Source: Gracilaria domingensis (taxonomy: Eukaryota > Rhodophyta > Florideophyceae > Gracilariales > Gracilariaceae). From it: a stretch of DNA of 64,000 bases. The notes beneath the pieces were generated by a model. That model searched no databases, had not been told where the DNA came from, and saw only the letters and a list, made by a program, of their open reading frames with translations. The stretch lies in the NCBI GenBank assembly GCA_022539475.1, contig VCMS01000198.1, forward strand, positions 1 to 64,000, written 5' to 3'. Numbering within the stretch: the stretch's first letter is position 1; every line of letters starts with the position of its first letter. Shown piece after piece: positions 1 through 64,000 of this stretch. Made by a program: the position numbers and the translations under genes.

Positions 1-217
1 CAAACATCTTCTTTGCCTCCGGAATATCCTTATAGTTCTCGGCGCAGAACTCTATTAACCCTCTAAACCCCACGTCCCGTGGCCGATCAGGGCCTCCATC
101 GCTGTTTGCCAAAGCATCGCGAAGAACCAAGAAAAGTCTGACATATGCATGGAACGCCGGAGGCGGAGCACTCATGTCGATAGGATGTATCTCCTCTCCA
201 ACATCGGTGGAATCCAT
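1..217 (-). CDS. Partial unknown gene, divergent partner of the ParB/dioxygenase locus
   Basis: An open frame begins with ATG at 217 and runs leftwards off the window without a stop (72 codons seen). A second in-frame ATG lies at 175. The N-terminus is short, proline-rich and then looks helical; I recognise no family. The reason to believe it is context: its upstream DNA (231-330) is a near-identical inverted copy of the DNA just upstream of the plus-strand ParB-like gene (1481-1579), and in both cases the repeat ends shortly before the first ATG. The two genes therefore look like a divergently transcribed pair under duplicated promoters. It may encode the transposase or partner protein of the same element, but nothing visible here proves that. 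Confidence 0.5.
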   Translation of the reverse strand, partial: MDSTDVGEEIHPIDMSAPPPAFHAYVRLFLVLRDALANSDGGPDRPRDVGFRGLIEFCAENYKDIPEAKKMF

Positions 218-230
218 CGCTTCAGCGCAA

Positions 231-330
231 ACAACGGAGGCGAGCCTTTAAATGGCGACTTACGCTGGGCACCCCCGCTTTCGGCAGCTCCTCCCAGCGC
301 ACTGCCAGTCTCGTCCGTGTCCGTGTCCGC
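231..330 (-). promoter_or_regulatory. Promoter-like inverted repeat, left arm
   Basis: This 100-bp segment is the reverse complement of 1481-1579 with only about two differences (one substitution in the TTTAAA-like core and one small length change). Its ATG-proximal end contains a TTTAAA-type AT core in otherwise GC-rich DNA, followed by GCTCGCCTCCGTTGT read towards the gene. Conservation of both copies directly upstream of two divergent ATGs suggests a core promoter or regulatory module. No transcription start can be seen from sequence alone. Confidence 0.5.
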
Positions 331-372
331 TCGGAGCGATAGCGTCGCGTGTCGGAGCGATAGCGTCGCGTG
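331..372. repeat. Two perfect 21-bp tandem repeats
   Basis: The unit TCGGAGCGATAGCGTCGCGTG occurs twice head to tail (331-351 and 352-372), just inside the left promoter-like arm. Each unit contains a CG-rich imperfect dyad, so it could be a protein-binding site. The right arm has no matching pair, so the two divergent promoters are not fully equivalent. Confidence 0.75.
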
Positions 373-565
373 TCGGCCACGTCGCGATTCGGAGCTATTG
401 CAACGGTCCCGTATTGTGCTAAAAGTCGCGGATCAAGTGGGTGTGAAGCGCTAGTTTTCTCTAGTTTGATATATGTGTACGGCGTGTGCAGCGAAATCAC
501 TGCCGGAAGTGCCGGGAGGAGTGTTTTGGGAGGTCTCCGGAAGGCGCCGGAATGTGACCAGAACG

Positions 566-639
566 TGCCCGCGGGCGGGGGGGTCCGGTCGTGTTAGGGT
601 AGGTACCCTAACACGACCGGACCCCCCCGCCCGCGGGCA
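566..639. repeat. Perfect 36-bp-arm palindrome, GG loop
   Basis: Arms 566-601 and 604-639 are exact reverse complements separated by GG. Each arm starts TGCCCGCGGGC, has a run of seven G, and ends GTGTTAGGGTA. As DNA or RNA this would form an extremely stable hairpin. Confidence 0.9.
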
Positions 640-674
640 TAAAATCGCACATTTTTCAAAAAATCGTCCAAAAT

Positions 675-750
675 GTGCCCGCGGGCGGGGGGGTCCAGTC
701 GTGTTAGGGTACCTACCCTAACACGACCGGACCCCCCCGCCCGCGGGCAC
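675..750. repeat. 37-bp-arm palindrome, CC loop
   Basis: Second copy of the same hairpin, in the opposite central orientation (loop CC rather than GG), with one arm mismatch (CCAG against CCGG). It is followed by a spacer resembling the one before hairpin 1. Confidence 0.9.
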
Positions 751-1030
751 GTTTTCGACGATTTTTTGGCACCCTCCGGAGACCTCCCAAAACACTCCTC
801 CCGGCACTTCTTGTACCCACTGCGTCACCTCAGTGAACCATCCCGGAAATTAGGGAGTGTCTGGAGGGTGGAGAAGACGGGATGGTCACCTCAGTGCACC
901 ATCCCGGAAATTAGGGAGTGTCTGGAGGGTAAGATGACGGGATGGTGCACTAAGGTGACGCAGTGGGTACAGGAAGTGCCGGGAGGAGTGTTTTGGGAGG
1001 TCTCCGGAGGGTGCCAGAATGTGGCCAGAA

Positions 1031-1110
1031 CGTGCCCGCGGGCGGGGGGGGTCGGTCGTGTTAGGGTAGGTACCCTAACACGACCGACCCCCCCCCCGCC
1101 CGCGGGCACG
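1031..1110. repeat. 38-40-bp-arm palindrome, GG loop
   Basis: Third hairpin. The inner arm reads GTCGGTCG rather than GTCCGGTCG, and the C run is longer on the right, so this copy has drifted from the first two while keeping symmetry, as expected if arms are homogenised by gene conversion or foldback repair. Confidence 0.88.
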
Positions 1111-1144
1111 TTTTGGGCGATTTTTTGAAAAATGTGCGATTTTA

Positions 1145-1217
1145 TGCCCGCGGGCGGGGGGTCCGGTCGTGTTAGGGTACCTACCCTAACACGACCGACC
1201 CCCCCCGCCCGCGGGCA
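1145..1217. repeat. 36-bp-arm palindrome, CC loop
   Basis: Fourth hairpin, CC-loop orientation like copy 2, with an arm difference near the GGTCGG segment. Pairs 1/2 and 3/4 sit in mirror-image order about the centre of the array. Confidence 0.85.
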
Positions 1218-1480
1218 TTCGCACATTCCGGTGCCTTCCCGGGACCTCCCAAAACACGCCGCCGCGCAGTGATTTCGCTACACCCGGCCGCCGGTACGTT
1301 GGCGCCGCTGTCCACGTGTATTGGCGGGAGTAGGCTGTACATGGAAGTGAATGAGTGTACTCTTGACTACTATGCAAAGCATTTGAAGAGCATGATTAGA
1401 GAACGCGACCATTGCTCGCGTGAGTCATCATTGCGCGAACTCCACGACTCTAAAGCGTACAATCAGCGTGCGAGCGGCCA

Positions 1481-1579
1481 CGGACAGGACACGGACGAGA
1501 CTGGCAGTGCGCTGGGAGGAGCTGCCGAAAGCGGGGGTGCCCAGCGTAAGTCGCCTTTTAAAGGCTCGCCTCCGTTGTT
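1481..1579 (+). promoter_or_regulatory. Promoter-like inverted repeat, right arm
   Basis: Reverse-complement partner of 231-330. It ends about 60 bp before the ATG at 1639 of the ParB-like gene, with CTTTTAAAGG as a possible TATA-like core. The same module directly upstream of both divergent reading frames suggests co-expression. Confidence 0.5.
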
Positions 1580-1638
1580 GTATCGTCCAGAGCGAGCGTA
1601 TTGTTGATATACACCTTTCACTGCAATAGCTGTTCAAC

Positions 1639-3037
1639 ATGAAGCCAACTCGTGTTCGAAAGCGTACGCAAAGCGTGACTCCTCGCACTCGGCGGAGCAC
1701 TCGATTATTGCAAGGTGGAATGCGGGTTTCTCTGCAGATGGATATTGAGGATGAAGGAAAGGTGATAGTCGGGGAAGCGTTGTTGCATGGAATTGGAAGT
1801 GTTCTACGCCGCGAGTTGCACGGGAAGCAATTGGACCCAGGTCTTGTGGTGGTTCATAATATTCTCATCAGTCGAAGCGGTCAGACGTTCTACCCTTACC
1901 GGGCGGAGGGCCTGGATCTTCCACAATATATCCAGGATCTCCGGACGGCCGCTCCTTGGGATGAGAAAATGATGGAACCGGTGGCAGCCAGCATTCCGGC
2001 GTCGAAGCGAGGAACGGTGAGCGCTATGAGTGAGGTGATGACGCCGACAAGCCGCACGGAGCCAATTCGAAGTTCATCAACACCGAGAGGTAGCGCATCA
2101 GTAGCACCTCCGCGGGCAGGTCCGTCGTCTTTACGAAGCGGTCTATGGAGACGAGAGCATCCCCAGCTACGAAGCGGACAGGTCAAACAAAGTCTACCTC
2201 CGCTACGAAGCCCACTGCGTCGAAAAGGGCTTCTCCTGCGATGAATCAGACCGTCGACACAAGGGGAACTTCTGCGTCGAAACAGACGGTTCAGCAGGGG
2301 ACGGCTGTGCAAGAGGAGGAAGATGAGATCATGAAAGGTCCCCTTCCAGACGCGGATGCGCAATCCGCGCAAGGAGCTGGTCCATCTGTACCCCAAACTG
2401 CACCAGAAACTGCGGAGCAGCAGGACGATGACGTTGTGCTTCTGTCCGCAAGAATGGCACGTTCAAGTGTTTCTGGCGAGCGGTCTGGAACACAAGGGAC
2501 ACCTACTCGGAGCAAGACGTACAGACGAATTCGTCAGAAGGTACCAAAGGTGAACCTCAATCAGTACCGGATGGTTGTTGTTACTGTTGACATCACTCTG
2601 GTGGACACTCCGCCCAATTTACTCCGTGGAGTAAGTAAACGCCACGTTGAAGCCCTTGTGAAGAGTATGGAGGAGCGGGGATATTGCAGTCGATGGGTTC
2701 TCCAGTGGTGGCCTTACAAGATGCTACTACGGGAGAGAGGGATACTGACAAGGGACGCCTAACGAAGAAGTGCTTCATTGTAGATGGTTTGCATCGTCTG
2801 AAAGCTATACAATATTTGGCAGCGACTGGTGCACCGAAGTGGAAGCGATTAGCCAAGTTTTGGCGTTGCAATCTGCTGATACGAAGAGATGGGAGGCCCA
2901 TTGGGATGAAGGAATTGTTATGTGTTGCTTCGTACCTCAATGAGTCGACGAGTACCATGCGAAGGATGATGTTTGCAGACAAGATACACTCTATAGTTAG
3001 TGTGGTCGCCATTCTAATTGAAGATGTTGAGGGGTGA
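1639..3037 (+). CDS. ParB-like (ParB-N/sulfiredoxin fold) domain protein, frame-interrupted
   Basis: ATG at 1639 opens a basic N-terminus rich in R/S/T, then a helical segment, then a repetitive TKR/SAT linker (about 2105-2290) and an acidic patch. The conserved part begins near 2560 with a strand-like VVTVDITLVD, a proline-led segment and a helix KRHVEALVKSMEERG, then KKCFIVDGLHRLKAIQ (2771-2815). The order 'proline motif, helix that positions a repeat unit, then D-G-x-H-R' is the ParB-N signature (D-G-H-H-R in bacterial ParB, D-G-Q-H-R in DndB). In this domain the motif binds or cleaves nucleotides. The coding frame moves by -1 near 2110 and again near 2675, so the locus is decayed, contains base-level errors, or uses frameshifting. 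Function in DNA binding is inference. Confidence 0.6.
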
Positions 3038-3660
3038 CGCCGGCAGACGTGGATCCTGCAGAAGTGACAGAAGTGTTGAAGGAGAGCCAACTGATTGGGA
3101 CTGTGCAAGAGCGTCAGTACCTGAGATATGCCAATGTCGCCCTGCAACTCATGTCTCGTGAGGGAATGCTGGCCCATTTCGAGGATATATGTGAGACTGT
3201 GAGTGACATAGGTCTCACACATCTGTCCCATACTCCGCTATATGTTTTGGATGCCGAGGAGTTTTCCTTCATTCTTGATTGTCTTCAGATGTTTCTATTG
3301 AAGGGCAAGTCGACGAAGACAAAGCAATGGAAAAGCTTTGAGGAGGTTCGAGGTTTCTTTTATGATAGAGCAGTGTCTCTGTTCCGCGCGGCTAGAGCAG
3401 TGAGGAATGAACTGAACGAGGAAGAGTCCATGGAAGTGTTCCTGAAACGCGAAGTCAGTCTTTCTGCTCCATCGAATGAAGATGACGTTGAAGACCCAGA
3501 CAACAACGCAGCTGTGTATCAGTTCCTTTTGGGACAAGTTGTGAACTTCAACACATTGCCGCGTGTTCGGAGCAGGACGAACTCAATTAGAACTGCCACG
3601 ACTTCCGTTCAGAATCGATTGCGGACGATGCTCAAGGTAATTCCGCCCCCGCACCAGTGA
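3034..3660 (+). CDS. Helical domain of unknown family within the ParB/dioxygenase locus
   Basis: This frame starts by a 4-base GTGA overlap with the end of the ParB-like frame and runs 208 codons to TGA. It looks alpha-helical, with acidic patches (NEEESMEVF, NEDDVEDPDNN) and a basic C-terminal end; I recognise no family. It may be the continuation of the ParB-like protein (central or C-terminal helical domain) rather than a separate gene: there is no ATG at its start and no promoter-like gap. The next frame again starts through a GTGA overlap at 3657. Confidence 0.5.
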   Translation: MTPADVDPAEVTEVLKESQLIGTVQERQYLRYANVALQLMSREGMLAHFEDICETVSDIGLTHLSHTPLYVLDAEEFSFILDCLQMFLLKGKSTKTKQWKSFEEVRGFFYDRAVSLFRAARAVRNELNEEESMEVFLKREVSLSAPSNEDDVEDPDNNAAVYQFLLGQVVNFNTLPRVRSRTNSIRTATTSVQNRLRTMLKVIPPPHQ

Positions 3661-4232
3661 AGCAGTCCGTGACGAAGAGGAGGACTCCCGCTGCTGCTGC
3701 TGCAACATCTGACAGTGAAGAAGGGGAGCCGCGAAGAAGTGCACGAGAACGGGCGCAGGTGAGTTATAGGGAAATCGAACACGGCCGAAATCGAGGTGCC
3801 ATAGAAGTTCTGGATAGCTCTGAAGAAGAACAGCGGGCTCCGCCGAGGAAGAAACGGAGAAAGACTTTCACACAACAGATGAGATCTACTCTGAACAGCA
3901 TGACACCGGATGACCTGATGTCTCAACTAAATGAACATGTGCTGAGAGGAAGGTCGATGAAGGTTCAGTTCGTGGCATTGGGAGAGGGAGCGAATGCAGA
4001 GAACGCAGGCAGTTCTGCATTTGTGGATGACGAAGAGCTTCTTTCTGTGACAGTTCCACGGGTTGTCACCGTCGAGAAAGATGCTGCGCCAGACGATCAG
4101 CAAGAGACAGGTGGGGGGTCATTTGATGACGAGTTACCTACAGCTCTTCCGGAATCTGAGGAGCACGGACTTGTTCGAGGTGACCCATATGATGGCCCAC
4201 GAACCCATCATGGTGCGGGTATGCCAGGCTGA
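3657..4232 (+). CDS. Low-complexity linker with nuclear signals, same locus
   Basis: 191 codons: an alanine run, then basic PRRSARERAQVSYREI, a hydrophobic-acidic AIEVLDSSEEE segment that looks like a SUMO-interaction motif, and PRKKRRKTF, a strong nuclear-localisation signal. After that comes a short predicted helix and an acidic tail. It connects the helical region to the dioxygenase domain with a -1 frame change near 4225, so it is probably a linker of one large nuclear protein or the N-terminus of the dioxygenase. No catalytic domain is visible here. Confidence 0.5.
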   Translation: MKQSVTKRRTPAAAAATSDSEEGEPRRSARERAQVSYREIEHGRNRGAIEVLDSSEEEQRAPPRKKRRKTFTQQMRSTLNSMTPDDLMSQLNEHVLRGRSMKVQFVALGEGANAENAGSSAFVDDEELLSVTVPRVVTVEKDAAPDDQQETGGGSFDDELPTALPESEEHGLVRGDPYDGPRTHHGAGMPG

Positions 4233-5550
4233 GACCGCAGGAATGGCAAGGGAAGAACGTAATTGAGCACAAGGACCCCTGGCTCAGAGTCATTCACTTG
4301 CCGAAGGGACATAGGTCGGAGCTGCTAAGTGTCTCGAATCTCAGAGATGTACACCATCTTGTCTTTTGGCACGCTGCAAGGGCTGAACATCGCCTACGGG
4401 CGGAGACATTTGGTATGCAGTATCCTCGTACTCGACCGACAGGTATGGATGATGAAGAGGTGCTGTGGGTTGCTGCGAAGGAGCATGACGAATTTGGGCA
4501 AATGTTCTTCGCCCGAATGCAAGCTGAGCTAAGGCAGAATGGATATTGCGTGCTTGATGGCTTTGCGACGGATAATGGTGTCCCTAAATGGGAGGAGTTG
4601 GAAGAAGTTCGGGAGTTCGGAGATGTGTCGGGGAAGTTGGTGGACTTCTTCGAGAATGAGTATGGAGCGATGCCGGATATACGGAAAGGAGAGGAACAGA
4701 AGTCGTTTGTTCAAATAATCAACGATGATGAAGGATGGAAGGACGGTAGCGATGGACCATTTGAGGGGAGAGTGATGTCGACACGTTGGGGTACGGTGGA
4801 GAAGCCGGAGGATAATGAGGAGCTCAGGTGGGTTGTAAGGTCGCGTGCTTTACTTGATGTTCGAATGGGTACAATTGCTGCGGCTTTGGGACTATGGGAC
4901 AATGAAAGGGAAGCTGTGAAGATGTACACTCCGAAAACTGGTGGTCGATTTCTGGGGACGACGAGAAAGTGCAAGCGCCAGACGCTGCACACCGACTTCA
5001 GTGGTCTGGTTACGAAGGAAACAATGAATACTGGCAACCCCGGATACTTTGTAATGGCCTCTGGGAAAGAGGGCTTTCCTCTCTGGGTGAGCGCTGGAAG
5101 CCATCAACTGGTGGGATGAACAACCAACAGTTGCGAGTGATGTCGGAGGTGTATCCAGCGAAGAAGATAATCATCCCACCGTACTCTGTATTCGTGGGCC
5201 GTGGTGATGTGACACATGCTGGAGCAAGTGGGAAGGACAAGGTGGATAGGCCCGAGTCTATGGATTTGCTGGTTAGATACCACATGTACATGGTACCAGA
5301 GGGCTACGCACTACCTGATGCTGTTCATCGGGTGCGGGATTTCCGACCCACGTTTGTCAATGGTGACGAGGAGGAGGAGGCGGAGGATGAACTGTTGTCC
5401 GATAAGGAGGGTGGGGCGGTTGACATGGACGAAGACCAAGTGGTCGTGGAGATTGGTGTGGAAGCGGACGCCGGTAGAACCGAAGTGCTCGAGAGTAGTA
5501 GTGATGACGATTTGCCAATAATGAGGCTGCGAGCGCCTCGAAGTGGATGA
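4230..5550 (+). CDS. 2-oxoglutarate/Fe(II)-dependent dioxygenase-fold protein (JBP/TET- or phytanoyl-hydroxylase-like)
   Basis: From about 4235 a continuous coding frame runs to 5117, then moves by -1 to end at TGA 5548-5550. It contains ELRQNGYCVLDGF, the first strand-helix typical of phytanoyl-hydroxylase-like 2OG dioxygenases. The iron motif H-x-D follows in LHTDFSG (His 4988, Asp 4994), then PLWVSAGSHQ, matching the LwvxPGSH segment of the family. The distal His is in GDVTHAG (5215) and the 2OG-binding Arg in LLVRYHMY (5275). All four ligand positions of the double-stranded beta-helix are therefore present. The C-terminus is acidic and ends with a VLESSSDDD segment resembling a SUMO-interaction motif. 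Substrate is unknown; coupling to a ParB-like domain makes DNA or chromatin plausible. Confidence 0.65.
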
Positions 5551-5846
5551 GAATGAGATGATTAGTAAATTATGTGTGTCTTGCGAGTATTAAGAGTAGT
5601 ATACTATTACAAGGCTATACATATGAACATAGAAAAGGTGCGGCAGGCTGGTAATTGAACAAATGTCAAACGTCTTTGGTCCAGTTGCGTCTAATTGCAA
5701 CATGCCAAATGCTCGGTATCGTTAACATCATTGGTGGCACCAGTCAATTCGCAATTGAACATGTAGCGTCCTAACATTTCTGAAACTGCACTTAAGGTTG
5801 CTTTTAAGAGAAGTATGAAACTGAGAAGTCTATACAGTTCCTGTCT
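5551..5846. other. Intergenic, nothing recognised
   Basis: AT-richer DNA between the dioxygenase stop and the first HAD gene. I looked for an inverted copy of the left-hand repeats that would mark the right end of a transposon and did not find one. Confidence 0.5.
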
Positions 5847-6722
5847 ATGCGGTACTTGTGGCAGTATGGTGACTGTATCAGGAAAAATGGCAGAGGAACA
5901 GAGAGACTTGGCGGAAATTTCACCAATACCTTGTCTAAGTTCATATATGCCAATGGTTACGGTATATTAAGTTCCGTTGATGGAACGTTGAGAAGAGAAG
6001 GAGAGTCAATTCCAGAAGAAGTTGTGAAGTGTATGAAGTTCATTGACGAACGTGTTGGTTTCGGACTTGTCACAGGGGGTGATGTGGGCGACGTGGAGGG
6101 GAAAATGGAAGGACTCGGAGACTATAAGTTTGGTGTCTCGGCGAATCATGGAGCTTTCCTGCGTTTCTCTGACGAGAGGGAAATTAAGGGTGCATTCAAT
6201 GATCACACCTTGACCACACTGTTGACGGACTACTGTTCCTGGCAAGGGATTTGAATAGGAGGCATGGTATTGTGAATGATGATGACAAGGGTTCGTGGAG
6301 ACCAGAAGTGATAGTGGCCTTCCCAATTTCGTGTACAACAAACTGTGGCAGTGGAAAGAAGAAGTGGATTCTGCTATTGGGGACCTGTTGCAGAAGATGG
6401 ATGCGTTTGTTATCTATCCCGGCGATAAAAGTTGCGAAATTGTGGACAAGCGATACACAAAAGAAGCGGAGGAGAAAATCTTGTGGATAATGAACCGAGA
6501 TTTATTGATACGGATGACGTCGTGACGTTCGGAAGTGCTTTGAGCGACGGGCCTTTGCATGAGGTAGGCGTGTACGGCGTTCACGTCAAAGAAGATTGTA
6601 TCCCGGGTGGAGTACACAACCTGTTCGAAAGCGTGGAGGATGTACATTCGACAATTATGTTGGTGGCTCTGTTGTACGGCTACGAGGAAAAGCAGCACGA
6701 TAAAAACCACCATGAATCATAG
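5847..6722 (+). pseudogene. HAD-IIB (Cof/mannosyl-phosphoglycerate-phosphatase-like) hydrolase, broken copy 1
   Basis: The N-terminal segment FIYANGYGILSSVDGTL aligns with the second copy's FENGYAVISDVDGTL. The nucleophile Asp of HAD motif I (D-x-D-G-T) is replaced by Ser here, so the enzyme would be dead even if translated. Motif II (VTGGD) and the C-terminal ND-GPL..VHVK segment (motif IV region, SDGPLHEVGVYGVHVK) follow. The coding signal changes frame at least twice between 6240 and 6530 and ends at TAG 6720-6722. HAD-IIB enzymes remove phosphate from sugar phosphates; red algae make mannosylglycerate through such a phosphatase, but that assignment is only a suggestion. It lies tail to tail with copy 2, 30 bp apart. 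Confidence 0.65.
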
Positions 6723-6752
6723 AAGGGTATTGAGATATATACGACACTTTTA

Positions 6753-7631
6753 TTACTGAGATCTCATATCATAGCTAAGTATTACAGGCATCGTAGCACT
6801 GGAAACAAATTCCAAGAGCATTTCTAAACCATTGACACTTGCATTTTCTGTACCCGTACAGTTCTGCCACCCTTCTGATGGTCTCATGCACGTCCTCCAC
6901 CCATCAACAAGATATGTTACCGCTGCTGGATGGTCTTCTCCCTTCACATGAACTGCCAGGGTTGCCATTTCATATAGAGGGCCATCATTGGAAGCATTCC
7001 CGAAAGCAACGATTAAATGTTTGTCGAACTGGGGGTCGTTTTCAACCAAGGCTAGCGCCCCACTATTTTTCGTGAAACGAATGTCCCCTATGTCACAGTT
7101 TTCATCTTGAGGGTACGCAACCAGGTTCGGAAAGGATGTCAACACTTTTGAAATACCGGAGTTAACTTCTGTTTTCCACTTCGACAGTCCATTGTACGTG
7201 AAGTTAGGGAGTCCACTGTCTTTTCTAGTGCTCACCACTGCTTGTTGACGCTCTTCGTGAAGTCCGTGCGATTCATTTAAGGAGAGTGCAAGTCTCTCAA
7301 GTTCGGCTGCACATCTTTCTTACCCTTCCCTGTCAAGGTCCTGATCAATTTCGGTACCATTGGATAATCTCACCCGTGCGCCTTGGTTTCCAGAGATGCC
7401 AAAAGTGTAGCCACCCAGGTGCTCCATGAAACTCTCGGCATCCTCTATATCTCGCCCAGTAGCAATTCCGAAACCAACGCGTGCGTTGATGCACTTCAAG
7501 CATTTGACTGTTTCGGCAGGAATGTTCTCCCCAGCTCTTTTCAGAGTACCGTCAACATCACTAATCACGGCGTAGCCATTTTCGAATATTTCGTTAGCCA
7601 GCTGCTGAGGAGTTACTTCTTGGGCTCTAAC
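6753..7631 (-). pseudogene. HAD-IIB hydrolase copy 2, one internal TAA
   Basis: Better preserved than its neighbour. From about 7631 it reads EVTPQQLANEIFENGY then AVISDVDGTL (motif I intact), GIATGRD (motif II), and later VAFGNASNDGPLYEMATLA with VHVKGEDHPAAV (motifs III-IV: G-N-x-x-N-D). The frame is interrupted only by TAA at 7320-7322, after which it continues in the same frame (ERCAAELERLALSLNE) to the end. A TAA also closes it at 6753. There is no clear ATG at the 5' end. The single stop at what would otherwise be a continuous protein makes this either a very young pseudogene or a case of read-through. Paralogue of copy 1, convergent. Confidence 0.65.
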
Positions 7632-7639
7632 TTCTGATT

Positions 7640-8272
7640 ATACATGTTTTTGAAAGCTTTCGAAAGGGTTCGATTTGCAAATGGGTGTGGGTATACGAAT
7701 GAGAAGGATGTGATTGATGTTCACAAGGTGTTTCGTAGTATAGGAAGAGTCTAAGAACGACCATATACCGTATTGTAGTACTGTTTTAAAACGTTACTAG
7801 GAGGAGAAATTTTTGCATCGATTTGAAGTAAGGAAGGGATGATTTAGTCATAAATTATATGTACGGGTTCAAGTGGGTAAAGAAAACTGTAAATATCTTT
7901 AACATGAGCTTAGAAACCAAGAAGAGTAAAACAACCTCCATTACGGGTTGAAACCCATAAAAGGTTTACCTTACTTTATACGGGTGCCCCAAGTAATGCA
8001 AACGCTTAGTTCTTCAGAAATATCACAATTTTTGTACTTGTTTCGTTACTAGTATCGTGCACTTTAATGATATGGAATGACCATTTTCTATCTAGCAAAA
8101 TCTTAGCGAAGTATTAGTGATAAGGGATGTAGGATTTAAAGGGGCATATTTGAACCACAGAAGGACGAACAATATAAGTAATGTAATAGGAACAGGTCAT
8201 TTCGATAAAGTAACTTTTATGTTTAACTATCTCTAAAAGGTTTACAACACCGAAAAGTCATGTGTTCTAACC
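7640..8272. other. Intergenic, AT-rich
   Basis: No coding signal, RNA gene or long repeat recognised. It separates the 5' end of HAD copy 2 from the 3' end of the ketopantoate-reductase-like gene. Confidence 0.5.
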
Positions 8273-9175
8273 TCAAAGCTGGGGGAATGGGGAGGGGGAT
8301 AACTTTTCCTTAACAACGTTGACGTAGTTTGTATGAAAAGGAGCGGGGTCACCGCCTACAATGTTTCTTTCTTGGCGGGAAAAGTCGTAGAAGTACGCGT
8401 TCCTAAACTGAAAGTCGGAGAAAGAAGTAGGGAAGCCAATGAGAGTTTTCCCATATGCAAGAAGTCGCCCAACGGTCTCTTCCAGGTTGAAAGTAGTACC
8501 TGTCTTAAGCGAAACTATCTTCAACAGCTCTTTCATTATTGTGAGCACAACCGTACTGCACTCCGTAGCGACTACGTCCATAGGAATGAAACCTCTTGAG
8601 GCCCCGACGATGTTGAACGCTGATAGCCACACGAGCTTCTCATAATAGCTTACGAGAAATGTGTCTTCGTCGACAACCCCGCAAGTGAGACCCATAGACC
8701 TAAACCTGTCTGCAACGTTGGAGGCCCACTTTCCTGTTGCGACAGTGAGACCATCCGGACTTTGAGGAGTGACACAATCCTGCGGAGCTGCGTTTCTTGA
8801 GAGGACACCAACGTATAGGACAACTTTTGAACATTTGTCCACACCGAGCTTCGAAACCAATGGTATGATGTCTCCATTCTGGAAGAAAACGAGATTCTCT
8901 CTGAGCGAATAAGGACAAGCCTGAATTACGGTCTCCAGGGTGTTCGTTCTTCCACAAACTAGTATCGGTACATCAGAAAGATGAGAGGTAGCAGCCATGC
9001 TGCAGAATTCGTGTGCGGAAATGACCGTATCTTCTTCGTTCGCCAGCATGGTACCTATACGTCCCCTTCCAACAATAACGGCCCGAGTCCTTCGGGCGGG
9101 AGATGAGGCCTGAGGGACGTCAGAGTATCTGGGACTCGGAGGCGGAGTGGGAGGCATGTCGGACTGGGAGTTCAT
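8273..9175 (-). CDS. Ketopantoate reductase-like (ApbA/PanE family) oxidoreductase
   Basis: A 300-aa intact reading frame from ATG 9175 to TGA. I chose this ATG because the upstream extension (to 9376) lacks family features. After a proline/serine-rich leader comes the Rossmann nucleotide-binding motif AVIVGRGRIGTML (G-x-G-x-x-G), with LVCGRTNTLE at the position of the second strand. The C-terminal helical domain contains YYEKLVWLSAFNIVGA, matching the family's K-L-x-x-N-x-x-x-N helix: the Lys and the second Asn are kept, the first Asn is Ser. The family reduces 2-dehydropantoate with NADPH in pantothenate synthesis; divergent eukaryotic members may act on other 2-oxo acids. No organelle-targeting peptide is obvious. 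Confidence 0.75.
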   Translation of the reverse strand: MNSQSDMPPTPPPSPRYSDVPQASSPARRTRAVIVGRGRIGTMLANEEDTVISAHEFCSMAATSHLSDVPILVCGRTNTLETVIQACPYSLRENLVFFQNGDIIPLVSKLGVDKCSKVVLYVGVLSRNAAPQDCVTPQSPDGLTVATGKWASNVADRFRSMGLTCGVVDEDTFLVSYYEKLVWLSAFNIVGASRGFIPMDVVATECSTVVLTIMKELLKIVSLKTGTTFNLEETVGRLLAYGKTLIGFPTSFSDFQFRNAYFYDFSRQERNIVGGDPAPFHTNYVNVVKEKLSPSPFPQL

Positions 9176-9587
9176 TGCAAGTGTTCGAATGTTTTTGTGT
9201 GACGATAGAAATGGAAGATGGGGCGGAGAACTGCTGGGGTAAAGAGTGATACTTAAGTAAAAACGGTTGGGAAGCGCAGAACGGGAACATGGTTCACTTT
9301 GTGAAAGTGAGCGTAATGTATGATATGTGATTGTACTGAATGAATGATAGGGGTTGTATGACACGACAAGCCACAAAGTGTGATGATGTTTTATGAAAAG
9401 TAGGTGGAAGAGTAGAAAGTGTGCAATGAATAAAACTGATTTCGAACCTGAGTTGTAGAGTAGTTGTAAAGTACGAGTTACGGGGAGCTTGAATACAGGA
9501 TGAAAGGAGCCATTTTGGCTTCATAAATGACGTGAACGGGTTCTATAGCTTCACTTGGATTGCCATAATTAAAAGGATGGAGTTTGA

Positions 9588-9881
9588 TTGCGCCCGAATA
9601 CGTCTATAAAGGTCGTAGAAGCAGTTATGAAGGAAGGAGTTGTAGACATGTTATTGTTGATGACGCTGGAGCCAGGGTTTGGAGGACAGGCGTTTATGGA
9701 GGGTGTTCTTGATAAGGTGCGACATGCAAGGGAGTTGTACCCAAGAATAGGGATACAGGTGGATGGGGGTATTGGAGTGAGTACTGTGAAAGGAGTAGTG
9801 AAGGCCGGTGCAAACATTTCAGTTGCAGGATCTGCCATCTTTGGCTCGAGTAACCCAGCTCATATCATAGCTGGTTTTTGA
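9588..9881 (+). pseudogene. Ribulose-phosphate 3-epimerase, 5'-truncated
   Basis: About 97 codons match the C-terminal half of RPE: RPNTSIKVVEA, then LLLMTLEPGFGGQAFMEGVLDKV (the VMTVxPGFGGQ signature), IQVDGGIGVSTV (phosphate-binding VDGG) and NISVAGSAIFGSS. The Zn/active-site residues of the N-terminal half (SILSAD, HLDVMD) should lie upstream, but 9380-9587 encodes nothing of the kind and there is no ATG. It ends at a proper TGA. I therefore call it a truncated copy. The functional enzyme interconverts ribulose-5-P and xylulose-5-P in the Calvin and pentose-phosphate cycles. Confidence 0.85.
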
Positions 9882-9961
9882 AAGGTTGGTTAGAGATAGT
9901 AGCATAAATGTATTGTTTATTACATTGTTACCTTTACGTGTTATCACGACTATATTCTCCG

Positions 9962-10296
9962 TCTCCATTGGAGATGTATTTCTCTTGTATCACAACCGGG
10001 AAAGGATGTGAGAGAACATCAATATATCCCCAGTGGACGCTGAGAGGGAGGATGAACTACTCTACGTGCTACCATTGTTACCCATCCGGTGTCGAGTGGT
10101 GACATATTCTTTTTTTGTCACAACCCACAAAGGATGTGACGGAAGAAGAACATGCCCCCAGTCGAGACAGAGGGTGAGCAACTCTAAGTACAATCACTAG
10201 TCCCTAGCTTGCCTCCACTGGCAATATCTTCCTGTTTTGCTATAACCATCGAGTGGGGTTATGGTGGAAGAGAAAAATATCGCCGGTCGAGGCGAG
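9962..10296. repeat. Three ~125-bp tandem repeats, each an imperfect hairpin
   Basis: Units begin near 9962, 10088 and 10213. Each has a left arm (CTCCATTGG / GTCGAGTGG / CTCCACTGG type), a central hairpin built from CACAACC..GGATGTG or TATAACC..GGTTATGG, and a right arm containing CCCCAGTGGA / CCCAGTCGA / CGCCGGTCGA. Units have diverged but compensating changes keep the arms paired. They end about 240 bp before the start codon of the coiled-coil gene, so they may be regulatory or transcribed into structured 5' RNA. Confidence 0.75.
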
Positions 10297-10533
10297 GTGG
10301 GTGGGGATTATGTGAGCGCGAAAGAGGAGACAGAGAGGTGGCGCTCAAATAGTGGAAGGTGCGAAGGTGTACAGTAGATGTTTTGGCGGGAAATGGGATG
10401 AGGGAAACAGGGACAATCATGGTGCTCGATATAGCCCGTGTGGTTGGACAGTGGGGGTGGACAGCACAGTTTAGCTCGATTGCACTGTATCGCAGCGGAA
10501 ACTTCGATCCAACTACTACTTCTTTTTCTGAAA

Positions 10534-11463
10534 ATGTCGAACGGATACGTGAAGGATGAGGAGCTGTTGGCGCTGTTGGAGGGGGAGGAGGTACCGCAGA
10601 CGCCGTCACCAAAGCGGAAAGAGGACATGATTACGGCGGCTGGTCGCATGTCGCAGAAGAAGGAAGTGGCTGATGAAGGAAGGAAGTGTGAGGCGAGGAG
10701 AGGGGATGGTGATGAGGTGGAGAAGGGGGTAGAATTGGAGGTGGAGGGGGTCGCAATGGAGAGAAGGGGTGCGGTGCATCTGAGTCAGTTAGAGGTTGGA
10801 GACCAGATAGAGAGTGGGGGCGGAGAGGGTGACAGGGAGATGCGTTTTGTGGGGGAGATGAAGGCGAGGGTGGGGATGTTGGGGTTGGTGATGAAGGGGC
10901 AACTGGACGATGGAATTGTGGAGATTGTAACGGAAATGGGCGGTGTGGTGCTGAGTGGGGGTGGTAGTGGTGTTTCGGTTGAGGCGATTTCGAGCCTGCG
11001 GATTTCGTTGTCGGTATTGGGAGTGGAGATGAGAAATCATGTGTATGGGATAGTGGAGTGTGCGGGAAGGGAGGTTGGAGAGTTGCGGGAGGAGAATAGG
11101 GTTCTGAACGAGAGGTTGGACGTGCTGGAGAAGGAGGAGAAGGAGCTGTGCAAGAGGCAAAGATTGGTGGAAGAGGAGACGGTGAAAGGAGGTGTGGAGG
11201 GAAAGACGGAGAAGGGAAGTGTGGGAAGGGTGGCGGTGCAGAAGGGGTCTCCTGTGACACCGAAGACAAAGGGTGGTGGGGTTGGGGATGGGAAGAGCCG
11301 TCTGAAGAAGAGGCGTAAGGAGATGAAGAAGGTGGTGGAGGAGGTGCCGCGGGAGGGAGTCGGAGCTCCGGTGGTGACTGGGTTTAGGAGTGCGGCGGAG
11401 GTAGCGCGGACTGCGAAGGGGATTCTGAGGGGACAGGAGGAGAGAAGGATGGGAGGGATTTGA
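10534..11463 (+). CDS. Coiled-coil protein of unknown function
   Basis: A 309-aa open frame from ATG 10534 to TGA. The composition is dominated by E, K, G, R and V, written in purine-rich codons (GAG, AAG, GGG). The N-terminus MSNGYVKDEELLALLEGEEV is followed by a charged linker. A hydrophobic middle (MLGLVMKGQLDDGIVEIV...) leads to a clear coiled coil at about residues 190-235 (LREENRVLNERLDVLEKEEK) and a Lys/Arg-rich C-terminal half with nuclear-signal-like KSRLKKRRKEMKK. I recognise no family. The long G-rich strand also yields large antisense open frames, which I regard as shadows. It could be a nuclear structural protein or the ORF1 protein of a non-LTR element; no reverse transcriptase follows. 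Confidence 0.5.
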   Translation: MSNGYVKDEELLALLEGEEVPQTPSPKRKEDMITAAGRMSQKKEVADEGRKCEARRGDGDEVEKGVELEVEGVAMERRGAVHLSQLEVGDQIESGGGEGDREMRFVGEMKARVGMLGLVMKGQLDDGIVEIVTEMGGVVLSGGGSGVSVEAISSLRISLSVLGVEMRNHVYGIVECAGREVGELREENRVLNERLDVLEKEEKELCKRQRLVEEETVKGGVEGKTEKGSVGRVAVQKGSPVTPKTKGGGVGDGKSRLKKRRKEMKKVVEEVPREGVGAPVVTGFRSAAEVARTAKGILRGQEERRMGGI

Positions 11464-12470
11464 AGCCGTTTTGGGGCGAGGCGGGTATACGAGAAGGGGG
11501 AGGGTTGTCCACCTGACTTCTACAAAATGACGTTTGCGGAGACGGAGAGAGAGGATGGGAACGCGTGATGGGCGAGAAATGGGTAAATAGCGGGGGTGGT
11601 GTGGACTGGGAAGAAGTGATGGGATGATTGAGGTGGGATGAGTTGCGATTGGCATTGCAACATGGGAGAAAATGGAAACGCAAACTAGCACGAGTGCAGT
11701 TTTGAGAGAGGGTCGCGGAAAAGAGTGAATGGGGTGGTGCGGCGAAGTAGAACCTCTACAAAAACTAGGGGACCCAAGAACTAAACTGCGCGAGATGGAA
11801 TTTAGTATTCCAAAATTTCTTAATTTTTTGAGTGCCAGCCTCTGCTACCCCCTCGCGCGCCCCAAATAGCCCCAAAACTAGCTTAGTTTCCAAAGCGAAC
11901 AGACTATATTCCACTTTGCAGAACACAGACGGAAATCAATTATTTTAATAGTTTATTTCATTTTTGGGAGGCCTCTTGGAGTGTAGCCTGACAACGCGGG
12001 GTACAACATGCGAGCAATTGGAGGGCAGATAGAGTGCAAAGTGTATCGCTTGCACTCAAAATGACCTCCATCGGCACGGCGCATGTCCTCCATTTGGAAA
12101 ACTTTAAGTTGAGCTCCCAACGGAAATCGCAGGCGCGCTAAATGAAGTCCATCTGGCATCCAAGTATCTCATCCATGAGTGCCAATCAACCTCAAATTTC
12201 ACTCCTCTTCTTCCAAAAATTTCTTTTAGGGGGAGCTCTGCCCGTCACTGTTACTCCGGCTTCGAAAGCTTGAAACGATGTGGTTGAAATCCCTTGATAC
12301 TGTTACCTAGAAGTTCAACTGGGTCCCAGTCAGCTTGCGCAAAACTCGTTGTTCGAGGATCTGCAGTTTCTCCGACGGATGCTTGACCAAGCTGAAATCG
12401 GAGATCCGACAGAAGACATTCGTGTCTTAGATCAGGACGTGAATTACATGTAAGAAAACTTGGGAGCACC
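11464..12470. other. Intergenic, no gene recognised
   Basis: The first 250 bp keep the purine-rich composition of the preceding gene. The rest is neutral and includes AT tracts near 11810-11830 and 11940-11960. No coding or RNA signal is supported. Confidence 0.45.
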
Positions 12471-12479
12471 AGCTGCTTT

Positions 12480-15075
12480 TGTCAAAGCTCGTCATTCCTC
12501 TATCCAGGAGCATCGAGCTGAAATCGACCGTTTACCACCCGTTTGTCTAGTCTAGAAGAGATCATCAGGATGGATGACGCAACGTTTGCGAGGAATGTAA
12601 AGGAAGAAGGTTCTATGCGCTCGGCTGGCTGATCTTCCTCTCGCAGAAATCGAAAGTTCAAAAAGGAACTCCGTTACAATTCGGATGCGTCTAGTTCCGG
12701 TTTTCGCCTTTACTATGCGAAATCCGCTTCATACAGCTCATCGGACAGCGACAACGACCTAGAACGGTATGGCAGTTGATCCCGTGGAACGGAGTCGAAG
12801 GCGACATATGCCACTGAAGGAGTGACTCGCTCTCGCCAAAAGAACGACATCACCTTCGACTCCAGGAGTTGAAACCAACGAATCTGCTCTACCGGAATCT
12901 GTTATCGTCTCCTTATTATCAATTGGAAGATTCATCGTCAGTTCGCTCATCGCGAAGCACTGGCAAGGTGAAGGACAATATCAGAATGCTGAACATCGCT
13001 TTTTCGATATTCGATGCCGAAGATCCAATTCTGGTACTGGACTTTCTAGCATGCTTTTTGCAGGAAGCCGACATTATCGGTATGAACGAGGCAGAAATTT
13101 TATCGCTTTACCCTATTTCCTGTCAGGCATGGCTGAAGATCAGTTTAAGTCGGTCCGAGGTTCGTCCGGCTCATCTCAGAGAGGTTTCATTTGTTAGCCG
13201 GAAGCGGTCTAATACCTCTTGGGGTCCTATGCGCCGGGACACGTGAGTCCTAACTCGAAAGTTGCTCTACGAGACGGGAAACAGAAGCCTGAAGAAACCA
13301 AAACGTCCTACTCAAAGCGTTTCACAGTTGTGGAAATGTGTGCAAAGCTCTGGAGAGATTCAGGATGTTTGTGGATGGATTGAACCCTTCAATCAAGGTT
13401 TCGATGGCAAAATATCGCGAAGAGAGAGGTAGGAGTACGTATCTGGACCGGGTGCAGTACATCCGTGTTGAAAGATCAATTCTCCTTCATTGGCGTCCAC
13501 CGATGCTCCGTCGCTCAACGGCTCTCCTCGTTAGCGACTCATTGCCATCTCTTTCCTTGGAACTTGGATATTCCGTGAAACTGGATATGGATAACTTCCA
13601 CTTCGTTGGAATTGCTCCCGGTTCGTACGGATCTTCTGAGATTCCGTCGTCGTCGACTTTGACCTCGGAAGGTCAAGCCGCAGTCTAGGTGGGACGAACA
13701 CGCGTGCAGGCCACTCCACTCTCTTAAGCGAACAATTTCAGCCGCTTTTCACACCCGGGATTGATGAATGCGCAGCCGCAACGACGAGCATATGGTAATC
13801 GATATTTCGATAAGTCGGTGACGACCATCTGTCATATTTGTTACTGGGCTGGTCATATTACACCTCTTTGCATGTTGTCCATTCGGGAGTTCCGGAAAAT
13901 TATCTGGTGGTATGAGTCTTGTCCACTAGTTGACCGTGCTCGTGTTCCGAGTAAGAATTATGACGAGAGAAGGGCCAAGTTTGGCAATCCTGGAACAGGA
14001 CAGAACGTTCGAACTGAGGAACCTCTGAACCAAGCTGAACAGGTAACTGTGACTCAACCCGAACCCGGAAGATATGTTTCCCACTCTAGACAGATTTTGC
14101 CGTCACCGGCCGACCTCGCCCAAAACAACTAAACTTGGGAGCTCTCCTCAGCCGAAGTTAGAGACGGCGAGACACCACTGCTACGCTACCAGATTACTTT
14201 CCTTAAGAACAAGATTTTGATGAGGAAGATGGCTCAATCTGAGGTGGACTCGGAGCTTCTAACTGTTCTTCGTGTTCCGTCGGTACCGTCCCGAGATCTC
14301 CGTAACCCAGGTAAAACTTTGAATGGTTTGTGTACGCGTCATGTCTGATATAGGGGTTCATGTGACCATGCTATGTCTCATTTGGCACAATGTCTTGTAT
14401 AAATCTCATCTATGTCTGACAGGTTTCGTACAAGTTCCTAATGCATGTCTGATGATGGCAAATGTAACGGAATAAAAGAATATAATATTTTGAGATTGGC
14501 GCTGTGCAGAACCTGTTCATGACCACTTACTGTCTCCAATGTAATAGGCACTTGGAACGGTGTAACCGTACGATGCTATCATCTCCACAATCTTATATTG
14601 TTGAAAACCCAAAAACATGGGACTTATACAGTGACCCGTTAAAATCTGCGTATAACAGGCAAGTACACAGTCTTACTGATGTTTTCCCATTCGAACTGGT
14701 TTTGTCAAGTACACCTCCGCTATTTCCGTTTGAATCACAAGCTATCTCGTGCAGTTTCCCATCTGTGGGTGATAATCTCAGCAATGGAAGCCATCGTTAA
14801 CGAAGATAGTACCCGCCGCCCCGAAATCCATGGTGAAAACCCAAGCCGCTTTCAAGCGTGATTTTGATGCTCGCTTGCCTTGAAGAACCCCTGACACGCT
14901 TACTGTGGGCAACTATGTCTTCGTACGGAAGAAATACTACAACCCTGCAAAGGGCAAACGTCATGAGCTCTCGTGTGTGGCGGATGGAGACTACAAAGTA
15001 ATCTCGGTTGCACCAGACGCAGTCTTCGTCGAGATCGCTGACGCGCATGAGCCCTGTGAGATAAAGTGATGCGCG
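12480..15075 (+). mobile_element. Ty3/Gypsy-type LTR retrotransposon fossil A (gag, integrase end)
   Basis: Fossil with recognisable gag and the far end of pol, badly broken (many breaks) and lacking most of protease, reverse transcriptase and RNase H. Gag-like capsid sequence lies around 12.95-13.25 kb. A zinc knuckle of the C-x2-C-x4-H-x4-C type is at about 13,830-13,875 (CHICYWAGHITPLC). The integrase C-terminal region (AYN..VH..TDVFPFELV type) is at about 14.5-14.75 kb, followed by a GPY/F-like module at about 14.9-15.06 kb. An LTR-like repeat interrupts the order at about 14.34-14.52 kb, indicating nested insertion or deletion. Old, judging by the decay. Confidence 0.7.
14342..14520 (+). 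repeat. LTR-like dispersed repeat, copy 1
   Basis: Begins TGTCTGATATAG and contains ATGTAACGGAATAAAA near its end, a likely polyadenylation signal. A diverged copy in the same orientation is at about 19,932-20,110. Both ends are approximate. This is probably LTR sequence of an old retroelement. Confidence 0.5.
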
Positions 15076-15084
15076 ATGGATTTC

Positions 15085-15505
15085 CATCGGATGAAAATTT
15101 GGGACATCTATGGGATATCAGTCGGATATCTTCTGCGCATCCAGGACATCCAAATAATATGCCGTGATACCCCATTGGATGCGCCTAATTGATGCCCTTC
15201 ACATGTCCCTTGGATGTACAAAAACTGTTCCGAAGATATTCATATGATGCACGAAGATATGTCCAGTGGATGTCCGGAAATCCAGGGGACATCATTCGGA
15301 CATCACAAAATCCAATGGACATCTCTTCGTACATCATATGTGTATCAGGTGGTTATCATTTGGATATACTTCATGCATCATCTGAGCATCATTTACGTAT
15401 ATCATCTGGACATCTTAAGGAGATCAAATGGACATCTTCAGGTTTCGTAGTTATAATATGGGTTATCTGGGGGTTATCATCCGGACATGATTTCACCTCT
15501 CTGGG
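15085..15505. repeat. Degenerate short tandem repeat built on GGACATC / GGATATC
   Basis: Over some 400 bp, variants of GGACATC, GGATATC, GCATCA and their complements recur every 10-15 bases (for example CCAGGGGACATCATTCGGAC). Because GATATC is self-complementary the motif appears on both strands. It looks like an eroded minisatellite. It directly follows the integrase end of fossil A. Confidence 0.65.
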
Positions 15506-15519
15506 GGGCGGATTTCCGG

Positions 15520-18500
15520 CGACCGCGTGGTGATTTGCCGTCAACTTTCGTCTAAAATTACCCCGTCTGGTACAGAGCGCGTGTCTACGAAGCCAACGAC
15601 ACCACTAAAACCGAAAAAAATGTAGTGAAAAGACCCTGAGTCCAGCTCCACCCCCATCGAAACATTACATATCTCCCGATGGAGTCGAATCCGCCGACGG
15701 TATCTGAAAATCATCGCCAGCATGGCACCCCCGTTTCTACCTCATCGTCGGGTTCACCTACCCGCGATGCGGGACATTATGTTAGTCCCCACGCCGCTTC
15801 ATCTAAAGAGAGGGAGGAGGCTATTAGCTTTGCTGAGAATTCTTTGCCACGTCGCGTCGTGAGACCTACCGTGAAGCACGGACTGTACTGAGCCTGTTAC
15901 GGTCAGTGCATGGGCACCGCGTCCGCAACTCATGCTCGCACGCAAGAGGCATATACCCGTTGCCGGGAGGTCTACATCGTCGCTGAATAGGAACAATCAC
16001 GCAGGAGCGGAATCGTTGAAGTCACAAGAACCTCGTGGCCTACCAGCCGCGCTGGATCGAACGGAGACGAATGATGTCGTCGTTACGAAGCCGAAGTCGT
16101 CGGGACGAAGCCTTACTGAGGAAAGCGCCTCCAAATCACTACCAACCGCGCAACGCGATGAAGAACAACTGGAAGCCCTAGGCAACCCCGGGCAGCAGGC
16201 ACGAGCTGACGAAAGAAATCTCGAGTAACTCGGTCGAAAATGGCAATAACGCCGTTGGAATGCTCAACATTTGAGAAAGAGGTCACGTCATGGACGATAC
16301 AACGCCAAATACTTGGCACGAAATATCGGCAGACGTGCAGACGCGCCTGGAGATCGCAAGATCGCAAGCACCGGGGGCGCAGAGAGCTCGGGCGTAACCG
16401 TTCAGAACGAGAACTATATAAGCAAATTTGAAGAGGCAAGGGCGCAGCCGTTGAAGGACACCTGTAACAGAGATGCGGTTCTCCCGAGGGGGTTTAACAG
16501 TTAACCATCCCAAAATTCACCTGGACGCACGGTTGTAAAGCCGCCCGTCGTGCGACCTCCGGACGTAAGCGGATCCGCTTACGTATCCGGATATGACGAG
16601 CATGCAGCTCTGCCAACGCCGCCAAAGCGAAAGAACCCACGCCGACTGGCGGTACGCAGCGACATCTCAAGCGTTCCTCCTCTGAGGGAACTGGAAAGTT
16701 GCAGTCAGGTCGGCGCTGCTACCCCCATCACGTGAACCGTACCCCCGCAAGGGTTGTTCAACGATGAAGTAAGTGTAACACGGCAATGCAACCAGGTTTA
16801 CATTCAATACATTTTCGACCGAATTGTGCGGAATACGTGGGACCAGGACGCTTTTTTACAATGCCCAGTCCATTGGTAAGCCTACGGCCCACAGTGGGAT
16901 ATATAAAAGCTTATCGAGCACCTGCCCCGCTCGAAGGTCGTACAGTATGATCGCCATGCTGGATCATCTACACCAGCGACACTAGACGATGCCCAAGTGG
17001 GATTGGGCTACCTTAGAAAAGAAAGGATACCATTTTTGTAACAAACATCGTGCGACGGGAACTGAGCCCATACCAACTTGGTGAGATGCTTGCCGCATTG
17101 ACAGTTCGACCTGCTCGTGCTATGAGAACACCGATTTTTGGAAGGAGGATCACACCGGAAGGTTTTTCCTCCAGCTTGCTGGTATCGGCATCGCGGCCAC
17201 GTCATAAGCATGGTTTTTCCACTCTTCTGGTTGGACGTTTTCGGTGTGCATCCATTTATATACCGGTTTAGACACCGCTGTCACGTACTCGCCAAAGGCG
17301 CAGTGGTGCACCACGTTATCTAACCTTTGTTCGTCACCTCCCTTCGCAAAGTACGCAGTCCTGCACACACTTTGTGGTCTCTAGAAAACCCGCAACACGC
17401 GTTGGAACAGTTTTCCAGTAGTCTCTGGTTCTTGCTTGCGATTTCTGATATGAGATATATGGCCTGTAGAGTACTGCATTGAGGTACTCTACAGAAATCG
17501 GATATCTCTGCGAATACAATTCCGTTTCTTTAACGAATTAGCAAAATAATTCTGCAGACCTGTCCAAATTCTCAGGTGAAGATAGATCTGGAATATCTTG
17601 CTTAGGTTCGGAGTTGCGACATCGTTTCGGTTCGAGATTCTATTTTTAGAAGGGCTTTTGACGAACTGAAATGGGTCCGCGTTTCCGACTCAGTTGTCCT
17701 CCATCCCAAAAAGATTGTGGTAGGAATTGAAAGTCCTGGAGCTCAAGAGTTCTTCAATGTGCTGGGTTTGTTCACAGCATGGCTGGTTCAAACTTTATCG
17801 TACTTCCGATGTTTCGTACAGTGTTTCTGCCGGTTTCTGTGCCATACAGGTTGTGACGCCGATCGGAGCGGGAGTAGCTGCGAGCAGGGAGCTACTCGGC
17901 ACAGTTCTCGGACTCTTTTTCGTAGATGGGCAGTCTATCACCTCGCAGTGGGGAGTTGCGCCTCAATGAGGAAGCGTCTGAGCGCAGTTTTCATCTCCAC
18001 CATGGAAGGTAATGGAACTTGTCTAACCACCCTAAAGAATGGCAGGCGGATCTGAAGCTCAGGAGAAATACCTTTTCAAGTGAGCATGTGGCTTTTTGCG
18101 CATGTGAGGAGGCGGAGAATCCGCGCTGACTGGAGTGCAGTATGTCGTGAGGTTTTCGGGCACCGCTTTGTTGCATAGTTCGGAACTTTAGAGAGCAGGC
18201 TGCCCCATAATCCAAATTGTATATTTTAATAACAGAGACAAAACGTGCGTACTAAGCGCGCGCAAAATGACACCCCCCCAACTCAGCGACGATAAACAGT
18301 CGTATTTGCCTTGGTAGTCGTGTCAACTCTTGGACTGTTATCAAAATCTGCGGATTCGGAATCACTAGTAGTGAAAGATATGTTGCTTTGAAGATTGCGG
18401 CATAGTCATCCGGTTTGAATCTCAAGGGCCATCCAGAATCTCTGATTCTGGCGGGTGAGGCTTGTTTCCATCCTCAACACACGCGAGGTAGCACAAGCCA

Positions 18501-18720
18501 TGATTCAAGTGAGAGTCGGTGTCACCCAGAAGAGCTCAGATCTACTGGTAGGCGAAGCGGGATACATGCGTTACGAGCCAAGTCGAAACAAGCTCTGAGT
18601 CGAAAACAATCAGAAGCGTTACGTCCCGGTGTTGGAAGATCCGGTCATAGGCGTTGTTTAAGACCGATTTGCAGAAGAATATCTTCTGCATATTAATGGA
18701 AGTGATGCAGCTAGGTTTTC
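15520..18720. other. Unassigned sequence with coding-like low-complexity remnants
   Basis: From 15,679 to 16,740 several overlapping short frames on the plus strand have Ser/Thr/Arg/Pro-rich, gag-like composition, but no domain is recognisable and they are repeatedly interrupted. 17,000-18,700 has no coherent coding signal. I regard it as decayed mobile DNA without a firm family. Confidence 0.35.
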
Positions 18721-21700
18721 AAAGCTTGCGTTTGAAGGTGCTATCAAGAAAAACAGATCGAATTTGACAATTGGCGCCCTGGATTATTGTGGCGTTATTA
18801 AGTCGTCGAAGAACATGGAAACAGAAGTTTCGTGTATAGAACCAGGAAGCACAAAAGTTGGTCCGGTGGTAGACGTTCTACGGAGATCTTCAACGTGGGA
18901 CCATTGTTTAAGTATCGCTTGGAATCGCCAAAAACTTTGCTCGAGATGAAAGTTTTTTCCGCATGCTGGACGCGTTCCGTTTCAAAGCGCGGCCAAGGTG
19001 AATGGTAGGATATGGTTACAGGCTGTAAATATTAAAAACTTAGGCTGCTCACACTAGCATTCAGAAAGAGATAGGTGATGGAAGCTGATGAGAGGTGCAA
19101 GTTTATTAGGACGTTGTTTTTTTAGAAAGCCCATCGTGACAAATACGAAACACGAGAGAAGTGGCGTTACACATCAAAAACAAGGTCAACGCCTTTTAAA
19201 TTGGCAGTCTCGTACACAAGAAGGATTTCATTTCACGTTGACTGCATGCGCTTCGAAAAGAAACTCGCTTTTTTCCTACCATCTCCTTGCCGTGCAAAAT
19301 GGTAGAAAGGTACACCCCCCTGCCTTATGAGATATTGCCAGCTACTCACGAAGACCAGTCCATTGTCTGGAAGGCTCTGTCTGATAGCCTAGTTGAACTG
19401 AGAGAGCTCTACTACTGACGTTTCGTTTACCATTTTTTGCAGAATTGATGCCAGAGGTGTTCGTGCTTATCTCATGAAAGCAAGCATGCGACCTGGCAGT
19501 ATTAGTGTGTGAACTTCTTTTTTGTGTGATAGACATCTCGTTTGCTCGCCATACCACTGCTGGTGTACGAAGCATATTCCATTTGAACCGGGAGGTATGC
19601 CTGTTGTAGAGGCCCTAGCTGTGTAGGTGGTTGTAGTTATGTGCGAGAATGCTCAAATCGGGCGGTGTTGGGAGTGGAACCTTACGATGATGGCTTGTTC
19701 GCGGGTTTCTAGAGATTGAAGATAGTGTTGTAACCCTTCTTCCGTGAGGAACGCATTCGACAGAAAGTCTTCTGGTTGACGATTGGAATACGTTACATCC
19801 ATGTCCCAAAGCGGATCATTATTGAAATGTCGTGGTGGATGGTTCATTCTTTTCTCGCAGAGAGTGAGGCAGCCTGCGATGCGGGACATAGGTCCCCCAG
19901 GTGACCATCTGGGTGGTGTGTGTACCATTCATGTCTGATATAGAGATTTAGGTGAATACGGTATGCGTGGCTTTGCAAAAGGTCGTATATATAAGTCGTA
20001 TTGTATGCCTTGCAGGTGTCGTATGAGTGCCAAATATATGTTTGATAATTACAGATGTAACGGAATAAAAACATGTATTTTTTTAAATTGCCACTGTGCC
20101 TGTTGTGTGCCGACACCACCCATGAACCAACCATACATACGGATTAGATGCCACAAAGATACGACATACATCAGATTTTGGTCCAAAACAGGCACATATT
20201 AAACACTTGACGCCTCCACCAGACAAAGGCAGTACACAGACAACCAAAATGATTGCTAGGGCAGATCGAGTGAGCAAAAAAGTGGCTGTGATGAAGAAGT
20301 GCATCGAGCATCGTAATCTTCTTTGTACGTCTTGGCATAGGAGCTAAATGCAAGCAACCTGAAACGTTCGAGCGTTGAGCAGGGCGTTAGTGGTTCACGA
20401 TGCCGATGTGAACGACGATTTCGTCGCTGATAACTGGACAACGAGCATGATTAGCGTGATGAGCGATACCGCATGCGCTCGACAACATGAGTGAGCTGCG
20501 CACGTAGTCATGTACCTCGTATTAGGCAAGTCCAATTGCCTTCTATGAACTCGTTTCTCGAGACCTACTACTTGCCAGAATGGTCTATTACTGACGCGCA
20601 ATTCGCTCTCTCGCAGTAGATGGTTATGACAAGATACGCGTTGCAAAATTGTAATGATGATCGACGATGATCGTCGATCGAAAGTTCGACAGCGGCGAAC
20701 GCATCAGCCATATGATTCTCTCTGATACGAGCTCGTACAACCAAATACTGGACCGCAAGCCGTTCAAAGAGCAATATCTATCTCTATCGGAACAAAGTCC
20801 TTCACGTCTAGTGTCGTTTGCGTTTATGGGTGGGTACTCATCATGCCCTTCTTCCCTACTATTCGGAACGTGAAACAGATTCACGAAATGTGTCTCAATT
20901 CGTTTCCACTTGTACAATTCATTATGCCACGCCCGGGCATGATCCTTATCGGTACAGGAGCCGTATCACTTGTATGTTGTCTGTTTTCCTTGCTATTTCA
21001 AAAACCGACAATTTACTTATTGCGCTAACTCCTACATTGCCTTTACTGGTCTCGTACTTGAACATCTCAGCGCCTTTCTGCTGATGTAAAGAATTTCATC
21101 AAGGAGATACATGGAGACAAAGAATGCATCCGATACTTTCGATTTTTTGAATCAACACAACAGATCTGTGGCTGCGGCTCTACTTCCTATCGAGTACACC
21201 AAAGAAGTGGCTAGATCATAGCGTCAACGTGCATTATAAATCTTCAAAGATAAATACACGTACACGATATCTATTATTTTCAGCACATCGAACCGTTTGT
21301 CAACGCAATGGAAAAAGAAGTAACGATTTGTGCATTTCAAGCCATGAACGAAGGCAGAGTGGTACAGGCTAATGGTTCTACAACTAAATTCGAGAGAGGT
21401 TGTATTAATACATCCTCTATGGCTCATGTGGAGTCAATTATTCATGGTTACAAGGCAGTTTTTCGTTCATGTGATCGCTCTCTTAGGAGAGGCATAATCA
21501 GCAAGGAAACCACTTGTAAACATCCAAATACAGTGCCTTGCAAGACTCGTATCCAACTTGATTGGCACATAGTGACAACGGGAACCCTTCTAATGCCGCC
21601 CTTGTATACGCCAACAAACCCCAAAAACCGTTGCTGGTTCCTGCGCAGTGGCGGTCCAGAAATTCTATGCTACATAGCCCAACTAGAAGTTGTTCCATAT

Positions 21701-22750
21701 AGACCAACTTCTGTGAGCGCGAAAGGAACCCACTGCAGTGGCATGAAAATACTGGGGTCACGAAAAATGCCGTCGTCTAAAACAAGTTAAAGATATGTGA
21801 AGCAAAATGACTATGAGTCGCTGTCCAATGCTCCAGCTGATCCGGGTTTTCGGATGAGTGCATTTGAAAGACATCCTGAAGTTACAATGCCAAGCAAACA
21901 TCCCACTTCAAGTCCGGATACCGAAGGTACCCGAAGCCCCGCTTCAGCCAAGCTATCAACTCCACAGGCGTAGCATAAAAGATCTTTCCACTCGTGAGCG
22001 CTTGGCATACAATATAAACAAAGAAGTACGCGGCGGCCAAAAGCCAAAAAGATCGCTCTGGAGTAAGTCGCTTAGATACTTGTTACAAAAACGTGCTCCC
22101 AGGAAGAGCTCTTCTTTTTGGCGTTCTGTGCTGAGGGAGACAACGAAGTTCGAGGAAGCTTCGCAGCCTGTGGTGAATCTAACTTGCGGTGAATGAAAGC
22201 ACCTCCACTGCAATTATCATCAAGAATGGGGGAAGTCTGGGGGCTGACGTGTGTGCTGGAAACGCGCAGCTGCGCAGCGCAGCAGCTGACATCAAGCTTC
22301 ATAAGCAGATTTCAATCCACTCATCAGGGAACAAACGAAAACGCAGTTTGACTTACCTCTCCTAAGGAGAGGTACGTATATAACGCTTACAGATACCGAT
22401 AGTTATACTGCTGTTCAGTCGGCAGCAGAACGCCAACAAACGCTGCTCCGCCGGTGTTTTCGGGATTTGGCACTATAGATTCAATTTCGATATACGTGGT
22501 AGGCCCTGCCGCTCGGTCTGAACGATAAATTGAGTCTACGAACCTCTTCCGTTCCCGTTACGTGACCTCCGTTCATCTCCAAGTTGGAGACTCCAACCAG
22601 GCAGCGTAGCCCATGTTCTAAAAATATCCTCAATTTCTACATGTTAGCTGCACTTCATTCCTCCTCTTTACCTTCGCTTTCTTCCCATCTCTAAATCAGA
22701 TGACCATTACTTAAATTTTACGGCGCAAACGGTCCTTCTCGAACTCTAGA
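18720..22750. other. Unassigned decayed DNA
   Basis: Short frames such as 19,653-19,928 (minus) and 21,308-21,790 (plus, 160 codons) are the longest, but neither shows a recognisable domain and neither has a credible gene structure. The only repeat relationship I could establish is the LTR-like copy at about 19,932-20,110. Confidence 0.35.
19932..20110 (+). repeat. LTR-like dispersed repeat, copy 2
   Basis: Shares TGTCTGATATAGAG at its start and ATGTAACGGAATAAAA near its end with 14,342-14,520, and between these anchors has similar spacing. The two copies are clearly diverged, so the insertions are old. Confidence 0.5.
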
Positions 22751-22759
22751 GCAGGCTGA

Positions 22760-24290
22760 CAAATGGATCCATATCCAAAAAACGATCTGATTTTCAAGGT
22801 GGATAAAGACATAGAGTTATAGAACGGCGAGTTCGTCAACAAGAACGAGAACATACTACGCGCCACTGAGGTGTCGAAAACCAATGATGACCAAGTATAT
22901 CATGGTCAACTACTCCCCACCCGGTTCATCATCCACGAATATCTGCCTTTCTCTACACTGAATAAGAGAAATGAAGGTGAACGTGGGCTTGAAAAGTACT
23001 CATTGTTCGTGAAGAGCTCCATTCCTGTTCCATCATGTCATAAATTGAATGGTTTGATCGACAAACAATTTTGAATTATGGAAAATCCTGTGCGTCACGA
23101 ACTTCGAAACCTTTTCTAAGAAGGCTTTGTTTCTTTCATGTTTGATTCCAGTGAAGATGTGAATGGATTTCCAATGACTAATCTGCTCGTAAGAACTATC
23201 GGCAAATCTAGGGGAGATAGTAGAAGTTTCTTCCTCTATCCTGTCTCCACTGTACATGAGGGTTATACTGCGGATCATGACAGACGTATCGCGGAGAAGA
23301 AAATTTCGAAATGGGTTGTAATCGAGGAGCTTGTCGCAATGGTAACGGATAACACGGAATCTGCTAAAGTGGCCAGAGAGTGTTTTATGAACGTCAACGA
23401 TGGAGTGCTCGCCAGTCAAGATGAAGCACATGTAGCTGACAGACTGATGGTGGATATCGGAGACATAGAGTAGATTGATGGCGATATCAGAAGCGTGTCA
23501 GCTATCGCTGTCTTCTGCCGTCGTCATCGAAGACTCAAGACGAGATTACTTCAGAAAATGAAGGAATATAATGCTACTCTCCATCGTCGAAGAGATTCAC
23601 CAATACGACTACTAAACCTCAGATTGAAGGGATACCGTAGTCTTCATGACGAAGTCGTGGCTACAGATGAGGATGAGGAATGCGTCGCTTCTCCCTCAAC
23701 TAGATTCATCCCAGAAATATTACTTCGAAGCAAGACAATGAAGATCATTCCCAATGTCCGCTTTGCTTCGCAGGAGAAGCTACTTGGGGAGTTTCGAAGC
23801 ATTCTACCTGTTTTGCAAGAGCTCGTCAAAGAACATGATTTAGAGTCAAATATCTCGTAATGAACTGAAGCTGAACAGCGTAGCAGAAAGGAAAACTTTG
23901 TCCACTCGTTCCTTGAAAAGGATCTTCTCATGAGATCCGAGCAAACGCAGCAATTTTCAAGGCTTGCAGAACGTACTTAAGAGTTTTTGATTCGGATTCA
24001 GCGCTGGTCAATGTAGTTTTTGAAGCAACTAGGATTTTAGAAACGTTTTTGAACAAGCTCCCGCTTGAAAACTTTCCTGAGCCTCAAGTAAAAAATCAGC
24101 TTCATCTCATGATGGTTTTAGAGAATCGGAAATACGGCCCTCTGGAAGGTATGCAGCGCATTAAGAATCCATTGTTATCCAAGCTGCACTATGCAGCTGC
24201 ACTGCTTGATGCATACAGGACACCGCGAGACAACATAGAGCGTCACACAGAGGCGCTGCGAGCACATTTGGAAGACTAATTTCGTGGCGG
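22760..24290 (+). mobile_element. hAT-type transposase remnant (DUF659-like)
   Basis: The coding signal stays mostly on the plus strand with several stops and frame changes. Landmarks appear in family order. LPTRFIIHEYLPFSTLN is near 22,910. SSEDVNGFPMTNLLV (the DGWTdvngrplvnflv block of hAT/DUF659) is near 23,145. VHEGYTADH and VAMVTDNTESAKVARE (the avVTDNasnm block) follow, then DEAHVADRLMVDIGDIE (the CaAHxlnLllkDi block) near 23,435-23,470. Next comes an IAVFCRRHRRLK segment (ikffrnhh) and an LHYAAALLDAYR segment near 24,190. Terminal inverted repeats were not found. hAT elements move by a DDE cut-and-paste transposase and make 8-bp duplications. The first catalytic Asp position (WTD) reads E-D here, so this copy is inactive. 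Confidence 0.7.
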
Positions 24291-24379
24291 AAACGTTGAA
24301 GCGGTTGGTAGTGTACCGCAAGAGTATTTTATTACTGCAATGATCGATCGATATCAAGAGGTACGCTCACTTTAAGTTT

Positions 24380-26580
24380 GGCAGAACATTATTAGGAGCG
24401 GGAGCAAAAGCAGATCAGGTGTGACTAGCGAGCGAATAGCAGAATGGGAGGACAACCCTTTAAGCCACTGAACCAATGCTGCGATTCCAACTCCGACTAC
24501 GAAGTTGAAGCAAAAGGGCATGGTTGAGTTGAAGAAGTTTGCACCGCACTTTGTCGGTTAGTCTTACAGCAATAGGAACCGAACGAACCTTGAGGTTGTC
24601 CGATAGAGTTCCTAGCTTTCAAAGTTCTTCTCCTAGTGTGGGAAAATGTCGAAACTTCTCTTTTGTAAATGGAACACTAGGGTTATTCGCTCCGTGTATG
24701 GAGGTATTGGCGATGCAGAGCAGAATATGGTTGAAATTCAAATGCGACCAATGCAAGAAATTCACCGCGTCCGAAGTGCCCTTTTGCCTGCTCTTCGACT
24801 AATGCGTAATGCGCAAATCTTTGAACCTCGTGGAGGGAAAGCACAAAGGCGAGGGCTAGAAGGTCCACATACTGCCTTAGCGGCTGCTCGGGTATTACAA
24901 TCGGGTATATCACCCCTACCTTTCCCTAACCCTGATAGGTGTGTGACAGATACTATGCGTACGGCGTCTATGAGAAACTTATGATTTGAACTGCTTTACT
25001 GATTTTCTGTCCTCAGTGAGCACTTATTTGGCGGCCAAGGAAGCATTTGGAAGCCTTCATTCGTTCTTAACATGCTTTATTTGATGAGATTTGTGTTCGA
25101 GGTGTAGCCTTGCTTATGTTTATTATAAAAACTGTACTAAGTTCACGTTACATGTAACGAGCCTTGAATGTTCTGTGCTTGAGGTACTCTAGGCGTAGTA
25201 TGGGAAGTATTACAATGGGTGACAGAAATTCCAAGGAAACGGTGTGATGTTGAGTTGGGTTTAAATACTCCTTGTAACGAGCCGTCCTGAGCTAGGAAGA
25301 CGCTAGAGCGCACGCTTAGTGTCGAACATACACTCGCCGGTGCGAGGAATTACCTTCCAAGTTTTATAGCTTTAACATCCGATGAGGTAAGAATTGAAGC
25401 TGCATTCAAAAATTCGTCACGATCTTAATCAGGAGACCATACCATGTCCAAAACATGACTTAAATATGACATGCGTGATTTGATACGATCAAAAGCTGGA
25501 ATTCTGTTCAAATTCTGGGCTTCTTACCTGCTCGTAAACTAAGCACTCAGTCGGATGGCGACTAACAGCGTAAACCAAAGACTGCTCTTCACATGTAGTC
25601 AATAAGTTGTCTCGTAACCTCAGGCTGGGAGTTAACGGATGTTGAATACCGTGTCACAATAGCGGTTCGCGTATGCGCTCTTATGACCTGCTCTGTTGCT
25701 CCTAAGGCATCCACGAACAACGGATAGATACTCGTCACGAAGAACAACTTCACCATTCCCAACCAGAGCCGAGAAGACCTATTCTGTGGTCTATTTCATT
25801 TCTCTAGGCTTGCAAATTCCCTTGCGCTCGTAGTGTATCTTGGGGTGCTAGATTCTGGAGGCAGTGCCAGAAGTTTTGCGAGAAGCTTTTGAACGAGTTA
25901 ATGGTTGGGTCAAAGAAGACGATCGCTCTTATTAAAAAATATGCTTTGAACAGCTGCTTGCAAAGCCCAGGCTTTCTCGGAGTGAAATTGAGATAGACTT
26001 GGTGAATAATGATGATTTTGGCTCATTTTGAATGCGCTTAGATGCGCTCCGTATTTCTAGTGAATTGGCAATATAGAACTTGCAGGAAACTGTTTTACTG
26101 GAGTAATGTCAGGCAACTTCTATATTCAGCTTTGTGTTCTAACCATTTCATAGTTACAGGAAGTAGTAGTGTACACGTAACTACGTCTGTAAGTATCTGG
26201 TTGACAATTTTATAGTTCTGCTCTGTATGAAAATGGGTTCCTTTGTACCGTTGAGATTGAGAAACATGAAGCAAATTGGTTGTATTTGACCTTCTGAAAT
26301 CAGGAAAGATTGGGAGGCGTTCTGGATTGGGTTGTACTGCCGCATAAGGACGGGGATATGTAGTGCAACGCTCACGTATGAGTAATTTGCTTGGACTTAG
26401 TACTATTTCCCGTTCACGGGTTTGTTTGGTACTCACCACTAAATGACGAGTAATGAATAGTGGTTCCCATCGAGATGGTTCGGAGACGCAGGAAAAGATG
26501 GATCTGATTGGAGGTTGGCCACTACACGTGGGCGGTTGCAATAATTTGTGGAATGTTTGGTTAATAATATTTATTATGTT
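24380..26580. other. No gene recognised
   Basis: A frame at 24,646-24,984 (112 codons, opening AAAATGTCGAAAC) is open but has no recognisable domain. Minus-strand frames near 26,095-26,541 look like decayed mobile-element sequence. The remainder is without signal. Confidence 0.35.
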
Positions 26581-26599
26581 TAGTGGCGGATAGTACTTA

Positions 26600-28680
26600 G
26601 TGCGACGGCGTCCCCGCCGTCGGACAAGTAAAGTTCCTCAAGCAGGGTGACCCTAGTGCGGTCTCGGTTCTAGACGTTCACGGCTTCGGCGGTGTTCAAA
26701 TCTATCCTAGGGGGGACTCCCCGTTGTTACTTTACGCATACCCTCCTGTGTCACCTAAAGGAACCCAATTGTAGGAGTGTTTTACCGCTTTTGTCTCGAT
26801 CGGCTCTATATAGGGAAGCTCCGGCTATGCGCCGTATCTGTTACCCCGATTTCCATCGAGGCCACTCCGCTCGCCTGATTTTCTCTTCCTTTTCCGTTTT
26901 TCCCCACTCCGTGGTACCGATCCTCCGGGGAAGCATACTCCACACACGTGGCTCTTCTCCGCATTCTTTTCCAACTATGTACCCTCCGTCGTGACCGTCT
27001 CGCTCCGGTATTACACCCGGCGTGACGGTCTCGCTCCGGTATTACACCCGGCTTGTCGTGCCACCCCAAAGAGGCTCAGTTCAGTGGCTATCCTCAAAGA
27101 AGGAAGATTACGAACGTCTTCATGGTGTGTTTCCCGCTCCCGGGCATTGCACTACATACCTGTTAATCTGCTCTCAGATAATGGATCGCAGTTTGCGTCG
27201 AAGTTGTTTATGGAAGTTTGCCGTTTCTTAGATATCAAGAATTTGTTTACTACCACCTATCCCCAGGCAAAACTCGTTAAGGGAAAACTAAAGGAGTTTT
27301 CAATGGACTTGCAGACAAGGTGACTGGTGCAGTAAGGTAATATGACCAACGTCATTGAAAACTAAGTAAGTTTTTCTTTCACTGACATTTCCATGAGTGT
27401 GATTTTTTGAAAAAATTAAATTCCTCGAAATTGCCCTTACATTTTATTGAAAGGCGTCAATTTCATTTACCGCCGCATGATGATTCAATGACAATGGGTT
27501 TTGCTAGGGATCATCCCCAGTGTAATGGGCAGGTAGTAAGATTTAATCGTATAATGCTGAACTCATTAAGATCCTACCTTGCGCCTCACGCAAAGGATCT
27601 GTACATGTACACTGATGCTATTACGTACGCGTATAACACCCAGGTGCATCGGGCAACGGAGCATTCGCCGTTTGAACTCGTTCCTTCGAGGATATCGCCG
27701 CCGATAACAATCGAATCACAACCTACGTTAGCCTCTTTCCCATCACCAAGGATGTACAGGGACACCTAGAAAAATTGGTTAACCCGGGTGGTACCGGTAG
27801 CCAGGGAGCCATAGAAAAGGCACAGCTTACTTAAAAGCGTAATTTCTACCGCCGACCTCGCAGTACACCATTGGTAGTACAGCCGGATAGATTCGTGTTC
27901 CTCGAAAGGAGTACAATGATCCTGACAAGCAAAAGCGACACAAACTCTTTCTCATCGCCGATTGCCCCTATCGCGTTATCCCTGTCAATACGGATACTGT
28001 TGTACTCGACATTCACGGAAGTCATGGACTAATCTCGCGTGACGGCGCTGTGCTCGCTCCCATCCCGCCCACCGACCGCGCCCTAACCATTACCCAATCC
28101 GGGGATCCTCAACAGGAGGCAGAACCGTCATCGAGCGGTACGTCACCGTCGCGCCTGGCGAATCTTCGGCACCTGGGTGGAAGATTAAATGATCTATCGT
28201 CAAGTATTTCTGCTAACAGAACTGAACTTACCACAATTTGGAGAAATTCTAACAACTCTGCACGACTAATTACGTGCGTGAGCCCCCCATCTCATCTCCT
28301 GATGGAGTTCGTGGCGCCTCGTAGGGAGGGAGACGATACTGCAGCTGCTGAGAATGGTACTGACGCTCCAGCGTCGCCCGGCTCCCCAACCTCAGAAAAT
28401 GTGATCCAAACTGACAGTCCAGTCGCTCCTCCAGAGGAACCGGCCGGTATACACGCTCCGGCGCCGCCTAATCGTTAATATTTCGCTGCATTGACCGCCG
28501 ATATCACAGAAAAATTCCGTACGCCTCATGAGTGGCGGAACGTCACCGCAGAAGCAGTTACTCATTCTGGGATGGCTAACGGTATGATGTCACGTAACTG
28601 CGGCGAGAAAGACAGTTGTACTGTGAAACCAGTTTCCTTTGATCTGGACCAGCCGACTCACGCGGAAGAATAACGCTACA
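26600..28680 (+). mobile_element. Ty3/Gypsy-type LTR retrotransposon fossil B (integrase)
   Basis: The integrase catalytic-core signature (LLSDNGSQFASKLFMEV then YPQA) lies at about 27.16-27.28 kb. The later core and C-terminal region (NGQVVRFNRIMLNSLRSYL, AYNTQVHRATEHSPFELV) is at about 27.5-27.75 kb, a GPY/F-type module at about 27.85-28.05 kb, and a Pro/Ser-rich tail to about 28.68 kb. Gag, protease and reverse transcriptase are not seen. It is broken in at least five places. The integrase C-terminus is of the same type as fossil A, so both may belong to one lineage. No flanking LTR pair was found. Confidence 0.75.
26991..27052. repeat. 31-bp tandem duplication
   Basis: GTGACCGTCTCGCTCCGGTA plus eleven bases (26,991-27,021) is repeated head to tail at 27,022-27,052 with one mismatch. 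It lies in the upstream part of Gypsy fossil B and looks like a recent slippage or microhomology-mediated duplication. Confidence 0.85.
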
Positions 28681-29439
28681 ACCCCTAACTCGGAAGTCCC
28701 GTGAACAAGTTGTATTAGAACTCACCATTCAATATGGATTCCCTTGTGGGACTTTAACGCTTTTGGAGCCAGCAGTCTACAGTGTGCACCACGTCGCGTG
28801 GAGATCTGGCAGCACCGCCGCTACTGCACGTGTGTAATCTCCTCGACATGAGACCTGAAGGTTCCTGGCTAGTGTGGCGCGGGTGCATGATATGACGTGC
28901 GAGGCCCTAATGAGTGGTCGGCGATCTTTCACGAACGGATATACGACCATGGCACGCGCACGGTTGTTGTGGTCGCTAATCTGTGGCTTAAAGCCAATCA
29001 GAGCTCGTGGCACATTTCCCATGACCAGGAAAAACGCCGCCCTGCCGAGGGAGTGCTTTACGCACCTCCGTCCCCGAAGCGGTCATCTCCGTGAAGGCCA
29101 GGCGGTTCGTCAATCGGAAGGGCTGCTGTTGTCGGTCTTCCAAATATCGTCGACGAACGTTGCACCGTTGAATTGCACAGTTGAACTGGTCTGTTCGAGA
29201 GATTTCAGAACAACTATCTAGCTCGAGAATAAACCGAGTAGGACGAGAGATACAGTACAACCGCCTCAGCGAGATCTGGCAAAGTTCGCGAAAGCTAGCA
29301 CGGTCCAAGCACCTGAAAACAATCATCTGAGGAACGTTTCGTTGGCTGAACCAATGGGTATGTTCACACATGTTGCGAAGTAATTGTCGGATATTTTGCT
29401 GGCCGTTGCCGCTGGTTGTCACGTGCACTACGTGTATGG

Positions 29440-30060
29440 AGCTGCTTAAGCATTCGTCAGATTCTTAAATTTCGTGTAACTAACTTATCGGTTACGATAT
29501 AAGATGTGACCTCCCCGTCACCTCCTCCTTCGGTAAAGGGTAACCGAGTTGGGCTCTGAACTAGAGTCGCCTGCGCGAAGTGTACAAATCGCTTAGGAGG
29601 GTCACTGCGCACGATACGGACCAGCTTCATCCCTCGGGACCATTCAGACATTTCTAATCGTTTGTGGATGTTGCCTTCGGGCTTATTACGTCTTCGGACA
29701 GTACTTACTTGCAGTTGCCTGCTTAATGCCATCTAGTGGACATCCGTCTCTGTACAGAGTTTTCTTGGATTGTGGGCTTAATACACAACCTCATCACCTG
29801 TCGCCGGGTCTGTTGCGGCTTCTTGCACGCCTCGCCGAGGGGTTTAATTTCGTTTTCCCCTCCGTTATCCTCCTCTCCCCTACGTTTGACACCGATCTGC
29901 GACATCCTTCTTTCCGCCTACTTTGTCACTCGTCATCGGGCTCCCGGATACTAGCCCGTTTCACTTCAACCTCCGTAGCTATATCCCGTACTACGGGCGG
30001 TCGTACACCCTCAATATCCGTGTTCGGAGGGCTCACCGCTGAGTTCACCACATGAAAAGG
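29440..30060 (-). mobile_element. Decayed retroelement-like remnant, minus strand
   Basis: Several minus-strand frames (29,457-29,732; 29,723-29,905 and the stretch to 30,055) share a basic, Pro/Glu-rich composition like the tail of the retroelement fossils, with multiple breaks. The family cannot be fixed from sequence alone; an LTR element is my best guess. Confidence 0.3.
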
Positions 30061-32500
30061 CAAGGACTAGGACGCCTTGAGAGACGAACCCATCGCTGGG
30101 GGTTTCTTCTATAGAATCTTCTACTATGGAAGCACAAGCCTAAGTAGATGTTAGGAAAAATAGTCCAAAATAAATGATGGGGAACCGCCGCTTCCGGGAT
30201 TCTACAAATTGACCAACCGACTGTTCGCGTCTGCCACGACTAACTAATGAAATCTATCCGCTTTTGCTCATTTTAGTCTACTCATACCTCTCAGAGGTCC
30301 TCGTTTATACTTGTACAAAACATCTACCTTTCCACTTAACAATGGTCCGCGCCCACAGGGGCGCATCTCCTAGTTCTGCATCCTTATGAATTAGGACATT
30401 CCGAATTATGAGGATAATTAGCTTCATCACGCCCAAATGGAGTTTACTCTACTCTAGTCTTGCGCAATAACTGTTCAGGTTTCTCTGAAAAATATACTTT
30501 AATATTTTAATTTGTGTGCTTCAATATTTCATTGGCGCTTGTACAAGCTGCTCTTGGGGGCAGCTGTGTCACATATTTCCATATTGGTTGATGGAACTTT
30601 TACACACTGCTTCTCCAGCCAGCCTTACTAATCGTGTTATTCACTCCCGGATAATGTAGTTTTGGTCTTCTTTCTTTTAATGGTTTATACAAAATTTTCA
30701 TACAGGAAAAGAAATCGGTATGAAACCCAATGGTGACCGGGATAGATCAATACTTATACTTCCTGTGTAGGGATCATATGGTGCGCTCTACTAAGAAGGG
30801 AAGGAATTGAGGTATATCTGTGACGTATGAAGCAAAAGATATTAGTGCTCGCAATAGCAGCAGCGCGCTGACTATAGACTGTTTGATATGAAGCACACTT
30901 GGCCTGGTATCATAAAACTGATACCGCGCTCACATTTTGGTTCACTTAAAAAGCCAAACCACATATATGTAACGTACATGGTGTTCTAATATTTCATTCT
31001 ATGTGGCGGGGGATGAGAGGTGGGGGGCGGGGTGCAGCACGTAACTTACCAATCTTCTCACTTAGATATTTTGTGCGGCTACAAATGTTAAACAATAAAA
31101 ACTTCTGCATTGGGTACTATGTCTGAATTTTAGTGCTTCAGGTACAAGAACTAAATTAATCGAAGTTGGAACTTAAGAAATGTATTCAAAAATAATAACA
31201 ACTCGATTACGTTCTCTATAGGAATGCGTTACGAAGAATCAGTAGCTTTAAATATGTAATAGAAGTGCAGCACAGGGTTATTAGATCCAGATGAAGACAA
31301 AACTTAGAGAGAATGCTCTTTTGACTAACTCCTAAACTGAGTCGTTCTGGGATAGGTTAGATAGAAAACCATGGAAAATTGTAGAAGCGTCAACAGCTGT
31401 AAACGTTAGAAAGCCACTGTTCGAAACATATCACTTCGTCACATGAGTAAGCGAACCATATTCTCAATAAAGTCAATCTAAATCATCTCAATTGAGCACT
31501 ACACCCCAAATGAGAAAGTTTGACAAAAACATATTTAAATGAATAGACATTTTGGGCCCAAACATAACCGCTCAAGTCATCCGATTTCAAGCCCTACACG
31601 TTATTTTGCCGAATATGATCCAGGTGCATATAAAGTTACACAAAATTTCTAAAATAATACGTTAACCACTACATGATTAGGTTCTTAAGTTCATCTACTG
31701 GCATATGATGTTTCAGTTATTAAAAAACTACTTTCACAGATTCTAAATAAAAGATTTTAATAACTTTTTTGGTTCTGAAAATAAATGATAATTTTTATTT
31801 ATGTATGCTGTTCAGGCAAAAGAAGAATCTCAAAATTTGGCCATAAAAAAAAGAATTCATTTCTCATGTATTGATTTATTCTGGAGGACTTTGTAGAGAA
31901 AATATCTCTTTTTAGTCACCTTAATTGCCTTAAGGAAGCAGTTAAAGTTCTTATTGAACCTAAGTACTACCAAATCGTGATTACCGCTAACAATTTTTAA
32001 AATGTTACGCCTCTTTTTCAATGAAAGGTTTATAAAAATGTAGATTAAAATAGTTTAGGGGGCATTTTTAAAATGAAAAATATGAGGGTTTAAGAAGGCT
32101 TCATTGAAAAGGTAATGGAAGTAATTAATTCTGAATTAATTTTCCACAGATATGTTGAACGGAGTATTGAGATAATTGTATACTTTACATGTACAAAAGA
32201 ATTATTGCTGTGTAATTTGCCTATGAATATGAGGAACTTACAAACATCAGTTATATCTATAAATCTCGCTTTGTTCAAATACTTTCGAATCGTAACGTTC
32301 CAACGTTAACGGCCAAGGGTTTGGTTAAACACTCAATTCGACCGTCGTAACGTTCTTGAAGAATGCAGAAGCATGGATTTGAAATCTAGGTGATCGTATG
32401 ATCGGATACGGAAGAGATAACTCGAAAAGGAGTCGAATGACCTCATATCCTTGCAGCTGAGAACCGGAATGGGGTGTTTCGAAGGACACCTACCCAGGGT
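30060..32500. other. AT-rich gene-free stretch
   Basis: About 2.4 kb with strongly rising AT content, homopolymer A/T runs and no coding frame of note. It separates the transposon graveyard from the gene island. Confidence 0.6.
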
Positions 32501-32697
32501 CCGCGGACTTAGCCAAGGGCTTCGGGTATCCGACGTGGGTCTTCGGTAGCCCCAGTAGCGCCTAAGGGCCGTTCGGCGAACAGTACCATCAGATTGAACA
32601 TAACGAGGATTTGGCGGTGATGATGCATTCCATGTCTCAGTTCGTTGCGGAGGCAGAGTTCAACACTCAAGCGAGTTATCTCGTACACCATCACCGT

Positions 32698-34482
32698 TTA
32701 TGGGCGACTTCTGAGATTCATGGTAGCATCCCTGAACCACAGTCGGGCATAATTGTTAAGTGCTTGAGTCCCAGATTCAGAAACCCACTCTTCAGCTTCT
32801 TTTTCTGCGGCTGTGCGTTTCCTACCTTCAATGGTCTCACCAATAACTCCTTTAATCATCGCCGAGATCATTGCCTTGCATTGCTTCCCCGTATTTACCG
32901 ACTTCGCCTTTTTGGGAGCTACAGGCCTCCGACGCGGTTCATAGCGCAGAAGATCTTGATACGTGCCAGAGTCGAGCTCTATCTCCTCAACAGAAGCAAA
33001 GCTGTTGGCGTCTTCAACACGCTTTAGTTGCCGTACACCTAGTTTAGCTCTGTTTCGTCTGATACTTAAATCCATGAGCTTCGACTCCAGCCAGTGTTCA
33101 TCCACAGCCCGCAAGAGAGCAGACCGCTCCTCCGACAGAGTGCACTCGATCACGTTCTGCCTGCAATCAAACATGAAATCGGTCACAGATGTTGGAGGCT
33201 TGCGATTAGCGTATCCAGGTTTGTCGGCCTTCAGAGCAAAATCCAAGAATTCGACGTAACACATGCACCAACTCTCGCACTCCTCACTGATGTAAACAGT
33301 GTCATCAACCGCATCAGTAACTTTCGTCACTCTCAAAACACAGCAACAAATAGCTGGAAGGGTACCTGCAACGCTTCTCGCCTTTTCACTGAGCATCCAT
33401 ATGGTCAGGTTGGTGTGGTCGGGCGGAATCTCATAGCCTTTTCCCTCCCTGAAATATGCGCGAAGGGCCACAATATGCCTCGCCCAGTCCAAAATCGAGC
33501 GACGACCATTCTGCGCACCAGTCATTCCAGCGTAGTAACCACTATCAAACATAGAGCTGTGCGGTTTTGAATTGGGCGACGGATACGTAGCGTGTGCCGA
33601 CCCCAATCGTCTCCTCTTCTTCGTTCTCTGAGAAAGAGAGTCCATCTTCATTTTCCGTGACGTTCCAACCGCAGCTGGTACCATGTCCCATTCAATCTCG
33701 TTTCCCTCCAAGTGGAAATCATCGCTAGGATCAACTTCCGCTTGCATGTCGAAAGGACTGACTTGTTCCGTACGATCCCATTGCACGCCGACCGCGCTCA
33801 AAAGCTGTTCCTTGAGATCGGGCAAAGAACCTTCTTCTTTTTGAGTCTGGGCGTTTTGAATAAAGAGCATCAACGGTTTGTACCGTTGGCCACCCCGAAG
33901 ATGTACTTTGACGTGACCATAATCGAGGTGGTAGTCAATAAGACGTATAAAGGTGAGGCACCACGACCAGTATCTGTTTCGGTATTCGGGCCTTAGAAAG
34001 TCCTTACGACAATCATGAAATGTTGGTGAAGCGTTGCAGACGGTGAGCACACATTTGAGCAAGATTGGTAGCGAAGCGTTTTCCAAGGCACGATGTTGTT
34101 CAGAGATCCATTCTCGAGTTGCGGACGTTAAGGCAGTGGTTTGCGGAAGTTGACGCCATCTTCTGAGCTCGATGAGATTGCGCACCCAGTCATCGACAGA
34201 CGAGAGTTCGTCAGTGAAAGGAAGGGGAGCTGTCTGGCTGGCGACGCGGTTCGGACGTACTGGACGGCGAGCCCGAGGCAAGACGCTGAGTGGCGCTGAA
34301 GAATCCCAGTCTGAGGTGGAGTCATCATCGCTTGATAAAACACAGCCCGACTGTGGTCTGCCGTGTTCGTCTATGGTGTACCACTCTCGCGTTCGCTCCG
34401 TCTTCCTTGCCGTGGAACGGTTGGAAGGTCGACGGCGTGCTCTGGATCGAGCGAGCGGGTCGTTTGCTCGTCGAATGGCCAT
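32698..34482 (-). CDS. 594-aa protein with an internally duplicated domain, unknown family
   Basis: An intact single-exon frame; the ATG at 34,482 opens MAIRRANDPLARSRARRR. A basic, disordered N-terminus with a DDDSTSDWDSS patch is followed by a first domain at about residues 95-215 (DDWVRNLIELRRW ... LLKCVLTVCNA ... YRNRYWSWCLTFIRLIDYHLDYG). A linker with KKRRRLGS follows, then a second domain at about 335-445 (LDWARHIVALRAYF ... ICCCVLRVTKV ... CESWCMCYVEFLDFALK). The two segments share the order 'D-W-x-R-x-x-x-x-L-R, hydrophobic C-C/L-T-V core, then W-C-x-x-[YF]-[IV]-x-[FL]-[LI]-D', so I infer an ancient tandem duplication. The C-terminus is again basic. I know no family with this pattern. 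It ends at TAA (32,698-32,700), beyond which the frame remains open for 63 codons. It is transcribed divergently from the HD gene. Confidence 0.75.
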   Translation of the reverse strand: MAIRRANDPLARSRARRRPSNRSTARKTERTREWYTIDEHGRPQSGCVLSSDDDSTSDWDSSAPLSVLPRARRPVRPNRVASQTAPLPFTDELSSVDDWVRNLIELRRWRQLPQTTALTSATREWISEQHRALENASLPILLKCVLTVCNASPTFHDCRKDFLRPEYRNRYWSWCLTFIRLIDYHLDYGHVKVHLRGGQRYKPLMLFIQNAQTQKEEGSLPDLKEQLLSAVGVQWDRTEQVSPFDMQAEVDPSDDFHLEGNEIEWDMVPAAVGTSRKMKMDSLSQRTKKRRRLGSAHATYPSPNSKPHSSMFDSGYYAGMTGAQNGRRSILDWARHIVALRAYFREGKGYEIPPDHTNLTIWMLSEKARSVAGTLPAICCCVLRVTKVTDAVDDTVYISEECESWCMCYVEFLDFALKADKPGYANRKPPTSVTDFMFDCRQNVIECTLSEERSALLRAVDEHWLESKLMDLSIRRNRAKLGVRQLKRVEDANSFASVEEIELDSGTYQDLLRYEPRRRPVAPKKAKSVNTGKQCKAMISAMIKGVIGETIEGRKRTAAEKEAEEWVSESGTQALNNYARLWFRDATMNLRSRP

Positions 34483-35185
34483 TTTGAAACAGAGTTTAAG
34501 CAGAGTTCAAAGAGCGATGGGAGGAGGGGTAAGGAAGGATGACACAGAAGGAGAGCGCGAACCGCTGCGGTCAGAGGACTTGTTCTGGGAGATTGGGGAC
34601 AGGCGTCAGCAGAGCGAAGTAAGGCTATGGCGGCTGGATGGGTTGCGTGGGTGGGTGAGCGCTACCGCGCATCACGCACTGGCGGTTTCTAGCGGCGGAG
34701 CCGACAGGCCGATTTGTGCTAATTTTTGCCAACGGACAACCGACTTGGACCGAAAAGTCACCAAAGACGCGAGCCTTTCCCCCGTGGATGCCTCTCGGAT
34801 CCGATTATACCCCACGGGTTAAAAGCAACAGGCTCGGGGATTTTCTAGGACATCTTCCGTCCGCAATGCCCCAGCGCTGCTATACGCCACACAAGGAACT
34901 GCTGCTGACAGAAGCCGGGCCCGCGTGTAACCCCCTTCGCGAACGAAGTAGACTTCTCCATGGCAGTCTCGACTCCAGCACCGTTGCAGCAGAAGCAAGG
35001 CCCTATCCGTCCCTTCATTCGCTGTTCTTCACGTCGTGCAATCTTCAGTTTTCGCCAACGTCAGCGTAGTAGTTTCCCCCGTAAATTGTCCTGCTGCAGG
35101 ACTTCTGGTCGAAGCGGCGCTACTCTCCGCCTTCAAACCTCAGTGCACGCTTTCTCAACGGAGTCTTCGCAACCGCTTTGAGCAC
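34483..35185. promoter_or_regulatory. Divergent intergenic region between the 594-aa gene and the HD gene
   Basis: Some 700 bp separates the two divergent ATGs (34,482 minus, 35,186 plus), so both promoters must lie here. No TATA box, repeat or conserved dyad stands out. The plus-strand frame upstream of 35,186 is open to about 35,036 but holds no ATG. Confidence 0.45.
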
Positions 35186-36907
35186 ATGTCCACATTATCA
35201 ACCACTTCTCAGCCTGATGGCTTTGAATTTATCGACTCGCAGACCGTTGCGCCTTGCCACGCCCGTGTCAAAGTCATCAATGATCCTATCCACGGGCATT
35301 TCGAGTTGCGCGACCCTATCCTTCGAGTCATAGACACACCTCACTTTCAGCGCCTTCGCGACCTCAAGCAGCTGGGTGCAACCTATTACGTCTATCCCGG
35401 CGCTTCCCACAACAGATTCGAGCACTCCATCGGTGTCTCACATCTCTCGGGCTCCTTTGTATCAAAGCTGTACCGAAATTCTAGAGACCCACACGCTGGA
35501 ATGCTTTATGACGGCGAGGAGCATTTTAAACATGCTCAAATGCTTGTGCAACTTGCCGGTCTTGCTCATGATTTAGGACACGGTCCGTTCAGTCATATGT
35601 TTGATCACGTCTTTCTCCCCGCTGTCGCAGAGAACAACCCACAATTCCGCCACTCTCCACTTCTGAAGCATGAGGAGCGTAGTGTGCTTCTCTTTGAACA
35701 CTGCGTGGATGCTTTCAATATTGACTTGACGCGTGAAGATATTCGCACTGTGGGACAGTTCATTCGCGGTGACAAAAGTGCAGGTACCCTCACTCCTCGT
35801 TTCCTGTATGACGTAGTTGCGAATTCTAGCACTGGTATCGATACAGACAAGTTCGATTACCTCGCCAGAGATGTATATAATGTTGGCTTGCAAGGTGCTT
35901 ACGGTTTTGATCACCGTAGATTGATCAACTTTGCAAAAGTTGTAGAAGATAACATTTGCTTTCACCGGAAAGAAATCTTTAACGTATATCACCTCTTTCT
36001 TACTCGCTATCAGTTTCATCGTACGTGCTTCCAGTTCTTTCTTTTCTATATCCTGTTTCCTAACCATTTTCAGGCACTGTCTATAATCACCGAGCTGCTT
36101 TGAGTATCGACGCAATGGTGTCCGACGCCTTCCTCCATGCAGATAGTCATTTGGATATATCTGCTTCGATATTTGATCCCGAACAGTTCCTGACTGTAAC
36201 TGACAGCATGACCACGATAATAGAGCGCACGAAAGAGCCCTCGATGAAGCACGCACGTGACCTCATTCGACGGCTGCGAGCCCGAAAGCTCTACAGATTT
36301 GTAGAAGAGGTGCTCCTGCCGGCGGGAATGTCTCGAAACATAACATCGGCTCAAATCACAACATGCCAGGATGCTGCCGGAACGGGAGTCACACTAACGC
36401 CAGAAGATGTGTATGTAGCTCATGTAACCCTCAATTTTGGAATGAAAGACAAGAACCCTGTTGATCGCGTCTTGTTTTTCAAGGATTGGTACGTTTCTTG
36501 CAAGTCTTCCATTCATAGTTCAAGGTCTCCATTCTCACAAACTGTTTTCACCTCATTTGTGTAGGGATGACATGAATCCAACACACATATCTTCTGCAAA
36601 AGCTTCGTATGTTCTTCCAGCCGTCTTCGAAGAGAAAATAATTCGAATCTTTGTGACACGGGAAGAAACAGATGACTCAAATCGCGTGAAGAAAGCGGTA
36701 TCAGTTGCCTTTCGAAACTTCATGAGACGGGAAAACCTTGGCTCCTCCTTGAATTCCCCTGTTCTGACGAAAAGAAGTAGGGAGTTGGCAGGCCTGAAGG
36801 GGGATTCAGGTGGGGTGGAACACATCGAACCGATTGCGAATGGACTTGGTGAATCACAGGCATCCCGGGTTGCAAAGCGTTGCAAGCCTGAAAGCTCTGC
36901 CGGTTAA
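35186..36907 (+). CDS. SAMHD1-like HD-domain phosphohydrolase (two introns)
   Basis: Three exons: 35,186-36,020, 36,074-36,488 and 36,565-36,907, joined across GT-AG introns of 53 and 76 nt that both start GTACGT. The spliced frame encodes about 530 aa. INDPIHGHFELRDP and IDTPHFQRLRDLKQLG open the domain. The metal ligands follow: His in HNRFEHSIGV (residues 75-80), HD in LAGLAHDLGHGPFSH (128-129), and Asp in TDKFDYLARD. FHRTVYNHRA after the first splice and LPAVFEEKIIRIFV near the end match the SAMHD1 C-terminal lobe. No SAM domain is present. Members cleave dNTPs to deoxynucleosides and triphosphate. The TAA stop at 36,905 is followed by 61 open codons to TGA. Confidence 0.88.
36021..36073 (+). 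other. Intron 1 of the HD-domain gene
   Basis: 53 nt, GTACGT...TTTTCAG with a pyrimidine-rich 3' half. Removing it joins CATC to GCACTG and restores FHRTVYNHRA, the conserved motif after the metal-binding core. Confidence 0.9.
36489..36564 (+). other. Intron 2 of the HD-domain gene
   Basis: 76 nt, GTACGT...TTGTGTAG. Removing it joins TG to GGATGAC and restores the frame FFKDWDDMNPTHISS. Confidence 0.88.
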
Positions 36908-37102
36908 AACAGTACCGACCCTGTTCCTCTGCATCACTCTTCCTCAGCCGGCGCAAAACCCGTTCTTGGTCAGAATGATGCCTTTACGAGAGCTACGAAA
37001 GGTATGACACGACCTCAGGGGTCAAGGAAACGTCCAGCACAAAGAAGGCGGGTTTATGTTAGTCTACTCACAACTGCCAAGGAATCCGCATGATTCCATA
37101 CT

Positions 37103-37711
37103 TCAAAGTTTGACATCGACTACGGCCTCGCCGTCTGGAGTCAACCCCACTCGAGCAGCACATTTGATCCCAGCAAACTTGATGTCCTGCTGAATCCCAA
37201 AACTAGACCTCGTCTTCCACGCCTCTGTTTTGCTGTTAGTCCGGTAAGTCACGTTGCCGTACAGAGTAGTGCTGGGCAACCCAAAGAAACAAATCTTGCG
37301 ATCAATTTCGAATCCGTGGTCACGCCGACCCGTCGACCGAACTGTGTATTTGAACTTCAAGAATCCTTTTTGACGAGAATCAGATGTACCGAGGTCAAGC
37401 AACCGAACGCTGAAGCTAGCTTTCGCGATCGGCGCAAACTTTGCACCTTCTTGTGAAATTGATCCAGGTTTGGCTGAAAAGACAATTTTGGCTGGCAGAT
37501 CTGCGTCAAGTGCTGTAGATAATATTGAAGTAGGAATTGTCTTAGACAATTGTAGCGTAAGCGATTGTGATTGCAGGTCGACAAAGTTTCCCAAAGATAG
37601 TTTATCGTAGAGCTTCCCTTCAAGCGGAAGAGAAGCCTTTGCCAAAAGATACTGGTCGCTCGGGGCCTGGGTGGGAGAACGCAAAAGAGGAGGTGGATTG
37701 AACACAAACAT
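37103..37711 (-). CDS. Small all-beta protein, possible plastid/outer-membrane beta-barrel
   Basis: 202 codons from ATG 37,711 (first ATG of the frame) to TGA. After MFVFNPPPLLRSPTQAP the sequence alternates polar and hydrophobic residues in many short strand-like stretches (LLAKASLPLEGKLYD, QSLTLQLSKTI, KASFSVRLLDLG, FLKFKYTVRSTG, LYGNVTYRTNSK, AWKTRSSFGIQQDIKF). It closes with IKCAARVGLTPDGEAVVDVKL. This is the pattern of a beta-barrel of about 12 strands. The closing 'W-K-T/S-R-xx-F ... D' strands recall OEP21-type plastid envelope pores, but the match is weak and I would not name it. Convergent with the HD gene. Confidence 0.55.
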   Translation of the reverse strand: MFVFNPPPLLRSPTQAPSDQYLLAKASLPLEGKLYDKLSLGNFVDLQSQSLTLQLSKTIPTSILSTALDADLPAKIVFSAKPGSISQEGAKFAPIAKASFSVRLLDLGTSDSRQKGFLKFKYTVRSTGRRDHGFEIDRKICFFGLPSTTLYGNVTYRTNSKTEAWKTRSSFGIQQDIKFAGIKCAARVGLTPDGEAVVDVKL

Positions 37712-38913
37712 CTTATGACTGTGACTAGAAAATCTTGAGGTCAACTATGCGGAGATTCCGTTCCTGCAAGTAGTCCTAGATTATCAAAATGCGAGGATCT
37801 CCAATATCTTGTCCGCGTCTTCTCTACACGCGTGAGACGAAGCAAGAGGGAGCGAAAGCAAGATTTGGGAGAGGAGCTGTGAACACTGTTCACTGAACAC
37901 TGTTCAGTGAACAGGATACAAAAATTTTGCCCTGGGTACTGTACCACCGGTACAATGGGTTTCGTAGGGCACCCCCCAAAATCAGGTGATCTCGGCACTG
38001 ACGAGATTCATTGAAATCATAATCATCGCATCGCCTCTAACCACGGATGTTTTGTAGTTCGCGTGATTCCCTGACTATCCATTCGGCGTAGTCATGCTCT
38101 TTTCTCGCCACGTCGCGGCAGAAACAGGCCGAAACTAGTTCCTGATCAGCGCAGATTCCCCATCAGACCAGAGAGAGCACAACTATCATTTGCAAATTCG
38201 AACCAGATTCGAACCCCAAAGTTCCGAAGTCCTACTCCCAAGCAACATGGATTTCTAGGACTCACCTACATCAACAGCCATTATTATCATAATGATGATC
38301 ATAATGAAACCAAGAATATTGAAAAGGCGCGGGCGGTATCTTTTGATGACCAGGGAAAAATAATGTGTCACGGCTTAAGGTCTGAAGGCAAGGAACAATC
38401 ACGTTCTGTGCTTGGTAGACAAAGCCATACCGTGTGTTTTCTTTATGCAGAGTATCACCTCCGCATATGCATAGAGGGCAGCGTTGAAGACAATGAGCAA
38501 TCCACTAATTTACATGACTCTTCCAGCAGTTGCCAGCAATTGAATGCCACACGCTATCTGCAACATTCTTCACAAAAAAACTTTTTGACCTGGTGGAAGG
38601 AAGCGGGCAGTGCATCGCATTCAGCGTATTTAGACTTTGCCGCATTCTGAGAGAACTAATTGCTCACCGTCTACATTGCAGAGCACTGGTCAATGCATTT
38701 CTCAAACCTTCAAGAGCATGTTATGGTACGACAAAAAAAGTTTCCTGCTACCAAGATGCAACATAGGAATGAACATCGCGCAGACATCGTCGAAACGGTT
38801 GGCGACATTACCATTTCCGTGAAGCAAATACGTCGAAGATCGAAAGAACTCCGAAGTTTTGCCTCATATCACCCTAGAATGGTCGTACGCCTGGATGCCG
38901 TTGTCTATCGTCG
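37712..38913. other. Intergenic with palindromic sites
   Basis: Contains a 27-bp palindrome at 37,887-37,913 and a smaller one at 37,940-37,954, both upstream of the beta-barrel gene. No credible gene lies in 38,000-38,900; plus-strand frames there are short and overlap one another. Confidence 0.5.
37887..37913. promoter_or_regulatory. 27-bp near-perfect palindrome upstream of the beta-barrel gene
   Basis: Arms TGTTCACTGAACA and TGTTCAGTGAACA surround a single central position and are near-perfect complements of each other; each arm is itself palindromic. It sits about 180 bp upstream of the ATG at 37,711, a plausible position for a dimeric transcription-factor site. Confidence 0.5.
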
Positions 38914-39555
38914 TCAAATCGGTTGGCCACCTCGAGAAGAAATTGCTTCACTCAGCAGCCTTTCTGCCAAAGGCTTTGAGAACCCCATAACTGCAGTTTT
39001 ATGTCCTATTATGTAGTCAACATATTTCTGCACGGCCGGGTGTTCTATGCGCAAACCGCCTGCGCTTTCAAGAGCGCCGCCTGTAGTAACCAGCTCATTA
39101 ATAACGTCGTCCGGCATTCTCTGAAAGTAAACCTCTGCTTCATCAACCCCTATCCAAACGTGTTTCTTTGCGACATCGATAATAGCAATGCTAGCAACAG
39201 TTGTTGCAGGACCAGTAGCGTAGCTCTCCAAAAATTCACGTGCCTCTTTCGAGTGAGCTGGTTTTTCGAGGATTCGTCCCTTGTGTGTCACAACCGAGTC
39301 GCCAGTGATTAGGATTGTCTTTCCAGGTGACGTCTGGCTAATTCTGGGAAGTAGTGCTCGAGCTTTCGCGAGAGCGATTCTTTTAACAAGCTCTCGGGGA
39401 TCTTCATGGCGAATTGATCGTTCGTCGATATTTGGAATCTCCACGTCAAACTTGGGTAGTCCCATCTCTTGGAGAACTGTTCGTCGAGACCATGACTTGG
39501 ATCCTAGAATCAGGCGATCGATAGATGACCATCTCGAATCTGTTTCCGCACCCAT
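38914..39555 (-). CDS. Maf-family nucleotide pyrophosphatase
   Basis: 213 aa from ATG 39,555 to TGA. The frame is open further upstream but without an ATG. The family signature LILGSKSWSRRTVLQEMG (usual form LASxSPRRxxLL) is followed by VEIPNIDERSIRHEDPRELVKRIA (Asp-Glu motif), then ILITGDSVVTHKGRILEKP (catalytic Asp and the GKxLxKP segment) and EAREFLESY. The C-terminal INELVTTGGALESAGGLRIEHP corresponds to the usual Y-xx-xx-GAYxIQG segment. Maf proteins hydrolyse non-canonical or excess dTTP, UTP, CTP or modified nucleotides to monophosphates. The long form with ITGDSVV resembles the plant-type Maf. An SAMHD1-like triphosphohydrolase lies 2 kb away, so two nucleotide-sanitising enzymes are neighbours, probably by chance. 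Confidence 0.88.
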   Translation of the reverse strand: MGAETDSRWSSIDRLILGSKSWSRRTVLQEMGLPKFDVEIPNIDERSIRHEDPRELVKRIALAKARALLPRISQTSPGKTILITGDSVVTHKGRILEKPAHSKEAREFLESYATGPATTVASIAIIDVAKKHVWIGVDEAEVYFQRMPDDVINELVTTGGALESAGGLRIEHPAVQKYVDYIIGHKTAVMGFSKPLAERLLSEAISSRGGQPI

Positions 39556-39699
39556 GTGGTCCACGGACACTCTAGGATTGTGTTCCCTGATTCCCGGGTT
39601 GGTGACGAAACCTGGCGTCAGGCCAGACCAGAGTTCGCTCTTCCGCGTCAGATTCACGTACAGGTACGTGTACCGTGTAGTAAACCATATCAATTTTTT

Positions 39700-41040
39700 G
39701 AAATTTTCGGAAACTCAGTTTTAGGGAACGAAAGATGTCGGGAAATGCGGAAAGAAGCGGCATTAAAATGTTAGCGCTGATGTGCGCACTGTCGTTCGAG
39801 TGAAGGGAGCTGCCGGGAAGTGCGGGAAAAACCAGAAAGGGTGCTCTACTTTTACATAAGACTTAGCACTGAGTAACTATAGTAAACACCTAAAAATAAC
39901 ATTCTAAACATTATTGAAATTTGAGTTAACCATAAATTGCTCCCGTGGCTTAAAATGATTATGCAACCATATCAATATTTTGAAACTAAATTGCGAGTTA
40001 AGAAAGAGAAGTATCTCACAAGTTGGCAAATAAACTTTGAAGAACATGATCGAATACATTTTCTCAGCACTATTTTTTATATCTAAGTACAAGACGTACA
40101 ACATTTATTTTAAAAGAAATTTAAGAATCAAACAAACACTATTTTGCAAGGGTTGTAAAAATTAAAAGACAACAAAAGCGGTATCAAATTTTGAATTATC
40201 CGATACGAAGAAAAGTACCACACCGCCAAGTGACATGAAAAAAACCTCGCATGAAGGCGACTGTTATGAAAACTACGCAAACGTAAAGTTTAAAAGATAC
40301 AAAAGCACCTCTATCGACATTAAAGCCATATGTAACAAACAAGAAAAAAATTAACACAGAAATACCATCAAAAGTAATCTTGAAAATAAAATCTATAACT
40401 TTAAAATTCTCAACAATTTACAATTGAAAAAAACGAACCCAAGCTCTATGATGAAAACCTCTAGACCAAAACCCGCATCTTCAGCCGTGTAGAAACTGTA
40501 AAAAATGAGAACAATGATGTAATTACAAGCTAACCTTTACTCAGAACGGTAAAGAAGAAAGCAGTCCATAGTAAAATTTTGAGCACTTATTGCTTGCATA
40601 CGCCACTTCGAACGATGATCAGACTCAGAGAATAGTTAGTTTTCAAAAATGGTTCATTACAAATTGTGCTACATACGTTTATGTTACGCTAGACCCATAT
40701 GCTATTATGAGTCCATTTTACGAATAAAACGAGTTTTTACAAAAACGTGAACAAGAGTTTTTGGAACCGCTTCTTTAGTTGTAAATATGATATGCTCCAC
40801 TCACGGTATTGGAGTTGTGAAAGATAAAGCAGTGCTTTTTATACTATTAGTCTGCCTTTGAGCCCGAGAGTCAAGAAAGATAGTGATGTGCACACTATTA
40901 GTGATACGCTATGCTACACCCAATTGATGCGCGCTCTAGGTTAAGAGTCTGTGTAGACAAGATCCTAAAAAAGCTAAAACAGGTGATACATAAACAATGA
41001 GCAGCAATTATTTTTTTCTCAAGTGCACGCTGATTAAGTA
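39700..41040. other. AT-rich gene-free stretch
   Basis: No coding signal, many A/T runs. Compositionally unlike both the gene island to the left and the GC-rich block to the right. Confidence 0.6.
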
Positions 41041-41049
41041 ATAAAGACG

Positions 41050-42030
41050 TTTCCAGTGGAGTATAGAAGGCAGGTACTACCCTAAGGGTGAGGGAAAGTA
41101 GTAGTAAAAAAACTACATTTACAAACTGGTGATTACAGAACCCAATCAGTATTACTTTCACATCGCTGGTGCTTTACTTTATCATTTGGTAACAATAGGA
41201 AGAACTTATTGTTTTCTATAGTTCCCGATAACTTGATGATAAATACTCTGGCACTGGAGTAGAGCAAGCACGCACTACCCTAGTGGTCAGGGCAACTAGT
41301 GGGAAAACAACTACACGTACCAATTGGTGCCTGCAGAACCAAACTGGTGTTACTTCAGCCTCTTCGGTGCTTTAGTTTTTCATTTGGTGTCGAAAGTTAG
41401 GGTTTTTGGGCTGTTGTACTCTCGAGCGTGACTTTGGCTTTCACGAGCATAATTTTACATGGTACACAAAGACGAGTAGTTTAGACGCACCAAGCCAGCC
41501 ACATATATACAAAACTTAGTCAATCGTAATTCTCAATGAATAAAAATAAACTAATTAGTCTCTTCTGGTGCGTTGCAACCGATTGGTAAGAGCTGTCAGT
41601 GGAGGGTCTCGTGTGAGCTCAACCCGGCGGAGGTTTAAACAGGTGACATCTAATAGGTCGGCAGCACCCACCGTTTTCTATAGTGCACCGTAAACAACTG
41701 ATAAATACGCTCGAATTGGTGTGCAGCGGGCACCTAATACCATCGTGGTCATCAAAACTAGTTTTAGGACTACTAGATGTAGCAATTGGTGACTGTAGAA
41801 CCCGACTGGTATTACGTTAGCCTAGTTGATGCTGGACTTTACCATTTGGCGTGGTAGGTTGGCCTATAGGGTGTTAAGTACCCCCCGAGCGCCCCTCGAC
41901 TCTCACGGGCTTAGTGTCACGTCGGCCACTGGAAGGTGCATTTCTGGTGCACCACCCCGGCCACACATCTACCCTACCTAGTAAATACTAATTCTAAATC
42001 AACAAAAATAAACTAATTAGTCCTTGTCTT
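41050..42030. repeat. Three diverged LTR-like direct repeat copies
   Basis: Copy 1 (about 41,050-41,200), copy 2 (about 41,250-41,570) and copy 3 (about 41,700-42,030) share, in order, a GGAGTA..GCAGG..ACTACCCTA block, AACTGGTG followed by GAACC, a GCTTTA..CATTTGGT block and, in copies 2 and 3, a tail containing AATAAAAATAAACTAATTAG. Shared order and a terminal polyadenylation-like tail suggest LTRs of an old retroelement family arranged in tandem. Boundaries are approximate. Confidence 0.55.
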
Positions 42031-44800
42031 TTGTGCGCCTGCACGTCTTACGTGGTACAGTAGACACACGTGCTCAGAGTGGCGTGACGTCACCATTTGG
42101 TCACTTAGACCTCCAACCGATCGGTCATACTATACTGCAGACCTCTGTCCTACTGACAGGCACGCCCTATGGCTGCAAAAATCCCTACGGCGTTTGTTGC
42201 CCTTTCACCGAACGGTCAGGTGTCGTGAGGGAAAGTTGTGGGGTACCCTCTGCAAGCTGCGCCGTGTTCGATGACGGCGTCTAAAGCGCTGCATGCGCCG
42301 TTGACGACGCTCGCGCTCGCCACCGCCGTCGGCGTCGCACTTGTACTTAGATCTAGATAGACAGCGATCGTCTTTAGTCTAGTGGTAACTATCCCATCGT
42401 ATTCGATCTATCTACTCAGTAAACTACAGCTTTACGACGGTCCTTGACCGAGCGAGATCCAGCCCTACGCAGGGCCGTAGGTCCACAAGCGCGACGCAGC
42501 TCTCCACATGAGCCGTAAGTTGCGTTGCACATGCAGCCCACCGGCGGGCCGCCACTGTGCCCCTCAGCTCCGTCCATATGAACAGCCCACGCGCGGGCCG
42601 CGACACCGGACTGTGCAGTTTCTGCCTAGTCCCACTCCGGGACCAGAGTGGATCTAGCGATAGATATCAACATCAGGGTCTAGCGTCGTCCGGCGCTACG
42701 GGCGCGCGATGGCGCCACACGCGGCTCTTATCGGAGCATCCCCCATTAGAGGGGTCTCGAGTGCGTTGATTGCACACCTTCGTTATCGCGCTCCCCGCCA
42801 GTGCGAGCTCTAGTAGGTGGGCGCGTTTCGCGCAATGATCGCGCGATCCAGGCCTTTCCGTGGTGTTCTCCATGGTCAACGGTGGACCTACTTGGCGAAG
42901 CACCTCCGCTCTATCCCAGTGGTGATTAGTTTCTTCGCATCGCTACGCCCCTTTGGTGTGACAGCCCACAGTGTCTCCTCCAATTGGGGGCTCGACTACC
43001 CTTTCGTCGAATCTCCGCGTCACCGTGAATTGTCCCAAACTTGCACTTCGGTTTCGCTTAAATCGGGCGCCGAAGCTCCGGAAGCCGAGACCCTCCTGGT
43101 GAGCGAAGAGCCGCATTACGACCCTATAAGGGGCTTCTCCACCTCTGAGGTATCTCCGTCACCGAAGACTGTCCGCTCGGTCCGCGAGGTTCTCATCGGG
43201 TGGAGGATGTCTGGGAAAACCCCTCGGGTAGCCATCAGCCGTGGCTGCGGTATCTTCAAGCCTACTACTCGGGCGAGCTTGCGCGCGCGCGAGGATCCAT
43301 ACGGTCGCGGCGGCGGCTACGATCCTTATGCCGCTGCTACTGGTCCCAGCAATATCAATCTCTTGGCGGTCGCCGGAACGGTAGAGGCTCAGAAGCTGAC
43401 CCCGCACGACCTTAACAGAACCCACAGGCAGCCGCACGCCCATTATGGCGCTCGGTTTGTCGATATCTCTGCCGAAATGATCGCGTTGGGGAACTGGCCG
43501 TTCCACCTCAGCTCTCCTTTCTACCCTGTGCGGTTTCGCAACAGGGCACTCTCGTAGTACAGCGCCATCGCCTGCTGGGATTGTCACCGGCTGGAGGCGG
43601 TGCCGATGGCTCCGCCGCCACCACGACAGGGTGAGAAACAGAAGGGGTTTGGTCGTTCCCAATGCTTTCACGCACGGCAGAGGCATACAAAAATCCTCTA
43701 CTACACCCCAGTGGCCATTCCGTCGGACCTCGCGCTCGTCCGTTGGGACGGGGAAGTCCATTACTTCCGCCGCGTGATCGACATTCTTCACCGTCTGGAC
43801 GAACGAACTGGTCATCTCGAGGTCAATCTCGATTACGTGGCGTTAGAGCGCCCTCTAGATACCAACTATTGGATTGACCGTGGCAGGTGGGCGACCGACG
43901 CGATAGCCGAGAGCCGTGTCCGTCACCGTCATGGTCGTACGCGTACGATGCACCTCTTTCACAACGTTGAATACTGATCGCAGAGCGACCAGAACCGACG
44001 GTCGTGGTATGTGAGTCGACCGTCTTGGTGGGATCACTAGTAATTTTGCCAGTGGTTGCAGATACCGACCCCTCCGGTCCTAGCGTACTTTGTAAGTTGC
44101 ATCGTCCTCGAAAGGAACAATGCGTATGCCGCTTGCTCCGTTGCACGTAGCGAATGGGCTGGTACGGTGGCGATTCTCGCCCTCAGGAATCCGTGGAAGG
44201 TGTAACTTGGGACACCCGCTGTCCTGACAAGGCCGTCGGCATCAGCGGTACTCAACCAGTTGGTCGTAATCTTCCACATTTCCACTGATGTCATCGGAGA
44301 CATCCGTGAGATGGGTCTTGCTGCCATTGTGGAAGGTACAAAGTATACTGTCCAGCAGCTTGACAATTACCTCACGGCTGTGAGTAAGCACAATTGGGCC
44401 GACCATCAAGGTTGGGACGTATATGACGCCGAGGTTTAGAGCATCGTGCCCTTGCAGAACCACCATATAGCTGGCGAGGACTCTTTTGGTGATGATGATG
44501 CCATGATGGTGACCGCCGAGAACTATGGGTCCCCTGCATTACCTCCGTTGGCCCCCGTACAGGCCACGCCTTCCACCAGTGTGGCAGTTCGCTCCCCCAG
44601 TGGTCCTACTAGTCCGCAAGCAGCCGCGCATCCTCCTCGCCGGAGGAGCCTCTCTGTATTGCTTTTCAGTCGCTCCCGGTGAATCCGGTACCTCCAGGTG
44701 GTGACAAAGGCGCGATAAGGAGCGCTCTGGCTTGTCTCAGCCACGCCTCGATGGTGCATTTCAACCGTCCTGGTCCAGAACACATCCTCACCGCCGTGGA
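42030..44800 (+). mobile_element. GC-rich block of broken coding sequence, possible retroelement gag
   Basis: Immediately after the LTR-like repeats the composition turns GC-rich, and long Pro/Arg/Ser-rich plus-strand frames appear (42,817-43,557, 246 codons; 43,600-43,977; 44,446-44,682). The best conserved-looking stretch is near 43,700-43,920 (VRWDGEVHYFRRVIDILHRL). No reverse transcriptase, integrase or zinc knuckle is visible. Position and composition suggest the gag part of a broken LTR element, old, with several breaks; the family is not identifiable. Confidence 0.35.
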
Positions 44801-45280
44801 TACTTTGACAAACTTACTTACTCCCAGTGGTCGCTCACCATGAGCGGCGCACTAATGAGTTCTTCCCTTGTTTGTGCCAGTATCTTATTATAGAGTTATT
44901 GGGGATATGACTAGATGGTTCCATACAGTCGTGCTCTGGCGGCCATCTATACCATCTTACCTGTAGCGGATGCCGTCTGTAGTCTGTTCGGGACCTATGA
45001 TGGTGTCAATCGCACACTCCTCAGTGTCCACTTGGGGGGTTTGAATGTTCCATGTGTTCTTGGGGATTTTGACTCCCTGTCGATAGCGTGACCTGTTGGT
45101 CTCGTTTTGTCTCGTCCTCCTGTGCCACTTGGGATCTCGGGTCAGCCATTACGGCTCTCAAGGGAGATTGAACTGTCGGTAGACTCGTCAGAGATGGAGG
45201 AACTTCTCTCCTCTGCCTCTCTTGTTCTGTTGCTCTCTGCGTGAAAGTGTATGGGCCATTGCAACCCTAGTAGAATCATA
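44800..45280. other. Unassigned, no gene recognised
   Basis: Composition returns to neutral; no coding signal. Confidence 0.4.
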
Positions 45281-45288
45281 ACGGCAGA

Positions 45289-45401
45289 TACGGGGTGTGC
45301 ATGCCTTTATTCTGTAAATTGGGCGTCCAAATTGCATTCTACCCCGTCCGCTCCAAGTAAATGAACACCAATTTTCTAAAAACACGCATGCACACCCCGT
45401 A
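45289..45401. mobile_element. Short MITE with 14-15-bp inverted repeats and TA target duplication
   Basis: ACGGGGTGTGCATGC at 45,290-45,304 is the exact reverse complement of 45,386-45,400. The outermost bases can be read as TA on both sides (TA-CGGGG ... CCCCG-TA), the target duplication made by Tc1/mariner-like transposases. The interior of about 80 bp has no coding capacity. A perfect TIR suggests a fairly recent insertion. Confidence 0.7.
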
Positions 45402-46169
45402 CTTACCCTTGGACAAAACATGATTTTCTCACCGGTGACGAAGAGTTGTTGGACTTTGTGACACTCGCAGTGAACTTTAAGAGAACGACAATTACCTACA
45501 TCTGCGTGAGCCTTTCACAATGACTCGGTTTTGGAAAGTGAAGAGGAAGATTGATAGCAATGTCAGTTTTGTTTGAAACACCCTTTACATCTTCTGTAAA
45601 CCTTTTTGTCTTTGGTTGTGAAGAAAACACATTTCCTGCGAGATGTTGGTGCTGTGTAGTCTCTAGCAGAGTGAAATCGTCGTAGGTGGTTCTTGTTACA
45701 AGTTAGACTATAGTATATCGTAGCAGGTTTTCGTCGTTTTCAAGAGGGTAGAAACATGTTTGTTATCAATGCCATAGAGCTCGAACCACGCATTCAGGAC
45801 ACCTCTTGCTCAACTTTGTTGTGGAGAATGCTTTCCTACAGGCGTGGAGGCTCTCTCAGAGCAAACGTACAGGATATTTTATTTCTTATACCGCGAAGAA
45901 AGTTAGGTACGCTATAGTGTGCCTTAAAATTCTCAGTTGGGATATTGCCCCTTCTATCTGTGTTGTGGAGCGGTGTGCAAAAATACGCTGTTACGCGTCA
46001 AGTTTGCGTGGTCCCAATAATCTTCACCGAGTGTCCTGTGAAACAGTTTATATTTCTCCATTCGGGATGCCTTAAGAGCATCTCTAGTGTCGATTCGACA
46101 AATGGAATCCTATGAAACGAGAATTACAATTGATATTTAACTTATTTTTCTTTACCAAAATTTCACGTA

Positions 46170-47500
46170 GATAGTTGTCGACGCTTGCTCACAGTCTTCT
46201 CTGTAGAGGATTCAACTTTGATGTCTCTTCCGTCAACAATCGAGCGAAAGACAACATCCTCAATCGTCACCTATCGCACAAAATTTGTAAACCATGCCGA
46301 GATCGGTTGATCTTCGTGAACAAATTGGAACTCGAGCTCATGCACGCGCGCGCCTTGTCGAATCCGAGAGTGACTGCGAAAGCTTCTTTGGCACTCTTTG
46401 GAAAACCAATCTAGTGAGTGGAAGCACTACTGAAGTTAACACCAATTTCACTAATGGACGTAAGCAGACACTTGTCACGGTTAACTTCGAGCTTCCAGGC
46501 CGTTTCAAGGAGTATGACATGAAATTATGCATTCTCACCCTATGTCTTGATGAAAGTATGTCACGTTGGTATGGACTTGAAGCAGGCTGGATCGATGTTG
46601 GCTTACCTCACTAGGTTACCTTATATCAAAAGCCTGGAAATGGTTCTGAATTGAAAAACGAACGCTGTGGAAAAATGGGAATAATGTTGAATGCAAGAAA
46701 TTTCTATTGGAAGCTTTGTCGAATCTAGACTCGAATTTACTGAGGATAATGCACATAATACTTCCGTGCTGATGAGACTTGCTCAAGATTCGTTTGAACC
46801 GGATAGAATCGTCTGCGATAATTCATATTTTGCATTCGTTTACAGCGCTGTGAAGCTTTTACAGAAAGAAGTTCGATTTATTGGGACATAAAAACGGCGA
46901 CGAGAAAGTTTCCTATAAAGCATCTTTCAGAACTGACAATGAGACAACGTGAAGAACACTATTTTATGGTTTGAAACGTTCCTGATTCTCATCAGCGTGT
47001 AATGGGCATTTTAGGGGTTGACCGAGAAAAAAGTACTTTGTAAGCACTTACGGGTCGACGAATCCTGGAACCCCGATTTCCGGAGACCGTTGGCGAATTG
47101 TTAATGAAAAGTGCAAAAAGATATCTCTTTCTATTCCGATTCCAGAAGTTTGCGAGAGTTATTATGAATGCTGGTCTGAACTTTACAGACAAAATCGATG
47201 TTGCCAAGATGAGTTGAATATTGAGGAGAAGTTCGAAACCAAGGAGTGGTCGTTTGGTATGAATACATCTCTCTTTGCAATTTGTGTGATCGATGCCGGG
47301 AATCTTTACAAGTGTTCGATTGGATATTGAAAATTTCTTACTCCGCACCATTTTTATTGCCAACTTGCAGATCAGTTAATCAAGAACAATTGGGACTCTA
47401 AGCAACTAGTTACTCGTGCTTATGAAGATTCGAATAACAAAAATCTTGGCCCTAGGATCTGGAACTGGTATAAATTGGATGCAAGCAAATAGAAAGACAA
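46170..47500 (+). mobile_element. piggyBac-like transposase remnant
   Basis: Three blocks on the plus strand follow the order of the DDE_Tnp_1_7 (piggyBac) family. 46,700-46,990: VLMRLAQDSFEPDRIVCDNSYFAFVYSAVKLLQKEVRFIGT, with the second catalytic Asp in the V-x-D-x-Y-F-x-S/F motif, then RKFPIKHLSEL. 47,165-47,330: ELYRQNRCCQDELNIEEKF then ETKEWSFGMNTSLFAICVIDAG, corresponding to the D-x-H-N-x-Y-R region and the following KW..R segment. 47,340-47,490: a C-terminal helical region. The N-terminal part (46,290-46,620) is less certain. Several frame changes and stops make it inactive. No TTAA-flanked terminal repeats were found. Confidence 0.65.
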
Positions 47501-47636
47501 TAAAAAAGGATGGGAGTCTTACTGCTGCTACGTATCAGGGTTGATTCAAATTTTGCAAATCTAGTTTCAAGTCACAATTTATTCCTTCCAAAAGTTTTGC
47601 AAAAGAGGATGGAACAGGTTTATATTTGTCACAGTT

Positions 47637-49600
47637 TCAAGACATATTCCCCAGAATATCGCGTTGCTGTGCCGCGCTTTCTGCACCCTGAGTATGTTGG
47701 TAGATTTTGAGATTTCGCAAATCTGGATGTCTAGTACGCATAGCCACGGCCGAATCCTCATGAAGAGCTTCAATCAATAGCGATGACAGAGTAGCTCTTA
47801 AAGAATGTGTAGTAAGCCATAAATGATTTCCTGTACCACCAATACCTTCGTGTACACAAACGGTCTTCACAATCTTAAAAAAAATATTCTTTCCCAAATG
47901 CTGCCGCTTGGAAAACTCCGGCAAACGTCGAGCATGATGATTGATAGCTAGAAGTAAACCAATCAGTACCCGGCCCGAAGCCATCCCAGGTCTGTACGTA
48001 AATATCCAAATCCTGAAAGAAATTAAGAAACCCTCCGTATATCTCATTCCAGACAAAAATTGTAGGCGGCTCTTGCCGGACATGTTTTCAAGCGCCCTTG
48101 AACTTCTTTCCAGTATCATTATTCCCGCCCAAAGCTACAGTTATAAGCCAAACGCACTAATTATGCGGAGTACCTTGTGCAGTGCTCTAGGGCGCATGGT
48201 AGTCAGTATTCCTAACTTGAATGAAATCCTTGCTTGATACCCGGAGGCCATGTTTTTCGCCACCCAGGCAAAACCTTTCGTCATTAAATATTCATTTTCT
48301 TTTCTGTATCTAAGCACTTTTTCTTAGATGCTCAAGGCATTTTCAGCGGATTAAATTTTTTGGAAAAATTAACTTCAATAGAATTTCGTTGGTGTTTGAA
48401 ACAATGACGACATAAGGACGCACGAATTGGCCAAATGAATATCGACAGAGCAAAAATTGAAAATCGTATGATATTCGAATTAAATTTGATTGCACGAGTT
48501 TTCGCTGGGCGAGCGAATGTGAATTGTAAAGAGGAACGAAGTCTTCCTTAGAAGAGCATTATCCCAGGCGTAACTTTCTTTCATTAGCTTTTCACTCACG
48601 TTTCTATAAGTAGCGCTATTTTCGTAGTACTCTAATATCTTTCCGATGCCAATTTCATGTCAAATGTTTTGGGTTGTCATCTCTCAACAGAAATTCCATA
48701 AAATTCCGTTTACATCAATTAATAGAGAACTTAAAGAATCCTTCTTGAAGCGTTAAGGAAATGTTAATAGCAGTCGCACTCTAGTTTTTCCGCCTGGGTA
48801 TGATGCCTTACTTGCTTCTCTTGTTGCTGCATTTGTCGGGCAGGATTATCTAATGCCACGAAACCCTCGTTAGGGCAATTGAAAATTGGCCCTTCGAATA
48901 GTGACATATTAAAGCCCCAATCCATTCTAAAAGATCTCTGTATACTAAGTACTGCTTTCTTCATCTTCGTCGGAGTTATCGAAGTTCCATCCGCTTTTCG
49001 GGAGTTAACAATGAACTCGATGAGACAGTAAGTAACCCGTTTCAATTGTGCATCGTTCCACGAGTTGTATCCTGCCGGGAGATAAGTTGCATCATCTTGT
49101 CCGAAAAGAATGCGACGTCCATGCTCAAACGCATTTGGATCAATGGCGCAATAAGTGCTGATTGATGCACCGTTTTGCTTCTTAAGAAGTTGCATAGTAA
49201 AGGCGCAGAGAAGGCGAAGTGAAGTTCGGTTGTGGAGTCTCGTATTGAGTGCAGTTCGTAGGCCCAAACATGCTTTGGAAATTTAATTTGTTGTCCCATA
49301 ATATTGGCAGACAATAGAGCATTACTGTCTGACTCAAGTGGCACGGTGGCAATCGGAGGGAGTTCGGGTGGCAAAGTACAATTGATTTGTTATAGAAAGT
49401 GAGGTTTTCGATCCACAAATCGATTTGAGAAGTAAGAAATGAATTTGGGTCATGATTCTCTTGCTCTGTACTGTGAAGCAAGTTGATGATGTCATCAATG
49501 TCTTGCGGCGGCTTTGGGAACAGAGTGCAAGATTGAGAGTGGTGGGTGTCGTGCGTAGCACAATGTAAACGGTAGAAGGCTTCATGAGACTATATGATGA
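47637..49600 (-). mobile_element. Crypton-type tyrosine recombinase element, broken
   Basis: Read on the minus strand. The N-terminal block at 49,374-48,764 contains NDAQLKRVTYCLIEFIVNSRKADGTSITPTKMKKAVLSIQRSFR, the SAM-like core-binding domain shared by Cryptons and their domesticated relatives (ZMYM, QRICH1, KCTD1: 'LxxFVxExRRKDGxxYxPxTLxxxxxGIQRxLR'). The catalytic block at 48,119-47,637 carries THSLRATLSSLLIEA (H-x-x-R), then AMRTRHPDLRNLKIYQHT (R-H and the nucleophile Tyr in 'TGHxSxxSLxxYx'). The first catalytic Arg should lie in the 48,120-48,760 interval, where coding signal is lost. There are also frame changes in the N-terminal part. Cryptons integrate through a circular DNA intermediate with a tyrosine recombinase and lack long terminal repeats. 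Confidence 0.7.
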
Positions 49601-49899
49601 AGATACTGCCGCGCTCCCTTTCTCAAAAGAACAGCGCCCTACGTCCCTTATACTCCAGCCAACCTCGCTACTCTAGTTTTGCTCTGTCGCGTGGATTCGA
49701 TAAGCGATGGCCACGCGAGGAAGAAAGGTATGTAAGTGCAACCTACAATTCATCCACCACCGCTCCTAATTACTCCTTTTCCCTGTTCGTCAGTCAGTTT
49801 ATGTTCCTTTCCGGATTACCTGCTACACTGGAAAACGTGGGTGTTTGCTGCTCATGACCGTTCGTAAGAACTACCTTGTGACGAGAGATCATATTCAAG

Positions 49900-50890
49900 T
49901 ATGAGGTGTGGTTGTCATTAGAACCTTATACCCAAACAGAAACATAGCCAAAATTTGTCAGTTTGGGTCACCGCAGCACACCTATTACCCGTGCACCGGG
50001 TGGCGCACAACTTCAGAAAACGGCACTGGCTGACGCCGCCGGCAGAGGCGCTACGGAGCGATCCACCAGAAACGCACGAACGGTTTCCGGCGCGCTCTAT
50101 CGCAGGCACTCTGGTGCCAAGAGGGCTCGGCGCGCCGCAGCGTAGAAAAGCGCAGAAGGCGTCCGAGATGCTACCACGCAGGCGCTTGGATATACCGCTG
50201 CTGATGCCTCCAGAGACTACTCTAGTTAGCGCTCCGGCACGCTGCCCCACCGATACGCCAAAGTTTGCCCAACAAAACGGCGCACGCGCTGGGGCGCTGG
50301 GGCGCGCCTGAGGGTTACAACTCGCTGTATTACAGGGGCTCCAGCGTGCCGCCGAGCCGATGCGCCCCGGTTGCTCAACAAAACGCTTCGCCCGTGCGGG
50401 CTGCGGCGCCGATGCCACACAGCGGCCGGGGCGTGGCTCGCCGTGTCAGGACCAACTGATAGATCGCTTATCAGCCGCGAGTTGGTGGCTTATCATCAAG
50501 CACCGACGTCACACAGTGCAGGCGTTCCAACGCGCCACTGCGCCTTGCTGCGAAGATGTACCACAAGATGTGTAGCAACTGGCCGCAGCGCCCCGCCAGC
50601 AGTTGCACGCCACCAGGTTTTGCATCAACCGCAAACCGACGGGTGTTCGCATACGCTCTACATCGCTTATCACCTCGCTTCTTCTTCGTGCCTCTGGTGC
50701 GCAGCGAGACGTGCGGCGCAGCGTGCCGGCGACGTGCTTGTCAAGGAGGAGACTACGCGCCGCATTTCAGGAGCTCCAGCAGCCCGCAGCGGGCGCTGAC
50801 CGACCGGCCACCGCTTCGCTCTTCTTTTTTTCTTCGGTAACTTCGTTGGAATCCCTGCCACCCCCGGGAGGCCGGAGTTGCTTCTGAGGG
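49900..50890. repeat. GC-rich block with internally repeated segments
   Basis: The composition rises sharply in GC. A segment at 50,231-50,290 recurs at 50,338-50,400 (shared GCTCC-GC-GTGCC, CCGATxCGCC, GTTTGC/GTTGC, CAACAAAACG). Open frames on both strands are Pro/Ala/Arg-rich and I cannot choose between them. It may be a gag-like remnant or a minisatellite. Confidence 0.45.
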
Positions 50891-51381
50891 GCCTCGCTTC
50901 ACGGCAATGGCGGGCGCTGGGGGTAGCCTTCGAAAGATATGTTCTCTACTTTTCTGCCGCCGCTCGGCAAAGCTCCTCGTCTGCGCGCTATTGGAAACAA
51001 GTCGGAAAAGAAATGGTGTTTTTATTGCTATGGGACTAAGGTAAAATAACCAGCTTACTGCACGATTCCCTTCTGCTGCGATATTTTGCTAACATGAAAG
51101 GCCTTGTGTGTCTTCTGCATTCCTGTCACCTCCATCACTCCTTGCTAACACCTCTTCTTTCTCCTCGACCTCAACATCTCTAACAATCATTTATCTCACT
51201 TTGTGTTCTATGGGCTTGACCTTGTGGTTACCTAGCCAGCCCTTAACACAATGGTTGTAACGCTCGTGATAATTGGTGTAGCCTTCACAATACGGACAAT
51301 GAAACTTCAGCTTATCTTCTAGGAGTCCTTTGAACTTGGGGTTGATAATCTTTCTACATAAGATTCTCTCTAGCTAGGGAA

Positions 51382-51810
51382 CTATAGTTTCCCTTTCATT
51401 GTCGATGATGAAATTCGCAATCCTCTTTCGTAGCCACAGGACTTTGTGGCAAGATGATTGATGAGTTGTGGAAGACCAGTAAACCAATTTGTTCCACCAC
51501 CGTTGTAATGCACACACTTCTTAGTACCTTCTAGGCTCATACTTTGCAACGCAAACCAGCGCCCCGCACCCACAGGCTCGTACTTTGCAACGCAAACCAG
51601 CGCCCCGCACCCACAATAACAGGGCATGGCGAGAGGGTAGAGCTTCGTAGTGACCACCTTTACATAGTGACAACCTGCGTCATCGAGACCAACGTACTTC
51701 AAATTATTACTACGTTCGGCATCATCGTCCCCAGCATCCACATTAGCTCCGCTTATGGAGGCAGCGTGTGGGACGGAAGGGCCGCCAGCAGGGGACCGCT
51801 CGTGAGCCAC
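51382..51810 (-). other. Short open frame of uncertain reality
   Basis: 142 codons without a start ATG. It contains cysteine-rich CYCGCGALVC and ends near TGA-flanked AT-rich DNA. It is disrupted in design by a 41-bp tandem duplication at 51,533-51,614. No family recognised; could be a remnant of a host or mobile gene. Confidence 0.25.
51533..51614. repeat. 41-bp tandem duplication
   Basis: AGGCTC(A/G)TACTTTGCAACG and the following 22 bases occur twice head to tail with one mismatch. Because 41 is not a multiple of 3, it shifts any reading frame crossing it. Confidence 0.9.
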
Positions 51811-52341
51811 AGGGGCACAACGAGTGTCAGACCTGGAACTCCCAACACGATTGCCACTACCGGAGCCTCTGAGAGCTGAGAGACGACGCGGCTTAGCGGC
51901 ACAAAGAGAAGCGGAATACGACGGGACGGCGCGAGCGCGGTGAGGAGCGGAGCGGGATGGCCCGGCAGGTGCTCAAGCGCGATCAGACCCATACGCCTCT
52001 TCGGCAACAGGTCTGGAATGAAAGGCGACGGGGGACCAGGGCCGGGTTGAATATCATCGGATGACACACTCCTGAGGGGTGTTAAAAAATCCTGGCATGA
52101 AGCACCGATTTTGGCATCGTGGAAGGCCTCGCTCGTAAGGCCTTTGTTTTTCTCGGTGCTTTCTTATTTATCTTTTTTCGAGGTTTTGCGGACACTGAAA
52201 TGCGCGCGCTCTTCAACCGGCGGCGTCCGGAGCCACGGGAAAGTGGAGTGGCCTCCGCATATTCATTCAGACGAGCGGGAGCACGGCGATTTCTCCAAGC
52301 CATGGCGAGACTCGTTGTTTGAATTCAACACACGCCGTGAC

Positions 52342-52867
52342 TGTTAGGATTTCGTTAATTCTGGTCATGTTTTTGTTTGAATTTGTTATATTGCTATGCT
52401 TCTAGTTAGGTATTCGATGTTTTGATAATTGTTTAGAATTTCTCGTGATCTAGCAATCCGATTTGATACCCTTATGATCCTCAGAGTCCTTGTTTGCCAT
52501 TAGTTGTCATAATGTTACCATGACATGTCACGTGTGATGTCTGCCTCGTCAGTTGACCGCATGACTGACTTCATAATTTTGGTGCCTTGCTGGAACTTCC
52601 ACAATTTGACACGTTCCAGGAACTTCTAGAAGCTTCTAGATAACTCCACTGTCGATTTCTATGCACAGTTTCTACTAATTCCGACCCAAGGGCCAGTACT
52701 CATGCACACGTTAGTTTGAGGGATATTCTAGAAATCTGGGTTAGCGACCTTATTTGCGAACGTCCTGTTCTCCATATAAACCCTGGTCGAATGCCTGACT
52801 TCTCCTAGGCAGTCACCATCGTTCATGTCCTCAACCATTGTTCAACCTCAGACCGAGTGTTCTAACA
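52342..52867 (+). mobile_element. Solo LTR (526 bp) with 5-bp target-site duplications
   Basis: Starts TGTTAG and ends CTAACA, a perfect inverted terminus of the kind found in Ty1/Copia and many Ty3/Gypsy LTRs. It is flanked on both sides by GTGAC (52,337-52,341 and 52,868-52,872), an exact 5-bp target duplication. A TATA box (TATAAA, 52,775-52,780) and an upstream heat-shock-type element lie inside, so orientation is plus. The internal region has been lost by LTR recombination. Intact duplications indicate that the insertion is much younger than the gag/pol fossils in this window. Confidence 0.85.
52614..52640 (+). promoter_or_regulatory. Heat-shock-element-like array within the solo LTR
   Basis: TTCTAGAAGCTTC (52,624-52,636) fits the inverted pentamer array TTCnnGAAnnTTC bound by heat-shock factor. 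More GAA/TTC units flank it (from TTCC at 52,614, and another GGAACTTCC at 52,592). It lies about 140 bp upstream of the LTR TATA box. Confidence 0.6.
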
Positions 52868-52879
52868 GTGACCGTCGTT

Positions 52880-54500
52880 ATCGTCGTAGTGCAGAGCGTT
52901 TAAGCTCCCTCTGACCTTGAACAAACCGAAAGGGTCAGTAAATATATTGAACTTTCAAAATGTATCTGCGTTTATTTGAATGTTTTGTAAAACCTTTTCT
53001 GATTAAGGGAAGCTAAAGAAACCTTATTTAAAATATACCAGGACCACCTATTTCTATTCTAATGCATACGGAATGTAGAAATGACATACTGTGAGATACA
53101 AATTGTTCATTGAACATATGTCTGTTACAAATTGCTATACAGATTACATTTCTGACATAAAACGCTAGATAAGACTTATCCACAATATAATCTACTACAT
53201 AACTCTAATAGTTTATGTTTCTGAATGAAACTCTAGAGAGACTACCATTTTTGTAAGATCCATAATAACCTTGTAGTTTTTTTCTTTCTTTGCTAGACTT
53301 AAGTACACTTATGAACTGTGTGGCGTACCCTATTATACATAGAAGAAGGAATTGAAAGAAATTGATATCCGGAAATGATATATTTTGTAAACTATAGTCT
53401 TTTGAGATATACCGACTGAGATAATATCAATATTAATACTATTATCTACTACTTTCTTCTTGCATTGCATCTCTCTGAAAATTTATAAAAATATTTTCCA
53501 AAATCTATTGAAATATATTATACGAGAGAAACGACAAATTTAATTTCATTCTTTCTCTTTTTTGTTGGCGCATACTCCCCTGCATGTAAAATCTACTGTT
53601 CTATGCCATTGTTTGGGTCTACCCTCTAAAGCTCAAACCTTTAGTAGTTTAAATGAGTTTAACAAAATACATGTAACTGTGGGGCAACTCAGAAGAGTGA
53701 GAAATCCACCAGACTGTTCGAAGGTCCGATCTTTTGAGAGATGGCAGACCAGCGACAGAGCCCTCTGTACCACCAAGAGTAGGGTGTAAAGCCGGGGTGG
53801 CTACTGGATGTACCTACAGAGGTGAGTACCAAGAAGACCGAGGGTTGAACGTGGAAGCACCGGGAAACAGGAGAAAGAGGGAGAAAAGGGGAAACGAGAG
53901 ACCTGAACATGTGACTCTCCACGGAGAACAAACCAAAGAAAAGGGTGAGCCCAGGGTCCTGCGGTATGTAGCATGAGCCCGAAGGCGAAGCAGCAACGGC
54001 AACCAAAGCCGGTAGAAAACCCTATACAGGGATGGTTATCTGTAACACACTCTAATACCTCCTCTGTACGACACAATTGTCAGTAAAGTTACCAGACTTT
54101 CTGGGCAATCCTGTGCGGATAGTTGTACAGGACCCGAATGTAGTCACTCCCACACGGATCTGGGTCGTAGACCTACGAAAGTAGTACCAACTAGAACCAA
54201 GACCCTTGTTTGACATGGCGACCTCAGTTGGGTTTACTCAGTGCTCGCGACCGCGAGGTCACGTTCCCCTAACTAGGTTCAAATAGATATTAAACTAACA
54301 ACTATTAACTAATATATTGCACGCCTCACGAGGTCCGCACACGTGGCTAATCCACTGTCAGGATCTCTAGAGAGGCAGGGCACTAGCTACAAACTACACA
54401 AATATGTACACACAGAGTACGTGTCCATTACCACCCAATTCAACCGCGAAAGAGTTTTCACCCCAAGGGGTTTGCTCTACAGTAACAACTATTTCTCTTT
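52880..54500. other. AT-rich, then unassigned sequence
   Basis: 52,900-53,550 is AT-rich and empty. At 53,690-54,310 short plus-strand frames with Arg/Glu/Pro-rich composition (53,734-53,976) look like decayed retroelement sequence; I could not identify a family. Confidence 0.4.
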
Positions 54501-54529
54501 CATATTTAGACTTTCATTCCGTTTCACTG

Positions 54530-55980
54530 TTTCAGTGTTTATTTTGTTCGAGTACTTTCTCCATCATTCCTTTAAGACGTTCCACTTTAGAACTCATAGC
54601 TACAATGAAATCTGTCTGTTTGGATGTAGTCGTTCGCCTTCTTGGAGTCTGGGATATCTTCTTTTCCTTCTCATGTTGATGACTCGTCACGGAACTATCA
54701 TCAATCACTGGACCAACGTCAATTAGGATGAGTTCAAACGCTTTTCTTTTCCTCGCTTTCGACTGCACTCGCCTCCATTCTGGTTTTGATGACATCTGAT
54801 ACCCCTCCATCGGCGTTTGTTTGGAAAGATTGACGGCATCTCTTTCATCTAATTCTCTTAACATTTTCATGGCATCCATTAGCTGCAAACCGCGACCATG
54901 CTTCAAAGCAACTCTTGGCAATGATTTCAATCTATTATGGTATCACTCATCTGGGTTACTGTCCTACAGAAGGGCACGATGTCTTTCTGCCAAAGGAATA
55001 AAGCAGCTAAACTTTGGAAACTATAGCATAAACGCACATCCGTTATTTTGCAACCAGTTTGAAACTTGTTTCCATTTCTCGCCCAAGACTTTCATGAATT
55101 CCAAAGCTTGTTCGCACTCTTCGCGACTACCTAGATCTCGAGTTCCGACTGCCCACTGATACATATGGGAATCAATGATAGCGTTGCAGTTTTCGAGTAT
55201 GCATCTTTTCGCGTGCACATCGCATCCCACAGCAATGGATTTAATGTAGTCAATTACAGAGTCTTTGCTAAACTCTTGGCTCATAGCAGTGACTAAGCCA
55301 AATGCATATGTCTTTTCAAAATCTTTTGCCATGGTTAGGCGTGCCTTCTCTTTGGTAGAAAGAGGATCGCGGAGCCCACGGAAACGTAGCTTCTTGATAA
55401 ACTCCTGGAAAAACAATGATTACGATCCGGAAGTCTTCCGAGTACAAATCTGATGCCTAACTGAATAGATACATCCTGTTCCTTCATCCTTTGCCGCAAT
55501 TGAAAGGAGTTCAAACGGCTTCGGGTTCCCATTTTCGTCATATCCAACCACAATTTCAAATGTTCCATCACAAGCAATTCTCGGGTATCTTATTACCTTA
55601 TCGAGAAGTTTAGATTCAAGAAAGATACTAGAAAGACGTTTCTGATCCCTGGTAATTCGAAACGAATCACTCTTTCTGTTGTTCTGGACTACAAGTTTAT
55701 AAGATTTTAAGACACCCGAAATCTCTTTTCCGGAATAAAACGCTTCTAGAATGGCCGCTAGAGAATTTCCTGCCGGATGGTCGAGCTCGTTGTATATTTT
55801 TCGACGTATGGATTTCACGGTGGCTGGTGGGGGATCGCATCCAAAACTTTCCTAAACTTTCTGGAGTTTTATTGGTCCAGTGAGAATATCTGACTCCTTG
55901 TAGAGATTTGAAATGTATCTGCAATTGTGGTGCAAACCCACGTGTGGCCAAACCACAGCCGCGTCGCGGAAAACCACCCA
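54530..55980 (-). mobile_element. Mutator-like (MULE) transposase remnant
   Basis: On the minus strand three successive frames are colinear. First (55,818-55,430): RIACDGTFEIVVGYDENG ... ELLSIAAKDEGTG, which matches the MULE catalytic core start 'ilxDGTFkvvp...qLlxih'. Second (55,416-55,021): AKDFEKTYAFGLVTAMS followed by VGCDVHAKRCI, matching the 'xDFExAxxxA ... GCxFHxxxax' region with the second catalytic Asp. Third (54,930-54,532): a basic, disordered C-terminus. Gaps between frames hold stops, and no SWIM zinc finger or terminal inverted repeat was found. MULEs are cut-and-paste DDE transposons with 8-11-bp target duplications. Family assignment is moderate. Confidence 0.55.
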
Positions 55981-55999
55981 CAAAGTGTTCAGGTCCTGC

Positions 56000-56915
56000 T
56001 TTCTATAGAGGTAGGGTCAGTTATAAAACCCTTCGATAGGGCTGACACGAGCCCGTTGTAAATCCGGGCAGCCCCGTTCTGGGCGTGCAGTCGGAGGTAG
56101 GATGGGGTAGAACCGGCACTAGATCCGGATGCTCACTGCGAGACACAGTGAGCGGAGATCAGGGCAATGGTGTTAAGCAAAACGAACGACAGACAAGCTG
56201 CACAGCGGTGCAGTGACTCGCGAGATGGGTAAATATTCCGGACAATGTGGGCCAAATCTGAATAACAGGGCAGAGTAACAAGAGCCATATGATGGAAATA
56301 ATAACAGTAAAACAATGGAAAAGATGCCGTAACGACGGTCTAGGACTCCTCAGTGGTAAAGGTCGGATGACTAGTTCGGGGTTGCGGCGGTTTGCCCGGT
56401 TAGGGACGAATACAGTTCGCAAGTGGCAAGAAAGTCAGAGCCAGAAGCCTCCTTAAGGTTTCGTTCCCGTACAGTGATGGCGGGTGCCACCATCTCTATA
56501 GGACACTTAAAAATATCAACTAAAATCTCAAACTATCCGGCGCTCCCGGCCAACGCTCTACACGTGTAAAATTGTGGCAGGCTTGCCACGGCGCACTCAG
56601 TATCGGACCAGCTGAGCACACATGTGCAGAAACACTACGATTTCTAGGCATATTTTAAGATACGGCCAATGCTACAGCGGCCTCTCATGGCATGAGGTGT
56701 CGAAGCCGGTAACGGATCGATGAGATATGAAAGCACATGGTAGCATCCTCATACACCCAGGCGGAACTATTTTTCGTTAAGTTTTCAATAGCCTTTCAAA
56801 AAGTATATCATTTTTAATGTAATTTCGATAAATTTTCTATAGCTCGTGCAAGTCGATTAATTCTAATTTTTTGAGTTCAATAGAATTACGACCTCTATTT
56901 GGTGGAGTCCCCCTC
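56000..56915. other. No gene recognised
   Basis: Short frames on the minus strand only; neutral composition. Separates the MULE remnant from the inverted repeat upstream of PAN2. Confidence 0.45.
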
Positions 56916-56921
56916 ACATAC

Positions 56922-57178
56922 GTCATCGTCGCAAACCAGGTCGAGGTCCCGTACGGTACTCGTCCGTGGTAAAATCGTCGATTCTGATGACGGACTTCAC
57001 ATGAACTCAAGCTGGCAAGGCCCAGAACGCTGCTCATAAATTTTATATTCAAATCAACAAGCGCCCTATACAGCGCTCCAGGGCCTATTCGAGTTCGTGT
57101 GAAGTCCGTGGTCGATTGTCAACGATTTGCTCTTCGTACCACGGTCGTTCTGCGGTTCGAGCTCGTTTCCGACGATGA
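56922..57178. repeat. Foldback/MITE-like inverted repeat upstream of PAN2
   Basis: Arm 56,922-57,010 and arm 57,092-57,178 are imperfect reverse complements. Shared blocks, outermost first, are TCATCGTCG, AGGTCGAGGTCCCG/CGAGCTCGAACCGC, CCGTGGTA, AATCGT, and innermost GGACTTCACATGAACTC against GGACTTCACACGAACTC. The 80-bp loop includes ACAAGCGCCCTATACAGCGC. The element ends about 320 bp before the PAN2 ATG. Confidence 0.65.
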
Positions 57179-57495
57179 CTCAAGATCGCATCAACGCTTG
57201 ATTACGTGTGGAACACATGCGCCGTACCAATGGTAGTTTTACTATAGATGGAGTTCAGTTGCCCGTTTCATGATCTCAGGTGTTGAGCCCGCTCCGATTT
57301 TCGCTTCAAAATTATCCTCGCTCCTCCTCCCCTGAGTGCACACCTCCCGCTCAATACTACTTCCAGCCCCACCACCACCATCGTCACCGTTTCATCCCCA
57401 ACCTCCCCTCCTTTTCCTCCTCGCCGTGTATGCACTTCAAAACAGCTGTGGCAGCTTGAGCGTCATACCCGCAGGATGAGGCGCAGGCGTCTCCC

Positions 57496-60400
57496 ATGTA
57501 CTCCGGGGCCGACAATTACTATTTCGACGGCCCCGCGGAGCATATGCCTCCCCACGGCTGGCATGAGCACAGTTGTGCACAGGTCGGCTATCCCAATTCA
57601 CGCACAGACCCCATCCGCGCCCTTGCCTGCGACGCAGTTAAGGAGCTCATATGGTTCGCCACGGCATCTGGTATGATACATGCCCACCGTTCCCCAAATA
57701 TGGCGCGCATCTTCTCGACGTACATCGGCGAGCCCTCTTCCGACCCTTCCAATCACGGCGATGTGCGAGATGTTGTGGTGTCCAGCACATCTGTGCTAGC
57801 TGCAGTGAGCTAAGGACTGGCTGTCGTCAAGCGTGGCGGTGTACTTTCTGCTTCTGTTCGCGCCGACACCATTAGGAATGCGAAGGCGTTGGCGTTGAAC
57901 CCGATCAGCGACGATCACGTGTGCATTACAGGCGAGTCTCGAATGTTAGCTGTAGGTCCTAGCTGTCGTGGACCTACAGCAGCAGCGAATTCTGAGACAA
58001 GCTATTTTGCGCGCCGCTACTGGTGTCACCGCTGCGGTATGCGCCGCTCCGCAGGGTGCATCCAGCCTTGCTGTTTTCTCCACCTCAACAGGTCGCATCT
58101 CGTTATGTGATCCCTCCTCTATGCATGAAGTGAATGCGATTGCTGCGTTTGCTGGCGCTACCACTTCAATTGCCACCAGTGGCTACTACTTGGCTGCAAC
58201 AGGACGTAGAATCAGAGGAGGGGTCTCCTATCTAGAACAAACAGTTAAGCTATACGATATACGCGCAGTGCAGAGTCCTCTCCCATCCGTTCTCTTTTCT
58301 GCCCCTCCCATGTTCATTACGTGTGATCGAGCGACCTCACAGCTGTACAATACTGACAGTGCTTTTTGGATGCTCTTCCCACACGGCGTAATGCAGCTTC
58401 TGGATATATCCACCGTAACAAACAGGGAACCGGCATACCCCTTGTGTGATGAGATTCATCTGGATGCGGGATCAGACGTGTTCACCGCGATGGCCGTCTC
58501 GTCGCAAGGACTTCTAGTTCTCGTCAATTCTGATGGATTTGTCCACCAGTGGTCATCCTCAGATTCTGTCAGGGTGCGTTCGTCATCAGAACCCGTTTGG
58601 AATAGACCCGTGAATCCGGAACCGCCAACCCCTTCGATCCACATGGATGACTTTATTGGCTTGGACATTGGTGCCACAATTCCGAAATGCGCTACGTCAG
58701 AGTTTCAATGTGACTATCTCAAATAAGAACTATTTAACTCTGTTCCAAATCAACCACAGCATCGAATACGCGGGGAACTGTATGCTACGCCAGTGTCCAA
58801 GGGTATAGATACCACGCATGATTTGTACCCTCGCAAACCATTTTCTCGTTTTCCGTTGTAAATAAGTGACGAACTCCTCGACGTTGCTCAACAGCATACT
58901 TATATCTCCTACGCTCAGTCACCTCCGTCGTTTGTACGGAATTATGAGTCAGGGCACAAGAGGCGGCCAAAAGTGAGGACTGCGAACGGTAAATATCGCC
59001 TTAAAAGTGAGAGAAGGTCCAGCTCACCTACAGGCACCTTAAGCGGCAATGCCAACAAAATAGACTTGTCTAAACCGGCTGAGCGATCGAAGTATGTGGA
59101 AATGGATCTTGTGGCTTGGGAAAGTATAGAAGGCTTTGATTTCCTCAAGTACAATACCAGCCCTCGCTTTTGCGGTCTCGAGAATGCCTTACCAAATGTG
59201 TATGTAAATCCTGCAGTGCAAGCATTGTACTTTTGCCCTCCAGTGCGGACTGCAATTGGCAATCATTCTTGCCATCGAGATTGGTGTATATCTTTTGAAC
59301 TTAGTTTTCTTTTCCACATGTTCGATTTGGGTGGTGCTGGGATGGCATGTGAAGCTGGAAACTTTACAAGAGCGTTTATGACTATCGCGAACGCAGGAGC
59401 TCTTGGTGTTTTGGATGGGGCACATGCCCTACCTCTTTCCCAGAGGATTGAGAATTTCACTCGCTACCTCCTTGAACAACTGCATAAGGATGAAGGCGTG
59501 GATATCGACAGTTCCGTTCTGTCTGTGTTTGGAGCAGAAACCCGGTCCCATGGGACGTTCATGGCCAGCAAGACGGACTGGAAAAGAATTGCAAAACCTT
59601 CTCAGCATTCTTTGATCGACAAAGTGCCCAGGAATACTTCTTTTTGCAAGCTGGTGGAACATAGTCTTCACCATAGAGGTGAAGCAACGCGTGCTTTTTG
59701 TGAGGCCAGTAGACAGTTTGAATCTATGACCCAGCACCGTGAACTTCGAAATCTTCCAAATGTGTTACTGCTAGGGTGTAACACGAAGATTAATGGCTAT
59801 AGTGAGTGGTGGTTTGATGTGAGTGAAAGCTCATACCCTCTTCGAAGTCCGAGTAATGCATCCCTCGACCTCGATGAAATTGCTGAGAGAACAATGCAAC
59901 AAGAGAAGAAGATAATGGAGTCAATGCGAATAGAGCTGACTGATGGTATCTCTGTAACAGAAATCGATAGTTTGGCGTCATGTGGAAGGAGTGCGCTTGG
60001 ATACGACGCCGTTGAAGGAAGCTTTGGGGACACAGGGGACCTTATGGCGGAATACGACCTATCCTTCGTGGTAGCACTAGTTCCTCCAACCTCTAAAGGC
60101 GTAGAAGCCATAAACGAAAACGACGGAAGCAGCGCCAGAAATGTCGCAGGGCACCTCGTCGCTTACATCCACGTTCCACGAGTTTATTCTGAAAAAGGAA
60201 ACGAACTTGGAGAGAAGAGAGAGAAGCCCGAAGTTGATAAGAAGCATGCTGATGCCGCATGGTGGTGCTTTAATGACTTTTTGATCGCTCCATGTCAGGG
60301 CTTCGAAGAGGTGGCAGCATTCCATAAGTTCTGGAAAAAACCTTGCGTCCTTGCATACGTGCGAAGAGATATCAAAAATCGTGTAAGGATGGAGATCAAC

Positions 60401-61153
60401 GACACATTAGTGGACGTACGAGAGGTAATTGGCGAGGAGAACCATAACGAAGCAATTGGTCTTCAGCCGGACGAAGCGGTTCCTGTAGAAGGAACCGTAC
60501 TGGCCCTAGACTGCGAATTTGTTATGGTTTCTCGAGATGAAGCGGATGTATTCGGGGACGGAGCTTGGCAAATGGTTGTAGCTGCCAGAATGGCGCTTGC
60601 TCGTGTTTCTGTCATTCGGGGATACGGAAGGTTGAAGGGGGTTGCGCTGATGGATGATTACGTTGCTGTGAGAGAAGAGGTTGTGGATTACCTAACGAGG
60701 TTCTCAGGTTTATCGGAAGGGGACCTTGACGCAACAAGATCGCCTCATAAGGTGAGCAGTTTAAAAACCGTGTATAAGCGATTACGATGTTTGGTTGACG
60801 CTGGTTGCATATTTGTTGGACATGGATTGTAATCAGACTTTCGTGTCATCAATTTTGTCGTTCCTCCTGAGCAAGTTATTGATACAGTGACTTTGTCCTG
60901 TGTGAAGAACAAGCGCTTGTTGGGGTTGCGCTTTCTGAGCAATGCTTTGCTCGGAGGTGATATTTAATCTGAAACGCATGACTCAATAGAAGATTCGGAC
61001 GCTGCGCTTCGCTTATACGATGTGTATCTGAGACTGAAGGCAGGTGAGGACTGAGAAGATCGATTTGAACGAACTCTGAACGAGTTGTATGCGTATGGGT
61101 ACGCTCATGGATGGAAAGCTGACCCAGAAGAGCGTTTTGTGTTACCACAGTAG
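57496..61153 (+). pseudogene. PAN2: PAN2 deadenylase homologue interrupted by in-frame stops
   Basis: The catalytic subunit of the PAN2-PAN3 poly(A) nuclease. ATG at 57,496. An N-terminal WD40-like region (AVKELIWFATASGMIHAH ... TVKLYDIRAVQ) is followed by an inactive ubiquitin-hydrolase-like region (58,970-60,400) with FCGLENALPNVYVNPAVQAL and FLFHMFDLGG. The DEDDh exonuclease comes last: LALDCEFVMVS (first Asp, Glu), FVGHGL-x-SDFRVINF (Asp) and SETHDSIED (His, Asp). All catalytic residues are present. TAA codons interrupt it at 57,811, 58,724, 58,859, 60,830 and 60,965 and TGA at 61,052, always with the same frame continuing. A 13-bp insertion that partly duplicates TAGCTGT shifts the frame near 57,950. 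The final stop is TAG 61,151. At 60,830 and 60,965 animal PAN2 has Gln, so CAA to TAA is implied. Confidence 0.9.
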
Positions 61154-61927
61154 GCAGTGCGCAACATGCATGACGTGTAGCTTTCGTGAAGAGAAGTGTA
61201 CAGAGTACAGAGAAGCACGCAATGTAAATTTGAAAGCGTGATTCAACAAAGCAAACGGTTCGTTGATCATGATACTCAGCTACGCTGGCTAACGATGGTG
61301 ACCTGGTGCTTGCAGATGAGTGAATGAGGAAGCGATGGTTAGCCTAGTACAACATGATGTTGAGCATACATGCTACTCACCGCTCAAATCAACCGATAGT
61401 GGTGCTGGAACTGGCTAACTCTTTCTCTTTTGTGCAGATGATGATTTCGTATGGTTATGCAGAAGATAGCTCTCACATTGCGAAGCAGTGAGTTGCTTCT
61501 GAAGGGAAGGGACGCAGGTATTCCAGGAGCTAATGAGTTGCTAACGCGTGCGCTGTATTCCTTTTTATTCGTGTGGATGTTTCAAGAATGCGAGCGTTAG
61601 AGAGCTTTGTTGAGAAAACGTGCTTCATTCAGAATGGTCATGGAGTTAACCAGTAGCGAAGCGCCTTGAACACGGTGCCCAGACCCCACATTTCTTTTGG
61701 TGATGGTTGTGGTGATGCAGCACGGCCAGGCGATGCAGCACTTCGAATCAAGCAAGAAGGATGGCTCCGGCAAGACAGAGTGCTCGGAGCTCAAGGCCGC
61801 ATCTAATAGCGTGGGCATGTTTTGCGGTGTCGTATCTCCGGCCTAGAAGCAACGTTGCCCCTATGCAGCGGCACTTTGTCTCCTAAATTGTTGCGCCTTC
61901 TATGAAGGAGGCTATTTCAAGAAGCTC
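61154..61927. other. Intergenic, no gene recognised
   Basis: About 770 bp without coding signal between the PAN2 stop and the next open frame. No repeats recognised. Confidence 0.5.
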
Positions 61928-62623
61928 ATGTCGCATTCTCAGCTTTATAGCGACTCAGCTGCCTTTGCTGTTCAAAAGGAGCTAGAAGGACTTGATGAGG
62001 TAACCAAACTATGGAATAATCCAGGGGGAATGTGTGTTCGAGAGGCCAAATGTGCTGCGGGCCTTCGATACAATGTTGATAAGAGTTTCCAGTCTGGAGT
62101 TAGGAGTTACGTGAAGGCGAGATTTCTGATGGAAGCCCCATCTGTCATCGCTCAGCTACGCATGCAAAAACAACACACGTATCAGAGTGTGAAGAATTTA
62201 CTTCGCATCAAGCGCGCCAAGTATTTCAGGTGTCGAGAACAGTTGGACATTATTGAGGTGATTGTGGATGAGATCGTCCCGAGTTTCGGTTCGACACTGG
62301 GCCCAACAATGCCATCATCAGATATGAGCTTTCAATCCTGTACACAGCTGCCGCTGCCACCGCCACCGCCACCGCCACCGCCACCATCAGCTGAGCATCT
62401 GCATTTCCATGCGTCTGCTACGGTTCCATTACAGCCGATGCACCCCGGCGAGGATGCTATGGGCTTGATGAACTCGCAAGCTCTTTGGGTTGCTGGTGCA
62501 AAGAAATGCAAGCGCCCGGAATTTGAAGAAAGTCTGTGTCCAACCACCCCTCGTGAACGGAAGAGGAAGCACGCGCATCTGTCATTGAAGCGCAAAGAAG
62601 CAGCTGAGACCGCTTTGCGGTGA
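61928..62623 (+). CDS. 231-aa protein of unknown function with a polyproline run
   Basis: Open frame from ATG 61,928 to TGA with no interruption, unlike its neighbours. Residues 1-130 look mostly helical (MSHSQLYSDSAAFAVQKELE ... LRIKRAKYFRCREQLDIIEV). A run of ten prolines, encoded by a CCGCCA-type hexanucleotide microsatellite (about 62,347-62,390), follows. The C-terminus is basic with RERKRKHAHLSLKRKEAA, a likely nuclear signal. I recognise no family. The head of the frame could be a fragment of a mobile-element protein, but nothing demands it. Its end lies about 40 bp from the end of the convergent BRE1-like gene. Confidence 0.5.
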   Translation: MSHSQLYSDSAAFAVQKELEGLDEVTKLWNNPGGMCVREAKCAAGLRYNVDKSFQSGVRSYVKARFLMEAPSVIAQLRMQKQHTYQSVKNLLRIKRAKYFRCREQLDIIEVIVDEIVPSFGSTLGPTMPSSDMSFQSCTQLPLPPPPPPPPPPSAEHLHFHASATVPLQPMHPGEDAMGLMNSQALWVAGAKKCKRPEFEESLCPTTPRERKRKHAHLSLKRKEAAETALR

Positions 62624-62665
62624 TTCCTCGATGAACGACGAGCTGTTTGCTCTCCTTTGCAAGAT

Positions 62666-64000
62666 CTATTGGAGCACACACAGCGGCATGGGGAATGTTG
62701 CAGCTGTCCAGAGATTGGTGATGTGGCCGCACCTGGAGAGTTTCCCACGTCTGCGAAAGGACCAGAACACACTCCGTACATAATCTTTGCCAACTGTTTC
62801 TCCGCATATTGGACACTTTCGGTTTCGCGTTGCAATCAAGTTCTCGGTACACTGCTAGCTGAAGAGGTGTCCACATCTAAGGAGAACAACTTCTTTCGGT
62901 TTTTTTGTAACAATTGAACAGTTAAGCTTCTTTCTCAATTCCCTGATGATATCACCTCGAACTGTGTCTGTACTCCGCGAACGCCCATTCTGCCTTGATC
63001 TTTCAAGCGCCTCCTCCAAATCTTTTGTCCTTTGCTCCACTTCTTTCAGCAGCTCCTGCAATCGATTGGATTCGAATTTGTTCTCACTTACACTGCCTTG
63101 TATTTCTTCTACTCCACCCGCGTAAACATCTCGCTCCCGCTTCATCTCATCCTTCTCCACATTCGCTGTCCTAGATGATAGTATTGCATCTTCTGCGATC
63201 CTCCTTCTTTTCTCAAGCACGGACGTTAGTTCGAGAGCTTCTTGTTGGGCTCTCAGAAACGCTGTACTCGCTTTCTGCATGGCTTTCTTACTTGCGACAA
63301 CAGCCTGGGTCAGACCTTTGATTTTATCATTATCCACCTCTCGGCCTTAACTCAAAACTCGATTCTCTTCCTTTACAGTGGTAAGTGCATGCCTCCCGCG
63401 CAGGCGCTCTGCCATGACTTTAAAACGAACTTGCTCTTTCTCCGTCAACAGCCGAACGAGCTTCTCATTCTCGCTCTCCAGCTCGCCAACATTGTGGACA
63501 ACGATTCCACTTCTTGTATGAACCCAGCAGACCGCAACCTCTCCTCCTCGATATCTTTGCGTAGCTTAGGTAGTAGCTCATGAGTATCCACCTGGAATCT
63601 TTGTGAGGAAAAGAGGAAGCCAGTTAGATTTCTGATACTCAAATTGGTGCCCTACGGTACAGGGAGGGGCACCGCTAAGAGACGTGAAACATTCGGAAAC
63701 CAATTACTTACCGATGCGTTCTCAGTTGCCTTCGCTTCGTATTTTGCTACTATTGCACGCAAACTGTTCACATCGCCTAAGAGCCCTTTGTTTGCTTTCT
63801 CGAGCTTGTCTCGCATCTTCTCGCACACGTTGGTCCGCTTTTCAGCAGCCTTCATCACAGCAGCAGCGGCGCCGGCTTCCATCTTTCAGGCTTCGTATGT
63901 CATCACCACTTTATCTTTCTCAACCTTGGCAGCGTCCGCAATCCTGCGCAGCTCATTCATCTGGTGTCCAAAGTCTTCTATTGTTTCCTCAGCACTAGCC
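62666..64000 (-). pseudogene. BRE1-like RING E3 ubiquitin ligase, 3' part, broken
   Basis: The gene enters from the right edge. It encodes long coiled coil (about 64,000-62,960) then a C-terminal RING: NCSIVTKKPKEVVLLRCGHLF ... NLIATRNRKCPICG, as in BRE1/RNF20/HUB1, which monoubiquitinate histone H2B. An intron at 63,592-63,711 (GTAAGT...TTCCAG, about 120 nt) joins ENAS to VDTHELLPKLRKD. The frame is broken by TGA at 63,886-63,888, TAA at 63,347-63,349 and TAG at 62,855-62,857 and by a frameshift near 63,490. Two RING zinc ligands are also lost: the second Cys (CSIV instead of CxxC) and the Cys after CGHLF, which is Ser. It continues in frame to TAG at 62,666. It is therefore not a working ligase. 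Confidence 0.8.

What the first reader, a model, noticed from the sequence alone, without database searches (positions are those of the whole stretch)
1639..5550. ParB-like domain linked to a 2OG/Fe(II) dioxygenase: a candidate undescribed DNA- or chromatin-modifying system
Seen: a D-G-L-H-R ParB-type motif at 2780-2800, and downstream in the same strand and colinear coding stretch an H-x-D ... H ... R dioxygenase core (4988, 4994, 5215, 5275), with nuclear-signal and SUMO-interaction-like segments between. Known: ParB-N domains bind or cut nucleic acid or use CTP; JBP/TET and related 2OG dioxygenases hydroxylate DNA bases, and phytanoyl-type relatives hydroxylate small molecules or proteins. 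Inference: a nuclear protein that recognises DNA and oxidises it or a bound protein, perhaps carried by a mobile element. I do not know a described eukaryotic family with this architecture.
Basis: partly seen in the sequence, partly recalled or inferred. Interest (0 to 1): 0.88.

Follow-up and report, generated by a model that had tools for sequence, protein, structure and literature searches.

The report
Giant algal transposon with epigenetic toolkit
The stretch is one gene of a giant, multiplied jumping gene in a red seaweed; it appears to join a DNA-gripping ParB-type module to an oxygen-using enzyme and sits back to back with a DNA- and histone-methylating gene, so the element seems to carry its own epigenetic toolkit.

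Summary
The region belongs to a 21.5-22.8 kb Plavaka-type DNA transposon of Gracilaria domingensis (465 exact left ends, 491 exact right ends; 41 matches to this gene, some partial); the window holds only its right part (1-11931). Three relatives, and one divergent copy in the same genome, carry both domains in one frame, so the fusion is real. The first domain is ParB-like by structure comparison; Pfam ParB_N is silent. The second has an invariant HxD and a distal His in 8 of 9; dioxygenase is probable, not proven. Divergently transcribed is a DNA methyltransferase-SET gene. Between the genes lies an array of an exact 30-bp palindrome (907 places; reversed control 0), kept in a deletion derivative: a candidate docking site. 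Best reading: a transposon-encoded, self-targeting epigenetic modifier. ParB-methyltransferase proteins on algal transposons, TET dioxygenases on fungal Plavaka and SET on transposons are known, so this is a new variant, unless the Bostrychia genome paper, which I could not read, describes it.

The parts
1..217 (-). 5' end of the divergent DNA methyltransferase-SET gene (MDSTDVGEE...); the rest lies beyond the contig end
   Evidence: ORF; same N-terminus in the 679-aa ORF of copy C169, which reaches into the methyltransferase domain found in copy C20
230..322 (+). left arm of a 93-nt inverted repeat flanking the intergenic region
   Evidence: 99% complementary to 1487-1579
1487..1579 (-). right arm of the 93-nt inverted repeat
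588..617 (.). 30-bp palindrome GTCGTGTTAGGGTA-NN-TACCCTAACACGAC, copy 1 (candidate docking site)
698..727 (.). 30-bp palindrome, copy 2
1055..1084 (.). 30-bp palindrome, copy 3
1166..1195 (.). 30-bp palindrome, copy 4
1639..5550 (+). ParB-like/dioxygenase fusion gene, broken by length differences in this copy
   Evidence: relatives
2536..3660 (+). ParB-like domain and following helical region; DGLHR (Box II-like) at 2783-2797; limits approximate
   Evidence: alignment with P0002, model and fold searches, PHROG ParB-like hit
3660..4290 (+). low-complexity acidic/basic linker
   Evidence: ORFs; the linker of P0002 (residues 377-569) has pLDDT under 50
4480..5370 (+). putative 2OG/Fe(II) dioxygenase core: H 4988, D 4994, LWVSAGSH from 5081, GRGDVTH with H 5215, R 5275; limits approximate
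5847..6722 (+). HAD-type (PF08282) cargo gene, broken in this copy
   Evidence: 301-aa ORF of the C20 copy, E 5.1e-5
6753..7568 (-). second HAD-type (PF08282) cargo gene, broken in this copy
   Evidence: 299-aa ORF of the C20 copy, E 1.2e-11
8273..9376 (-). cargo ORF of 367 aa; the 335-aa ORF of the C20 copy has no Pfam family (ketopantoate-reductase-like by eye, recalled)
10438..11463 (+). charged 341-aa ORF; the 342-aa ORF of the C20 copy has no Pfam match over cut-off
11914..11931 (+). right terminus of the transposon, ...CTTTGCAGAACACAGACG
   Evidence: end shared and flanks different in 6 of 6 copies (one base differs in C20); a seventh, short copy

Best explanation
The gene encodes an accessory protein of a giant Plavaka-type DNA transposon. 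Shown by sequence: the element, its ends, its gene order, the fusion of a ParB-like domain to an HxD...H domain, and the divergent methyltransferase-SET gene. Inferred: the ParB-like part (nucleotide pocket plus a helical region) recognises element DNA, most likely the array of 30-bp palindromes between the two divergent genes, and perhaps closes and spreads on the DNA as bacterial ParB does. The C-terminal Fe(II)/2-oxoglutarate dioxygenase then oxidises modified bases or chromatin on the element. With the DNA (probably adenine) methyltransferase-SET protein it sets the element's own chromatin state and so escapes silencing or controls transposition. Because short elements keep the array, the proteins may act on them in trans.
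Against: No Pfam or NCBIfam profile recognises either domain. The dedicated dioxygenase model is poor (mean pLDDT 49.7) and finds nothing. The Arg expected for 2-oxoglutarate is clear in only 5 of the 9 relatives P0001-P0009 and is Leu in the second-family copy. The palindrome-protein link is by position only: 2 of 8 compared copies (C100, C178) hold no exact palindrome, only half-sites, and of three paired elements over 20 kb only one holds any. No expression or methylation data. Within-genome dN/dS is only mildly below 1 (0.46-0.63, one pair, with stops).
Confidence: 0.45

Rival explanations
1. The dioxygenase acts on a protein (histone or transposase) or a small molecule, not on DNA bases; the ParB-like part only tethers it.
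For: The partner gene has a SET domain, of a kind that modifies proteins; the core order HTDF...LWVxxSH...GRGDxxH resembles phytanoyl-type enzymes (recalled; in-register but weak profile alignment to two Gracilaria PhyH proteins, E 0.017, probability 2.7).
Against: The neighbouring methyltransferase is of the DNA type, and the transposon-borne dioxygenases of fungi are of TET/JBP type (PMC12730594, abstract and passages).
Confidence: 0.3
2. The pair makes a hypermodified base: the methyltransferase methylates element DNA and the dioxygenase oxidises the methyl group into a protective mark, rather than erasing it.
For: Writer and putative oxidase are divergently encoded in the first family and follow in the same order on C140.
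Against: No measurement of any modified base in this species was available to me.
Confidence: 0.2
3. The ParB-like protein works in transposition itself (end pairing, replication or copy partition) and the dioxygenase-like part is a non-catalytic structural domain.
For: The Arg is not conserved; bacterial ParB proteins act in DNA organisation (PMC12704722, abstract).
Against: HxD is invariant in 9 of 9 and the distal His present in 8 of 9.
Confidence: 0.15
4. Captured cargo without function for the element.
For: None of 11 copies in hand is open from end to end; 11 of 14 paired elements are under 15 kb, too short for the whole module if they resemble the one short copy read.
Against: Transposase, coiled-coil-like ORF, SET and methyltransferase keep their order in a second family, and the fusion recurs in relatives at 24-36% identity with HxD kept.
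Confidence: 0.07

Closest known systems
[quoted passage not shown] PMC12477816, passages read)
   Same: Giant algal DNA transposon, ParB-like domain, N4/N6-type DNA methyltransferase, proposed to bind and modify their own element
   Different: There both domains are in one protein of a Sola element; here ParB is fused to a dioxygenase-like domain, and the methyltransferase goes with SET in a second, divergent gene of a Plavaka element
TET/JBP-carrying DNA transposons of fungi, including Plavaka (PMC12730594, abstract and passages)
   Same: Plavaka-type transposon with a dioxygenase accessory gene; 2-bp target duplications occur in Plavaka
   Different: No TET/JBP profile match here, ParB fusion, termini CGTCTGT..ACAGACG instead of TGT..ACA or CATCA..TGATG, and a methyltransferase-SET partner
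Giant EnSpm transposons of red algae (Petroll et al. 2025, Bostrychia moritziana; cited in PMC12477816; paper not held, nothing read; giant Plavaka elements from memory)
   Same: Red algal, giant, multiple accessory genes (as cited)
   Different: Cannot be said; it may describe the same module
ParB-CTPase fold fusions of phages and bacteria (PMC12704722, abstract, section 7 and passages)
   Same: ParB fold fused to enzymes on mobile elements, N6_N4 methyltransferase fusions included; GxxR Box II
   Different: The word dioxygenase does not occur in its main text (supplements not seen); the proteins here escape PF02195, the profile that survey names

Membership tests
ParB/sulfiredoxin (ParB-CTPase) fold | fold of the N-terminal domain | tested here: met
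ParB/sulfiredoxin (ParB-CTPase) fold | Box II GxxR phosphate motif | tested here: met
   DGLHR/DGRHR in the window and in P0002, P0006, P0008
ParB/sulfiredoxin (ParB-CTPase) fold | match to Pfam PF02195 | tested here: not met
   no match in the proteins or in the genome, while the control rang in 10 of 14 genomes; weak PHROG ParB hits for 2 of 4 proteins tried
ParB/sulfiredoxin (ParB-CTPase) fold | nucleotide binding | not testable with these tools
   needs protein
2OG/Fe(II) dioxygenase superfamily | HxD...H iron site | tested here: met
   HxD 9 of 9, distal His 8 of 9 (P0005 reads differently there)
2OG/Fe(II) dioxygenase superfamily | basic residue for 2OG near the C-terminus | tested here: inconclusive
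   Arg in the window and clearly in 5 of 9 relatives; P0001 Gly, P0007 His, P0005 unalignable, P0008 ends before it; second-family copy Leu
2OG/Fe(II) dioxygenase superfamily | double-stranded beta-helix fold | tested here: inconclusive
TET/JBP | profile match | tested here: not met
   no Tet_JBP or PF20515 match in 9 members at E up to 10; PF20515 silent in the genome, but no control rang
PhyH (phytanoyl-CoA dioxygenase) | profile match | tested here: not met
   no match in 9 members; only two PhyH places found in the genome, on C182 and C336
Plavaka DNA transposons | Plavaka transposase | tested here: met
   PF18759 over cut-off in two copies and in at least 123 places genome-wide (672 candidates, 123 scored)
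Plavaka DNA transposons | 2-bp target duplication | tested here: inconclusive
   AT, CT, AG in 3 of 4 testable insertions, C100 does not match
Plavaka DNA transposons | termini TGT..ACA (PlavakaA) or CATCA..TGATG (PlavakaB) | tested here: not met
   termini are CGTCTGT..ACAGACG; types from PMC12730594
Algal ParB-methyltransferase accessory proteins | ParB-like domain and methyltransferase in one protein | tested here: not met
   two divergent genes; no Pfam domain other than methyltransferase matches in the 679-aa ORF; its N-terminal part was not folded
N6/N4 DNA methyltransferase fused to SET | both domains in one protein | tested here: met
   relative P0012 has PF01555 and PF00856 and aligns to the element's ORFs; in the element copies read they lie in overlapping ORFs of different frames

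The most novel reading that the evidence does not exclude
A eukaryotic transposon carries a nucleotide-switched ParB-type clamp that loads at its own parS-like palindrome array and spreads a dioxygenase along the element and, in trans, along its many (presumably hundreds of) deletion derivatives: a sequence-addressed epigenetic eraser paired with its own DNA-and-histone methylating writer.
Probability: 0.17. Interest if true: 0.92.

Novelty: new variant of a known kind. Interest (0 to 1): 0.66.

Why it matters
If right, a selfish element carries both a writer and a likely eraser of epigenetic marks and a cis address for them, so self-targeted escape from silencing becomes directly testable in a seaweed. 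It would also extend the ParB nucleotide-switch fold to a eukaryotic enzyme fusion that the standard profile misses, and it offers a new, sequence-guided oxidase.

Tried and rejected
Introns as the cause of the frame changes: rejected as the main cause, since different copies break at different places. Sequence profiles of the dioxygenase against solved structures: no plausible match (the last lists a prolyl 4-hydroxylase at E 1.2, over the N-terminal 41 positions only). In the fold searches of the dioxygenase model no known fold stood out. The 'open_frame_aa' values were first read as proof of one frame; rejected, because copy C18 (1152 there) is broken, so the column seems to read through stops. 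Frame agreement of the two domains in the nine places I picked from that list, C18 included, is therefore only supportive. A search with P0010 meant to settle this did not complete. Papers: the listings of searches with ParB, dioxygenase, methyltransferase or transposon terms and with Plavaka showed no title or abstract start with this architecture; a Gracilaria sex-chromosome paper has no 'Plavaka' in its text (PMC12502185, passages). Petroll et al. 2025 and Iyer et al. 2014 are not held.
Full report
The motifs are at the stated places: DGLHR 2783-2797, HxD 4988/4994, His 5215, Arg 5275. In this copy they do not share one frame: seven ORFs, mostly overlapping, cover 1639-5550. Eleven copies of the gene in hand (one search lists 41 matches, some partial; 410 candidates, 40 scored) differ in 22 columns by length and in 10 by substitution alone. 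The first 674 codons are uninterrupted in 4 of 11, and no copy of the 11 is open from end to end. More length differences than substitutions suggest assembly error in repeats, or young decay.

What it belongs to. The genome (77.9 Mb, 680 contigs) is that of Gracilaria domingensis: proteins P0001, P0010 and P0011 bear that name, and the contig length given for P0011 equals that of C22. Comparing copies outwards, the homology ends sharply: right end ...CTTTGCAGAACACAGACG (window 11931) with different flanks in 6 of 6 copies, left end CGTCTGTCTCTTGCAGATGC. The ends are short imperfect inverted repeats. Two-base duplications fit in 3 of 4 testable insertions; C100 does not. Elements with both ends and this gene are 21.5-22.8 kb (C20, C178, C100). 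Exact left ends number 465 and exact right ends 491, with 0 for the reversed patterns. Fourteen pairs of exact ends on contigs C2-C17 are 6.4-22.9 kb long, 11 under 15 kb and 3 over 20 kb. The one short copy that I read, on C169, is an internal deletion of the long form. The window starts at a contig end, so it holds only the right part of the element.

Genes of the element (C20 copy unless stated). Plavaka transposase on + (PF18759, E 1.6e-6 and, in C169, 3.9e-10); a 565-aa ORF on -, coiled-coil-like by eye; SET (1.5e-8) and N6_N4 methyltransferase (1.9e-16) on -; the ParB-dioxygenase gene on +; two HAD-type genes (PF08282); a 335-aa ORF without family and a 342-aa charged ORF without a match over cut-off. 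The methyltransferase and SET ORFs overlap in different frames in C20; relative P0012 (953 aa, an unnamed record) has both in one protein. NCBIfam's best models for P0012 are adenine-specific (CcrM, E 2.9e-8, but 33 bits against a cut-off of 830), so adenine is the likelier target; this is inference.

A second element family. On C22 lie, in the same order and orientation, a transposase, a coiled-coil-like ORF, SET and methyltransferase that are 46, 36, 42 and 28-41% identical to the first family. Genome-wide matches for Plavaka (123 scored of 672 candidates) and N6_N4 methyltransferase (150 of 328) fall into several score groups by eye. With P0002 as query, 46 of 781 candidates were scored and gave 92 matches; on C140, Plavaka (136009, +), methyltransferase (144795, -) and the ParB-dioxygenase gene (149213-151909, +) follow in the same order. 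A 721-base piece of that C140 copy keeps HTDF, NPGYF, WVxxGSH and GRGDxxH, but has Leu where the Arg would be.

Is the fusion real? Nine proteins matched the dioxygenase ORF at E 1e-3 or better (only the 7,998 best candidates were scored): one from Gracilaria, one from Chondrus crispus, seven without a name given by a source. Of these, P0002, P0006 and P0008 carry DGxHR near the N-terminus and HxDF near the C-terminus. P0001, P0003, P0005 and P0007 do not reach the ParB part; P0004 and P0009 begin behind the motif. The Chondrus protein, the only one named to another species, thus shows the dioxygenase part alone. In the Gracilaria genome one divergent copy, C20:221257-224088, matches P0002 17-972 in one piece without a stop. 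In nine further places that I picked from that list the two parts are in the same frame, but the gap between them was not read, and one of the nine (C18) is known to be broken, so this is supportive only. The search with the ParB region alone found only Gracilaria proteins (7,996 candidates scored).

The array. Between the divergent genes lie 93-nt inverted arms and a set of palindromes. The 30-bp palindrome GTCGTGTTAGGGTA-NN-TACCCTAACACGAC occurs at 4 places in the window and 907 in the genome, 0 for the reversed control; 12 of 31 close spacings are exactly 110 bases. Of 49 listed palindromes entered (a fiftieth, on C17, was left out), 33 lie inside the 14 elements with both exact ends; 11 of 14 elements hold at least one, about 5-6 kb from the left end (9 kb in one). 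Against this: the 12.5-, 21.4- and 22.9-kb elements held none, so only 1 of 3 over 20 kb has it, and 2 of 8 compared copies, C100 and C178, keep only half-sites. The read deletion derivative lost the methyltransferase-SET gene and all but 81 bases of the ParB gene but kept this region with two exact palindromes. This fits a cis-acting site; deletion promoted by the hairpins is the alternative.

Selection. One 97%-identical copy (C104) against L003 gives dN/dS 0.63 for the first ORF and 0.52 for the second, against 0.87-1.44 in wrong frames, with in-frame stops in C104: mild constraint at most within the genome. Conservation between families and among relatives at 24-36% identity with HxD kept is the stronger sign.

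Comparison with print. Algal giant transposons with a ParB-like/DNA-methyltransferase protein proposed to bind and modify their own element are described in Ectocarpus, and the authors cite green and red algal cases (PMC12477816, passages). Giant EnSpm elements with accessory genes in red algae are cited there to Petroll et al. 2025, which is not held; from memory, that paper reports giant Plavaka elements. Fungal Plavaka elements carry TET/JBP dioxygenases, and SET genes occur on other transposons (PMC12730594, abstract and passages). A survey of the ParB-CTPase fold lists phage N6_N4 methyltransferase fusions and has no 'dioxygenase' in its main text (PMC12704722; abstract, section 7, passages). 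Amoebidium has Plavaka-flanked giant repeats whose genes include tyrosine recombinases with database hits in red algae and dinoflagellates (PMC11244446, passages). So each ingredient is known on transposons; what I did not find in the searches named here is ParB fused to this dioxygenase-like domain, opposite a methyltransferase-SET gene, around a palindrome array.

Verdict. Observation confirmed; architecture real; mobile-element guess right. Mechanism as stated under Best explanation at 0.45: recognition of the array, spreading and the substrate are inferred.

Noticed in passing
P0010, P0011 (Gracilaria proteins): Public gene models of this element gene are named 'cell-wall-anchored protein SasA' and 'mediator ... 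subunit 15-like', and both lack the HxD...H core, which looks like a gene-model artefact.
   Followed up: partly
window 5847-7568: Two HAD-type (PF08282) cargo genes in opposite orientation, broken in this copy but longer in the C20 copy; they look like phosphomannomutase relatives by eye (recalled).
   Followed up: partly
C22:683101-696096 (L032, L009): Left part of a second-family element abuts the first-family element at a point inside its coiled-coil-like gene; nested insertion, recombination or assembly chimera.
   Followed up: partly
C382: A further divergent ParB-dioxygenase gene (3 match pieces, 29-48% identity to P0002) on a contig with three partial N6_N4 methyltransferase matches.
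   Followed up: no
window 588-1195: The palindrome contains TTAGGG, a telomere-like word; probably coincidence.
   Followed up: no
window 32698-34482: 594-aa ORF on the minus strand with what looks like an internal repeat by eye; no family tested.
   Followed up: no
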